This document shows, in pieces, positions 1 to 49,063 of a stretch of 49,063 nt of DNA (the stretch's first letter is position 1; each line of letters begins with the position of its first letter). The notes beneath the pieces are model-generated. The model did not search any database and was not told where the DNA came from. It saw nothing but the letters and a program-made list of their open reading frames with translations. Made by a program: the position numbers and the translations under genes. Source of the DNA: Oceaniglobus roseus. GTDB lineage: Bacteria > Pseudomonadota > Alphaproteobacteria > Rhodobacterales > Rhodobacteraceae. The stretch covers positions 1 through 49,063 of the forward strand of contig NZ_PNOS01000037.1 of the NCBI RefSeq assembly GCF_002869745.1, given 5' to 3'.

Positions 1-609
1 GCCGAGGGTGCCGCGCGCCGCGCCGATGCCGCGTCCCGCCTGCCGACCCGCGGCGAGGGCGCGCTCCATGCGGCCCTGCCAGGCGGCGGCGGCGTCCTCG
101 CCGCTCTCCCCGGCGTTCGGCTGGAGATCCCGGCTGCCCTCCGCGCCGGTGGTCCGTTCCGCCGGTCCGACGCTGCGCTGAAGCGCGAGGTACAGCCGTT
201 CGACGTCCCAGCCGCCGGGGCTCTCGGTGTCGATGCCGGGCAGGTCGGCGAGGGTCACGGCAGGTCGGGGAAGGCCGTGGCCGGCGGCAAGAAGGGACGT
301 GTTCACAATGGCATCGGCGGCGATGTTGAACTGGCCCGTGTCGAAGCTTGCGCCCTGCCGCGCGGCCATGGCGGCCATGCGGGGGGAGTGGCGCAGGGCG
401 ACGTGCAGGATATGGTGCCCGGCCAGCCCGACCTGTTCGTGCAGCGGCAGCGACTCGAAATCGAGGCCGTAATGGATGGTCTCGCCCCGGGTGTGGGTGG
501 CGCCCTCGCCATCGCGGTGGTCGCACCAGAGGGCGAGGGCGGCCAGCGCCGGGTCGTGGTCGGCGAGATGCGCGAGCGCGCGGCGGGCGCGGGCCGAGTG
601 GCGGGCCAT
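1..609 (-). CDS. VWA-like / DUF2201-type putative metallopeptidase, partial (N-terminal 203 residues)
   Basis: The gene starts at the ATG at 609 and is still open at the left edge, so only the N-terminal part is visible. It resembles the putative metallopeptidase domain normally found at the N-terminus of VWA-like DUF2201 proteins. The region around residues 57-74 reads H-E-x5-G-H-H-I-L-H-V-A-L-R-H. At the place where the family usually has HExxH this protein has HHxxH (H65, H66, H69), followed by H74, so the expected catalytic Glu is a His. The gene starts 4 bp after the MoxR ATPase stop, in the same direction. MoxR ATPases commonly act as chaperones for VWA proteins, so the pair probably works together. 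The C-terminal VWA domain would lie outside the window. The family call is from memory of motifs; the function is unknown. Confidence 0.75.
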   Translation of the reverse strand, partial: MARHSARARRALAHLADHDPALAALALWCDHRDGEGATHTRGETIHYGLDFESLPLHEQVGLAGHHILHVALRHSPRMAAMAARQGASFDTGQFNIAADAIVNTSLLAAGHGLPRPAVTLADLPGIDTESPGGWDVERLYLALQRSVGPAERTTGAEGSRDLQPNAGESGEDAAAAWQGRMERALAAGRQAGRGIGAARGTLG

Positions 610-613
610 CGCC

Positions 614-1732
614 CTAGCCGAGCCCCGCCGCCTGCCGGTCGGCGGCATAGGCGGCATAGGCGGGCGAGGCGGCGACCTCGGCCCCGAGCCCGAGGTCGAG
701 CGCGCGGGCCAGCAGCATCTCGAATCCGAACGCGCAGAGTTCGGCCAGCGGCAGGCGCGCGAAGGCCGCTTCCTCCCGATGCGCGGCGAGGTGGCGGATG
801 CCCTCCATCACCTCGACGGCGGCCCCGACCCGGGCCCGGTCGGGCAGGGCGGCGAGGGCGAAGACCAGCGCGTTCAGCCCGTTCAGCGTCACGGGATAGA
901 GCGGCCAGCGGCGGGACTGGGACAGCGCCAGCATCTCGTCCACCCGGAGGCTTGCCGCGATGTCCTCGGCCACCGCGGCAAACTCGGCGGCTGCCGCTTC
1001 CCCCACCGTGCCCGCGATGGCGGCGCGGCGCAGGGTGGCGTCCGGGATCGCGGCTAGGATCGTGCTGACCCGCTCCCACGAGCGCGGCGTGCAGGCGATG
1101 ACATCGCCCCGGCGCAAGCTCTCCTCGGTGGTGTCGAGGAGGTCGGGGCGGGCGCGGATGAAGGCGGTGACGGCCGGGTGCAGGCCGCGGGGCACGGCGA
1201 AGCCCTTCACCCACTGGTCGGGATCGGCGGCAAGGTCGAGGTGGATCAGCCGGTCCGAGAGGGCGGTGCCCATCTCGTAGGCCACCGCGCCGTCCTCCAC
1301 CGTGTTGCCGGCCGCGATGACCATGACCGAGGGCGGCAGGCGATGGCGGCCGACCCGCCGCTCCTGCAGCAGGCCGTAGACCGTGGGCTGAAGCTGCGGC
1401 GCGGCGGCTGTGAGTTCGTCGAGGAACAGGATCGCCGGGCGGTCGGGATCTTCGGGCAGGTCCTCGGGGCGGTACCAGACCGTCTTCCGCGCGTCGTGGT
1501 CGTAGTAGGGCAGGCCGCGCAGGTCCTGCGGCTCGATCGTGGTCAGGCGCAGGTCGTGCAGGTCGGCGCCGATGCGGCTGGCGAGATCCTGCACCACCTG
1601 CGTCTTGCCGACGCCGGGGCGGCCGTGGAGCATCCAGGACGCGGTGAGCCTGCCCGCACGCTGGGCCTCCCAGCCCGCCGCGAGGATCTCGGCCGCGCGG
1701 CCGGGGGTGACGCGGGGAGCGTTCAGGCTCAT
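614..1732 (-). CDS. MoxR-family AAA+ ATPase
   Basis: A 372-residue AAA+ ATPase. Walker A is GRPGVGKT at residues 37-44, Walker B is ILFLDE at 101-106, and a sensor-1-like segment ending AAGN lies near residue 140, followed by an alpha-helical C-terminal half. MoxR ATPases use ATP hydrolysis to remodel or load metal cofactors into partner proteins, often ones with VWA domains. The start ATG overlaps the stop of the upstream membrane-protein gene by 4 bp (ATGA), and the stop is 4 bp before the metallopeptidase/VWA-type gene. This is a tight three-gene minus-strand unit. The actual client here is not known. Confidence 0.85.
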   Translation of the reverse strand: MSLNAPRVTPGRAAEILAAGWEAQRAGRLTASWMLHGRPGVGKTQVVQDLASRIGADLHDLRLTTIEPQDLRGLPYYDHDARKTVWYRPEDLPEDPDRPAILFLDELTAAAPQLQPTVYGLLQERRVGRHRLPPSVMVIAAGNTVEDGAVAYEMGTALSDRLIHLDLAADPDQWVKGFAVPRGLHPAVTAFIRARPDLLDTTEESLRRGDVIACTPRSWERVSTILAAIPDATLRRAAIAGTVGEAAAAEFAAVAEDIAASLRVDEMLALSQSRRWPLYPVTLNGLNALVFALAALPDRARVGAAVEVMEGIRHLAAHREEAAFARLPLAELCAFGFEMLLARALDLGLGAEVAASPAYAAYAADRQAAGLG

Positions 1733-2421
1733 GCGGGCTGCGCTGCCGCGGCGGCGAAGGCGGCCATGCGGGCGTGGGCCGAGACGCTGCGCGCCTCGAG
1801 CGTGACGGCGCGCAGGAAGTCGTTCTGGTGAAGGTTGATGGCGAGGAGCTGCTCCTCGCTCAGGTGAGGACCGAAAAGGTGTTCGGCGATGATCGCGCGG
1901 TCCCCGGCGTCGAGCGGCAGGACCTCCGGCAACGGCTCGCGCCGCTGGAGCGAGACAAGGGTCAGCGGCGTGACGCGGGCGAGGTCGGACTGCTCGATCA
2001 CCAGCGTTAGTTCGCCCGCGGCGATGCCCTTCCGCGCGGCGAGCCGGTTCAGCACCCCGAGCGCGGCGAAGCGCAGCGCGTCGATGCCCCGATGAGCGTC
2101 CTCCGCCGTCATCAGGCGCTGGCGGGCCTCGGGGGACATGCGCAGCATCTTCAGCTCGACCAGCCCGACGACCAGGATCATCGCCAGCGGGGCCTGGGCG
2201 ATCGGCAGGGCGAAGCGCGGCCAGATCAGCATGGCGGCGACGAAGGGGGTCAGTGCGGCGGAGAAGCGCAGCATCTGGCCCTCGAACAGGATCCTCAGCC
2301 AGTGGCGGAAGGTGGCGTCGCGGCGGGGCAGGATGGCGATGCGGCCCAGCATCCGCTTCGGGACGGATTTCGTCTCGAGCGCCGCGGGGTTCCAGACCGT
2401 GTTCGGAGCGATGATGATCAT
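1729..2421 (-). CDS. hypothetical membrane-associated protein of the MoxR/VWA cluster
   Basis: I do not recognise a named family. The ATG at 2421 (MIIIAPNTVWNP...) is preferred; an in-frame start 14 codons further upstream would add a proline-rich extension and extend into the divergent promoter region. The 230-residue product has a basic N-terminal section, then two hydrophobic segments at about residues 50-70 and 73-90, then a soluble mostly helical C-terminal half. The gene is the first of the unit and overlaps the MoxR ATPase gene by ATGA. A membrane anchor or scaffold for the MoxR/VWA pair is a plausible role by context only. Confidence 0.7.
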   Translation of the reverse strand: MIIIAPNTVWNPAALETKSVPKRMLGRIAILPRRDATFRHWLRILFEGQMLRFSAALTPFVAAMLIWPRFALPIAQAPLAMILVVGLVELKMLRMSPEARQRLMTAEDAHRGIDALRFAALGVLNRLAARKGIAAGELTLVIEQSDLARVTPLTLVSLQRREPLPEVLPLDAGDRAIIAEHLFGPHLSEEQLLAINLHQNDFLRAVTLEARSVSAHARMAAFAAAAAQPA

Positions 2422-2514
2422 GGGAAGGAAGTAAGGCGCGGGGTGCCGCGCGTCCAACGGCAAAACCGCGCGCCGCCCTGTGCGGCGCGGCGCGGCGGGT
2501 TATCTGGCGGCGGC

Positions 2515-3996
2515 ATGGGAGCGAAGACGGATATCCGGCGGTGGATCGTCGCGACGCTGGCCGTGGCGGCGGTGGCCCTGTCGCTGTGGCAGCTCCAGCG
2601 CGACCGCGCCGGGCTGTCGCCGCAGGAACTTCGGGTCGGCGCGACGCCGGTGACGTTGTGGCAGGGGCCGGGGCCGCTGGTGGTGGTGGCGCACGGCTTC
2701 GCCGGGTCGCGGCAGATGATGCAGGCGATCACGCATGATCTCGCGCGGGCGGGCTTCACCGTCGCCGCCTTCGACTTCGACGGCCACGGGAGAAACCCGG
2801 TGCCGCTGTCGCCCGACATCGGGCGGATCGAGGGGACGACGGCCCAGCTGGTGGCGCAGACACGGGCGGTGGTCGCGGGCCTGCGCGAGGTCACGGGGCA
2901 GGCGGGTCCGGTGTCCTTCGTCGGTCATTCCATGGCGACGGACGTGGTGCTGCGTGCGGCGCACGAGACGGACGACGTGGCGGCGGTGGTCGTGATCTCG
3001 ATGTATTCCGAGGTCATCACGCCGGAGTTTCCGACGCGCCTGCTGGCGGTCTCGGGCGCCTTCGAGGGCGGCCTGCGCGAGGTGGCCCTTCGCGCCGTGC
3101 GGCAGGTGGACGCGGCGGCGGAGGAGGGCGGGATGGTGTCCTCGGGCGAGGTCGCGCGCCGGGCGGTGGTGGCGCCGGGGGTCGGGCATGTGGGCGTGCT
3201 CTACAGCCCGGTGACGCTCGGCGCTGTGCGGGCCTGGCTGGCCGAGGCGACGGGGCGGGCCGATCCCGGCACGCCGCCGCGGCGGACGGGACCATGGCGC
3301 GCCGCGCTGCTGGTGGCGCTGGTGGCGCTGTTCTGGCCGCTCGCGGGGCTTCTGCCCGACCGCGCCGAGCCCCTGCCGCCGCCTATGACCCTGCGGCGCT
3401 TCTGGGCCGTGGCCCTCGTCCCCGTCCTGCCCGCCACCGCCGCCGGCTTGTTGGCCGCGCCACTGGGCCTTGTGGGGCTGGCGGGGTTCGCCGCCCTCGG
3501 CGCTGTCCTCGCGACCTGGGGCGCGGTGCAGCTGGCGCTGCTCTGGCGCGACGGCCGGCGCCCGGCGCGCCCTTCCGTCCTGCCGGCCCTCGCGCTCCTC
3601 GCCTGGGGTCTTGGCATCTTCGCCCTCGCGCTCGACCGCTACGGCGCCGCCTTCCTGCCGGTGGGCCCGCGTTTCGGCGTGATGCTGGCGCTGCTTCCCG
3701 CGGGGATGCTGTTCATGCTCGCCGACGCCGTGGCCAGCAGGGGCGCGCCGCTCTGGCGGCGGCTGGTGCTGCGGGCGCTGCCGCTTGTCGTGCTGGCGGG
3801 CGTGATGATCGCGGAGCCGGGGCGGCTCGGCATGGTGTTCACCGTGCTGCCGGTGCTGGTGCTGTTCCACCTCGCCTATACCACCATGGGGCGATGGAGT
3901 GCGGCGCGGGGCGGCCCGACGGGCACGGGGCTCGCGCTGGGGCTGTGCCTAGCCTGGGCGATCGCCGCCAGCACGCCGCTTTTCGCGGCAATGTGA
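2515..3996 (+). CDS. alpha/beta hydrolase fused to a multi-pass membrane domain
   Basis: A 493-residue protein. Residues 10-25 form an N-terminal membrane anchor. Residues about 40-260 are an alpha/beta hydrolase domain: a strand followed by HGFAGS (60-65, oxyanion region) and a GHSMA nucleophile elbow at 137-141 with Ser139; a GVGHVG segment near 223 supplies a likely catalytic His. From about residue 260 to the end there are roughly seven to eight hydrophobic segments. The start is the ATG at 2515; the open frame extends upstream to 2092, but there it runs antisense to the neighbouring membrane-protein gene. The gene is divergent from the MoxR cluster. Substrate unknown; the catalytic domain might face the periplasm if the first helix is an uncleaved signal anchor. 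Confidence 0.8.
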   Translation: MGAKTDIRRWIVATLAVAAVALSLWQLQRDRAGLSPQELRVGATPVTLWQGPGPLVVVAHGFAGSRQMMQAITHDLARAGFTVAAFDFDGHGRNPVPLSPDIGRIEGTTAQLVAQTRAVVAGLREVTGQAGPVSFVGHSMATDVVLRAAHETDDVAAVVVISMYSEVITPEFPTRLLAVSGAFEGGLREVALRAVRQVDAAAEEGGMVSSGEVARRAVVAPGVGHVGVLYSPVTLGAVRAWLAEATGRADPGTPPRRTGPWRAALLVALVALFWPLAGLLPDRAEPLPPPMTLRRFWAVALVPVLPATAAGLLAAPLGLVGLAGFAALGAVLATWGAVQLALLWRDGRRPARPSVLPALALLAWGLGIFALALDRYGAAFLPVGPRFGVMLALLPAGMLFMLADAVASRGAPLWRRLVLRALPLVVLAGVMIAEPGRLGMVFTVLPVLVLFHLAYTTMGRWSAARGGPTGTGLALGLCLAWAIAASTPLFAAM

Positions 3997-4120
3997 AGGG
4001 CTGTGAGGGGCTGGCGGAAAAAAACCGTCCTTCCGCAGGGGAAGCGCGACGGAACGCGCTATCTCGCGCATTCATGCTAGACTAGCGTCGCATGGGCGCG
4101 CCCCCAGCTCTGGACATCGG
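3997..4120. other. intergenic region before the RND efflux genes
   Basis: About 120 bp separate the hydrolase stop from the efflux adaptor start. It contains a short GCGGA...TCCGC inverted pair around an A-tract near 4015-4040 and no convincing -35/-10 pair. No strong Shine-Dalgarno is visible in front of the adaptor ATG at 4121. A promoter for the efflux pair probably lies here, but I cannot place it. Confidence 0.3.
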
Positions 4121-5284
4121 ATGGCTTTTCTTCGGCAGACGTTCCTGACCCTGATCGTGCTTGGCGCCACAGTTGTGGCCTGGGCATGGTTCGTGCCGTC
4201 CTCGCACCCCTACCTCGAGAAGGTCGGACTGTCCGGCCTTCTGGGGCTGGAGGCCGAGGGCGCGGTGGAGGCCCCGCAGGAGCGGCGGGGCGGCGGCGGG
4301 GCGACGCGGGTGACGGCGCGTCCCGTCGAGACGCGCGCCATCGACAACCGGATCGAGGCCATCGGCGACGGCGCCGCGCTGCGCGCGGTGGACCTGCGAT
4401 CTGAGGTGGCGGGCACGGTGCGCGAGGTCGCGGTGGCGCCGGGCAGCCAGGTGAAGGCGGGTCAGCTGATCGTCCAGCTCGACGACGACGTGCAGCAGCT
4501 GGAACTCCAGCGCAGCCAGCTGATGCTGGAAAAGGCGCGCACGGACCGCGAGCGGCTGGACCGGCTGGCCGACCGCGGCGCCGTGACCTCGGTCCAGTCG
4601 CAGGAGGCCGAGCTGGCCCTGCGCACCGCCGAGCTGACCTTCGCCGACGCCGAGGTGGAGCTGGAGCGCCGGTCGATCCGCGCGCCCTTCGACGGCTGGA
4701 TCGGGCTTCTCGAGGTCGAGGAGGGCGACCGGCTTTCGGCGCAGGACGTGCTTGCCGTGCTGGCCGACCGTTCTTCGATTCTGATCGACTTCCGTGTGCC
4801 CGAACGCGCCATCGCCGACCTGAAGACCGGCCTGCCCTTCGAGGCGCGTCCCCTCGCGCTGCCGGGCCGCGTCCTGACCGGCGAGATCGTCGCCATCGAC
4901 AACGTGGTCGAGCGGAACAGCCGCACGCTGAAGGTGCAGGGGCGGCTCGCCAATGCCGACGACGTGCTGCGCACCGGCATGGCCTTCTCCGTCGCGCTCT
5001 CGATCCCGGGCGAGGTGCTGCCTGCGGTCGATCCCCTGGCGCTCCAGTGGTCCGCCGAGGGCTCCTTCGTCTGGCTGGTGCGGGAGGGCAAGGCGGCGCG
5101 GGTGCCGGTCGCGATCCGGCAACGCAACGCCGACGCCATCCTCGTGGCGGGCGAGCTGTCCGAGGACGAGATGGTCGTGACCGAAGGCGTCCAGAGCCTG
5201 CGCCCCGGTGCCGAGGTCGAGGTGGTGGAAGGCGCCGCCGTCGCCGACGCCGTGGCACCGCCCGCCACGTCGGTGGGCCAGTGA
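4121..5284 (+). CDS. RND efflux system periplasmic adaptor (membrane fusion protein)
   Basis: A 387-residue HlyD/AcrA-type adaptor. It has an N-terminal membrane segment (about 7-24), a low-complexity Glu/Gly linker, a barrel-sandwich hybrid strand set containing the typical VREVAVAPGSQVKAGQLIVQLDD lipoyl half-motif (quoted only to its consensus: V-x-x-G-x-x-V-x-x-G-x-x-L), a charged coiled-coil hairpin (about 125-185), then the second lipoyl half RAPFDGWIG and beta-barrel/membrane-proximal domains. It would link the inner-membrane pump encoded next to an outer-membrane channel. No outer-membrane factor gene is present in the window. The stop overlaps the permease start by 4 bp (GTGA), so the two are translationally coupled. 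Confidence 0.9.
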   Translation: MAFLRQTFLTLIVLGATVVAWAWFVPSSHPYLEKVGLSGLLGLEAEGAVEAPQERRGGGGATRVTARPVETRAIDNRIEAIGDGAALRAVDLRSEVAGTVREVAVAPGSQVKAGQLIVQLDDDVQQLELQRSQLMLEKARTDRERLDRLADRGAVTSVQSQEAELALRTAELTFADAEVELERRSIRAPFDGWIGLLEVEEGDRLSAQDVLAVLADRSSILIDFRVPERAIADLKTGLPFEARPLALPGRVLTGEIVAIDNVVERNSRTLKVQGRLANADDVLRTGMAFSVALSIPGEVLPAVDPLALQWSAEGSFVWLVREGKAARVPVAIRQRNADAILVAGELSEDEMVVTEGVQSLRPGAEVEVVEGAAVADAVAPPATSVGQ

Positions 5285-8200
5285 GCGCGGTCCCGCCCCC
5301 CGCGGGCGCTGCGGAGGACGGCAAGGCCAGGGCCCGCGCGGCAGGCGCCTCGGGCACGGCGCTGTTCGTGCGCCGCCCGATCCTGGCCTTCGTGCTGAAC
5401 GCCCTGATCGTCATCGCCGGGCTCGCCGGCCTCTTCGGGGTCGAGATCCGCGAGCTTCCCGACGTCGACCGCCCTGTAATCACCGTGACCACCGAGTTTG
5501 CCGGCGCCTCGCCCGAGACGGTGGACCAGGAGGTGACGGGCCGGGTCGAGGGGGCGGTGGGCCGCGTCTCGGGCATCCGCTCGATCTCGTCCAACTCGCG
5601 CTTCGGCCGCTCCCGCGTGACGCTGGAGTTCGAGGACTCGGTCGACCTCGACGTGGCCGCCACCGACACCCGCGACGCGGTGGCGCGGATCGCCAACCAG
5701 CTGCCCGACGACGCCGAGACGCCGCAGATCGTCAAGGCCGACGCCAACGCCCAGCCGGTGATCCGCGTCGCCGTCACCTCGGCCTCCCGCTCGCCGCAGG
5801 AGCTGACGCGGATCGTGCAGGACCGGATCGAGGACCGCCTGATCTCGGTCGCGGGCGTGGCCGACCTCCAGATCTACGGCGACCGCGAACCGATCTTCCG
5901 GATCGACATCGACCAGCTGGAACTGGCCAGCCGCGGCCTGTCGCTGGCCGACCTGCGCAACGCGCTGGCCGATGTCGCCTATGACGCGCCCGCGGGCGAC
6001 CTGACGGGGGAGCGGCAGACGCTCTCGGTCCGCTCCACCGCCACTGTCGCCACGCCCGAGGCCTTTGAGGCGCTGGAAATCGCGCCGAACGTGCGCATCC
6101 GCGACGTCGCCACCGTCACCCTCGGCCCCGAGCCGAACCAGACGATCCTGCGCGCCAACGGCCAGACCGGGCTCGGCCTCGGGGTGATCCGCCAGGCGAC
6201 GTCGAACACGCTGGAAATTTCCAGGGACGTGCGCGCCGTGGTGGCCGAACTGTCCGAGACGTTGCCCGAGGACGTGAACATCTTCGTCACCTCCGACGAC
6301 GCGCTGTTCATCAACGGCTCGATCGAGGAGGTGGTGAAGACGCTGCTTCTGGCCGTCGCCATCGTGGTGCTGGTGATCTTCGTCTTCCTGCGCGACCTCC
6401 GCTCGACCCTGATCCCGGCGCTGACCATGCCGATCGCGCTGATCGGCACCATCGCCGCCGTCTACATCCTCGGCTTCTCGGTCAACATCCTGACCCTGCT
6501 CGCCCTCGTGCTGGCGACGGGGATGGTGGTGGACGACGCCATCGTCGTGCTCGAGAACATCGTGCGCCGCCGCTCCGAAGGGATCGGCCCGAAGGCGGCG
6601 GCGGTTCTCGGCACGCAGCAGGTGTTCTTCGCCGTCGTTACCACCACCGCGACGCTCGCCGCCGTCTTCGTGCCGCTGTCCTTCCTGCCCGGCCAGGCGG
6701 GCGGCCTGTTCCGCGAGTTCGGCTTCACCCTCGCCGTCGCCGTGGGCCTCTCCTCGGTCGTCGCGCTGACCCTCTGCCCGGTGCTGGCGGCGCTGCTGCT
6801 GACCCGCGACATGAGCCGCGACGGAGACGCCCGCGGACCGCTGATCTGGCTCGGCAACCGGCTGGCGGCGCTCTATGCCCTCACCCTGCGGGCCTGCCTC
6901 GCCAACGCCTTCGTCGTGGTGCTGGCGGCGGCGGTCTTCGCCGCGACGGCGCTGATGATGGCGGGCGGCATCCGCCAGGAGCTGACACCGCCCGAGGACC
7001 GCGCGGTGGCGCTGCTGCGCATCTCGGCGCCCCAGGGCGTCTCGCTCAACTATACCCTTGGCAAGATGGACCGGATCGAAGCGCTGATCCAGCCGCTGAA
7101 GGACAAGGGCGAGATCACCAACATCTTCTCGATCACCGGCTCGGGCGGGTCGAACAACGGCGGCTTCATGGTGATGAGCCTCGCCCCCTGGGAGGCGCGG
7201 GAGCGCTCGCAGCAGGAGATCGTCGGCGACATCAACGCCGCCCTGCGCCAGGTGATCGGCGTGCGCGCCTTCGCGATCCAGCCGAACTCGCTCGGGATCC
7301 GCGGCGCGGGCCGGGGGCTCAGCTTCGCCGTCACCGGGGACAACTACGCCCAGCTCGCCGAGGTGTCCGAGCGGCTCGTCGCGCGGATGCAGCAGAACCC
7401 GGATTTCGGCCAGGTGCGGCTGGAATACGAGACGACCCAGCCGCAGCTCTTCATCGAGATCGACCGCGCCCGCGCCGCCGACCTCGGGGTCGACATCACC
7501 GGCCTCGGCGAGGCGCTGCGCGCGGTGCTGGAAGGGCGCACCGTGGGCTCTGTCTTCATCGACGACCGCGCCTACGACATCCAGATGCTCTCGACCACCG
7601 ACCCGGTGAACGACCCCGGCGATCTCGAGCGGATCTTCGTGCGCGCGGGCGACGGCGAGATGGTGCCGCTCTCGAGCTTCGTGACGCTGGACGAACGCGC
7701 CGTCGCGCCCGAGCTGAACCGCGAGGGACAGGCGCGCTCGGTCGAGGTCTCGGCGGGGCTGACGCCGCAGATGTCGCTCGGCACCGCGATGTCCGAGGTG
7801 AACGCGCTCGCCGCCGAGGTGCTGGCGCCGAACAACCGCATCGTCCCCCTGGCCGAGGCGGCGACGCTCGACCAGACCTCCGCGGGCCTCGTGACCGTCT
7901 TCGGCTTCGCGATCCTGATCGTCTTCCTCGTCCTCGCCGCGCAGTTCGAAAGCTTCGTCTCCGCAGTGATCGTCATGGCCACCGTCCCGCTCGGGCTGGC
8001 CTGCGCGATCTTCGCGCTGCTCTTTTCGGGCCTTTCTCTGAACGTCTACTCCCAGATCGGCCTCGTCATGCTGATCGGGATCATGGCGAAGAACGGCATC
8101 CTGATCGTCGAGTTCGCGAACCAGCTGCGCGACGAGGGGGCGGGCGTGCGCGACGGGATCTTCGACGCCTCCACGATCCGCCTGCGCCCGGTGATGATGA

Positions 8201-8445
8201 CGATGACCTCCACCGTGCTCGGCGGCGTGCCCCTGATACTGTCGGCGGGCGCGGGGGCCGAGGCGCGCGAGGCGCTCGGCTGGGTGATCGTCGGCGGCCT
8301 CGGCCTCGCCACCCTGTCGACCCTCTACCTCACGCCGGTCGCCTACCTCCTGCTCGCCCGCTTCACCACCCCGAAGGCCGAGGCCGAGGCCCGCCTCGTC
8401 CGAGAACTCGACGAGGCCGGGCGAAAGACCCTTCCGGCCGAGTGA
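5281..8445 (+). CDS. RND-family efflux permease (AcrB/MexF-like)
   Basis: A 1054-residue inner-membrane pump, the usual length for hydrophobe/amphiphile RND transporters. The GTG at 5281 is chosen because it overlaps the adaptor stop as GTGA and gives a cytoplasmic tail of about 30 residues before the first helix (FVRRPILAFVLN...). The frame stays open upstream to 5047, but that part lies inside the adaptor. Visible hallmarks are the large periplasmic loop after helix 1, the helix-4 region with GMVVDDAIVVLEN (proton-relay Asp pair), and the second half repeating the plan (LIGIMAKNGILIVEFANQ). It exports unknown substrates using the proton gradient. A local regulator gene is not seen. Confidence 0.93.
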   Translation: MSAVPPPAGAAEDGKARARAAGASGTALFVRRPILAFVLNALIVIAGLAGLFGVEIRELPDVDRPVITVTTEFAGASPETVDQEVTGRVEGAVGRVSGIRSISSNSRFGRSRVTLEFEDSVDLDVAATDTRDAVARIANQLPDDAETPQIVKADANAQPVIRVAVTSASRSPQELTRIVQDRIEDRLISVAGVADLQIYGDREPIFRIDIDQLELASRGLSLADLRNALADVAYDAPAGDLTGERQTLSVRSTATVATPEAFEALEIAPNVRIRDVATVTLGPEPNQTILRANGQTGLGLGVIRQATSNTLEISRDVRAVVAELSETLPEDVNIFVTSDDALFINGSIEEVVKTLLLAVAIVVLVIFVFLRDLRSTLIPALTMPIALIGTIAAVYILGFSVNILTLLALVLATGMVVDDAIVVLENIVRRRSEGIGPKAAAVLGTQQVFFAVVTTTATLAAVFVPLSFLPGQAGGLFREFGFTLAVAVGLSSVVALTLCPVLAALLLTRDMSRDGDARGPLIWLGNRLAALYALTLRACLANAFVVVLAAAVFAATALMMAGGIRQELTPPEDRAVALLRISAPQGVSLNYTLGKMDRIEALIQPLKDKGEITNIFSITGSGGSNNGGFMVMSLAPWEARERSQQEIVGDINAALRQVIGVRAFAIQPNSLGIRGAGRGLSFAVTGDNYAQLAEVSERLVARMQQNPDFGQVRLEYETTQPQLFIEIDRARAADLGVDITGLGEALRAVLEGRTVGSVFIDDRAYDIQMLSTTDPVNDPGDLERIFVRAGDGEMVPLSSFVTLDERAVAPELNREGQARSVEVSAGLTPQMSLGTAMSEVNALAAEVLAPNNRIVPLAEAATLDQTSAGLVTVFGFAILIVFLVLAAQFESFVSAVIVMATVPLGLACAIFALLFSGLSLNVYSQIGLVMLIGIMAKNGILIVEFANQLRDEGAGVRDGIFDASTIRLRPVMMTMTSTVLGGVPLILSAGAGAEAREALGWVIVGGLGLATLSTLYLTPVAYLLLARFTTPKAEAEARLVRELDEAGRKTLPAE

Positions 8446-8493
8446 CCCCGGCCCGGAGCCAAAGAAAAAGGGCGCAGCCCGCAAGCTCCGCCC

Positions 8494-8520
8494 CATCTTT
8501 GCTTTCCAAATATCCCGGGG
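8494..8520 (-). repeat. diverged copy of a dispersed intergenic element
   Basis: On the minus strand this reads CCCGGGATATTTGGAAAGC followed by AAAGATGGG. It resembles the better conserved elements at 11862-11899, 18450-18487 and 33313-33554 (GC-rich CTCC/GGAG core, TATTT, then an AAAG/GAAG-rich tail). It lies between the convergent efflux permease and iron-binding-protein genes. Confidence 0.45.
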
Positions 8521-8523
8521 AGC

Positions 8524-8621
8524 GCGAGGGGCGGCGCCCCTCGCTCCCGCACTCTCGACCCTTCCGACCCCGGCCGGAAGGGCGCAACCCCGGGGAGCGC
8601 GAGGGGCGGGACGCCCCTCGC
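8524..8621. terminator. two GC-rich hairpins in direct repeat between convergent genes
   Basis: The 21-bp string beginning CCCGGGGAGCGCGAGGGGCG occurs at 8514 and again at 8589, 75 bp apart. Each copy opens into a perfect hairpin: GCGAGGGGC/GCCCCTCGC at 8524-8544 (3-nt loop) and GCGAGGGGCG/CGCCCCTCGC at 8599-8621 (3-nt loop). They lie between two convergent genes, where a bidirectional terminator is expected. Neither has a long T-tract, so termination is inferred. Confidence 0.5.
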
Positions 8622-8637
8622 CCCCCTTCCGGGAGGA

Positions 8638-9648
8638 TCAGCCGTCGAAGTCGACCCGCTCCATGATCTTCAGCGCCTCGGCGCGGTGGTCGGCGATGGC
8701 GGTCAGGCTGGTCGTGTCCGGCTGGATCTCGCCCCAGCTCGCCACCAGGTCCGAGGGAGGGGTGTCGGGGTCGGCCGGATACTCGTTCACCACGTTGGCA
8801 TAGATCTTCTGCGCGTCGGGCGAGGCGAGGTATTCCATGAACTTCAGCGCCGTGTCGGGGTGCGGGGCCGAGGCGGTCATGGCGACGCCCGAGATGTTCA
8901 CGTGGGTGCCCGAGCCGTCGGCGAAGGTCGGGAACTCGGGTCGGATCGCGTTCGCCCATTGCGTCTGCTCGGGGTCCTGCAGCATCTCGCCGATGTAGTA
9001 GGTGTTGCCGAGGGCGATGTCGCATTCCCCGGCCCAGATCGCGCGGGCCTGGGCGCGGTCGTTGCCCTCGGGCTTCCTCGCCAGGTTCGCCTTCACGCCG
9101 GCCGCCCATTTCTCCGCCGCCTCGGCGCCGTCGTGCTCGATGATCGCCGAGAGCAGGCCGAGGTTGTAGACATGGGTGCCCGAGCGGGTGCAGATGCGCC
9201 CCTTCCATTTCGGGTCGGCCAGATCCTCGTAGGTGGTGATCTCGCCCGGCTTCACCCGGTCCTTCGAGGCATAGACGATCCGGGCGCGGTAGGTGACGCC
9301 GAACCACTGGTTGTCCTTGTCGCGCAGCGCCTCGGGAATGTTCTTCTTCAGCACGTCGGACTGCACCGCCTGCGTGACGCCCGCCTCCTTCGCCTCGGTC
9401 AGGCGCGAGATGTCGACGGTCAGGATGATGTCGGCGGGCGAACGTTCGCCCTCGGCCTTCAGCCGCTCGGTCAGGCCCTTGTCGATGAAGGCGACGTTGG
9501 TGGTGATGCCGGTCTTCTCGGTGAAGCCGTCGAGGATCGGCTGGATCAACTCGGGCTGGCGGTAGGAGTAGATGTTGACCTCTTCGGCCATCGCCGGCGC
9601 GGCGAGCGCGATCAGCGAGGTGGCGAGGGTCAGGGCCGAATGTTTCAT
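8638..9648 (-). CDS. Fe(3+) ABC transporter substrate-binding protein (FutA-like)
   Basis: A 336-residue periplasmic binding protein with a signal peptide (MKHSALTLATSLIALAAPAMA, cleavage after AMA). The ATG at 9648 is chosen because it begins the signal peptide and has GGAGG 6 bp upstream; an in-frame ATG 19 codons upstream is in promoter sequence. The mature protein begins with EVNIYSYR, and a Tyr-Tyr pair occurs in NTYYIGE; in FutA/FbpA-type proteins such tyrosines bind ferric iron. It would deliver iron to an ABC permease, but no permease or ATPase gene is adjacent, so the partner is encoded elsewhere. A candidate promoter lies at 9674-9702. Confidence 0.88.
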   Translation of the reverse strand: MKHSALTLATSLIALAAPAMAEEVNIYSYRQPELIQPILDGFTEKTGITTNVAFIDKGLTERLKAEGERSPADIILTVDISRLTEAKEAGVTQAVQSDVLKKNIPEALRDKDNQWFGVTYRARIVYASKDRVKPGEITTYEDLADPKWKGRICTRSGTHVYNLGLLSAIIEHDGAEAAEKWAAGVKANLARKPEGNDRAQARAIWAGECDIALGNTYYIGEMLQDPEQTQWANAIRPEFPTFADGSGTHVNISGVAMTASAPHPDTALKFMEYLASPDAQKIYANVVNEYPADPDTPPSDLVASWGEIQPDTTSLTAIADHRAEALKIMERVDFDG

Positions 9649-9673
9649 GGGTGCCTCCGTTTGACGTTGGCCC

Positions 9674-9724
9674 CTTATCCCTGAGTCTTTTGGTCGGGTC
9701 AACATACCCGATATTTTTTATCGG
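9674..9724 (-). promoter_or_regulatory. candidate promoter and palindrome upstream of the iron-binding protein
   Basis: On the minus strand TTGACC (9702-9697) and GATAAG (9679-9674) are separated by 17 bp, a good sigma-70-type spacing. Just upstream is the perfect inverted repeat CCGATAAAAAATATCGG (9708-9724), which overlaps the last codons of mazG. A second small dyad CGGGT/ACCCG straddles the -35 edge. The palindrome could be an operator for an iron regulator; it does not match the Fur, Irr or RirA boxes I remember. Confidence 0.45.
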
Positions 9725-10542
9725 ATATCCCGCTCCGCCCGTTTCGCCGCGTTCCAGAGCCCGTCCATCTCGTCCAGGTCCGACTCCTCCGGCCGCCGCC
9801 CTGACTTGCGAAGTTCGGCCTCGATCCACCGGAAACGGCGGGTGAACTTGGCGTTGGTGCCGCGCAGGGCCGCCTCGGGATCGACGCCGAGGTGGCGGGC
9901 GAGGTTGGCCATGACGAACAGCAGATCGCCCATCTCGTCGGCGATCTCTTCCGGCGACAGGCGGTCGCGGGCCTCGGTCAGCTCGCGCGCCTCCTCCACC
10001 AGCTTGTCCAGCACCTGCGCGGTATCGGGCCAGTCGAAGCCGACCCGCGCCGCGCGTTTCTGGAGCTTCACCGCCCTCAGCAGCGCGGGCAGGCCGAGCG
10101 CCACGCCGTCGAGCACGCCGTCCTCGGCCCGCGCCGCGCGCTCGCGCGCCTTTTGCACCTCCCAGTCGCGGGTCTGCTGCTCAGCCGACTTGTCGCGCGA
10201 CTCGGGGCCGAAGACATGGGGGTGGCGGTCGATCATCTTCTCCGAGATCGCGGTGGCGATGTCGTGGAACGAGAAGTGCCCGGCCTCCTCGGCCATCTGG
10301 CCGTGATAGACGGTCTGCAGCAGCAGGTCGCCCAGTTCGCCCTTCAGGTCGCCCATGTCGCCCCTCTCGATCGCGTCGGCGACCTCGTAGGCCTCCTCGA
10401 TCGTGTAGGGGGCGATCGAGGCGAAGTCCTGCTCGATGTCCCAGGGGCAGCCGGTCCCGGGGTCGCGCAGGCGGCGCATGATCTCCAGCAGGCGGGGCAG
10501 TCCTTCGGGGGTGGCGAAGATCGGGTCGTCTCGGTCGCGCAT
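9718..10542 (-). CDS. mazG: nucleoside triphosphate pyrophosphohydrolase MazG
   Basis: A 274-residue protein with the tandem MazG fold. Two acidic EExxE...ExxD signatures are visible: TIEEAYEVADAI...GELGDLL in the N-terminal half and LVEEARELTEA...IADEMGDLL in the C-terminal half; these bind the magnesium-NTP. Length fits full-length MazG (about 260-280). It hydrolyses NTPs/dNTPs to monophosphates and pyrophosphate and cleans the nucleotide pool. The ATG at 10542 has GGAGG about 8 bp upstream. Divergent from the M20 amidohydrolase gene. Confidence 0.95.
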   Translation of the reverse strand: MRDRDDPIFATPEGLPRLLEIMRRLRDPGTGCPWDIEQDFASIAPYTIEEAYEVADAIERGDMGDLKGELGDLLLQTVYHGQMAEEAGHFSFHDIATAISEKMIDRHPHVFGPESRDKSAEQQTRDWEVQKARERAARAEDGVLDGVALGLPALLRAVKLQKRAARVGFDWPDTAQVLDKLVEEARELTEARDRLSPEEIADEMGDLLFVMANLARHLGVDPEAALRGTNAKFTRRFRWIEAELRKSGRRPEESDLDEMDGLWNAAKRAERDIR

Positions 10543-10673
10543 CGGGGCCTCCGGCTGGGATCGCCCGGGTTATCGGCCGCGCGCCTTCGGGAGTCCACCG
10601 CGGCCGCGACGGCTTGCCTTCGCGCGCCTGCGGTGGGAACAGTAGCGCGTCCGTGCCAGCGAAGGAGCCGCCC

Positions 10674-11834
10674 ATGCCCGTCATCAACCGAATCGCCGAC
10701 TATGCCGAGGACATGAAGACCTGGCGGCGCTGGATGCATCGCAACCCCGAGTTGGGGTTCGAGCTGCACAAGACGGCGGCCTTCGTGAAGGAGCGGCTGG
10801 AGGAGTTCGGGGTCGACGAGATCCATCCGGGCATCGCCACCACGGGCATCGTCGCGATCATCAACGGCACCGGCGAGGGGCCGACCATCGGGCTGCGCGC
10901 CGACATGGACGCGCTGCCGATCCTGGAGGCGAGCGGGGTCGAACATGCCTCGGAGACTCCGGGCAAGATGCACGCCTGCGGCCACGACGGACACACCACC
11001 ATGCTGCTTGGCGCGGCGAAGTACCTGGCGGAGACGCGGAATTTCGCGGGCCGCGTGGCGCTGATCTTCCAGCCCGCCGAAGAAGGCGGCGCGGGCGGCG
11101 ACGTGATGGTGAAGGAAGGCATCATGGACCGCTTCGGGATCGAGCGGGTGTTCGGGATGCACAACGCGCCGGAGGTGGCCGAGGGGCATTTCAACGTCGC
11201 CCCGGGCCCGATCATGGCCGGCACGGCCGAGTTCTTCGTCACCGTCACCGGCAAGGGCGGCCACGGCGCCTTCCCGCACGAGACGGTCGACCCGATCCCG
11301 CCGCTGCTGTCGATGGCGCAGGCCTTCGACACCATCGTCTCGCGCAACAACAAGCCGACGGCGGACCTTGTGGTCTCTGTCACGCAGCTCGAGGCCGGGT
11401 CGGCCACCAACGTGATCCCCGGCACCGCGAAGTTCGCGGGCACCGTGCGCGCCTTCGACCCCGAGGTGATCGACATGGTCGAGCGGCGGATGCAGGCCAT
11501 CGTCGCGGGGCAGGCGGCGGCCTTCGGCGTCGAGGCCGAGCTGACTTACGAGCGCGGCTATCCCCCGACCATCAACGACGAGGCGGGGGCCGAGTTCGCC
11601 GCCGCCATCGCCAGGGCGGTGGTGGGCGAGGATCGCGTCGCGCCGGGAGAGCGGCAGATGGGGGCCGAGGATTTCTCCTACATGCTGAACGCGCGGCCCG
11701 GCGCCTACCTCTTCCTCGGGCAGGGCGACACGCCGTTCTGCCACCACCCCGCCTACGACTTCAACGACGAGATCGCGCCGATCGGGGCGTCGTTCTTCGC
11801 GAAGCTGGTGGAGACGGCGCAGCCGAAGGCCTGA
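10674..11834 (+). CDS. M20-family amidohydrolase (HipO/AbgB-like N-acyl amino acid hydrolase)
   Basis: A 386-residue metallo-amidohydrolase of the M20D group. Metal-site motifs are RADMDALP, HACGHDGH and EEGGAGG, with a later FCHHPAYDFND. The dimerisation domain (GHGAFPHETVDP) sits in the middle. Enzymes of this group remove acyl groups from N-acyl amino acids such as hippurate; the true substrate is not readable. The ATG at 10674 is preceded by AAGGAG. It is followed by two ureohydrolase genes in the same direction, suggesting a nitrogen-salvage role, though a repeat element separates them. Confidence 0.9.
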   Translation: MPVINRIADYAEDMKTWRRWMHRNPELGFELHKTAAFVKERLEEFGVDEIHPGIATTGIVAIINGTGEGPTIGLRADMDALPILEASGVEHASETPGKMHACGHDGHTTMLLGAAKYLAETRNFAGRVALIFQPAEEGGAGGDVMVKEGIMDRFGIERVFGMHNAPEVAEGHFNVAPGPIMAGTAEFFVTVTGKGGHGAFPHETVDPIPPLLSMAQAFDTIVSRNNKPTADLVVSVTQLEAGSATNVIPGTAKFAGTVRAFDPEVIDMVERRMQAIVAGQAAAFGVEAELTYERGYPPTINDEAGAEFAAAIARAVVGEDRVAPGERQMGAEDFSYMLNARPGAYLFLGQGDTPFCHHPAYDFNDEIAPIGASFFAKLVETAQPKA

Positions 11835-11861
11835 GCGATTTGCCTGTCGGGGGCGTCGGAC

Positions 11862-11899
11862 GCCTCCGGCGGGAGTATTTTTGCAAAGAAGAAGCAGGG
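11862..11899 (+). repeat. dispersed terminator-like intergenic element, copy 1
   Basis: GCCTCCGGCGGGAGTATTT at 11862, then a TTGCAAAG/GAAGAAG tail ending CAGGG. The CTCC-GGCG-GGAG mini-stem followed by a T-run looks like a weak intrinsic terminator for the M20 gene. The ureohydrolase ATG is only 12 bp further on, so the element also forms that gene's leader. Close copies are at 18450-18487 and twice in 33313-33554. Confidence 0.7.
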
Positions 11900-11911
11900 G
11901 GTCGGCGCGTC

Positions 11912-12880
11912 ATGGCGCTTGAGGATGCGAAGCGGGAGGTGGACGGGGCCTTTACCCGGACGGACCGTCGGGGGCTGGCCTATGAGAACGCCTTCGGCGG
12001 GGCCGTCAGCTTTCTGAGGCGGCGCTATACCAAGGATCTTGCCGGGGTCGACGTGGCGGTGACGGGGGTGCCGTTCGACCAGGCGGTGACCCACCGGCCC
12101 GGCACGCGCTTCGGGCCGCGGGCGATCCGCGAGGCGTCGTGCCTGCAGCCCTACGACCCCCCATATGGCTGGGGCTACGATCCGCTGTCGGAGATGGCGG
12201 TGGTGGATTACGGCGACGTCGCCTTCGACTATGCCGACGTGGCTGGCTTCCCGGCGCTGCTGGAGGCGCACATGGCCGGGATCCTGGCCAGCGGTGCGGC
12301 GGCGGTGACGCTCGGGGGCGACCACTTCATCACCCTGCCGATCCTGCGGGCCCATGCGGCGGTGCACGGGCCCTTGTCGGTGATCCAGTTCGACGCCCAT
12401 TCAGACCTCTGGCGCGACGACGACATGGGCCGGATCGACCACGGCACCTTCATGTACAAGGCGGTGAAGCTGGGGCTGGTGGACCCGTCGCGCTCGGTCC
12501 AGATCGGGATCCGGACGGAGTGCGAGGATTACTGCGGCATGAACGTGATCGACGCGCCCGAGGTCCATGCGCTCGGGCCCTCCGGCGTGGCCGACCGGGT
12601 GAAGGAGATCGTGGGCGATGCCAGGACCTACCTGACCTTCGACATCGACGCGCTGGACCCGGCCTTTGCGCCGGGCACCGGGACGCCGGTCTGGGGCGGG
12701 CTCGCCAGCTGGCAGGCGGCGGCGATCCTGCGGGGGCTCGCCGGGATCGACCTCGTCGGCGGCGATATCGTCGAGGTTTCGCCCGCTTACGACACGACCG
12801 GCGCCACCGCTGTCGCGGGCGCCCATGTGGCCATGGAGATTCTGTGCCTCCATGGCTGGACGAGGAGGAAGAGCAGATGA
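11912..12880 (+). CDS. speB: agmatinase/ureohydrolase family protein (first of two)
   Basis: A 322-residue arginase-fold enzyme that should remove urea from a guanidino compound such as agmatine. All manganese ligands are visible: His138 in GGDHF, Asp161/His163/Asp165 in DAHSD, and Asp244/Asp246 in DIDALDP; the PGTGTP motif follows. DHGTFMY is the agmatinase-type catalytic-His segment. The ATG at 11912 comes right after the repeat element; the frame extends upstream through the repeat but without family similarity. The stop overlaps the next ureohydrolase start by ATGA, so the two are translated together and might form a hetero-oligomer. Agmatinase is the default guess; guanidinobutyrase or another ureohydrolase is possible. 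Confidence 0.87.
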   Translation: MALEDAKREVDGAFTRTDRRGLAYENAFGGAVSFLRRRYTKDLAGVDVAVTGVPFDQAVTHRPGTRFGPRAIREASCLQPYDPPYGWGYDPLSEMAVVDYGDVAFDYADVAGFPALLEAHMAGILASGAAAVTLGGDHFITLPILRAHAAVHGPLSVIQFDAHSDLWRDDDMGRIDHGTFMYKAVKLGLVDPSRSVQIGIRTECEDYCGMNVIDAPEVHALGPSGVADRVKEIVGDARTYLTFDIDALDPAFAPGTGTPVWGGLASWQAAAILRGLAGIDLVGGDIVEVSPAYDTTGATAVAGAHVAMEILCLHGWTRRKSR

Positions 12881-13818
12881 CCAACCAGCCCGTCAGCGGC
12901 AACGACCTTGCGCGGTTCGCCGGGATCTCGTCCTTCATGCGGCTGCCGGTGCAGGCCGATGCCGCGGGCCTCGACGTCGCCTTCGTCGGCGTGCCGATGG
13001 ATCACGGGGCAAGCTGGCGCTCGGGCACGCGGTTCGGGCCGCAGCAGCTGCGCGCGCAGTCGGCGATGATCCGGCCCTATGCGCTGCAGACCGGGGCGGC
13101 GCCCTTCGACGGGCTCCAGTGCGCCGACATCGGCGATGTGGCGATCAACACCTTCAACCTCGCCGACAGCATCCGGATCATAAAGGAAAGCTTCGACGCG
13201 ATCCTCGCCCATGGCGCAAAAACGATCACCATGGGCGGCGATCACACGATCACCCTGCCGATCCTGCGCGCCATGGCGGCGAAGCACGGGCCGCTGGCGC
13301 TGGTCCATGTCGACGCCCACGCCGACGTCAACGAGGAGATGTTCGGCGAGAAGGAGACCCACGGCACCGTCTTCCGTCGCGCGTTCGAGGAGGGGCTGCT
13401 GATCCCCGAGAAGGTCTGGCAGATCGGCCTGCGCGGCACCGGCTACACGGCCGAGGATTTCGACGAGGCGCGGGGCTGGGGGTTCAACCTGGTGACGGCG
13501 CCCGAGATCTGGCACCAGAGCCTGACGCCCCTCGCCGATCGGGTGCGCGAGAGCATCGGCGGCGCGAAGACCTATGTCAGCTACGACATCGACAGCCTCG
13601 ATCCGTCCTTCGCGCCGGGCACCGGCACGCCCGAGATCGGCGGGCTGACGACGCCGCAGGCGATGGAGCTGATCCGGGGCCTGCGCGGGCTCGACATCGT
13701 GGGCTGCGACCTGGTCGAGGTCTCGCCGCCCTACGATCCGAGCGGCAACACCGCGCTGGTCGGCGCCAACCTGATGTTCGAACTGCTCTCGGTGCTGCCG
13801 GGGGTGCCCTACCGCTGA
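12877..13818 (+). CDS. speB: agmatinase/ureohydrolase family protein (second of two)
   Basis: A 313-residue arginase-fold enzyme. Metal ligands are intact: His123 in GGDHT, Asp146/His148/Asp150 in DAHAD, Asp237/Asp239 in DIDSLDP, then PGTGTPEIGG. The ATG at 12877 overlaps the preceding ureohydrolase stop and has GAGGA about 9 bp upstream. Sequence similarity to its neighbour is moderate, so these are paralogues rather than a recent duplication. It keeps a HGT motif (ETHGTVF) where the first enzyme has DHGTFMY, suggesting a different substrate preference. Which guanidino compound each enzyme uses cannot be read from sequence. Confidence 0.87.
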   Translation: MTNQPVSGNDLARFAGISSFMRLPVQADAAGLDVAFVGVPMDHGASWRSGTRFGPQQLRAQSAMIRPYALQTGAAPFDGLQCADIGDVAINTFNLADSIRIIKESFDAILAHGAKTITMGGDHTITLPILRAMAAKHGPLALVHVDAHADVNEEMFGEKETHGTVFRRAFEEGLLIPEKVWQIGLRGTGYTAEDFDEARGWGFNLVTAPEIWHQSLTPLADRVRESIGGAKTYVSYDIDSLDPSFAPGTGTPEIGGLTTPQAMELIRGLRGLDIVGCDLVEVSPPYDPSGNTALVGANLMFELLSVLPGVPYR

Positions 13819-13866
13819 GGCTTCCGGCGGTCGAGGAAACGAGGAAACGAAGGGTCTTTGAGGGAC

Positions 13867-14337
13867 ATGCGCATGATACTCTGGATCGTTCTCGCGGTGA
13901 TTGTGGCCGCCCTGGCCTATGTCCGGCTCGCGCCGAGCGATCCGGCGCGCTGGAACGTCGATCCGCTGTCCGTGGAGGCGCCCGAGGGCAACGGCTGGCT
14001 GGTGCGCCCGGAGGGCGGCAATGCGGCGGGCGAGGTCTTTGCCTGCGCGCCCGAGGTGCTGCTGGAGGAGCTGGACCGGATCGCCATGAACTCGGCCCGC
14101 ACCCGGCGGCTGGCGGGCAGCGTGGCGGAGGGGCAGATCACCTATGTCTCGCGCTCCAGGGTGTTCGGTTTCCCGGACTACACCACCGTCTCGTCGCTCG
14201 CCACGGCGGGCGGATCGACGCCGGTACTGTTCGGACGGCAGCGCTTCGGGATGCGCGACCTCGGGGTGAACGAGGCGCGGGTGAAGGAGTGGCTGGCCGC
14301 GCTCGGCGCGTCGACGAAATGCCCGAAGCCGAGCTGA
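13867..14337 (+). CDS. DUF1499 family protein
   Basis: A 156-residue protein with one N-terminal hydrophobic helix (about residues 3-18), then a short soluble domain with the features of DUF1499 (VSRSRVFGFPDYTTV, and a terminal LAALGASTKCP). Function unknown; probably membrane-anchored with the domain outside the cytoplasm. Two in-frame ATGs (13867, 13873) are possible starts, both close behind a GAGGG. The upstream spacer carries a short tandem GAGGAAAC repeat. The stop codon lies in the palindrome GCTGAGGCTCAGC facing the convergent next gene. Confidence 0.75.
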   Translation: MRMILWIVLAVIVAALAYVRLAPSDPARWNVDPLSVEAPEGNGWLVRPEGGNAAGEVFACAPEVLLEELDRIAMNSARTRRLAGSVAEGQITYVSRSRVFGFPDYTTVSSLATAGGSTPVLFGRQRFGMRDLGVNEARVKEWLAALGASTKCPKPS

Positions 14338-14340
14338 GGC

Positions 14341-14634
14341 TCAGCCCGCGGCGCGGCTCATCGGCCGGTCGGGGGAGAGCGAGACGCCGGGGCAGCCGTC
14401 CTGCACCTTGCGCCACATGACGTTGTTCTGGGACATGTCGCACTTGCCCATCCAGATCTGGCAGGAGCTCGACACGATGCACATGACCTCGCCCAGCTCG
14501 TGGCGCTGGCCGTACTTGTCGGTGCAGTAGAGCTCGATCTTCTTCAGCGGCGGGGCGACCGGTTTCTTCTCCTCGGCGGCCAGCGGCGCGGCGAGGAGGC
14601 AGAGGCAGAGCGCGGAGAGGGCGATGCGCGTCAT
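14341..14634 (-). CDS. small secreted cysteine-containing protein of unknown function
   Basis: A 97-residue protein that I do not recognise. The ATG at 14634 starts a clear signal peptide (MTRIALSALCLCLLAAPLAA, cleavage before EE). The mature part is about 77 residues and contains five cysteines, in ELYC, VMC, SSSC, GKC and DGC contexts, plus a Gln/Met-rich middle. The pattern suggests a disulfide-stabilised periplasmic protein. Its stop is 3 bp from the convergent DUF1499 stop. The upstream intergenic region (14635-14696) is shared with divergent prfA. Confidence 0.65.
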   Translation of the reverse strand: MTRIALSALCLCLLAAPLAAEEKKPVAPPLKKIELYCTDKYGQRHELGEVMCIVSSSCQIWMGKCDMSQNNVMWRKVQDGCPGVSLSPDRPMSRAAG

Positions 14635-14696
14635 GGAGGCAAGGGTATCACGCCGCCGCCCCTTGACCAAAGCGATTTCATGGAGGACGAAGCGCC

Positions 14697-15746
14697 ATGG
14701 TTCCCTTGGACAGACTTGCGCAGATCGCCGAGCGTTTCGAGTATCTCGAGGCCGCCCTGGCGGAAGGGCGCGGCGACATCGCGGCGCTTGGCCGTGAATA
14801 TGCCGAACTGCGGCCCGTCGTGACCGAGATCGCGGCCTATCGCGCGGTGCTGGCCGAACTCGACCAGACCGCGGCGATGCTGAAGGATCCCGAGATGCGG
14901 TCCCTGGCCGAGGACGAGATGCCGGTGCTGAAGGCGCGCCGCGCCGAGCTGGAGGAAAGCCTGCGGCTCGCGCTGCTGCCGAAGGACGCCGCCGATGCGC
15001 GGCCCGCGATCCTCGAGATCCGCCCCGGCACGGGGGGCGAGGAGGCGGCGCTGTTCGCCGCCGACCTTCTGCGCATGTACCAGCGATTTGCCGAGGCGCG
15101 GGGCTGGCGGTTCGAGATCGTCGAGACCCAGGAGACCGAACTGGGCGGGATCCGCGAGGCGGTGGTCAACGTGCAGGGCGACGGGGTGTTCGCGAAGCTG
15201 AAGTACGAATCGGGCGTGCACCGCGTGCAGCGGGTGCCCGCGACCGAGTCCGGGGGGCGGGTCCACACCTCGGCCGCGACGGTGGCGGTGCTTCCGGAAG
15301 CGCAGGAGGTCGACATCGCCATCGATCCGGCCGACATCCGCATCGACACGATGCGGGCCAGCGGGGCGGGGGGCCAGCACGTCAACACCACCGACTCGGC
15401 CGTGCGGATCACGCATATTCCGAGCGGCATCGTCGTCACCAGCGCCGAGAAGTCCCAGCACCGCAACCGCGAGATCGCGATGACGGTGCTGCGCGCCCGG
15501 CTCTTCGATGCGGAGCGCAGCCGGGTCGACAGCGAACGTTCCGCCGACCGCCGCGCCCAGGTCGGCACCGGCGACCGGAGCGAGCGGATCCGCACCTACA
15601 ACTTCCCGCAGGGGCGGATGACGGATCACCGGATCAACCTGACGCTCTACAAGCTCGACCAGGTGATGCAGGGCGATCTCGGCGAGGTCATCGACGCGCT
15701 GACCGCCGACGACCAGGCGCGGAAGCTGGCCGAGTTCGAGGCATGA
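14697..15746 (+). CDS. prfA: peptide chain release factor 1
   Basis: A 349-residue class-I release factor that reads UAA and UAG. The tripeptide P-A-T at 181-183 is the RF1 version of the stop-codon recognition motif (RF2 has SPF). The catalytic GGQ is at 225-227 in GAGGQHVN. The length and N-terminal helical domain are standard. The stop overlaps the prmC start by ATGA, coupling the factor to the enzyme that methylates its GGQ glutamine. GGAGG lies a few bases upstream of the ATG. Confidence 0.97.
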
Positions 15747-16594
15747 CGCCGCGCCGGCCAAGCGTGGCCGAGGCGCTGCGCGATCTCACGGCCGAATTGC
15801 GCGCGGCCGGCATCGACGGCCCGGAACGCGATGCGCGGCATCTGCTGGCCGTCGCCGCGGGATGGCCGCGCGACCGGCTGACCCTCTACATGCAGGACCC
15901 TCTGGCAGACCCCGCGCTGGAGGTGCTGGCTATCATGTCGGAGCAGCGCATGGCGGGGCGTCCGGTGTCGCGCATCCTCGGCACCCGCGCCTTCTTCGGC
16001 CGCGAGTTCGAGGTCGGCGACGCCGTGCTCGACCCGCGGCCCGAGACCGAGACCCTGGTGATCGAGGCCCTTGGCGGCCCGTTCAAGCGGCTGCTCGACC
16101 TCGGGACCGGGTCGGGGTGCATCGCGGTCAGCCTTCTGGCCGAGCGTCCGCAGGCGCGGGGGGTGGCCACCGACATTTCCGCGCCCGCGCTGCGGGTCGC
16201 GGCGCGCAACGCGCAGCGGCACGGCGTGCAGGACCGGCTGGCCTTCGTCCGCTCGGACTGGTGCGCCGCGGTCGAGGGCGGGTTCGATCTGATCCTGTCC
16301 AATCCCCCCTACATCGCCCAGTCCGAGATGGCGGGGCTGGCGCGCGAGGTGCGCGAACACGACCCGGCGATCGCCCTGACCGACGGCGCCGACGGGTTGA
16401 ACGCCTACCGTGCGATCGCCGCCGGAGCCCCCCGCGTACTCCTGCCCGGCGGACGACTGCTGGTCGAGATCGGGCCGACCCAGGCGCGCGCGGTCGGGGC
16501 CCTGTTTCGCGCCGCGGGGCTTGACGACATCGCCTGCCATCCCGACATGGATGGAAGGGACCGGGTGATCGCGGCCCGCAAACCGGCGACCTGA
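15743..16594 (+). CDS. prmC: release factor glutamine methyltransferase
   Basis: A 283-residue SAM-dependent methyltransferase. It has the [18 protein letters not shown]-binding loop in the middle and the catalytic NPPY motif at residues 187-190, typical of N5-glutamine methylation. The N-terminal helical domain binds the release factor. Translationally coupled to prfA by the 4-bp overlap, the usual arrangement. It modifies the GGQ glutamine of RF1 and RF2. Confidence 0.96.
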
Positions 16595-16819
16595 CGCCGG
16601 AATGGCGCGAAACCCGAGTCTTTTTCGCGAAATCCGCTTGTAAAACAGCAAAAGACATGTTTTGTGAGAGGTGCACAGGCCGGGACGCAGATCGCATCCC
16701 CCTTGCCGATTGCCCGGAATTGAACACCCCCCTGCGATTCGCCCCTGACGGTGAATACTGGGCCTAGGGTCCGGCACTCGACATGCAAAGCCCAGACACA
16801 AGGCTGGAACCAGAACCCT
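16595..16819 (+). promoter_or_regulatory. intergenic region and long leader before the DUF4167 gene
   Basis: About 225 bp with noticeably lower G+C than the surrounding genes in its first third. It contains the inverted repeat AAAACA/TGTTTT (10-nt loop, about 16643-16664) and a run of TTTTTCGCGAAA. A GTG in frame at 16751 could extend the DUF4167 protein by 23 residues, but family alignment from memory favours the ATG at 16820. No exact promoter could be placed. Confidence 0.35.
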
Positions 16820-17590
16820 ATGAGATCGTCCAAGTCCCGCTCGCGGTCGAAGTCGAACCGCAACAACAGCAACCGGTCCGGTGTGAACATCGTGAACCGG
16901 GTGTTCGACAGTTCCGGCCCCGAGGGCAAGGTGCGCGGCACGCCGCAGCAGATCATCGACAAGTACAACCAGCTGGCCCGCGATGCGCAGCTCTCGAACG
17001 ACCGCGTGGCGGCCGAGAACTTCATGCAGCATTCCGAGCATTACACCCGGATGCTGGGCGAGGCGCAGCGCGAGATCGAGGCGCGGCGCGAGCAGGACCA
17101 GAACCAGCAGAACCGCCACCAGGGCGGCGGCCAGCAGAACAACAACAGCGGCAACCAGGGCCAGAACGACGGCAACCGCGGCGGCGGCAACGCCCACGGC
17201 GGCCAGGCCCGCGACGAGCGTAACGATCGCAACGATCAGAACGACGACCAGCCGCACCAGGACAAGCGCAGCCAGGGCGACGACCGGCAGCAGCCTCAGG
17301 CGCAGGGCGGCGACAGCCAGGACAGCGCGGCCTCGGACTCCTCCGATCCGCGCGACGCCCCGCGTCCGCGCAGCCGCAGCCGCCGGGACCGTTCCCCGCG
17401 CCAGGGCAGCAGCGACGACGTGATCGACACCAGCGACGGCTCGGGCGAGGAGAGCACCCTGGTCGAGACGCCGGAAAGCAAGCCGGCGCCCAAGCCGCGC
17501 CGCAGTCGCGCCAAGCCGAAGCCGAAGGGCGATCAGGCCGAGGGCGGCGACAGCTCGTCCGGCGGCAACACCCCGGAAGCGGCGGAGTAA
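16820..17590 (+). CDS. DUF4167 domain protein with a long low-complexity tail
   Basis: A 256-residue protein. Residues 1-80 hold the conserved DUF4167 region: an Arg/Ser/Asn-rich start (RSSKSRSRSKSNRNNSNR), then GKVRGTPQQIIDKYNQLARDA and helical YTRMLGEAQREIEARRE. Residues about 80-256 are predicted disordered and rich in Q, N, G, D, R and S, ending Lys/Pro/Glu-rich. The head looks nucleic-acid binding and the tail prion-like; both are inferences. The family is widespread in alphaproteobacteria; function unknown. Convergent with rsmA, 9 bp apart. Confidence 0.8.
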   Translation: MRSSKSRSRSKSNRNNSNRSGVNIVNRVFDSSGPEGKVRGTPQQIIDKYNQLARDAQLSNDRVAAENFMQHSEHYTRMLGEAQREIEARREQDQNQQNRHQGGGQQNNNSGNQGQNDGNRGGGNAHGGQARDERNDRNDQNDDQPHQDKRSQGDDRQQPQAQGGDSQDSAASDSSDPRDAPRPRSRSRRDRSPRQGSSDDVIDTSDGSGEESTLVETPESKPAPKPRRSRAKPKPKGDQAEGGDSSSGGNTPEAAE

Positions 17591-17599
17591 TCTTTGCGC

Positions 17600-18442
17600 T
17601 CAGCCCGAGGCTAGGCTGCGGGCAAGGGCGCAGAAGGCTTCCAGCGATACCTGCTCGGCCCGCTCGGTGGGCGCGATCCCGGCATTGGCCAGGTGCCGCT
17701 CGATCTCCGGATCGACACCCTTCAGCGACGAGCGCAGCATCTTTCGGCGCTGGTTGAAGGCCGCCGCCACAACCCGCTGCAACACCTTCGCATCGGCCGG
17801 AAAGCGCGGCGCGTCCAGCCGGGTGAAATGCACCACCGCGGAATGCACCTTCGGCGGCGGCGTGAAGGCCTCGGGCGGCAGCGACATGACGATGCGCGGC
17901 GTGGTGCGCCACTGGCTCAGGAGCGCGAGACGCCCATAGGCCTTGCCGCCGGGCTGCGCCACGATCCGCTCGGCCACCTCGCGCTGGAACATCAGCGTCA
18001 GGCTCTCCCAGAACGGCGGCCAGGACTGCGGCGTCAGCCAGCGCACCAGAAGCTCGGTCCCGACATTGTAGGGCAGGTTCGCCACGATCCGGACCGGCGC
18101 CGTCAGCCGTGCCGCCGCGTCGATCTCCAGCGCGTCGCCCTGCACCACCTCCAGCCGGCCTTCCGCCGCGGCGGCGATCTCGGCCAGGGCGGGCAGGCAG
18201 CGGGGATCCTTCTCCACCGCCAGCACCCGCCGCGCGCCCTGCGCAAGCAGCCCGCGGGTCAGGCCGCCGGGGCCGGGCCCGACCTCCAGCACGTCAGAGC
18301 CCGACAGATCCCCCGCCTGCCGCGCGATCTTCTCGGTCAGGTTCAGGTCCAGCAGGAAGTTCTGCCCGAGCGACTTCTTCGCCGCGAGCCCGTGGGCCGC
18401 GATCACCTTGGAAAGGCTCGGCAGGGTGTCGAGGCCGCTCAA
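17600..18442 (-). CDS. rsmA: 16S rRNA (adenine(1518)-N(6)/adenine(1519)-N(6))-dimethyltransferase
   Basis: A 280-residue KsgA/RsmA enzyme that dimethylates two adenines of the 16S helix 45 loop late in 30S assembly. Signatures: [10 protein letters not shown], the SAM loop [12 protein letters not shown], and the NLPY catalytic motif at 122-125. The start is a TTG at 18442; it gives the family-typical N-terminus ([18 protein letters not shown]) and no nearby ATG is available. A dispersed repeat element ends only 7 bp upstream of this TTG, between pdxA and rsmA. Last gene of the lptF-to-rsmA run. Confidence 0.95.
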
Positions 18443-18449
18443 GCCCGCA

Positions 18450-18487
18450 CCCTGCTTCTTCTTTGGAAAAATACTCCCCCCGGAGGG
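18450..18487 (-). repeat. dispersed terminator-like intergenic element, copy 2
   Basis: On the minus strand: CCCTCCGGGGGGAGTATTT, then TTCCAAAGAAGAAG and CAGGG. It has the same core and tail as copy 1 and lies in the same relation to its downstream gene: pointing toward it and ending a few bases before the start codon (TTG at 18442). Confidence 0.7.
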
Positions 18488-18500
18488 TCCGCCCTCTCCA

Positions 18501-19481
18501 TCATCCCGCCGCCCGGGCCTTCGCCATGCGATCGGCCATCCGGAGCGCCGCGATCAGCGAAGACGGATCGGCCAGCCCCTTGCCCGCGATGTCGTAGGCG
18601 GTGCCGTGGTCGGGGGAGGTGCGGATGAAGGGCAGGCCGAGGGTCACATTCACCCCGCCCGCGAAGTCGATGGTCTTGATCGGGATCAGCGCCTGGTCGT
18701 GGTACATGCAGACCGCCGCGTCATAGCGGGCGCGGGCGGGGGCATGGAACATCGTGTCGGCCGACATCGGCCCGATCAGAGACAGGCCCTCGGCGCGCAG
18801 CTCCTCCAGCACGGGGGCGACGATCTCGATCTCCTCGCGGCCCATGGCGCCGCCTTCGCCCGCGTGGGGGTTCAGCCCGGCGACGGCGATGCGGGGCCCG
18901 TCGATCCCGAAATCGCGGCAGAGCGCGGCGTGGGTGATGCGCAGGGTGTCGCGCAGCAGCTCCGGAGTGAGAGCTGCGGGCACCTCGGCCAGCGGCAGGT
19001 GGATCGTCGTCGGCACCACGCGCAGGGCGTCGCAGGCCAGCATCATCACCACCCGCTCGACCCCTGCGAGGGCGGCGAGGAACTCGGTATGGCCCGGAAA
19101 GGCGAAGGCGGCGCCGTCCTTCAGCGCCTTCTTGTGGATCGGGTTGGTGCAGAGCGCCGCGGCCTTGCCCGTCTGCACCAGCTCGACCCCGCGGCGGATC
19201 GCGCCGATCGTGCCTTCGGCATTGGCCGGGTCCGGGTGGCCCGGGCGCGCGGGCGCCGCGAAGGCGTGGGGCAGGACGGGCAGGGCGGTGCGGGCCGCCC
19301 CTGGTGCCTCGGCCGGATCCGCGATCTCGGCGATGTCCGCGGTGTCGGGCAGGTGCCGGGGATCGCCGATCAGGAAGAACGGCAGGTCCGCGCCCAGCAC
19401 CCGCCAGGCGGCCACGGCGATTTCCGGGCCGATGCCCGACGGGTCGCCGCAGCTGAGCGCGATCGGTGCGGCAGCGCTCAT
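18501..19481 (-). CDS. pdxA: 4-hydroxythreonine-4-phosphate dehydrogenase
   Basis: A 326-residue PdxA, the NAD-dependent enzyme of pyridoxal-phosphate synthesis. Visible signatures: [10 protein letters not shown] near the N-terminus, [28 protein letters not shown], and the C-terminal YHDQ...[14 protein letters not shown] with the metal-binding histidines. The ATG at 19481 overlaps the surA stop by 4 bp. The surA-pdxA-rsmA order is also common in gammaproteobacteria. Confidence 0.96.
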
Positions 19482-20740
19482 TCGTAGCGGACGATGGTCG
19501 CGTTGGCCTTCAGCTCGGCCAGCAGCGCGTTGGCCGAGGCGGTCAGCCGCTCGCCGACGATGCCCTGCCGGATCGCGTCGCGGTTGGCATCCTCGGCGCC
19601 TGCCGGGCGGCGGTCGCAGAGCATGAGGAAGATCAGCGTCTGCCCGCCCGCGCGGGTCAGCGCGGTCGACACCTCGCCGGGATCGAGCTTGGCCAGCTCC
19701 ATCGCCAGGTCGCCGGGCACCTGGGCCGCGGGACGGGTGGCGCGCTCCAGCTGCGACTCGGGCAGGCCCTTGGCGACTCCGTAGAGGTCGTCGCAGGTGT
19801 CCACGCGGGCCTCGATCCGGGCCGCCTCGGCCAGCGCCTCGGGGCTGCGGCCGCCGGGGATGAAGAAGGCGGCATAGTCGATCTCGGTGTCGGTCGGCGC
19901 ACTGACCGAGGTCTCCTCCAGCGCGCGCAGCTGGAACAGCGCGATGGCGTTCGGCAGCGCGATCGGCTGCGTCACCTGGCCGACCTTGAGGCTCAGCACC
20001 TGCTGGGCCACCTCGGGGGGCAGGTTCGCGAGCGGAATCCAGTCGATCCGCCCGCCCGCGCCGCGCGACTGCGAGGCGGAATAGCGGCGCGCGGCGTCGG
20101 CGAAGGCGGGCAGGGTGGTGATGCGGCTGATCTCGCGCGCCCGCGCTTCCGCCTGGGCCTGGGCCGCCGGCGTGTTGGCGGGCAGGATGACCTCGCTCAG
20201 GAGCACGCGGATGTTGCTGGTGGCGGGGCCGCGGCGGATCTGGCGGTCGACCTCGGTCTCGGACACCGGGATCTTGCCGACGAAGCGCTCCTGCACGACC
20301 TTGCGCCAGGTCACGCCGGTCGCCACGAAGTCGCGGAAGCTTTCCTCGGACACGCCGGCGGAGGCGAGCGCCTTGATGAACTCCTCGCGCGAGAGGTTGG
20401 CGCGGCCGGCGAATTCCTCCTGCCCGGCCACCACTTCGGCCGGGGTCACGGTGATGCCCAGGCGCTTGGCCTCCTGGAGTTGCAGCCGTTCCTCGATCAG
20501 CGCGGTCAGCGCCGATTCCCGCGGATCGCCCGGCGCGCGGAAGAGCTGGAGCATCTGCGCCCTCTGGTCGAGCTCGTAGGCGGTGATCACGCGGTCGTTG
20601 ACCTTCGCGACGGGGGTGAACGGGCTTTGCGCCTGCGCGGACGGTGCCACGGCGGCAAGGGCGCTCAGCAGGAGGGCGATCAGCAGCAGCGCGCCCGGCA
20701 GGCGGCGCGCCGGGCTCCGGCGGGCGGTAAGGTCGGTCAT
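19478..20740 (-). CDS. surA: periplasmic peptidyl-prolyl isomerase / outer-membrane-protein chaperone SurA
   Basis: A 420-residue protein. The ATG at 20740 starts a signal peptide (hydrophobic ALLLIALLLSALAAVAPSAQA). A SurA N-terminal chaperone domain follows (VNDRVITAYELDQRAQML, LIEERLQLQEAKRLG), then a parvulin-like domain (SNIRVLLSEVILPA ... GGRIDWIPLANLPPEVAQQVLSLKVGQVTQPI). It has one clear parvulin domain rather than two. It would escort barrel proteins, including the LptD encoded just upstream, to the outer membrane. An upstream in-frame codon at 20827 lies in the intergenic spacer and is rejected. Confidence 0.92.
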   Translation of the reverse strand: MTDLTARRSPARRLPGALLLIALLLSALAAVAPSAQAQSPFTPVAKVNDRVITAYELDQRAQMLQLFRAPGDPRESALTALIEERLQLQEAKRLGITVTPAEVVAGQEEFAGRANLSREEFIKALASAGVSEESFRDFVATGVTWRKVVQERFVGKIPVSETEVDRQIRRGPATSNIRVLLSEVILPANTPAAQAQAEARAREISRITTLPAFADAARRYSASQSRGAGGRIDWIPLANLPPEVAQQVLSLKVGQVTQPIALPNAIALFQLRALEETSVSAPTDTEIDYAAFFIPGGRSPEALAEAARIEARVDTCDDLYGVAKGLPESQLERATRPAAQVPGDLAMELAKLDPGEVSTALTRAGGQTLIFLMLCDRRPAGAEDANRDAIRQGIVGERLTASANALLAELKANATIVRYE

Positions 20741-20814
20741 CGGGCGACTGCTCCCCTCAAAGGTCTTGTCGTCTCGTTTGGCCTCCGGCGCCGCGCGCCG
20801 GGTGGCGGTGTGGT

Positions 20815-22980
20815 TCAGCGGGCGCAACTGCGCCGGTAGGATTCGTCGTTGCGTCCCGACCCGAAACCGGCCAGCGACACGTTGACGCCGAAATCCGTGC
20901 TCGGCTCCACACTAGTCGATGAGGTGAACCGGCGCGAGAGCGAAAGATCCACCGTCAGGCACTCGGAGCGGTACTGCAGCCCCAGCCCCGCCTCGGCCGC
21001 CTGGTCGTTCACCAGGTCGTAGCGGCTGTTGAAGCTGCCGGTCCAGTGGCGCGACAGGCGGCGGCGGGTGTCGAGCGCGATTTCGTGCAGGGGGTCGGGG
21101 CGGTTCTCGGCCGCGTCGGCCTTGAGCCAGAGATAGGAGGCGCCGATGGCGGTGCGGGCGTTCTGCCAGGCCAGCCGCGCCTCGCTGCGCGAAAAGTCGA
21201 ACTGGTCGTCGAACAGGGATCGCTGGGTCAGCGCGAAGCTGTTGCCGATCCGCAGCTGCAGCGCCGCCAGCCAGTCCGAGCGGGCGCCGGAAAGCCCGCT
21301 GCCCGCGGAGAACTGCCCGAGGTCGCTGGCGCGGTAGACCCGGCCGACGGTGGTGCCGATGGACCAGCCCGCGGGGTCGAACCGGGTCCAGCTGAGGCCG
21401 ACGTTGGTGCGCGTCCCCTGCTCGCGGGCGTCGATGCCGGGATAGCGGGAGATGGCGAAGAGGTTGCCCTCGTCGAACTCCACCAGCACCGAATCCTCGT
21501 TCGGCACGGCGCTGCCGTTGGTGTCGGCCCATGCCACCTGCACGATGGGCTCGAGCACCTGGTAGGCGCCGCTCGCCTCGGTCTTGTGGAAGGGCCAGCG
21601 CAGCTCGAGGCTCGCCTGCCGCGTGACGCGGCCGGTGGTGGTGTCGAAGGCGCTGTCCTGCCGCGTGTCGTAGCTGTCGGCGGCGAAGCCCAGCATCCCG
21701 GTCGCCACGATGCCGAGCGGCAGCTCGACGCTGCGGCGGAAGTCGGCCGAGAGACCGATGCGGCTGACGTCGCGCCCGACGCCGTCCAGGCGCGACGCGC
21801 GCACCAGGCTCGCCGCGTCGATGCCAAGGCGCATCTCGCCGCCGAGGGGGAACAGGCGGCGTTCGTAGTTGACGTAGGCATAGGTGCCGGGCAGCTGGTC
21901 GCGGATCGGGATCTCGGATTCGCGCAGGGTGCGGAAGTCGGTCACGCTGGCGATGAACAGGTCGCGGCGCCGGGCGCGCGAGATCTTCACCTCGCTCGCC
22001 AGCCGGTCGCGGTCGGAATAGCCGTAGTCGAGCAGGTAGGCGGTGTCGGAGACGAGCTGAAGGTCGAACTCCAGCCGGAAGTCCCGCGGCAGCACGAAGT
22101 CGCCCTCGCCGAACAGGTAGTACCGCGGATCCTCGACGCCCAGGTCGTCCTTCGAGATCGCGCCCTCGAAGCTGATCGTCCCGGTGCGGAACGCCTGCCG
22201 GTATTCCGCCTGGAGGGTGCGGGTGCGCGACGAGACGTAGGGCGTCAGCGTCAGGTCGGCGCTGTCGCCGAGGCGGATGAAGTAGGGCAGCTTCAGCCCC
22301 GTCGACAGCAGCGAGGTGGAGCGGACGGAGGGCAGGAGGAAACCTGTGGCGCGGGTCAGCGTCGGGTCGGGCAGGCGCAGGCGCGGGGAATAGAAGATCG
22401 GGATGCCGAGGAAGCGGAACTGCGCGTGGTCGAAGTAGATCTGCCGCTCCTGGCGGTCGTGGATGATGCGCCGGGCGCGGATTTCCCACGTCGGGCGGGG
22501 GTTCGACGGGCAGACCTCGCAGGAGGAGGCGACGGAGCGCGACAGCTGGGTATAGCGGCCGTCGACGAAGGCGATCTCGTTCGCGGCCAGTTGCAGCTGC
22601 TGCTCCAGCACCAGCCGGGCCGAGACGAGGATGCCGTTCTGCAGGTCGCGGTCCAGCTCGGCCTGGTCGGCGACGACGATGATCGCGCCGTCCCGGTCGG
22701 TGACGGTGATCGGCCCCTCGATCTTCAGCCGCTCGCCCGCCTTCGCATAGATGACGCGGCGCGCCTTCAGGCGGGTGGTGCCGTACAGCACCTCGACATC
22801 GCCCTCGGCCACCAGCTCCTCGGTGCGGCTGACCCGGACCCGGTCGGCGACCAGCGTGGCGGTCTGCGGACCGGCCTGTTCCGTCGCTTGTGCCTGGCCT
22901 TGGGTCTGTGCCCGCGTCGGCAGGGTCGGCGCCGCGAGGGCCGTCGTCATCAGGAGCAGGACGAGAAGGCGCCGCATCAT
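20815..22980 (-). CDS. lptD: LPS assembly outer-membrane protein LptD
   Basis: A 721-residue protein. Signal peptide (MMRRLLVLLLMTTALAAPTLPTRA), an N-terminal OstA/LptA-like beta-jellyroll (about 40-140: LVADRVRVSRTEELVAEGDVEVLYG), then a long C-terminal beta-barrel. It inserts LPS into the outer leaflet with LptE. Four cysteines stand out: two in CEVC (N-terminal domain) and two near the C-terminus (SEC, RRSC), matching the two-plus-two arrangement that makes interdomain disulfides in E. coli LptD. The start ATG overlaps the lptG stop by 4 bp. LptE is not recognisable in the window. Confidence 0.95.
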   Translation of the reverse strand: MMRRLLVLLLMTTALAAPTLPTRAQTQGQAQATEQAGPQTATLVADRVRVSRTEELVAEGDVEVLYGTTRLKARRVIYAKAGERLKIEGPITVTDRDGAIIVVADQAELDRDLQNGILVSARLVLEQQLQLAANEIAFVDGRYTQLSRSVASSCEVCPSNPRPTWEIRARRIIHDRQERQIYFDHAQFRFLGIPIFYSPRLRLPDPTLTRATGFLLPSVRSTSLLSTGLKLPYFIRLGDSADLTLTPYVSSRTRTLQAEYRQAFRTGTISFEGAISKDDLGVEDPRYYLFGEGDFVLPRDFRLEFDLQLVSDTAYLLDYGYSDRDRLASEVKISRARRRDLFIASVTDFRTLRESEIPIRDQLPGTYAYVNYERRLFPLGGEMRLGIDAASLVRASRLDGVGRDVSRIGLSADFRRSVELPLGIVATGMLGFAADSYDTRQDSAFDTTTGRVTRQASLELRWPFHKTEASGAYQVLEPIVQVAWADTNGSAVPNEDSVLVEFDEGNLFAISRYPGIDAREQGTRTNVGLSWTRFDPAGWSIGTTVGRVYRASDLGQFSAGSGLSGARSDWLAALQLRIGNSFALTQRSLFDDQFDFSRSEARLAWQNARTAIGASYLWLKADAAENRPDPLHEIALDTRRRLSRHWTGSFNSRYDLVNDQAAEAGLGLQYRSECLTVDLSLSRRFTSSTSVEPSTDFGVNVSLAGFGSGRNDESYRRSCAR

Positions 22981-24071
22981 CCGTCCTCCCAGTGCAGCAG
23001 CAGCCCGAGCGGCAGCAGGATCGCCGCGACGGGCGGGCCCCAGGCGGCGAGCATGACGGGGATCTGCCCGTTCTCCCCGAGGATCTGCGCGAAGTTGCGG
23101 ATGAAGTAGAGCGAGAAGCCGAGGGCGAGGGACAGCATCACCATCAGCCCGGTGCGCCCGAACCGGGTGTGGCGCATGGTGAAGCAGGCGCCGACCAGCA
23201 CCATGGCGACCAGCAGCAGCGGCAGCGCCAGCTCCATCTGGAGCCAGACTTGGTGCTTCCGGGCCGAGAAGCCGGCGGTTTCCAGCTGGTCGATGAACTG
23301 CGGCAGCTCCCAGATCGGGATGGCCGAAGGAGTGCCGAAACTGTCGAGGATCTGGCTGCGGGTCAGGTTCGAGGGCAGGCGATAGCTCGGGTAGAGGGTC
23401 GCCTCGCTTTCCGGGTTGGCCCGGTCGAAGCGCCATTCCTTGACGCCGCGAAGCTCCCAGGCGCCGGGCAGAAGCTGGGCGCTGTCGGCCTCCAGCCGGA
23501 AGGCGGGGCCGGTTTCGGGGGTGAAGCCGATGAAGGTCACGCCGTAAAGCTCGGTGCCGTCGAGGTTGGCGCGGTCGGCGCGGATCACCGTCTGCACGCC
23601 GTTCTCGCCCTGGCGCAGCCACAGCCCCTCGCGGCTGATCGACATCACCGACTGGTCGCCGTTCGAGAAGCTGTCGGAGACGGCCTCGTAGGTCTTCGAG
23701 GTGGCGGCGACGATGGGGTTGAAGATCGCGACGGCGAAGATCCCGATCAGCAATGCCACAGCCACCGGCGCGCCGAGGCTGCGCAGGGCCGACCGGCCGG
23801 CGGCGCGGGTGACCACCATCTCCGAGGTGCGGGCGAGGGACAGGAACAGCGTCAGCGTGGCGAGGATCATCACCAGCGGCAGGATGACGTAGAGGCTTTC
23901 GGGAACGTGCAGGATGGTGAGCCCCAGGAGCTGGAGGAAGGTGACGTCGCTGCTGTCGAACTTGCGCACCTGCTCGACCAGGTCCAGCAGCACGAGGATC
24001 GCGGTGAAGATCGCCAGCACCGACAGGAATGTCGTGAGGAAGCGGCGGGCGAAGTAGAGGTGCAGCGTCAT
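22977..24071 (-). CDS. lptG: LPS export ABC transporter permease LptG
   Basis: A 364-residue YjgP/YjgQ-family inner-membrane permease: three N-terminal helices, a periplasmic jellyroll domain (about 130-265) and three C-terminal helices. With LptF and the ATPase LptB (not in the window) it extracts LPS from the inner membrane. The ATG at 24071 gives the usual MTLHLYFARRFL start and overlaps the lptF stop by 4 bp; the open frame upstream lies inside lptF. Confidence 0.94.
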   Translation of the reverse strand: MTLHLYFARRFLTTFLSVLAIFTAILVLLDLVEQVRKFDSSDVTFLQLLGLTILHVPESLYVILPLVMILATLTLFLSLARTSEMVVTRAAGRSALRSLGAPVAVALLIGIFAVAIFNPIVAATSKTYEAVSDSFSNGDQSVMSISREGLWLRQGENGVQTVIRADRANLDGTELYGVTFIGFTPETGPAFRLEADSAQLLPGAWELRGVKEWRFDRANPESEATLYPSYRLPSNLTRSQILDSFGTPSAIPIWELPQFIDQLETAGFSARKHQVWLQMELALPLLLVAMVLVGACFTMRHTRFGRTGLMVMLSLALGFSLYFIRNFAQILGENGQIPVMLAAWGPPVAAILLPLGLLLHWEDG

Positions 24072-25192
24072 GCGGGCGACCGCCGGAAGGTGCGGCCCAG
24101 CAGCCCCGGCCGCCCCGCGAACCAGAGCAGCACCAGCGACAGCGCGAAGCTGCAGAGCGCGGGCGCATAGACCAGCGGCCAGAGCCCGTCGGCCCGCCCC
24201 GCATCGGTCGCCGCGTTGTCCAGCAGCTGCACCGCGATCAGACAGAAGATCGCCACCACCATCTGCCGCCACATCCCGAACCGGCTGAATCCGCCAAGGA
24301 GCAGCACCGAGAAGCCCAGAAGCGGCGTCAGCGCCCCGGTCAGCGCATCGGCGAAGCGGGCGTGCCCGTCGTAGAGCAGGGCGCCGCGCGGCGTGGCCGT
24401 CTCCTGCTCCAGCGCCTTGTCGGGAAACAGCAGCTCGAGCGTGCCGACCTGGCGCACAGCCCGGGCGCCGACGCCCGGCAGGTCGACGACCGAGGCGAGG
24501 TCGAAGGCGAACTCCTCGAACCGGGTGGTCGAAAGCCGGTCGGTCTTCAGGTCGAGGCTCTGCACCAGCCCCTTGTACATCAGCAGTTTCGGCCCGTTGT
24601 CCGAGCGCAGCAGCAGCGCGCGTTCCGCCGAGTAGTTGGTGCGCACCCCCGAGGCCCGGGCATCGGCCAGGAAGATGTCGCGCAGCTCGCCCTCCGGCGT
24701 GATGTCGCGGACATAGAAGGTGACGCCGTCCGCGGGGTGCAGGAAGGTGCCGTCGCGCAGCAGCCGGGCGGTCACGTTCTCGGACACCTCCGCGGTCCTC
24801 GCGGCAAGCTGGGTCATGCTGGCGGGCACCAGGACATGGACCAGCACCGAGATCAGCAGCGCCACGACGGCGCCGAAGACCAGCATCGGGCGGGCGAGGC
24901 GGTAGGGCGAGAAGCCGCTGGCCTGCACCACCACAAGCTCGCTTTCCGAGGACATGCGGTTGGTGACGTAGAGCGCGGCGGCGAAGGCCGAGACGGGCAG
25001 GACCGCGCGGATCAGGTTCGGCAGGCTGAGCGCGGTGAATTCCAGGAAGACGAAGGCGGACTGGCCGCTGGCGGTCAGCTGGTCGAACAGCGACACGGCC
25101 CGGTTGACCCAGTAGACCAGAACCAGCACGAGGGAGAAGAAGCCGAACACCCACATCAGCTGCGACTGCACATATCGGTCGAATCTGGCCAC
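24068..25192 (-). CDS. lptF: LPS export ABC transporter permease LptF
   Basis: A 374-residue YjgP/YjgQ-family permease with the same plan as LptG (three helices, periplasmic domain, three helices). The N-terminus ARFDRYVQSQLMWVFGFFSLVLVLVYWVN is typical. The start codon is GTG at 25192, preceded by GGAAAGGGA. It is the first gene of the envelope run; the promoter should be in the 139 bp shared with divergent pepA. Shared operon with surA suggests co-supply of chaperone and LPS machinery. Confidence 0.94.
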   Translation of the reverse strand: MARFDRYVQSQLMWVFGFFSLVLVLVYWVNRAVSLFDQLTASGQSAFVFLEFTALSLPNLIRAVLPVSAFAAALYVTNRMSSESELVVVQASGFSPYRLARPMLVFGAVVALLISVLVHVLVPASMTQLAARTAEVSENVTARLLRDGTFLHPADGVTFYVRDITPEGELRDIFLADARASGVRTNYSAERALLLRSDNGPKLLMYKGLVQSLDLKTDRLSTTRFEEFAFDLASVVDLPGVGARAVRQVGTLELLFPDKALEQETATPRGALLYDGHARFADALTGALTPLLGFSVLLLGGFSRFGMWRQMVVAIFCLIAVQLLDNAATDAGRADGLWPLVYAPALCSFALSLVLLWFAGRPGLLGRTFRRSPA

Positions 25193-25331
25193 CCGGCGTC
25201 CCTTTCCGCCCCCCTCCGGCGGCGCTCTCGCGCGACCCTAGACCATCGTCGGCGGCTGGAAAACTCCCTTCTGGCAAAGCGGGCCGCGCGGGGCTAGGTA
25301 TGGCTCACCGTCGCAACAGCAGGATACCTCC
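25193..25331. promoter_or_regulatory. divergent intergenic region lptF / pepA
   Basis: 139 bp between two divergent start codons, expected to hold both promoters. A CTAGGTAT near 25293-25300 could be a -10 region for pepA. No convincing -35/-10 pair with good spacing was found on either strand. No strong Shine-Dalgarno precedes the pepA ATG. Confidence 0.3.
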
Positions 25332-26801
25332 ATGACCACGCCGAGCTCCGTCACCGTCGCCGCCACCGATCTGGACGCCATCGCCGCCTTCGAGGGGGTC
25401 GTGGCCGTCGCCGTGGCGCCGGACGGAACGATGGGGCCGGCGGCGAAGCGGGTGAACAAGCTGACGAAGGGCGCGCTGGAGCGCTTCTGCGCGGCCAAGG
25501 CGTTCGAGAAGCTGGACGAGGGGGAGGTGCAGAGCTTCGCCTGGCCCGCGGGCATGGCGGCCAGCGCCGTGGTGCTGGTGAAGCTCGACAAGCGGGCGGC
25601 GGGCGCGGATGCGCGGGCGGCGGGCGTCGCGATCCGCCGCGCGGGCGGCAGCAAGCCGCTGCTGCTGCTGCCCCACGCGGGCAAGGGCGCGGCGGCGATG
25701 GCCCTTGGCGCGGCGCTGCGCGCCTACGACTACACCGACCAGAAATCGAAGTCGGACGGCGAACCGGCGGGCGCGATCACGCTCATGGTCGCCAAGCCCG
25801 AGGAGGTGGAGGCCGAGGCCGGGCTGATCGACGCGCTGGCCCAGGGCGTCTTCTTCACCCGCGACCTGGTGAACGCCCCCGCCAACATCCTGACCACCAC
25901 CGAGTTCGCGGCGCGGCTGGAAGGGCTTCGCGAGCTCGGCGTCGAGGTCGAGGTGCTGGAGGAGGCGGATCTGGAGAAGCTCGGGATGCGCACCCTGCTG
26001 GCCGTGGGTCAGGGCAGCGAGAGCCCCTCGAAGGTCGTCGTGATGCAGTGGAAGGGCGGCGGCGACGAGAACCCCTTCGCGCTGATCGGCAAGGGCGTGG
26101 TCTTCGACACCGGCGGCATCTCGCTGAAGCCCGCCGCGGGCATGGAAGACATGACCATGGACATGGGCGGGGCCGGCACCGTCTCGGGCGTGATGAAGAC
26201 GCTGGCGCTGAGGAAGGCGAAGGCGAACGTCGTCGGCCTTGTCGGGCTGGTCGAGAACATGCCGGACGGCAAGGCCCAGCGTCCCGGCGATGTCGTGACC
26301 TCGATGAAGGGCGACACGGTCGAGGTCATCAATACCGACGCCGAGGGGCGCCTCGTGCTGGCCGACGTGCTCTGGTACGCGCAGGAACGGTTCCAGCCGG
26401 TGGGCATGGTCGACCTCGCGACGCTCACGGGGGCCATCATCATCGGCCTCGGGCACGAGAACGCCGGTGTCTTCTCGAACAACGACGTGCTGTGCAACGC
26501 CTTCCTGAAGGCCGCAGAGGCCGAGGGCGAGGGCGCCTGGCGGATGCCGCTCGGCAAGGGCTATGCCAAGATGCTGAAGTCGCGGATCGCCGACGTGAAG
26601 AACATCGGCGGGCGGCCCGCGGGGTCGATCACCGCGGCCGAGTTCCTGCACCGCTTCGTCAAGGACGGCACGCCCTGGATCCATCTCGACATCGCCGGCG
26701 TCGCCTCGACCACGTCGGACTCGGTCCATGCGCCCAAGGGCGCCTCGGGCTGGGGTGTGCTGTCGCTGAACCGGATGATCCGGGACATGTTCGAAAGCTG
26801 A
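25332..26801 (+). CDS. pepA: leucyl aminopeptidase (M17 family)
   Basis: A 489-residue cytosol aminopeptidase. The M17 signature NTDAEGRL is at residues 334-341, and GKGVVFDTGGISLKP with the metal-binding Lys/Asp region is upstream of it. The two-domain layout and length match PepA/LAP enzymes that cleave N-terminal residues from peptides. In related genomes it is usually followed by holC; here a VOC gene lies between them. Divergent from lptF. Confidence 0.96.
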   Translation: MTTPSSVTVAATDLDAIAAFEGVVAVAVAPDGTMGPAAKRVNKLTKGALERFCAAKAFEKLDEGEVQSFAWPAGMAASAVVLVKLDKRAAGADARAAGVAIRRAGGSKPLLLLPHAGKGAAAMALGAALRAYDYTDQKSKSDGEPAGAITLMVAKPEEVEAEAGLIDALAQGVFFTRDLVNAPANILTTTEFAARLEGLRELGVEVEVLEEADLEKLGMRTLLAVGQGSESPSKVVVMQWKGGGDENPFALIGKGVVFDTGGISLKPAAGMEDMTMDMGGAGTVSGVMKTLALRKAKANVVGLVGLVENMPDGKAQRPGDVVTSMKGDTVEVINTDAEGRLVLADVLWYAQERFQPVGMVDLATLTGAIIIGLGHENAGVFSNNDVLCNAFLKAAEAEGEGAWRMPLGKGYAKMLKSRIADVKNIGGRPAGSITAAEFLHRFVKDGTPWIHLDIAGVASTTSDSVHAPKGASGWGVLSLNRMIRDMFES

Positions 26802-26805
26802 GGCC

Positions 26806-27207
26806 ATGCTCGTTCCCGCCACCAGATATGCCGATTGCGAGGCCGCGCTGGCCTTCCTGACCGGCGTGCTGGGGCTGGAGGAGATCCAGGTCTACCGCGA
26901 CGGGGGCGGCGCGATCGTCCATGTAGAGCTGGGGTTGAACGGCGGCATCTACATGTTCGGCCCCGACACCCGCGACAACGCCTTCGCCGCCTTTATGGTC
27001 GCGCCGTCCGAGTCGGGGGGCCGCGCCACCGTCTCGGTCTATGCCATCGTGCCGGACGTGGCCGCGCGGCACGCCCGCGTCGCCGCCTCGGACGCGGAGA
27101 TCCTGCTGCCGCTCGCCGATCAGCCCCAGGGCGGAAGCGCCTTCACCTTCCGCGATCCCGGCGGGCACATCTGGACCGTCGGCGACTACGATCCGCGGGC
27201 GCGCTGA
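26806..27207 (+). CDS. VOC family protein (glyoxalase/bleomycin-resistance fold)
   Basis: A 133-residue protein with the two beta-alpha-beta-beta-beta halves of a VOC fold: RYADCEAALAFLTGVLGLEE at the start and FTFRDPGGHIWTVGDYDP at the end, the latter typical of this superfamily. The substrate is not readable. It starts 4 bp after the pepA stop and its TGA overlaps the holC ATG by one base (TGATG), so it is in the same transcript. Confidence 0.82.
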   Translation: MLVPATRYADCEAALAFLTGVLGLEEIQVYRDGGGAIVHVELGLNGGIYMFGPDTRDNAFAAFMVAPSESGGRATVSVYAIVPDVAARHARVAASDAEILLPLADQPQGGSAFTFRDPGGHIWTVGDYDPRAR

Positions 27208-27665
27208 TGGGCGCCGCCTATTTCTACCACCTGACCGAGCGCCCGCTGGAGGCGACCCTGCCGATGCTGCTGTCCCGCGCCATGGGGCAGGGCTGGCGCG
27301 TGGTGGTGCGGGGGGCAAACCCGCGGCGGATGGACTGGCTGGACCAGAAGCTGTGGCTGCTGGAGGGCGAGCCGTTCCTGCCCCATGGCCTGTCCGGCGG
27401 CCCCCACGATGCCGACCAGCCGGTGCTGCTGACCACCGATCCGGCGATGCCGAACGGTGCGGTCTGCCTGATGACCATGGACGGCGCCGAGGTGGCGGCG
27501 GACGAGGTCGAGCGGCTGGAACGGGTCTGCGTGCTGTTCGACGGCAACGATCCCGCGGCGCTGGAGAAGGCGCGCAGCCAGTGGCGCGCCCTGACCAATG
27601 CGGGCTGCTCGGCGCAGTACTGGAGCGAGGCCTCGGGCCGGTGGGAGAAGAAGGCCGAAAGCTAG
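27207..27665 (+). CDS. holC: DNA polymerase III chi subunit
   Basis: A 152-residue HolC. The start (YFYHLTERPLEATLPMLLSRAMGQGWRVVVRG) and the conserved W-L-D-Q-K-L-W region match the chi subunit, which links the clamp loader to SSB. The ATG at 27207 overlaps the VOC stop by one base. Its TAG stop forms a shared CTAG with the convergent DUF6476 gene. Confidence 0.92.
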   Translation: MGAAYFYHLTERPLEATLPMLLSRAMGQGWRVVVRGANPRRMDWLDQKLWLLEGEPFLPHGLSGGPHDADQPVLLTTDPAMPNGAVCLMTMDGAEVAADEVERLERVCVLFDGNDPAALEKARSQWRALTNAGCSAQYWSEASGRWEKKAES

Positions 27666-27970
27666 GGCGCGACGGTGATCCGGACCGTCTGGCGCAGCTC
27701 GCCCGAGGCGGCGTCGAAGATCAGGATCCGGTCGTCCTCGGTCACCACCGCCAGCCAGCCGCGGCCCCGGGTCACGGCGAAGGGCTTGGTTCCCTCGGGC
27801 AGGGCGATGCTGTCGGGCAGGGGCAGGGCGGCATTGTCGGGGAAGCGGGTGACAAACAGCGCGATCAGCACTATCAGCCCCGCGATCATGGTCGTCGTCA
27901 GCCCGGTGACCAGCCACCTCAGGAAGCGCAGGGTGCGCGCCTGTTCGGGGTCCAGCGGAGTGTCTTCCAT
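27662..27970 (-). CDS. DUF6476 family small membrane protein
   Basis: A 102-residue protein with one hydrophobic helix (about residues 23-44, GLTTTMIAGLIVLIALFV) and a soluble C-terminal domain (FAVTRGRGWLAVVTEDDRILIFDAASGELRQTV) that looks like a single beta-propeller-like blade. I recall it as a Rhodobacterales-type DUF6476 protein; function unknown. The ATG at 27970 is chosen over a TTG two codons upstream. Its start codon overlaps the divergent rluA/rluD-family ATG (CATG) and its stop codon overlaps the convergent holC stop (CTAG), so it has no independent flanks. Confidence 0.75.
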   Translation of the reverse strand: MEDTPLDPEQARTLRFLRWLVTGLTTTMIAGLIVLIALFVTRFPDNAALPLPDSIALPEGTKPFAVTRGRGWLAVVTEDDRILIFDAASGELRQTVRITVAP

Positions 27971-29003
27971 GTCCAAGTCTCACCTCAGGGTCGTCATCTC
28001 GGACGCGCCGCCCGCGCGCCTTGATAAGGCCTTGGCGCGGGACGTGCCAGAGGAGGCGCACCTTTCGCGCTCGCGTCTCGGCCGCCTGATCGCGGAAGGC
28101 GCGGTGCGGCTGAACGGGGAGCTCGTGACAGACCAGACGGCGAAGGTCGCGGCGGGGGACGTGGTCGAGATCGCGGTGCCGCAAGCGGAGGAGAGCCACA
28201 TCGGGCCCGAACCGATCCCGCTTGCCATCGTCTACGAGGACGACGCGCTGATCGTGGTCGACAAGCCCGCGGGCATGGTCGTCCATCCCGCGCCCGGCAC
28301 GCCCGGCGGCACGCTGGTCAATGCGCTGCTGCACCATTTCGGCGGCGAACTGTCCGGCGTTGGCGGCATGAAGCGGCCGGGCATCGTCCACCGGATCGAC
28401 AAGGACACCAGCGGTCTTCTGGTCGTCGCGAAGACGGACGCCGCGCACCACGGCCTTGCCGCGCAGTTCGAGGCGCACACCGCCAGCCGCCACTACCTTG
28501 CCCTCTGCCACGGCGTGCCGGACGCGGCGGACCCGCGGCTGCGCGGCACGCGGGGGGTCAGCTTCGAGCCGGGCAACGTGATGAAGATCACCACCCAGCT
28601 GGCCCGCCACAGGATGGACCGGCAGCGCCAGGCGGTGCTGTTCCAGGGCGGACGCCACGCGGTGACGCGGGTCGAGGTGCTCGAGGCCTTCGGCACGCCC
28701 CCGGCGCTGGCCCTGGTCAGCTGTCGGCTCGAGACGGGGCGGACCCACCAGATCCGGGTCCACATGTCGCACGCGGGTCATGCGCTGGTCGGCGACCAGA
28801 CCTACGGCGGGCGGCGCAGGGCTGCGGCGAAGGCGCTGGGCGATGCGGCGGCGCGTGCGGTGGACCGCTTTCCGCGGCAGGCTCTGCACGCGGCTTCCCT
28901 GGGGTTCCGGCACCCGGAAAGCGGCGAGGAGATGGCGTTCGAGGCGGCGCTGCCCGCCGATTTCGAGGATTTGCTTGCTGCGGTGCAGAACACGGATGTG
29001 TGA
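27969..29003 (+). CDS. RluA/RluD-family ribosomal large-subunit pseudouridine synthase
   Basis: A 344-residue enzyme. An N-terminal S4 RNA-binding domain (about 15-75, ARDVPEEAHLSRSRLGRLIAEGAVRLNGE) precedes the synthase domain, with the catalytic Asp144 in HRIDKDTSG (141-149). The S4 domain makes RluD-like 23S modification likely, but I do not assign the exact position. The ATG at 27969 shares CATG with the divergent DUF6476 start, so its promoter must lie within DUF6476 coding sequence. It precedes rpoH in the same direction. Confidence 0.92.
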   Translation: MSKSHLRVVISDAPPARLDKALARDVPEEAHLSRSRLGRLIAEGAVRLNGELVTDQTAKVAAGDVVEIAVPQAEESHIGPEPIPLAIVYEDDALIVVDKPAGMVVHPAPGTPGGTLVNALLHHFGGELSGVGGMKRPGIVHRIDKDTSGLLVVAKTDAAHHGLAAQFEAHTASRHYLALCHGVPDAADPRLRGTRGVSFEPGNVMKITTQLARHRMDRQRQAVLFQGGRHAVTRVEVLEAFGTPPALALVSCRLETGRTHQIRVHMSHAGHALVGDQTYGGRRRAAAKALGDAAARAVDRFPRQALHAASLGFRHPESGEEMAFEAALPADFEDLLAAVQNTDV

Positions 29004-29148
29004 CTCGGGTCGGAACGACGGATCCGGACACCTTTCGCGTTCATTGTCTGTTAAACGAAGGTGACGTACGGTCCTTGAACTGAACCGGGCCGTTTACTAC
29101 TTGGATGTTAAGCCCCGATACATCGGGGTGCAGAAGGGGCACTGAGCC
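29004..29148 (+). promoter_or_regulatory. rpoH leader and promoter region
   Basis: 145 bp with lower G+C than its surroundings. TTGAAC followed after 17 bp by TACTTG (about 29075-29103) is a possible sigma-70 promoter; CTTGAA at the same place also resembles a sigma-32 -35 element, which would allow autoregulation. The perfect inverted repeat CCCCGAT-AC-ATCGGGG lies at 29113-29128, 20 bp before the start codon. AAGGGG is the Shine-Dalgarno. Confidence 0.5.
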
Positions 29149-30045
29149 ATGGCAACCTACGCAAATCTTCCCGCACCCTCCCCGGAACAGGGTCTAAACC
29201 GGTATCTTCAGGAAATCCGCAAGTTCCCGATGCTGGAGCCGGAAGAAGAATACATGCTGGCCAAGCGCTGGGCCGAGGATGGCGATGTCGACGCGGCGCA
29301 CAAGATGGTGACGTCGCACCTGCGCCTCGCGGCCAAGATCGCCATGGGCTACCGCGGCTACGGCCTTCCCCAGGCCGAGGTGATCTCGGAAGCGAACGTC
29401 GGCCTGATGCAGGCGGTGAAGAAATTTGACCCCGAGAAGGGCTTCCGCCTTGCCACCTACGCGATGTGGTGGATCCGCGCCTCGATCCAGGAATACGTCC
29501 TGCGCTCATGGTCCATGGTGAAGCTCGGCACGACTTCGGCGCAGAAGAAGCTGTTCTTCAACCTGCGCAAGGCGAAAAGCCGGATCGGCGCGCTGGAGGA
29601 CGGGGACCTGCGCCCCGAACATGTCGCCAAGATCGCCCAGGACCTGAGCGTGACCGAAGACGAGGTGATCTCGATGAACCGGCGCCTGTCCGGCGGCGAT
29701 GCCTCCCTGAACGCCACGATCAGCCAGGACGGCGAGGGCGCCGCCCAGTGGCAGGACTGGCTGGAGGACGAGGATGCCGACCAGGCCGGCGACTACGAGG
29801 AGCGGGACGAGCTGGAAGGTCGCCGCGCGCTGCTGATGGAGGCGATGGACGTGCTGAACGAGCGCGAGAAGGACATCCTCATGCAGCGCCGCCTGGAGGA
29901 TCAGCCGGTCACGCTGGAGGAACTCTCGGGCCAGTACGACGTCAGCCGCGAGCGGATCCGCCAGATCGAGGTGCGCGCCTTCGAGAAGCTCCAGAAACGG
30001 ATGAAGGAGCTGGCGCGCGAGAAGGGCATGCTCTCGGGCGCATAG
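29149..30045 (+). CDS. rpoH: RNA polymerase heat-shock sigma factor sigma-32 (RpoH, RpoHI type)
   Basis: A 298-residue sigma factor. Region 2 is near-canonical (LRLAAKIAMGYRGYGLPQAEVISEANVGLMQAVKKFDPEKGFRLATYAMWWIRASIQEYVLRSW). The RpoH box QKKLFFNLR is at 132-140, specific to sigma-32. Region 4 HTH is at about 253-281 (VTLEELSGQYDVSRERIRQIEVRAFEKLQ). It directs RNA polymerase to heat-shock and stress promoters. Many Rhodobacterales carry a second rpoH, not seen here. Its leader has a strong hairpin that could affect translation. Confidence 0.96.
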   Translation: MATYANLPAPSPEQGLNRYLQEIRKFPMLEPEEEYMLAKRWAEDGDVDAAHKMVTSHLRLAAKIAMGYRGYGLPQAEVISEANVGLMQAVKKFDPEKGFRLATYAMWWIRASIQEYVLRSWSMVKLGTTSAQKKLFFNLRKAKSRIGALEDGDLRPEHVAKIAQDLSVTEDEVISMNRRLSGGDASLNATISQDGEGAAQWQDWLEDEDADQAGDYEERDELEGRRALLMEAMDVLNEREKDILMQRRLEDQPVTLEELSGQYDVSRERIRQIEVRAFEKLQKRMKELAREKGMLSGA

Positions 30046-30079
30046 GACACAGCGTACGACATTTGCCTGTCAGGGCGGT

Positions 30080-30104
30080 GCGGCGGGAACCGCGCCGCTC
30101 TTTT
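30080..30104 (+). terminator. intrinsic terminator after rpoH
   Basis: Stem GCGGCG (30080-30085) with CGCCGC (30093-30098), 7-nt loop, followed at once by TCTTTT. It lies 35 bp after the rpoH stop and fits a Rho-independent terminator. Confidence 0.75.
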
Positions 30105-30309
30105 CACGTTCCCGGCGCAGTCTTGCCCGGACAGCCATCAGCACGGCGACCGGGGCGGCCGGAGGCGGGCGACAGCGCTGCGCTGGCGTGCCTTCGCCTT
30201 TCCCGTCCATGCCGCCTATGCCCCCATGCGGGCGCGACAAACCGGGTTTCGCCTTTTCCTCCGGTGCCGCCGCTATAAGGTGCCAGCCAGGCAACGAGGG
30301 GACAGTGCA
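30105..30309 (+). promoter_or_regulatory. intergenic region before the Gfo/Idh/MocA gene
   Basis: About 205 bp. CTATAAGG at about 30272-30279 is a good -10 candidate, but no clear -35 lies 16-18 bp upstream. GAGGGGA 7 bp before the ATG at 30310 is a good Shine-Dalgarno. Otherwise nothing recognisable. Confidence 0.35.
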
Positions 30310-31275
30310 ATGACCGATCCGATCCGCTGGGGCATTCTGGGCGCCGCCAATTTCGCGCGCCAGCACATGGGGCCCGCGATCCACGCCGCCCGCGGCGCCG
30401 AGCTGGCCGCGCTGGCCACCGCCACCCCCGCGAAGGCCGATGGCTTTCGGGAGTTCGCGCCGGGTCTGAAGCTCCACGACAGCTACGACGCGCTTCTGCT
30501 GGACCCCGGCATCGACGCCGTCTACATCCCGCTGCCGAACCACCTGCACGTCGAATGGACGAAGAAGGCGCTTGCGGCGGGCAAGGCGGTGCTGTGCGAG
30601 AAGCCGATGGCGATGGTAGAGACGGATTTCGACGACCTGATCGCGGCGCGGGACGCGGCGGGCGTGCTGGCGGCCGAGGCCTTCATGATCGTCCACCACC
30701 CCCAGTGGCATCTCGTGAGGCGGCTGCTGGTCGAGGGTGCGATCGGGCGGCTGATGCATGTCGACGGCATGTTCTGCTACAACAATCCCGACCCCGCCAA
30801 CATCCGCAACAAGGCCGAGACGGGCGGCGGCGGCCTGCGCGACATCGGCGTCTACACCTTCGGCTCGGCCCGCTTCGTGACGGGGGCCGAGCCCGATCGG
30901 CTGACGGCGCTGCTGCGGGTGGAGAACGGGGTCGACACCGTCGCCCGCGTCTCCGCCGAGTTCCCGGAGTTCAGCTATTCCTGCGTGGTCTCGACCCGGA
31001 TGTTCCCGAACCAGCGCATGAGCTTCCACGGCGACGCCGGACGGATCACGGTGACGACGCCGTTCAACGCCAACGTCTTCGGCGAGGCGCGGGTGGAGGT
31101 CGAGACCGCCGGCATGGCGGTGACCACCCACCGCTTCCCCGGCGTGAACCACTATGTCCTCCAGGTCGAGGCCTTCGGCCGCACGATGCGCGACGGCGCG
31201 CCCTATGCCTGCCCGCTGGAATTCAGCCGCGGCACCCAGCGGATGATCGACATGGCGCTTGCCGCCGAAGGCTGA
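30310..31275 (+). CDS. Gfo/Idh/MocA family oxidoreductase
   Basis: A 321-residue NAD(P)-dependent oxidoreductase. N-terminal Rossmann motif WGILGAANFA, then the family signature VLCEKPMA, and a C-terminal substrate domain. Members act on sugars, inositols or similar polyols; the substrate is unknown. The ATG at 30310 follows GAGGGGA and fits the start of the Rossmann strand; the frame upstream to 30226 is spacer. Convergent with pepF. Confidence 0.88.
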   Translation: MTDPIRWGILGAANFARQHMGPAIHAARGAELAALATATPAKADGFREFAPGLKLHDSYDALLLDPGIDAVYIPLPNHLHVEWTKKALAAGKAVLCEKPMAMVETDFDDLIAARDAAGVLAAEAFMIVHHPQWHLVRRLLVEGAIGRLMHVDGMFCYNNPDPANIRNKAETGGGGLRDIGVYTFGSARFVTGAEPDRLTALLRVENGVDTVARVSAEFPEFSYSCVVSTRMFPNQRMSFHGDAGRITVTTPFNANVFGEARVEVETAGMAVTTHRFPGVNHYVLQVEAFGRTMRDGAPYACPLEFSRGTQRMIDMALAAEG

Positions 31276-31300
31276 GACCGCGTTCCGCGGCCCTCCGATA

Positions 31301-31336
31301 CCGGCGCCGTCCGCAGCCGCGCGAGGCGGGCGCCGG
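31301..31336. terminator. bidirectional hairpin between convergent genes
   Basis: CCGGCGCC at 31301-31308 and GGCGCCGG at 31329-31336 form an 8-bp perfect stem with a 20-nt loop. It lies in the 117-bp gap between the Gfo/Idh/MocA stop and the pepF stop. No T-tract, so termination is only inferred. Confidence 0.4.
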
Positions 31337-31392
31337 GAAGGCCCGGCCCCGGCCAATTCCGACCGACGGACCGGCGGGGCCGTCGCGGAAGA

Positions 31393-33207
31393 TCAGTCCT
31401 CCATCGCCTCCAGTTCGTCGATGAAGCCCTCGATCATCGACAGGCCCTTGTCCCAGAAGGCGGGGTCCGAGGCGTCGAGGCCGAAGGGCGCCAGAAGCTC
31501 CTTGTGGTGCTTCGATCCGCCGGCCTTCAGCATCTCGAAATACTTCTCCTGGAAGCCCGGCGTGCCCTCCTCGTAGACGGCGTAGAGCGCGTTCACGAGA
31601 CCGTCGCCGAAGGCATAGGCGTAGACGTAGAAGGGCGAGTGGACGAAGTGCGGGATGTAGGCCCAGAAGGTCTCGTAGCCGTCCATGAAGTCGAAGGCAT
31701 CGCCCAGGGATTCGGCCTGCACCGACATCCAGAGCGCGTTGATGTCGTCCGGCGTCAGCTCGCCGTTGCGCCGCGCGGCGTGCAGCTTGCACTCGAAGTC
31801 GTAGAAGGCGATCTGCCGGACGACCGTGTTGATCATGTCCTCGACCTTGCCCGCCAGCAGCACCTTCTTCTCGGCCGGGGTCTTCGCCGCGGCCAGCAGC
31901 TTCCTGAAGGTCAGCATCTCGCCGAAGACGCTCGCCGTCTCCGCCAGCGTGAGGGGGGTCGAGGCCAGCAGCTCTCCCTGGTCGGCGGCCAGCACCTGGT
32001 GGACGCCATGGCCAAGCTCGTGGGCCAGCGTCATCACGTCCCGCGGCTTGCCGAGGTAGTTCAGCATGACATAGGGGTGCACCTCGGTCACGGTCGGATG
32101 GGCGAAGGCGCCCGGGGCCTTGCCGGGCTTCACCGCGGCGTCGATCCAGCCCTTCTCGAAGAAGGGCGTCGTCAGCTCGGCCATCCGGGGCGAGAAATCG
32201 GTGTAGGCGTCCATCACCATCTCGCGGGCACGGTCCCACCTGATCGTCCGCGGCTCTTCCATCGGCAGCGGCGCGTTGCGGTCCCAGACCTGCATCCGGT
32301 CAAGCCCGAGCCACTTGCGCTTCAGCTCGTAATAGCGGTGCGAAAGCCGCGGATAGGCGGCCACCACGGCATTCCTCAGCGCCTCGACCACCTCGGGCTC
32401 GACATGGTTCGACAGGTGCCGCCCGGTCTGCGGCGTCGGCATCTTGCGCCAGCGGTCCTCGATCTCCTTCTCCTTGGCCAGCGTGTTGTGGACGCGGGCG
32501 AAGAGGGCGACGTTCCTGCCGAAGACCCGCGCCAGTTCCTTCGCCGCCTTCTCGCGCTGGCTGCGGTCGGGGTCGGTCAGGAGGTTCAGCGTCGCCTCGA
32601 TCCCCATCTCCTCGCCGTCGATGTCGAAGGCGAGCCCCGCGATCGTCTCGTCGAACAGCCGGTTCCAGGCGGCGGCGCCCACGGTGGACTGGTCGTGCAG
32701 GAACTTCTCCAGCTCGTCGGAGAGCTGGTGCGGCCGCATCGCGCGCAGGCGGTCGAAGACGGGGCGGTAGCGGGCGAGATCGGCGTTGGCCTCGAACAGC
32801 GCGTCAAGCCGGGCGTCGGGGATCCGGTTGATCTCGAGCGAGAAGAAGACCAGCGGCGTCGTCGCCACGGTGATCGCGTCCTGGCAGTCGGACATGAACT
32901 TGGCCCGCTGCGGATCGGTCGTGTTCTGGTAATAGCGCAGGCCGGCGAAGGACATGATGCGGCCCGCGATGGTGTCGATCCTCTCGTAGGCGTGGACGCA
33001 GGCCAGCATGCCGTCGGCGTCGAGCTCCGCCAGCTTGCCCTCGTAGGTGGCGGCAAAGTCCGCGCAGGCCTTCGCCAGCCAGTCCCGGTCGCGCACCAGC
33101 TCGGGGGCGTCCTCCGAGGGATAGAGATCGCTCAGGTCCCACTCGGGAAGGTCGCCGAAGTCCTTCGCGGCGGCGGGATCGCGGGCGTCGAAGACGGGGT
33201 GCATCAT
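31393..33207 (-). CDS. pepF: oligoendopeptidase F (M3 family metallopeptidase)
   Basis: A 604-residue zinc peptidase. The active site HELGH is at 396-400 in TLAHELGHGVH; downstream glutamate ETASVFGEM is the third ligand region. Residues 1-200 form the helical M3 N-terminal domain (PEWDLSDLYPSEDAPE). It cleaves medium-length oligopeptides in the cytoplasm. Two adjacent ATGs (33207 and 33204) are both possible; the frame further upstream runs through a repeat and is non-coding. GAGG lies about 9 bp upstream. Confidence 0.95.
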   Translation of the reverse strand: MMHPVFDARDPAAAKDFGDLPEWDLSDLYPSEDAPELVRDRDWLAKACADFAATYEGKLAELDADGMLACVHAYERIDTIAGRIMSFAGLRYYQNTTDPQRAKFMSDCQDAITVATTPLVFFSLEINRIPDARLDALFEANADLARYRPVFDRLRAMRPHQLSDELEKFLHDQSTVGAAAWNRLFDETIAGLAFDIDGEEMGIEATLNLLTDPDRSQREKAAKELARVFGRNVALFARVHNTLAKEKEIEDRWRKMPTPQTGRHLSNHVEPEVVEALRNAVVAAYPRLSHRYYELKRKWLGLDRMQVWDRNAPLPMEEPRTIRWDRAREMVMDAYTDFSPRMAELTTPFFEKGWIDAAVKPGKAPGAFAHPTVTEVHPYVMLNYLGKPRDVMTLAHELGHGVHQVLAADQGELLASTPLTLAETASVFGEMLTFRKLLAAAKTPAEKKVLLAGKVEDMINTVVRQIAFYDFECKLHAARRNGELTPDDINALWMSVQAESLGDAFDFMDGYETFWAYIPHFVHSPFYVYAYAFGDGLVNALYAVYEEGTPGFQEKYFEMLKAGGSKHHKELLAPFGLDASDPAFWDKGLSMIEGFIDELEAMED

Positions 33208-33312
33208 GGGGGCCTCTTTCCTGTGTCCGGGCGGAACATATGAAGCCTTGCGCCCGGGGGAAAGGGCAGGCGCGATCCGGGAGCGGACGGAGCGCCCGGC
33301 AGGCTCCGATTC

Positions 33313-33554
33313 CCTGGCCTTCTTCTTTGCGGAAAATACTCCCGCCGGAGGCGATCCCGCCCCCTCCTGCCAGGCGCGCCCTCGCCGCGGCGCGCCCCTA
33401 TGGCGCGCTCCGGTTGCCATCCGGGCGGGCTCCGGTTTCCTCGAGGAAACCGATCCATTTTCCTCCAGGAAAATGGCGCCGCAGCAAGTGTCGGCGCGGG
33501 GCGGAGGGTGCGGGATGCCTCCGGCGGGAGTATTTGGACAAGGAAGAAGCCAGG
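33313..33554. repeat. MITE-like composite: two terminator-like elements in inverted orientation
   Basis: The left arm (33313-33352, minus orientation) and right arm (33517-33554, plus orientation) are each close copies of the dispersed element found at 11862 and 18450. Together they form approximately 40-bp terminal inverted repeats (outer ends CCTGG...CCAGG) of a 242-bp block. Inside are two palindromes (33433-33476). There is no coding capacity with family similarity. The block fills most of the gap between the pepF start and the DNA ligase stop. Confidence 0.65.
33433..33476. repeat. two adjacent perfect palindromes
   Basis: CGGTTTCCTCGAGGAAACCG at 33433-33452 is a perfect 20-bp palindrome. 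Two bases later CCATTTTCCT-CC-AGGAAAATGG (33455-33476) has perfect 10-bp arms. Both share the TTTCCT...AGGAAA core, suggesting one derives from the other or both bind the same factor. They could form cruciforms or RNA hairpins. Confidence 0.85.
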
Positions 33555-33583
33555 CCGGTGCAACCCGGACGCGACTGCCGCTT

Positions 33584-35176
33584 TCATCCGTAGGCCTTCA
33601 GGATCTCCTTCAGATCGTCCAGCGTGTTGGCCTCGGACACCGGCTTGTCGTGGCGCCAGCGGGACATGCGGGGAAAGCGCAGGGCGACGCCGGACTTATG
33701 GCGCGGACTTTCTTGGATGCCCTCGAAGGCGATCTCGAACACGTGCTCGGGCTTGACGTGGCGCACCGGGCCGTAGCGCTCCAGCGTGTTCCTGCGCACC
33801 CAGGCGGTGATCTTGTTGAACTCGGCGTCGGTCAGCCCGCTGTAGGCCTTGGTGAAGGGGACGAGCTGGTTGCCGTCGCGCACGGCGAAGGTGAAATCGG
33901 TGAAGAGGTTGGCGCGGCGGCCGTGGCCCTGCTGGGCATAGATCATCACCGCGTCGATGGTCAGGGGATCGACCTTCCACTTCCACCAGTCGCCGCGCTT
34001 GCGCCCGTCGCGGTAGGCGGAGTCCTTGCGCTTCAGCATCAGCCCCTCGGCCTGGCGGTCGCGGGAGGTCTGGCGCAAGGTGGTCAGCTCGTCCCAGTCG
34101 CCGAAGGGCAGGCGGGGAGAGAGGCGCACCGGGGCGTCGGGGGGCAGGTCCCCGACCAGCGTTTCGAGCCGGTCGCGCCGCTCGGCGTAGGGGGTCTGGC
34201 GGATGTCGCGGCCGTCCCTCTCGAGGAGGTCGTAAGCGCGCAGGATCACCGGCGCCTCGGCCAGGAGCTTCTTCGGCACTGTCTTGCGGCCGAGCCGTTT
34301 CTGTAGCGCGTTGAAGGGCATCGGCGTCTCGTCCGCCCAGGCCAGAAGCTCGCCGTCGAGCACGGTGCCGTCCGGCAGGTGGTCGGCGGCGCGGGCGAAC
34401 TCGGGGAAGCGGTCGGAGATCAGCTCTTCGCCCCGGCTCCAGAGGTGGAACTGGCCGTCGCGCACGATCAGCTGGCCGCGGATGCCGTCCCATTTCCATT
34501 CCGCCGCCCAGTCCTGCGGATCGCCGAGGGCCGCCGGGCCGTCGTCGAGCTGGTAGGCAAGGTAGAACGGGTAGGGCTTCGACAGGTCCGCGGTGGGGTC
34601 ATGTTCCAGGACGAGGTTGCGGAACGATGTGCTCTCCGGCGACCAGTCGCCCATCAGCCGGTGGGCGAGGTCGGGCTCGGCGATGCCGGTGGCCCGGGAC
34701 AGGGCGCGGGTCATCAGCTTCTGGCTGACGCCCATCCGGAAGCCGCCGGTGATGAGCTTGTTGAAGACGAACCGCTGGGTGGTCTCCAGCTGGTCCCATG
34801 CGGCGAGGACCGCCGCCTTGCGGGCCGGTTCGTCGAGGGCGGCGAGGCCGCGGATGACGCCGATCCAGTGGCTGAGGCCGAGGTCGGTCCTTGATGCGGG
34901 GGGCGGGAGGATCAGGGCGATGGTCTCGGCCAGGTCGCCGACGATGGGATAGGCCTCCTCGAACAGCCAGAGGGGGATGCCCGCGCGCTCGGCCGCCCAG
35001 GCGCGCAGCAGCGTGGTGGTCACGGTGCGTTTCGGCCGACGGCCCGAGAGCAGCGCGATGGTCCAGAGCCGGTCGGCCTCGGGCGCCTCCGAGAGATAGT
35101 CGGCCAGCGCGGCGACCTTGGTGTTGGTCTTCGTCGTCTGGTCGAGCGCTGTGAAAAGGGCGGCGAAACGGTTCAA
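33584..35176 (-). CDS. ATP-dependent DNA ligase (ligase-exonuclease cluster type)
   Basis: A 530-residue ATP-dependent ligase. The nucleotidyltransferase motif I KWDGIR has the adenylated Lys228; N-terminal DNA-binding helices precede it (about 1-200) and an OB-fold follows (RYGPVRHVKPEHVFEIAFEGIQ). It fits the bacterial ligase family that pairs with a metallo-beta-lactamase exonuclease. The start is a TTG at 35176, giving (M)NRFAALFTALDQTTKTN; an in-frame start further upstream has no similarity. It lies 52 bp after the exonuclease stop. The DEAD-box helicase often found in this cluster is not in the window. Confidence 0.9.
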   Translation of the reverse strand: MNRFAALFTALDQTTKTNTKVAALADYLSEAPEADRLWTIALLSGRRPKRTVTTTLLRAWAAERAGIPLWLFEEAYPIVGDLAETIALILPPPASRTDLGLSHWIGVIRGLAALDEPARKAAVLAAWDQLETTQRFVFNKLITGGFRMGVSQKLMTRALSRATGIAEPDLAHRLMGDWSPESTSFRNLVLEHDPTADLSKPYPFYLAYQLDDGPAALGDPQDWAAEWKWDGIRGQLIVRDGQFHLWSRGEELISDRFPEFARAADHLPDGTVLDGELLAWADETPMPFNALQKRLGRKTVPKKLLAEAPVILRAYDLLERDGRDIRQTPYAERRDRLETLVGDLPPDAPVRLSPRLPFGDWDELTTLRQTSRDRQAEGLMLKRKDSAYRDGRKRGDWWKWKVDPLTIDAVMIYAQQGHGRRANLFTDFTFAVRDGNQLVPFTKAYSGLTDAEFNKITAWVRRNTLERYGPVRHVKPEHVFEIAFEGIQESPRHKSGVALRFPRMSRWRHDKPVSEANTLDDLKEILKAYG

Positions 35177-35228
35177 GGCGTGGGGCCCCGCGTTTCCCGT
35201 TCGCCCCTCGCTCCGGAGGCGCGCGCGC

Positions 35229-36239
35229 TCATGCGGCGTCCTCCTCTTCCAGCGACTCGCCGGTGAAGTCGGTCTGCACCACCGCGGCGTCATAGCCCTG
35301 ATCCGTCAGCCAGCGGCGGAAGATCGAGGTATAGCCATGGGTGGCGAAGATGCGCGTCGCGCCGGTTTCTCGGATCGCGCTGTTCAGCCCCTCCCAGTCG
35401 GCGTGGTCGGACATGACGAAGCCGCGGTCGGCGGCCCGGCGGCGGCGCACGCCCCTGAGCGCCATCCAGCCCGAGGCGAAGCCGGTGGAGGCGGGCCCGA
35501 ACCGGCGCGCCCAGGGCGTGCCGAGGGCCGAGGGCGTGGCGAGGACGAGCGCGCCGGGATGGTCCTTCGGCTTCGTCTCGGGGGTGACGAGGATCGTGTC
35601 GGGCAGCGCGATGCCCTGGGCGCGCATCACGGCATTGGTGTTCTCGACCGCGCCGTGGGTCAGGATCGGGCCGATCGTGGTGTCGAGCAGGTTCAGCAAC
35701 CGCTGCGCCTTGCCGAGCGCATAGGCGCCGAGGATGCAGGCGCGCCCCTCGGCGGCGTTGGCGGCCCACCAGGAGTTCACCTCGGCCGCGGTCTCGGCCT
35801 GGGGGCGCCACTTGAAGACCGGCAGGCCGAAGGTGCATTCGGTGACGAAGGCGTGGCAGGTCACCGGTTCGAACGGATCGGAAAGACCGTCGGGTTCGAC
35901 CTTGTAGTCGCCGGAGACGACCCAGACCTCGCCCCGGTGCTCGACCCGGATCTGGGCGGAGCCGGGGACATGACCTGCGGGGTGGAAGGAGACCGTGACG
36001 TCCCCGATTTCGCGCCGCTCGCCATAGCGGACGGTGTCGAGCCGGATGTCGCCGAGGCGGTGGCGCATCACCGGCGCCGCGAGGTCGGTCGCGAGATAGC
36101 GCGCGTGGCCCGGGCGGGCGTGGTCCGCATGACCGTGGGTGATCAGGGCGCTCTCCACCGGGCGCCAGGGGTCGATGTGGAAGTTTCCGGCGGGGCAGAA
36201 GATGCCGCGGTCGGTGAAGGTGAGGAGCGGGTCGGCCAT
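35229..36239 (-). CDS. ligase-associated DNA exonuclease (metallo-beta-lactamase fold)
   Basis: A 336-residue MBL-fold nuclease of the beta-CASP type. The metal motif HGHADH is at 35-40, followed by H45 (ARPGH), a later GDYKVEPDG, and C-terminal SDHADW and THGYTS. It probably trims 3' ends in DNA repair with the ATP-dependent ligase encoded next to it. The ATG at 36239 (MADPLLTFTDRGIFCPAG) is the family start; an in-frame start 23 codons upstream lies in the repeat-rich spacer. Confidence 0.9.
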   Translation of the reverse strand: MADPLLTFTDRGIFCPAGNFHIDPWRPVESALITHGHADHARPGHARYLATDLAAPVMRHRLGDIRLDTVRYGERREIGDVTVSFHPAGHVPGSAQIRVEHRGEVWVVSGDYKVEPDGLSDPFEPVTCHAFVTECTFGLPVFKWRPQAETAAEVNSWWAANAAEGRACILGAYALGKAQRLLNLLDTTIGPILTHGAVENTNAVMRAQGIALPDTILVTPETKPKDHPGALVLATPSALGTPWARRFGPASTGFASGWMALRGVRRRRAADRGFVMSDHADWEGLNSAIRETGATRIFATHGYTSIFRRWLTDQGYDAAVVQTDFTGESLEEEDAA

Positions 36240-36321
36240 GGGCCGATGGTAGGGCGCGGCGCTCGCCTGCCTAGCGTCGATGCGCGGATTTCCACGTTCC
36301 GCCTCCACGTGATCTTGGCAA

Positions 36322-36659
36322 CGGAAAACGGGCAGGCAGGGTGTCGAATCTGTCGCGTGCTGCCGTTTTCCGCGCGCCGCCCGTCGCGCGGACGCGGATG
36401 GCAGGTCGGGCGCCGGCGGCGGTCCGTTCGGCCAGCGTCAGGCCCGGCCTCGGGGCGGGGTGGCGGAAAACGGGGGCTCGCCTGACGCCGGTCGTGGGCG
36501 GACTTCCGTTTTCCGCGCGCCGCCCGCCGCGCGAACGCGGATGGCAGATCGGGCGCCGGCGGCGGGCCGTTCGGGCAGCGTCGGGCCCGGCCTCGGGGCG
36601 GGGTCGCGGAAAACGGGTTGTGCGCGGAGCGGGTGCCGCCGGGCGGGTCTCGTTTTCCG
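36322..36659. repeat. 143-bp-period tandem repeat bounded by GGAAAACGGG / CCGTTTTCC dyads
   Basis: A roughly 112-bp segment beginning CCGTTTTCCGCGCGCCGCCC occurs at 36363-36474 and again at 36506-36617 with only a few mismatches. The motif GGAAAACGGG occurs at 36322, 36466 and 36609; its complement (CCGTTTTCC or CGTTTTCC) occurs near 36363, 36506 and 36652, so three variable-loop hairpins alternate with the repeat. The period is not a multiple of three and frames do not agree, so it is most likely non-coding. It lies between the exonuclease start and the PNPOx stop. Confidence 0.75.
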
Positions 36660-37271
36660 CTACCTTGCCGCGCGCAGCCGGGCGTTCTCGGCCTCCAGTT
36701 CGGCGATGCGGGCGGTCAGGCGGTCGATCTCCGGTCCGACGAGGGCCGCGATCTCGTCCGCGTCGAAGCGGGGGGTGATGAATTGCGGGCAGTTCCAGTC
36801 GAAGGCCGCGACCTCGATCAGGAGGCAGCGCTCCGGACGGCCCTGGCCTTCGGTCGCGAGGCGGTCGGCCAGCGCGGGATCGTCGGTGACGATGCGCGCG
36901 TGCCCCGCGAGTTTCAGGCGGGCCTGGCGCGGATAGTCCATGAGGAAGAGCGCCACCCGGGCGTCGGCCGTGAGGTTGCCCGTGGAGATGTACTGCCGGT
37001 TGCCGCGGTAATCGGCGAAGCCGAGGGTCCTGTCGTCCAGCACCTTCAGGAAGCCCCGTGGGCCGCCGCGGTGCTGCATGTAGGGCCAGCCGGTCTCCGA
37101 GACGGTGGCCATGTAGAACGAGGTCCGGGTTTCGACGAAAAGACGCTCGTCCGGGCCAAGTCCGGACGGGGCAGGCCGTTCGGCAAGGCGGCTGGCCATG
37201 TCGGCGCTGCCCCGGGCCTTCTGCATCTCCTGCACGGCACCGGTGAACATGAGGGATCCGAAGCTCTGCAT
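36660..37271 (-). CDS. pyridoxamine 5'-phosphate oxidase-like FMN-binding split-barrel protein
   Basis: A 203-residue protein with a split-barrel core (FYMATVSETGWPYMQHRGGPRGFLKVLDDRTLGFADYRGNRQYISTGNL...RVALFLMDYPRQARLKLAGHARIV) typical of PNPOx-like flavin-binding proteins. Its C-terminal 30 residues form a short coiled coil (IDRLTARIAELEAENARLR). Likely binds FMN or a related cofactor; substrate unknown. The ATG at 37271 is 24 bp after the GST stop, so the two may be cotranscribed. Confidence 0.82.
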   Translation of the reverse strand: MQSFGSLMFTGAVQEMQKARGSADMASRLAERPAPSGLGPDERLFVETRTSFYMATVSETGWPYMQHRGGPRGFLKVLDDRTLGFADYRGNRQYISTGNLTADARVALFLMDYPRQARLKLAGHARIVTDDPALADRLATEGQGRPERCLLIEVAAFDWNCPQFITPRFDADEIAALVGPEIDRLTARIAELEAENARLRAAR

Positions 37272-37295
37272 CCTGTCGCCTCCCGAGATGTGTCG

Positions 37296-37958
37296 TCAGC
37301 TGCGCCTGACGGCCTTGAGTTCGCTGTAATCGACCATGACGTGTTCGCCGTAGGCGGGGCGGGCGGCGAGGCGGTCGTAGTAGGCCTCGGCGCCCGGGGG
37401 CGGTCGGCGGTCGAGGTCGAGGGTGAAGTAGCGGTAGAGGACGTGGCCCGCCCATATGTCGGCGAGGGAAAAGTCGCCGAGCAGCCAGTCGCCCCGGCAT
37501 TGGTCGCAGAAGAGGGCGAGGTTCCTCTCGAAGCGGCGCAGGCCCTTCTCGATCGCGGCGGTGTCGCGCTCGGCCTCGGGGGTGCGCCAGTGGGCCCAGA
37601 AGACGGGCACGGTGAAACTGGCGGCGAGCGTGTGCTTCGACCACTCGGCCCACATGTCGATCACGGCGCGGGCGTCGGGACCGTCGGGCCAGAACGGCGG
37701 GTCCCCGAAGCGGGCGAGGAGGGCGCGCAGGATCGCGGCGCTCTCGAACAGGGCGGGGCCGTCGCCGATCCTCACCGTCGGGATCAGGCCGGGCGGGTTC
37801 ATGGCGCGGTAGTCGGGCGTGTCGAGCCCGCCGAAACGGCCGCCCGCGTCGATGCGGCGGAAGGGCAGGCCCATCTCGGCAAGCCCCCAGAGCACGGCCT
37901 GCACGTTCGAGGACGTCGCGCGTCCCCAGACCGTGATCTCTTCGGTGATCTCTTCCAT
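37296..37958 (-). CDS. glutathione S-transferase family protein
   Basis: A 220-residue GST. N-terminal thioredoxin-like domain (EEITVWGRATSSNVQAVLWGLAEMGLPFRRIDAGG...MNPPGLIPTVRIGDGPALFESAAILRALLARFG) with the cis-Pro/ES glutathione-binding motif, and an all-helical C-terminal domain (FSLADIWAGHVLYRYF). The WGRATSSN context puts a Ser/Thr at the usual active-site position. Start ATG at 37958 with GGGAG 8 bp upstream. Divergent from the Anbu cluster. Confidence 0.88.
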   Translation of the reverse strand: MEEITEEITVWGRATSSNVQAVLWGLAEMGLPFRRIDAGGRFGGLDTPDYRAMNPPGLIPTVRIGDGPALFESAAILRALLARFGDPPFWPDGPDARAVIDMWAEWSKHTLAASFTVPVFWAHWRTPEAERDTAAIEKGLRRFERNLALFCDQCRGDWLLGDFSLADIWAGHVLYRYFTLDLDRRPPPGAEAYYDRLAARPAYGEHVMVDYSELKAVRRS

Positions 37959-38187
37959 CTGCGTTCTCCCTGTCGCGGTGGCGCCATGGTGCCGCTGGCT
38001 CCGACGATGTCCAGCGGCTTTGCCGTCTGCAAGGCCTTGCGGCGGAGGTGCCGCAAAACCGGGCAGTTGCGGTGCGGGAACGGGGCGGGGTGAGGCAGTG
38101 ACGTTTGCCTTGGCGGCACGTTGCGAATATCTGTAAGAAAAACATCGGGGCAGCGGAGGGCGCGCCATCACGACCTATTTCAACGAG
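37959..38187. promoter_or_regulatory. divergent region before the Anbu cluster
   Basis: About 230 bp. A hairpin TTGCGGC/GCCGCAA lies at 38037-38056 (6-nt loop). TTGCCT (38105-38110) with ATATCT (38127-38132) 16 bp downstream is a weak promoter candidate for the plus-strand cluster. GGAGGG (38155-38160) is an ideal Shine-Dalgarno for an in-frame ATC at 38167, not for the ATG at 38188. Confidence 0.4.
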
Positions 38188-39579
38188 ATGTACGACGGCT
38201 CGGACGTGCGTCCGCCCTATCGCGGGCTCGAAGGCTGGAGCCGCGACATGCCGAGCGAATTGAAGGCGATGAAGCAGTCCGAGGCCGAGGCGCTGTTCCG
38301 GCGCATCGGCATCACCTTCGCCGTCTACGGCGAGGGCGGCTCGCCCGACCGGCTGATCCCCTTCGACATGTTCCCCCGCGTCTTCTCGGCCGACGAGTGG
38401 CACCGGCTGGAACGCGGCATCAAGCAGCGGGCGCGGGCGCTGAACGCCTTCCTCGTCGATGTCTACGGGCGGGGCGAGATCGTGAAGGCGGGGCGGATCC
38501 CGGGGCGGCTGGTCTATCAGAACGAGGCCTACGAGACGGCGGTCTGCGGTTTCGTGCCGCCGAAGGGGGTCTATTCCCACATCGTCGGCATCGACCTCGT
38601 CCGCACCGGCCCCGACGAGTTCTTCGTGCTGGAGGACAATTGCCGCACGCCCTCGGGCGTGTCCTACATGCTGGAGAACCGCGAGATCATGATGCGGATG
38701 TTCCCGCAGCTGTTCCAGCACAACCGGATCGCGCCGGTCGAGAACTATCCGGGCCTCTTGCGCCGCACGCTCGCCTCGGTGGCACCGCGGAAGTGCGAGG
38801 GTGAGCCGCGGGTCGTGATCCTGACGCCCGGCCATTACAACTCGGCCTATTACGAGCACTCGTTCCTCGCCGACATGATGGGGGTCGAACTGGTCGAGGG
38901 GGCGGACCTGTTCGTCGAGGGCGATTACTGCTGGATGCGCACGACGGAAGGCCCGAAGCGGGTCGACGTGATCTATCGGCGGATCGACGACGCCTTCATC
39001 GACCCGCTGTGCTTCCGCCCCGATTCCATGCTGGGGGTCGCGGGGCTGATGAACGTCTACCGCTCGGGCGGCGTCACGATCTGCTCGGCGCCCGGCGCGG
39101 GGGTCGCGGATGACAAGGCGATCTATACCTTTGTGCCGGAAATGGTGCGCTTCTACCTCGGGGAAGAGCCGATCCTGAACAACGTGCCGACCTGGCAATG
39201 CGCCAAGTCCGACGACTGCAAGTACGTGCTGGAGCATCTGCCGGAGCTCGTCGTGAAGGAGGTCCACGGATCGGGCGGCTACGGGATGCTGGTGGGGCCG
39301 AAGGCGGACAGGAGCACCATCGACATCTTCGCCGAGAAGATCCGCGAGAAGCCCTGGAACTACATCGCGCAGCCGACGCTGGCGCTGTCGACCTGCCCGA
39401 CCTTCGTGGACGAGGGGATCGCGCCGCGCCATGTGGATCTGCGCCCCTACTGCCTTGTCGGCGAGCAGATCGAGCTGGTGCCGGGCGGGCTGACGCGGGT
39501 CGCGCTGAAGGAGGGATCGCTGGTCGTGAACTCGTCCCAGGGCGGCGGGGTCAAGGACACCTGGGTGATGGCGGAATGA
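38188..39579 (+). CDS. circularly permuted type 2 ATP-grasp protein (Anbu cluster)
   Basis: At least 463 residues. ATP-grasp signatures: LEDNCRTPSGVSYMLENREIMMRMFP, GHYNSAYYEHSFLADMMGVELVEGADL, VDVIYRRIDDAFIDPL and LVVKEVHGSGGYGMLVGP. Enzymes of this group join acids to amines using ATP, and this family is predicted to make peptide-like bonds. The coordinate uses the first standard start codon, ATG at 38188. The likely true start is ATC at 38167, which adds seven residues giving a TTYFNEM-type N-terminus and has GGAGGG 6 bp upstream. First gene of the Anbu cluster. Confidence 0.92.
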   Translation: MYDGSDVRPPYRGLEGWSRDMPSELKAMKQSEAEALFRRIGITFAVYGEGGSPDRLIPFDMFPRVFSADEWHRLERGIKQRARALNAFLVDVYGRGEIVKAGRIPGRLVYQNEAYETAVCGFVPPKGVYSHIVGIDLVRTGPDEFFVLEDNCRTPSGVSYMLENREIMMRMFPQLFQHNRIAPVENYPGLLRRTLASVAPRKCEGEPRVVILTPGHYNSAYYEHSFLADMMGVELVEGADLFVEGDYCWMRTTEGPKRVDVIYRRIDDAFIDPLCFRPDSMLGVAGLMNVYRSGGVTICSAPGAGVADDKAIYTFVPEMVRFYLGEEPILNNVPTWQCAKSDDCKYVLEHLPELVVKEVHGSGGYGMLVGPKADRSTIDIFAEKIREKPWNYIAQPTLALSTCPTFVDEGIAPRHVDLRPYCLVGEQIELVPGGLTRVALKEGSLVVNSSQGGGVKDTWVMAE

Positions 39580-39644
39580 GCGACATGGACCCTCACCCGA
39601 CCGCCCCCGAAGGCACTACCCCGAAGGGAGGTTCGACATGCTGA
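39576..39644 (+). CDS. candidate 22-codon micro-ORF between the ATP-grasp and alpha-E genes
   Basis: The ATG at 39576 overlaps the ATP-grasp stop (ATGA) and the TGA at 39642-39644 lies inside the alpha-E gene, whose ATG is at 39638. The peptide starts MSDMDPHP, is rich in Pro/Thr, and ends PKGGSTC. It covers exactly the 58-bp gap. The alpha-E Shine-Dalgarno (GGGAGG, about 39625-39630) lies inside it. Codon third positions are less G+C-biased than in real neighbours, so it may be only a coupling spacer that happens to be open. Confidence 0.2.
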   Translation: MSDMDPHPTAPEGTTPKGGSTC

Positions 39645-40591
39645 GCCGCACGGCGGAGAACCTGTTCTGGACGGCCCGCTACATCGAGCGCGCCGAGACC
39701 AACGCGCGGCTGCTGGAGGTCGGGGCACGCAACGCGCTGATCCCGAACACCGGCGGCGGCTACCGCAACGAGTGGGACTCGGTCCTGCAGGCCAGCGGCA
39801 CCGCCGCGGCCTTCGCCGAGAAATACGGCGAGACGGTGCAGCGCAACATCGAGACCTGGATGTTCTTCGACCGCGACAACCCGAACTCGGTCACCTCCTG
39901 CATAGAGCGGGCGCGCGAGAACGGGCGGATCGTGCGCACCGCGCTGACCTCCCAGGTCTGGGACGTGCTGAACACCGCCTTCGCGGAGGTGCGGGAGTTC
40001 GCGCGCCAGGAACGCTCGTCCCTCAGCCTGTCGGACCTAACGGACTGGACGCTGCGGACGACGGCGCTGGTCCGCGGCTCGGCGCTGAACACGCAACTGA
40101 GGAACGACGGCAACGACTTCACCAACATCGGCCACTACCTCGAACGGGCCGACAGCACCGCGCGGCTGCTCGACGTGAAGTATTTTGTGCTGCTGCCGAC
40201 GATCAGCCACGTCGGCTCGGGGCTCGACAATTACCAGTGGCGCACGCTGCTGCGGGCGATGTCCAGCAACCGGGCGTTCAACTGGGCCTACGGCGGCGAG
40301 ATCAGCCCGGCGAAGATCGTCGATTTCCTGGTGCTGAACCGGGCCTGCCCGCGTTCGCTGCTGTCCGCCGTGGAGGGCGCGAACGACCACCTTGACCGGC
40401 TGGCGCGGGCCTACGGCCGCTCGACGGCGGCGCAGACCGCGGTGCGGGGCATGGTGGGCGAGCTTGCGGACATGACCGTGGAGGACATCTTCGACGAGGG
40501 CCTGCACGAGTTCCTGACCCGCTTCATCCTGCGCGTCGGCGCCCTCGCGGGCGAGGTGCAGCGGACGTATCTTAGCGGAGAGATGCGATGA
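39638..40591 (+). CDS. alpha-E domain-containing protein (Anbu cluster)
   Basis: A 317-residue nearly all-helical protein of the alpha-E family, starting MLSRTAENLFWTARYIERAETNARLLEVG, which is diagnostic. Also visible are NIGHYLERADSTARLLDVKYF and a second helical repeat. Function unknown; it is found with ATP-grasp and transglutaminase genes and is predicted to take part in making or attaching a peptide. The ATG has GGGAGG 7 bp upstream. The stop overlaps the transglutaminase start by ATGA. Confidence 0.93.
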   Translation: MLSRTAENLFWTARYIERAETNARLLEVGARNALIPNTGGGYRNEWDSVLQASGTAAAFAEKYGETVQRNIETWMFFDRDNPNSVTSCIERARENGRIVRTALTSQVWDVLNTAFAEVREFARQERSSLSLSDLTDWTLRTTALVRGSALNTQLRNDGNDFTNIGHYLERADSTARLLDVKYFVLLPTISHVGSGLDNYQWRTLLRAMSSNRAFNWAYGGEISPAKIVDFLVLNRACPRSLLSAVEGANDHLDRLARAYGRSTAAQTAVRGMVGELADMTVEDIFDEGLHEFLTRFILRVGALAGEVQRTYLSGEMR

Positions 40592-41433
40592 GACTGCTGG
40601 TTTCCCACGAGACGGTGTACCGCTTCGATCCGCCGATGAAGGGCGTTGTGCAGAGCCATCGCCTGACCCCCTCGCAGTTCGAGGGGCAGACGGTCATCGA
40701 CTGGTCGGTCGAGGTCGAGGGCGCGACGCGCGGCGCGGCCTTCCGTGACGGGGCGGGCGACTGGGTGGAAACGGTCAGCCTTCTCGGCCCGGTCGAGGAG
40801 GTGCGCGTGATCGTGAAGGGCACGGTCGAGACGGTGGACCTTGCCGGCGTGCTGCGCGGCCACCGCGAGACGGTGCCGCCCGAGGCCTACCTGCGGCCGA
40901 CCCATGCCACCTGGCCCGACGCGGCGGTGAAGGTGCTGGCCGAGGAGGCGCTGGAAGGGGTGGCGCAGGACGAGATCCTGTCGCGCGCCCATGCGCTGGC
41001 CAAGGCGGTGTCGGAGGCGATCGAGTACACCCCGGGCGAGACGGAGGCGACGACGACGGCGGCCGAGGCGCTGGCGCTGGGGCGGGGGGTCTGCCAGGAC
41101 CACACCCACGCGCTGATCGCCGTGGCACAGGCGTCGGACATTCCGGCGCGATACGTCACCGGCTATCTCGAATCGGGCAACGACGGCGCGGCCCACGAGG
41201 CCAGCCACGCCTGGGCCGAGCTCTTCGTCGCCGGTCTGGGCTGGATCGGGTTCGACGCGGCGAACAAGTGCTGCCCGGACGCGCGCTATGTCCGGCTCGG
41301 CTCGGGGCACGATGCCCAGGGCGCGGCGCCGATTCGCGGCGTGGCCTCGGGCATGGGGATCGAGGCGATGGAAGTGGACGTGAGCGTGGTCGACGGCGAC
41401 CGCGCCGCCGGCCAGAGCCAGACCCAGCAGTAG
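40588..41433 (+). CDS. transglutaminase-like cysteine peptidase family protein (Anbu cluster)
   Basis: A 281-residue protein. An N-terminal bacterial transglutaminase-like domain (about 1-100, beta-rich: MRLLVSHETVYRFDPPM) precedes the papain-like transglutaminase core with Cys169 (GVCQDHTH), His207 (HAWAELF) and Asp223 (GFDAANK). It could hydrolyse or form isopeptide-type bonds. Translationally coupled to the alpha-E gene by ATGA. Likely works on the same substrate as the ATP-grasp enzyme and Anbu. Confidence 0.93.
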   Translation: MRLLVSHETVYRFDPPMKGVVQSHRLTPSQFEGQTVIDWSVEVEGATRGAAFRDGAGDWVETVSLLGPVEEVRVIVKGTVETVDLAGVLRGHRETVPPEAYLRPTHATWPDAAVKVLAEEALEGVAQDEILSRAHALAKAVSEAIEYTPGETEATTTAAEALALGRGVCQDHTHALIAVAQASDIPARYVTGYLESGNDGAAHEASHAWAELFVAGLGWIGFDAANKCCPDARYVRLGSGHDAQGAAPIRGVASGMGIEAMEVDVSVVDGDRAAGQSQTQQ

Positions 41434-41470
41434 CGTCTTTCGCGGAACGCCCGCGAATTAACCGGTTCTG

Positions 41471-41502
41471 CATCCGGTGATGCGATGTTGCATCGCCGGA
41501 TG
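41471..41502 (+). promoter_or_regulatory. 13-bp hairpin in front of anbu
   Basis: CATCCGGTGATGC (41471-41483) pairs with GCATCGCCGGATG (41490-41502) across a 6-nt loop, with one G-U pair. No T-tract follows. It sits in the 158-bp gap between the transglutaminase stop and anbu, the largest gap in the cluster. Confidence 0.7.
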
Positions 41503-41591
41503 GCGTGTCGTGACGCGCATCGTTGCGTCGCCCCCGGCTTGGTTCTAAACGTGCCGCCTGGTCGGGGCCGAGTTTGGCGGGCGGGGGTGCG

Positions 41592-42317
41592 ATGACCTAT
41601 TGCGTGGGTATGCTGCTGAATGCGGGCATGGTTCTTCTGTCGGACACGCGCACCAATGCCGGGCTCGACAACATCTCGATCTATCGCAAGATGTTCACCT
41701 TCGAGAGCCCGGGCGAGCGGGTGATCGCGATCATGACGGCGGGCAGCCTGTCGGTCACGCAGACCACCATCGCCCGGCTCGCGGATGCGATCGACAATCC
41801 TGACTCGACGATGACGCCCTCGATCATGCAGGCCGAGACGATGCTCCAGGTGGCCGAGATCGTCGGCAACACCCTGTCCCGGGTGGCCAGCGACATCGCG
41901 ATGAAGCTTGGCGGCATGTCGCAGAACGCCTCGGCCACGATGATCGTCGCCGGGCAGCGGCGGGGCGGGGACATGCGGATGTTCCTCGTCTATCCCGAGG
42001 GCAACTTCATCGAGGCGACGTCGGACACCCCGTTCCTCCAGATCGGCGAGCACAAGTACGGCAAGCCGATCCTCGACCGCGTCGTGACGATGGACACCTC
42101 GCTGCTCGACGCGCAGAAGGCGGTGCTGCTCTCGATGGATTCGACCCTGCGTTCGAACCTGTCGGTGGGGATGCCGCTGGACCTCGCGGTGATCGAGGCG
42201 GACCAGATGCGCCTCAGCCGCCTGCGCCGGATCGAGGCGGATGATCCGGTGTTCCACAAGATGAGCCTCGCCTGGTCCGAGGCCCTGCGCCGCAGCTTCA
42301 CCGAAATCGAGGTCTGA
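41592..42317 (+). CDS. Anbu: proteasome-type Ntn-hydrolase peptidase
   Basis: A 241-residue proteasome-beta-like protein. The ATG at 41592 is decisive because it places Thr2 (MTYCVGMLL) at the N-terminus after Met removal. Counting from that Thr as 1, Asp17 (LSDTRTN) and Lys32 (YRKMFTF) occupy the proteasomal catalytic positions. The frame extends upstream, but that would bury the nucleophile. This is the Anbu (ancestral beta-subunit) family, reported to form open-ring/spiral assemblies without an obvious ATPase. Last gene of the cluster. Confidence 0.93.
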   Translation: MTYCVGMLLNAGMVLLSDTRTNAGLDNISIYRKMFTFESPGERVIAIMTAGSLSVTQTTIARLADAIDNPDSTMTPSIMQAETMLQVAEIVGNTLSRVASDIAMKLGGMSQNASATMIVAGQRRGGDMRMFLVYPEGNFIEATSDTPFLQIGEHKYGKPILDRVVTMDTSLLDAQKAVLLSMDSTLRSNLSVGMPLDLAVIEADQMRLSRLRRIEADDPVFHKMSLAWSEALRRSFTEIEV

Positions 42318-42423
42318 CGTCGTCACCGGCTCCGCGCTGCCGCTTGCGCAGGCAACGGGCGGGGCTCTTCGCCCAAGCCGTGTCCGCGCTGCCGCGCCGG
42401 GCGATCAATCGTGGCGTGTTCGC

Positions 42424-42453
42424 TTGACCTTGCGCAAACTCTCGCTTTGCTAT
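42424..42453 (+). promoter_or_regulatory. candidate promoter for the FAH-family gene
   Basis: TTGACC (42424-42429) and TGCTAT (42448-42453) with 18 bp between them, 24 bp before the ATG at 42477. The -35 is near-consensus and the -10 is a moderate match. Confidence 0.5.
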
Positions 42454-42476
42454 GGCGGCAGTTAAGGGAATTCGCG

Positions 42477-43310
42477 ATGAAGTTCTTGAGATTTGGGGAT
42501 CCGGGGGCCGAGCGGCCGGGCCTGATCGACGCGCAGGGAAGGCTGCGCGACCTGTCGCGGGACATCCACGACCTGTCGGGCGAGGTCCTTGGCCGCCTCG
42601 GCACGTTCGATCCGCAGAAATACCCGCTGGTCGAGGGCACGCCGCGCCTTGGCGTGCCGGTGGCGGGGGTGGGGAAGTTCGTCTGCGTCGGCATGAACTA
42701 TACCGACCACGCCCGCGAGAACGGCATGCAGCCCCCGCGCGAGCCGATCATCTTCCTCAAGGCGACCTCGTCGCTCTCGGGGCCCGGCGACGCCATCGTG
42801 CTGCCGCCGCTGTCGGAGAAGGCGGACTGGGAGGTCGAGCTGGGCGTCGTGATCGGGCGGCTGGCGAAGAACGTGACCGAGGACGCGGCGCTGTCCCATG
42901 TCGCGGGCTTCGTCACGGTCAACGACGTGAGCGACCGCGAATTCCAGATCGAGCGGGCGGGGCAGTGGACCAAGGGCAAGTCGGCCGACACCTTCGGCCC
43001 CGTCGGCCCCTGGCTGGTGACGCCGGACGCGGCGGGCGATCCGCAGGACATGGCGCTGAGGGCCTGGGTGAACGGCGTGCTGATGCAGGACGGGCACACG
43101 TCGAACATGATCTTCCCGGTGCGCCGCCTGATCTCCTACGTATCGCAGTTCATGTCGCTGCACCCGGGCGACATCATCGCCACCGGCTCGCCCTCGGGGG
43201 TCGGCATGGGGCGGCGGCCGCAGATCTATCTCCGGCCCGGCGACGTGGTCGAGGCCGAGGTGGGCGCGCTCGGGCGGCAGAGGCAGGCGGTGGCGGCCTC
43301 CGCGCCCTGA
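42477..43310 (+). CDS. fumarylacetoacetate hydrolase (FAH) family protein
   Basis: A 277-residue FAH-fold enzyme. Metal ligands Glu119 and Glu121 in WEVELGVVIG and Asp150 in VNDVSDRE are present, with GKSADTFGPVGPWLVTPD and DIIATGSPSGVGMG following. These enzymes hydrolyse, decarboxylate or isomerise beta-keto/enol acids in aromatic or sugar-acid degradation; the substrate is open. The ATG at 42477 begins the characteristic MKFLRFGDPG. The stop lies in a hairpin shared with the convergent hydrolase. Confidence 0.9.
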   Translation: MKFLRFGDPGAERPGLIDAQGRLRDLSRDIHDLSGEVLGRLGTFDPQKYPLVEGTPRLGVPVAGVGKFVCVGMNYTDHARENGMQPPREPIIFLKATSSLSGPGDAIVLPPLSEKADWEVELGVVIGRLAKNVTEDAALSHVAGFVTVNDVSDREFQIERAGQWTKGKSADTFGPVGPWLVTPDAAGDPQDMALRAWVNGVLMQDGHTSNMIFPVRRLISYVSQFMSLHPGDIIATGSPSGVGMGRRPQIYLRPGDVVEAEVGALGRQRQAVAASAP

Positions 43311-43326
43311 ACGGCGCCGCCGTTCA
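43308..43326. terminator. symmetric hairpin holding both stop codons
   Basis: TGAACGGCGCCGCCGTTCA has perfect 8-bp arms and a 3-nt loop. Its left TGA is the FAH stop; its right end, TCA, is the stop of the minus-strand hydrolase. A bidirectional terminator is likely. Confidence 0.65.
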
Positions 43327-44256
43327 GCGGTGCGCCGAGAACAGTTCTGCGGCGGCGTCGAAGAAGTGGTCGCGCACGTGGGGCACCTCCATCATCACCT
43401 CGTGGCGGGCGCCGGGAATGATGTCGAGCGTGCCGTCGCGCCAGCCTTTCATGCGCCGTTCGATCCGGGCGCGGTCGACGATGCGCTCGAGTTCGCCAAG
43501 GGCGCAGAGCGTCGGCACGGCGGGCGCCGGGCGGGCGGCCAGCGCGCGCGTCTCGCTCAGCGCCTCGTAGAGCCATTGCAGCGACGGCCCGCCGAGGACG
43601 AGGTCGGGACATTCGCGGATCTGCGCCTGCATGTAATCCCACATGGCGATGTCGGTGGTCAGCAGGTTGTCCTGGAATCCGGTGGCGCTGACATAGCCCT
43701 CGGACGAGGTGCCGGGCGCGAAGGCGGTGTCGAAGCCGAGGCCGCGGCTGGCCCAGGAGACCGACCAGGCGAGGGGACGCAGGGCGGGGGCCAGCAGGAT
43801 CCCCCACATCGGCGCCGAGAAGGCCGCGGCCTTCACATCGAGCCCCTCGTAGAGCGCGCGAAGGCCGATCGCGCCGCCCATCGAGTGGGCGACGAGGTAA
43901 TAGGGGCGCGGCATGTCCTGCTGCCGCGCCGCCTCCACCAGCGCCGCGACATCGCGCTGGTAGTCGGGAAAGCGGTCGACATGGCCGCTGAGCGGATTGG
44001 CCGTCAGCCGGTCCGACAGGCCCTGGCCGCGCCAGTCGATCGTGATGGTGGCAAAGCCGCGCCGCGCGAAGTCGCGGGCGGCGCGGCCGTATTTCTCGAC
44101 GTATTCCGTGCGGCCGGTGAACAGCAGCACGGTGCCGCGCTCGCCCTCGCCCCAGGCGGCGGCGCGCAGTCTCACGCCGTCCGCGGCACGGACCCAGAAG
44201 CAGCGGGTGCCGTCGGGGGCATCCGCCACGCAGGCGTGAAACGGCGCCGTTTCCAT
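43324..44256 (-). CDS. alpha/beta hydrolase, lysophospholipase (PldB)-like
   Basis: A 310-residue serine hydrolase. Nucleophile elbow AHSMGG with Ser125, a DWRGQGLSDR strand-turn typical of monoacylglycerol lipase/lysophospholipase families, and a C-terminal GARHEVMME giving the catalytic His. Soluble, no signal peptide. The gene starts 2 bp after the SCP2-like stop, so the two form an operon possibly concerned with lipids. Confidence 0.88.
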   Translation of the reverse strand: METAPFHACVADAPDGTRCFWVRAADGVRLRAAAWGEGERGTVLLFTGRTEYVEKYGRAARDFARRGFATITIDWRGQGLSDRLTANPLSGHVDRFPDYQRDVAALVEAARQQDMPRPYYLVAHSMGGAIGLRALYEGLDVKAAAFSAPMWGILLAPALRPLAWSVSWASRGLGFDTAFAPGTSSEGYVSATGFQDNLLTTDIAMWDYMQAQIRECPDLVLGGPSLQWLYEALSETRALAARPAPAVPTLCALGELERIVDRARIERRMKGWRDGTLDIIPGARHEVMMEVPHVRDHFFDAAAELFSAHR

Positions 44257-44258
44257 GG

Positions 44259-44546
44259 TCAGGCCAGGGTGGAGGCCAGCTTCATCGCCTGTCCCATGTC
44301 GCCGTCGATGCCGAGGCGGCCGGACATGAAGGCGGTGGTGGGGTTGAGGTCGCCCTCGATGATCTCCCGGAAGGTGTCGGCATCGGCGGTCATGGTGACA
44401 TCCGCATCCTCGTCGCCCGCGCGGGCCCCGGCGTTGTCGAGCATGATGGTGCCCTCGCCGGTGATGACGAACTTGGCGGAGCCGTCGAAGCTGCCCCCGC
44501 TCTTCTCGTTCAGGGTGGCCACGGCGGCGTCGATCAGGTCACTCAC
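44259..44546 (-). CDS. SCP2 sterol-binding domain protein
   Basis: A 95-residue single-domain SCP2 protein (VATLNEKSGGSFDGSAKFVITGEGTIMLDNAG...DVTMTADADTFREIIEGDLNPTTAFMSGRLGIDGDMGQAMKLASTL). SCP2 folds bind hydrophobic ligands such as fatty acyl chains. The start is GTG at 44546, with AAGGA 7 bp upstream; no ATG fits. Operon partner of the lysophospholipase-like gene. Confidence 0.9.
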   Translation of the reverse strand: MSDLIDAAVATLNEKSGGSFDGSAKFVITGEGTIMLDNAGARAGDEDADVTMTADADTFREIIEGDLNPTTAFMSGRLGIDGDMGQAMKLASTLA

Positions 44547-44628
44547 GGGAAATCCTTTCTTCGTGATATGCGGCGGGGTGCATTTTCCCCCGCCCGCGCT
44601 AAACTGGTGTGTAGATATGAGGTCGGTT

Positions 44629-45177
44629 ATGAAAATTCTCAAATCTGCCGTTGCGGCACTTCTCCTCGGCATCTCTGCGACATTTCCCGCATCGGCACAA
44701 CAGCACGATCTGGACGACCTCTTCGCCGCGCTGAAACAGGCCGACGAGGAATCGTCGCACGCGATCATCGGCAAGATCTGGGCCGAATGGTCCAAATCCG
44801 GCTCGCCCGCCATGGACTTCCTGCTGGAGCGGGGGCGCAAGATGATGGAGGAGGGCAAGCTGGAACAGGCGGTCGACCATCTGAGCGCGCTGATCGACCA
44901 CGCGCCGGAGTTCGCCGAGGCCTACAACGCCCGCGCCACCGCCTTCTTCCAGCAGAAGCGGCTGGGCGAGGCGCTGTCGGACATCCGCAGCACCCTGGCG
45001 CTGAACCCGCGCCACTTCGGCGCCATGGCGGGGCTTGCGACGATCCAGGAGGAGCTCGGCTACGAGGCCGAGGCGCTGGCGACCTGGCGGGCGGTGAAGG
45101 AGATCAACCCGACGCAGGAGAACGCCGACGAGTCGATCCGCCGCCTGACCGTCATCGCCGAGGGCGTCGAGACCTGA
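44629..45177 (+). CDS. exported TPR-repeat protein
   Basis: A 182-residue protein. The ATG at 44629 begins a signal peptide (MKILKSAVAALLLGISATFPASAQ) and has GAGG 6 bp upstream; a second in-frame ATG at 44617 is less likely. The mature part carries about three TPR-like helix pairs (MDFLLERGRKMMEEGKLEQAVDHLSALIDHAPEFAEAYNARATAFFQQKRLGEALSDIRSTLALNPRHFGAMAGLATIQEELGYEAEAL). Probably a periplasmic scaffold; partners unknown. Divergent from the SCP2 gene. Confidence 0.88.
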   Translation: MKILKSAVAALLLGISATFPASAQQHDLDDLFAALKQADEESSHAIIGKIWAEWSKSGSPAMDFLLERGRKMMEEGKLEQAVDHLSALIDHAPEFAEAYNARATAFFQQKRLGEALSDIRSTLALNPRHFGAMAGLATIQEELGYEAEALATWRAVKEINPTQENADESIRRLTVIAEGVET

Positions 45178-45314
45178 GTCGCGCCTGACGGCGGCGGCGG
45201 CGGAAATCCCCCCGGCCGGCGACTGGGCGCTTACAATGCGGTGCGGTTGCTGACACACTGGCGGGACACGGCGTGCACAACCGCCGGTTTAACAACAGCC
45301 AAGTGCGAGGCAAC

Positions 45315-46028
45315 ATGAGCAAGTTCCATCTGGCCGCCGCGGCGGCCGCATTCCTGATTCCAGTCGGCGCGGCCCAGGCCGCCGAGGTCAACGGGGGCGA
45401 GCTGACGCTGCGATTCTCGGCCTTCACCGACGACACCGACTTCAACGCGACCGCGCTCGAGGGCTCGCTCGAGCTCGGGTTCACCCGCGAGCTGGCCGTG
45501 CAGCTCGACGTCGCGCAGCGCTTCTTCGGCCTGATCGACGACAACACGCTGACCGGCACGCTGCACGGCATCTACCACCTCAGCGACCTGACCTCGGTCG
45601 GCCTGTTCGTCGGCACCGAATCCGGGGCGGGCAGCGACCTGGACTATTACGGGGTCGAAGCGGGCCATGAGATGATGGGCTGGGAGCTGGAAGGCTATCT
45701 CGGGCGGGGCGAGGATTCGGGCTTCGACGGCATCGCGGCCGGGCTCACCGGCGCCTATGCCGTGACGCCGGACTTCGACGTGGCCGGGTCGGTCGATCAC
45801 CTGGACCTCGACGGCGGCATCTCCGCGACGCGGCTGGGCCTGAAGGGCGAATACGGCTTCGGCAACGGGCTGTCGGTCTACGGCGAGGTCGGAAACTACC
45901 ACGCGAAGGCGGGGGGCGCCTCCAACTCCGAGCCCTTCGTGGGCATCGGCGCCAGCTACAAGTTCGGTGCCGAGCGTGGCACGACCTTCCAGCAGCGCGG
46001 CTTGGCGCGGCTGATCCCCGGCCTCTGA
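45315..46028 (+). CDS. outer-membrane beta-barrel (porin-like) protein
   Basis: A 237-residue protein with a signal peptide (MSKFHLAAAAAAFLIPVGAAQA) and alternating beta-strand patterns throughout (LTLRFSAF, LEGSLELGFTRELAVQLDVAQ, GTLHGIYHLSDLTSVGLFVGTE, FVGIGASYKF). This is a small outer-membrane barrel; a specific function cannot be given. It lacks a terminal Phe. The ATG at 45315 follows GAGG. Followed by two GC hairpins. Confidence 0.75.
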   Translation: MSKFHLAAAAAAFLIPVGAAQAAEVNGGELTLRFSAFTDDTDFNATALEGSLELGFTRELAVQLDVAQRFFGLIDDNTLTGTLHGIYHLSDLTSVGLFVGTESGAGSDLDYYGVEAGHEMMGWELEGYLGRGEDSGFDGIAAGLTGAYAVTPDFDVAGSVDHLDLDGGISATRLGLKGEYGFGNGLSVYGEVGNYHAKAGGASNSEPFVGIGASYKFGAERGTTFQQRGLARLIPGL

Positions 46029-46042
46029 GGCGCGTACGACGG

Positions 46043-46113
46043 CGCGGGGCCCGGGTCCCGCGCGATGGGATGCGCAGGAGACGCGGCGGTGCGGGGGGGT
46101 TGTTTCTCCCGCA
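46043..46113 (+). terminator. two GC-rich hairpins after the barrel-protein gene
   Basis: GCGCGGG/CCCGCGC at 46043-46064 (8-nt loop) and GTGCGGG/CCCGCAC at 46088-46113 (12-nt loop containing GTTGTTT). Both lie between the barrel stop and the helicase start. Termination inferred. Confidence 0.5.
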
Positions 46114-46158
46114 CCGAGCCTGCATCTAGGACGGGCAGGCAAGAGGCGGGCCCCTGGC

Positions 46159-49063
<2,905 letters not shown>

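Follow-up and report, generated by a model that had tools for sequence, protein, structure and literature searches.

We report that four collinear, closely spaced genes on the forward strand of Oceaniglobus roseus contig NZ_PNOS01000037.1 (38167-42317 of a 49,063-nucleotide window, the whole stretch of DNA analysed) form a canonical member of the known Anbu operon, and that the interest of this cluster lies in a variant, found in related lineages, that involves genes of the N-degron pathway. We tentatively propose, with a little less than even confidence, that the operon is a make-and-break cassette for one amide bond, the acceptor of which would be proteins or protein-derived peptides.

The four-gene cluster and its published counterpart

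The gene order is ATP-grasp, alpha-E, transglutaminase-like hydrolase and Anbu, as the preliminary description had stated, and Pfam and PDB sequence matches together with order and strand bear this out. The gene for a circularly permuted ATP-grasp ligase (38167-39579, + strand) matches PF14403 (547 bits), PF04174 (494 bits) and PDB 3N6X (E 1.6e-194). It is followed on the same strand by genes for an alpha-E protein of 317 aa with two tandem helical repeats (39638-40591; PF04168, 287 bits), a transglutaminase-like (papain-like) cysteine hydrolase of 281 aa with Cys169/His207/Asp223 (40588-41433; PF08379, 61 bits; PF01841, 76 bits) and the proteasome-like N-terminal-threonine hydrolase Anbu of 241 aa with Thr1/Asp17/Lys32 (41592-42317). 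These are the families, order and catalytic residues of the published four-gene operon (Valas and Bourne 2008; Iyer et al. 2009; Fuchs et al. 2017; Piasecka et al. 2018). The spacing of the genes (58 nt, a 4-nt overlap and 158 nt) is compatible with a single transcription unit; no sigma-70-like promoters or terminators were called in 37700-42600, where chance would give 0.3 and 2.1, respectively, so that this negative carries little weight.

Anbu aligned to the five solved Anbu sequences (5LOY, 5NYJ, 5NYF, 5NYW and 5LOX) with E-values from 2.5e-74 to 1.6e-57, and Thr1, Asp17 and Lys32 are invariant in all 28 aligned Anbu proteins; this strong match and the three residues identify it as an Anbu peptidase. 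Its score against the Pfam Proteasome model PF00227 (21.3 bits) falls below the cut-off of 22.4, which we do not regard as defining because that general model is not Anbu-specific. The hydrolase triad is likewise conserved, with Cys169 in 62, His207 in 64 and Asp223 in 65 of 66 small relatives, and all three residues in every one of the 18 large relatives, in agreement with the earlier reading of the catalytic residues as intact. That reading had also called the association established and its product unknown, correctly so, since the four-gene cluster is in print and the product is not; both hypotheses, tagging with degradation and peptide synthesis, already appear in PMC6376114 and PMC5666114. 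Searches of the four proteins against PADLOC phage-defence models, and of NCBIfam, returned no match. The flanking FAA hydrolase recurs in 4/20 fetched family loci, namely those of the four congeners, and the alpha/beta hydrolase in 7/20, while none of the 20 loci has a gene matching the flanking GST or PNPOx gene at E 1e-20; all four were treated as outside the system.

The cluster comprises four genes only, with neither the tag nor the unfoldase gene of a Pup- or ubiquitin-type system. The sole gap longer than 60 nt (41434-41591, + strand) contains no conserved small gene, and the absence of a ubiquitin/Pup-like tag noted earlier is thereby upheld. The gap before Anbu has a median of 36 nt across 31 clusters as against 158 nt in the window; none of the window's reading frames of at least 20 codons there, on either strand, matched a frame in any of four congeners, and one 18-residue match (E 0.01) joined two congeners only. 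No hidden tag or precursor gene was thus found, the gap being short in most relatives and its frames unconserved. What the Pup-proteasome and ubiquitin-proteasome systems have in common with the cassette is the pairing of a ligase with a proteasome-like hydrolase; the cassette differs from them in lacking a tag protein and an unfoldase, and in that Anbu is, by published work, an open split ring.

The ATP-grasp/alpha-E pair

The start of the ATP-grasp gene, previously placed at the ATC codon at 38167 (470 codons, versus 463 from the internal ATG at 38188), is supported on several counts. A Shine-Dalgarno site, GGAGG (38155-38159, + strand), is read from the sequence 7 nt 5' of the ATC, where the predicted anti-Shine-Dalgarno duplex has -10.0 kcal/mol versus +0.4 before the internal ATG. 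The window and the four congeners having the gene all show ATC or ATT at this point, each with a Shine-Dalgarno site, and ATG, GTG or TTG stands in the same register in 6/16 other family members. The ATC-started protein matches 3N6X at E 2e-195, with the alignment beginning at residue 4. Use of ATC, with ATC or ATT in the congeners, is thus a supported, putatively new departure from the published operon. Conserved non-canonical start codons are known from infC; a genus-wide AUC/AUU start, if true, would be a rare case outside translation-factor genes.

Residues E149, D150, N151, K310 and K357 (numbered from the ATG at 38188), which by analogy with glutathione-type synthetases we take to be Mg/ATP ligands, are intact in the window and identical in 151/151 unfused relatives (134 distinct); with the family match, they mark the protein as a circularly permuted ATP-grasp ligase. 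The alpha-E protein arose by internal duplication, its halves matching each other with a profile score of 127 (E 1.2e-21) versus 16.8 for the best of 20 column-shuffled controls, and an ER motif occurs in each repeat. Its predicted model (pLDDT 94.3, pTM 0.92) had no fold relatives among solved structures at E 0.001 or better, and its sequence matches in PDB, among them RecA fusions at E 0.003, scored low and were taken as chance.

Genes for the two proteins adjoin with a median gap of 5 nt (79 pairs), and the two are fused in 19 paralogues (18 distinct), none of which (0/19) keeps the likely metal-ligand motif. One fusion was modelled with a pTM of 0.92 over 795 aa, which suggests that its two domains would be held in a fixed placement. 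Because of the adjacent genes, the 19 fusions and the confidence of the fused model, we treat the pair as a unit, probably a two-part, ADP-forming carboxylate-amine ligase that would link its acceptor, through an amide bond, with an amino acid or short peptide. After 3N6X, the structural neighbours of the fused model are the glutathione, homoglutathione, glutathionylspermidine and trypanothione synthetases, YgiC, YjfC and the ligase Cp1B; the solved relatives of the ligase mostly act on small-molecule substrates. Glutathionylspermidine synthetase/amidase unites in one polypeptide an ATP-grasp ligase, similar in fold to the fused model, and a papain-like amidase that cleaves the bond so formed; the cassette differs in its separate genes, the extra alpha-E and the N-terminal-threonine hydrolase. 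According to the accessible part of PMC6376114, an ATP-grasp orthologue released phosphate from ATP without stimulation by glutamine or glutamate; the ATPase assay described there employed the enzyme by itself or together with Anbu, HslV, glutamine or glutamate and did not include alpha-E, which is one possible reason for past failures.

The third slot and the partners of Anbu

We collected 154 alpha-E genes, 137 of them distinct, with deliberate enrichment for aminoacyl-tRNA-protein transferase; the next gene codes for that transferase in 85, a transglutaminase-like protein in 45 and Anbu directly in 6, while 16 have none of these and 2 lie at a contig end. Hence, in correction of the earlier four-gene picture, the transglutaminase-like hydrolase is not obligatory in the cassette. 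A TG-DUF2126 paralogous protein was seen to bear a second putative amidoligase. Of 80 loci from Azospirillum, Pelagibius and their kin, 65 carry the transferase in the third slot, 7 carry the hydrolase there and none carries the two together. The divergent Anbu of several transferase-slot lineages lies near clpS-clpA in 14/20 fetched loci; the one Anbu locus fetched from Azospirillum has no clpS within reach. Genes of the bacterial N-degron pathway (transferase, ClpS, ClpA) thus adjoin the ligase pair and Anbu in several alphaproteobacterial lineages, whereas the window cluster has none of them linked, the transferase of its genome being on another contig. The earlier remark that no ATPase is visible therefore holds for the window cluster and fails for related lineages, in which the divergent Anbu neighbours clpS and the AAA+ gene clpA; the gene calls, residues and association of that account all stand.

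Because the transferase fills the third slot and the divergent Anbu lies near clpS, we prefer proteins or protein-derived peptides as the probable acceptor. The lineages with transferase and clpSA neighbours do not include that of the window, and part of the linkage may be hitchhiking. It is quite possible, at a strength well short of even, that these neighbours are relics of chance rearrangement, kept by descent and functionally mute: on the alpha-E tree only 6 changes of the transferase label are seen, of which at least 4 are forced, phasin and D-Ala-D-Ala carboxypeptidase genes also flank the divergent Anbu (17/20 loci each), and in a lineage that belongs to the phylum but not to the class mutS stands beside unlinked Anbu (7/8 loci clustered, one Pfam-checked), a neighbourhood that looks like chance and that we took as uninformative. 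Against this, the transferase occupies a slot held elsewhere by the hydrolase, and the alpha-E/transferase tandem, with short gaps or overlaps, is retained within a single order by 27 of 42 genomes carrying both genes, across five families, and also in Azospirillum, Niveispirillum, Thalassobaculum and others.

In the phylum sample of 398 genomes, Anbu occurs in 145, of which 142 have alpha-E (the three exceptions are all of one genus), and alpha-E occurs in 212, 70 of them without Anbu; these counts are raw and ignore descent and genome size. In the class sample, all eight unlinked clade-II Anbu genes are in alpha-E genomes. Since Anbu is found nearly only with alpha-E and alpha-E often without Anbu, the pattern favours a dependence of Anbu on the ligase pair, not vice versa, and therefore a position of Anbu downstream of the ligase.

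Acceptor, nitrogen response and implications

On the preferred reading of the cassette, the cysteine and N-terminal-threonine hydrolases would cut the amide bond or trim the ligase product, and this tailoring of protein ends or side chains may feed or spare turnover, chiefly under nitrogen limitation. In Pseudomonas putida grown on nitrate rather than ammonium, the Anbu and ATP-grasp genes are up by 4.44 and 3.99 log2 (PMC8050072, Table 2), and the upstream stretch of the ATP-grasp gene is nitrogen-responsive (3.7-fold) while that of Anbu alone is not (PMC8050072). The cassette domains track urea-metabolism domains in marine metagenomes (PMC3597751), and PMC5666114 describes induction of the Anbu gene by nitrogen limitation and unchanged expression under various other conditions. 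A nitrogen-type sigma-54 promoter was rejected in our window, which has 14 consensus matches versus 18.6 by chance, none of them before the cluster.

A less likely product is a small free peptide, or a metabolite resembling one, built by ATP-grasp and alpha-E and processed or recycled by the hydrolases (Iyer et al. 2009, as relayed in later papers). The glutathione-like compounds made by neighbours of the fused model, the second putative amidoligase of the TG-DUF2126 paralogue and the 70/212 alpha-E genomes without Anbu, as expected if the pair is biosynthetic and its tailoring enzyme dispensable, speak for it; the protein-modifying and -degrading gene neighbours in one large lineage group speak against it, as does an unsystematic look that noticed no conserved transporter, regulator or precursor-peptide gene. 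That Anbu is a general protease for turnover in nitrogen shortage, its ligase genes merely co-regulated (the preference of Fuchs et al. 2017), agrees with its induction by nitrogen limitation (PMC5666114, PMC8050072), proteasome-inhibitor binding and split-ring multimer (PMC5666114), and is nonetheless improbable because a protease that works on its own ought to do without the ligase pair, with alpha-E missing from so few Anbu genomes though Anbu is often unlinked. Several observations weigh against the preferred reading itself: in PMC6376114 Anbu left proteasome substrates uncut, the co-expressed operon proteins formed no stable complex that was detected, and glutamine and glutamate failed to stimulate ATP-grasp; expression was unchanged under conditions other than nitrogen limitation, and the stretch before Anbu alone did not respond to nitrogen; the solved ligase relatives act mostly on small molecules; and there are the three Anbu genomes without alpha-E, the Azospirillum locus with no clpS nearby and the mutS neighbourhood.

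More speculatively, and with rather low confidence, the protein-directed cassette could be an ATP-grasp-driven second arm of N-degron-like tailoring, in which ATP-grasp and alpha-E would attach amino acids to proteins like the transferase but independently of tRNA, with removal by the transglutaminase-like enzyme and Anbu; it would be wired to the transferase in Azospirillum, Pelagibius and their kin and, through Anbu, also to ClpS-ClpA in several of these lineages. Anbu, a relative of the proteasome, has lacked a known substrate since 2008, and our comparisons favour a role for it downstream of the ATP-grasp/alpha-E pair. Azospirillum and its kin are the bacteria in which a link of this system to protein aminoacylation can be examined.

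Gene complement and start of the ligase

The preliminary description placed four collinear genes in this stretch, and gene calls with Pfam searches recover all of them, on the forward strand, at the place proposed. These are the ATP-grasp ligase (38167-39579; PF14403, 547 bits, with an additional match to PDB 3N6X), the alpha-E protein (39638-40591; PF04168), the transglutaminase-like hydrolase (40588-41433; PF08379 and PF01841) and Anbu (41592-42317; N-terminus MTYCVG, with matches to five solved Anbu sequences). The cluster is a canonical member of an already known four-gene system. Thr1, Asp17 and Lys32 of Anbu are invariant in all 28 aligned relatives, and the hydrolase triad is widely kept among 66 small relatives (Cys169 in 62, His207 in 64 and Asp223 in 65). 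The window's genome encodes one ATP-grasp protein of the cluster type, one alpha-E and two transglutaminase-like proteins. The second of the latter, with 1124 residues and a DUF2126 putative amidoligase domain, is on the minus strand of contig G000:C24 (L294:3492-6866), and the 14 kb fetched around it contains no ATP-grasp or alpha-E match.

The reading frame of the ligase is devoid of ATG, GTG and TTG from the upstream stop to the ATG at 38188, and conservation of the protein begins seven codons 5' of that ATG, at the ATC at 38167. Besides that of the window, we searched five genomes of the genus and found the gene in four; across these four and the window, the codon at the start position is ATC in three cases and ATT in the other two, with possible alternative starts further upstream in two of the five (a TTG 12 codons 5' in L146 and a CTG at the frame edge in L135). 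Among 16 other members of the family, six carry ATG, GTG or TTG in the same register and ten start at other registers. In all five genus members, anti-Shine-Dalgarno pairing amounts to -6.3 to -10.0 kcal/mol 5' of the ATC/ATT and to +0.4 to +3.1 kcal/mol 5' of the internal ATG, and the codons preceding this ATG vary at third positions, save for one codon. Together, the conservation, the pairing and the mostly third-position changes support the start first proposed at 38167, and the gene thus appears to have a non-canonical start across the genus. In L146 (genome G117), the gene lies in two overlapping frames, through decay or a possible assembly error.

The alpha-E protein and its tie to the ligase

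A sequence search of the PDB recovered no solved relatives of note for alpha-E, and Foldseek searches of the PDB with its predicted model (pLDDT 94.3, pTM 0.92) returned nothing at E 0.001 or better. A profile comparison of residues 1-154 with residues 152-317 gave a score of 127 (E 1.2e-21, 145 columns), with the ER motif of one half superposed on that of the other, against scores of at most 16.8 for 20 column-shuffled control profiles. Hence, judging from these profiles, the two halves are homologous to each other. In an alignment of 115 sequences R18, G165 and E169 are invariant, and R170 and several further arginines are nearly so.

The alpha-E gene follows that of the ligase at a median spacing of 5 nt (79 pairs), and 19 paralogues (18 distinct) have the two proteins fused. 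The predicted model of one such fusion (795 residues, pTM 0.92) suggests that the two parts probably hold a fixed mutual arrangement; its structural neighbors include glutathione-type synthetases. The earlier claim that the catalytic residues are intact holds for the unfused ligases, in which E149, D150, N151, R153, K310 and K357 (counted from ATG 38188) are identical in all 151 sequences (134 distinct), but fails for the fused paralogues. These retain neither E149 nor N151 in any of the 19 cases, K357 in only four and R153 in two, keep D150 in 17, and are altered at N448 in most. We take E149-x-N151 to be a magnesium-binding motif, after the glutathione-type synthetases; the loss of these putative metal-binding residues suggests that the fused proteins are probably not functional ligases. 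The genes of the fused proteins (L114-L120, L122-L131, L241 and L250, with L241 duplicating L114) often adjoin small transglutaminase-like genes and others of the size of the DUF2126-bearing type.

Dependence of Anbu on the ligase pair

In our sample of 115 genomes, presumably Alphaproteobacteria, all 30 with an Anbu match fall within the 40 encoding alpha-E. One of the 30, G075, has a decaying Anbu copy cut to 137 residues with Asp17 replaced by Gly (L082:7968-8381), and keeps alpha-E. Across 398 genomes, presumably Pseudomonadota, Anbu occurs in 145 and alpha-E in 212; 142 have both, 70 alpha-E alone, 183 neither and only three Anbu alone (Fisher p 2e-49, which ignores kinship). These three (L154, L155 and L156 in G235, G438 and G527) belong to one genus. 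In the order of G028, an alphaproteobacterial-sample genome, 33 of 35 Anbu genomes encode alpha-E; the other two also lack the transferase that adjoins alpha-E in their kin, a double absence that may reflect an assembly gap. Anbu is frequently unlinked to the ligase pair, and its co-occurrence with alpha-E persists regardless.

The hydrolase is an exchangeable member of the cluster. Anbu directly follows alpha-E, with no hydrolase between, in six of 154 cases, and a large transglutaminase-like gene lies upstream of Anbu in L169 and L170, with DUF2126 confirmed in L170. One lineage that belongs to the phylum but not to the class has its unlinked Anbu next to mutS in seven of eight loci (L157-L162, L168 and L171), with an alpha/beta hydrolase gene also close by.

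Association with N-degron genes

By coordinates, alpha-E is followed by an aminoacyl-tRNA-protein transferase gene in six class-sample genomes of six families (G015, G028, G040, G051, G079 and G105), the transferase (PF04376/PF04377) being Pfam-checked in two of them. The transferase is present in 38 of the 40 alpha-E genomes versus 30 of the 75 others, an excess that may be due to genome size. Among 61 genomes (of 120 requested) of the order of G028, 43 encode alpha-E, 55 the transferase and 42 both, with the two in tandem in 27 of the 42, across five families. In a scan of named genomes, including Azospirillum, Pelagibius, Tistlia, Niveispirillum and Thalassobaculum, with a query drawn mainly from transferase-linked alpha-E, the gene after alpha-E in the best 80 of 293 relatives, part of which are genomes also counted in our samples, was the transferase in 65 (50 under a stricter start-to-start distance), the hydrolase in seven, neither in six and a contig end in two. 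Transferase and hydrolase never occurred together after alpha-E in these 80. On a quick tree of 119 alpha-E rows the transferase label changes six times, at least four being forced by well-supported branches, against a shuffled mean of 39.4.

In such genomes Anbu is often divergent (31-35% identity to that of the window, with catalytic residues kept, in eight examples) and typically lies away from the ligase pair, flanked by a D-Ala-D-Ala carboxypeptidase gene on one side and by phasin-clpS-clpA on the other. ClpS is near in five of the eight class-sample loci, including that of G035, in which alpha-E and the transferase are not in tandem; no ClpS is near the Anbu of Azospirillum cavernae (G051). 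The order of G028 has 36 Anbu places, 29 classed as divergent through weaker E-values; in the 20 of these fetched, several ending at contig edges, ClpS is near in 14, phasin in 17 and the carboxypeptidase in 17, and all three are absent near Anbu in L174 and L175, from the genus of G028. Some lineages place both halves of the Anbu system near N-degron genes, the least certain of our new points. Among the papers listed by searches of the openly licensed literature, we found none that names this link.

The cluster as such is already known. The operon order and phosphate release by the ATP-grasp protein were described with neither peptidase activity nor a stable complex detected (PMC6376114); the split-ring structure of Anbu and its inhibitor binding were reported by authors who favor protein degradation and saw no change upon co-expression (PMC5666114); and other studies treat proteasome-like families (PMC8665760), nitrogen-responsive expression (PMC8050072), a correlation with urea domains (PMC3597751) or related or incidental genes (PMC12239564, PMC8407117). 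To these our findings add a functional constraint, namely that Anbu requires the ligase pair; a ligase-linked alpha-E protein with a duplicated, unsolved fold; what appears to be a genus-wide non-canonical start; and, least certainly, lineages with both halves of the system beside N-degron genes.
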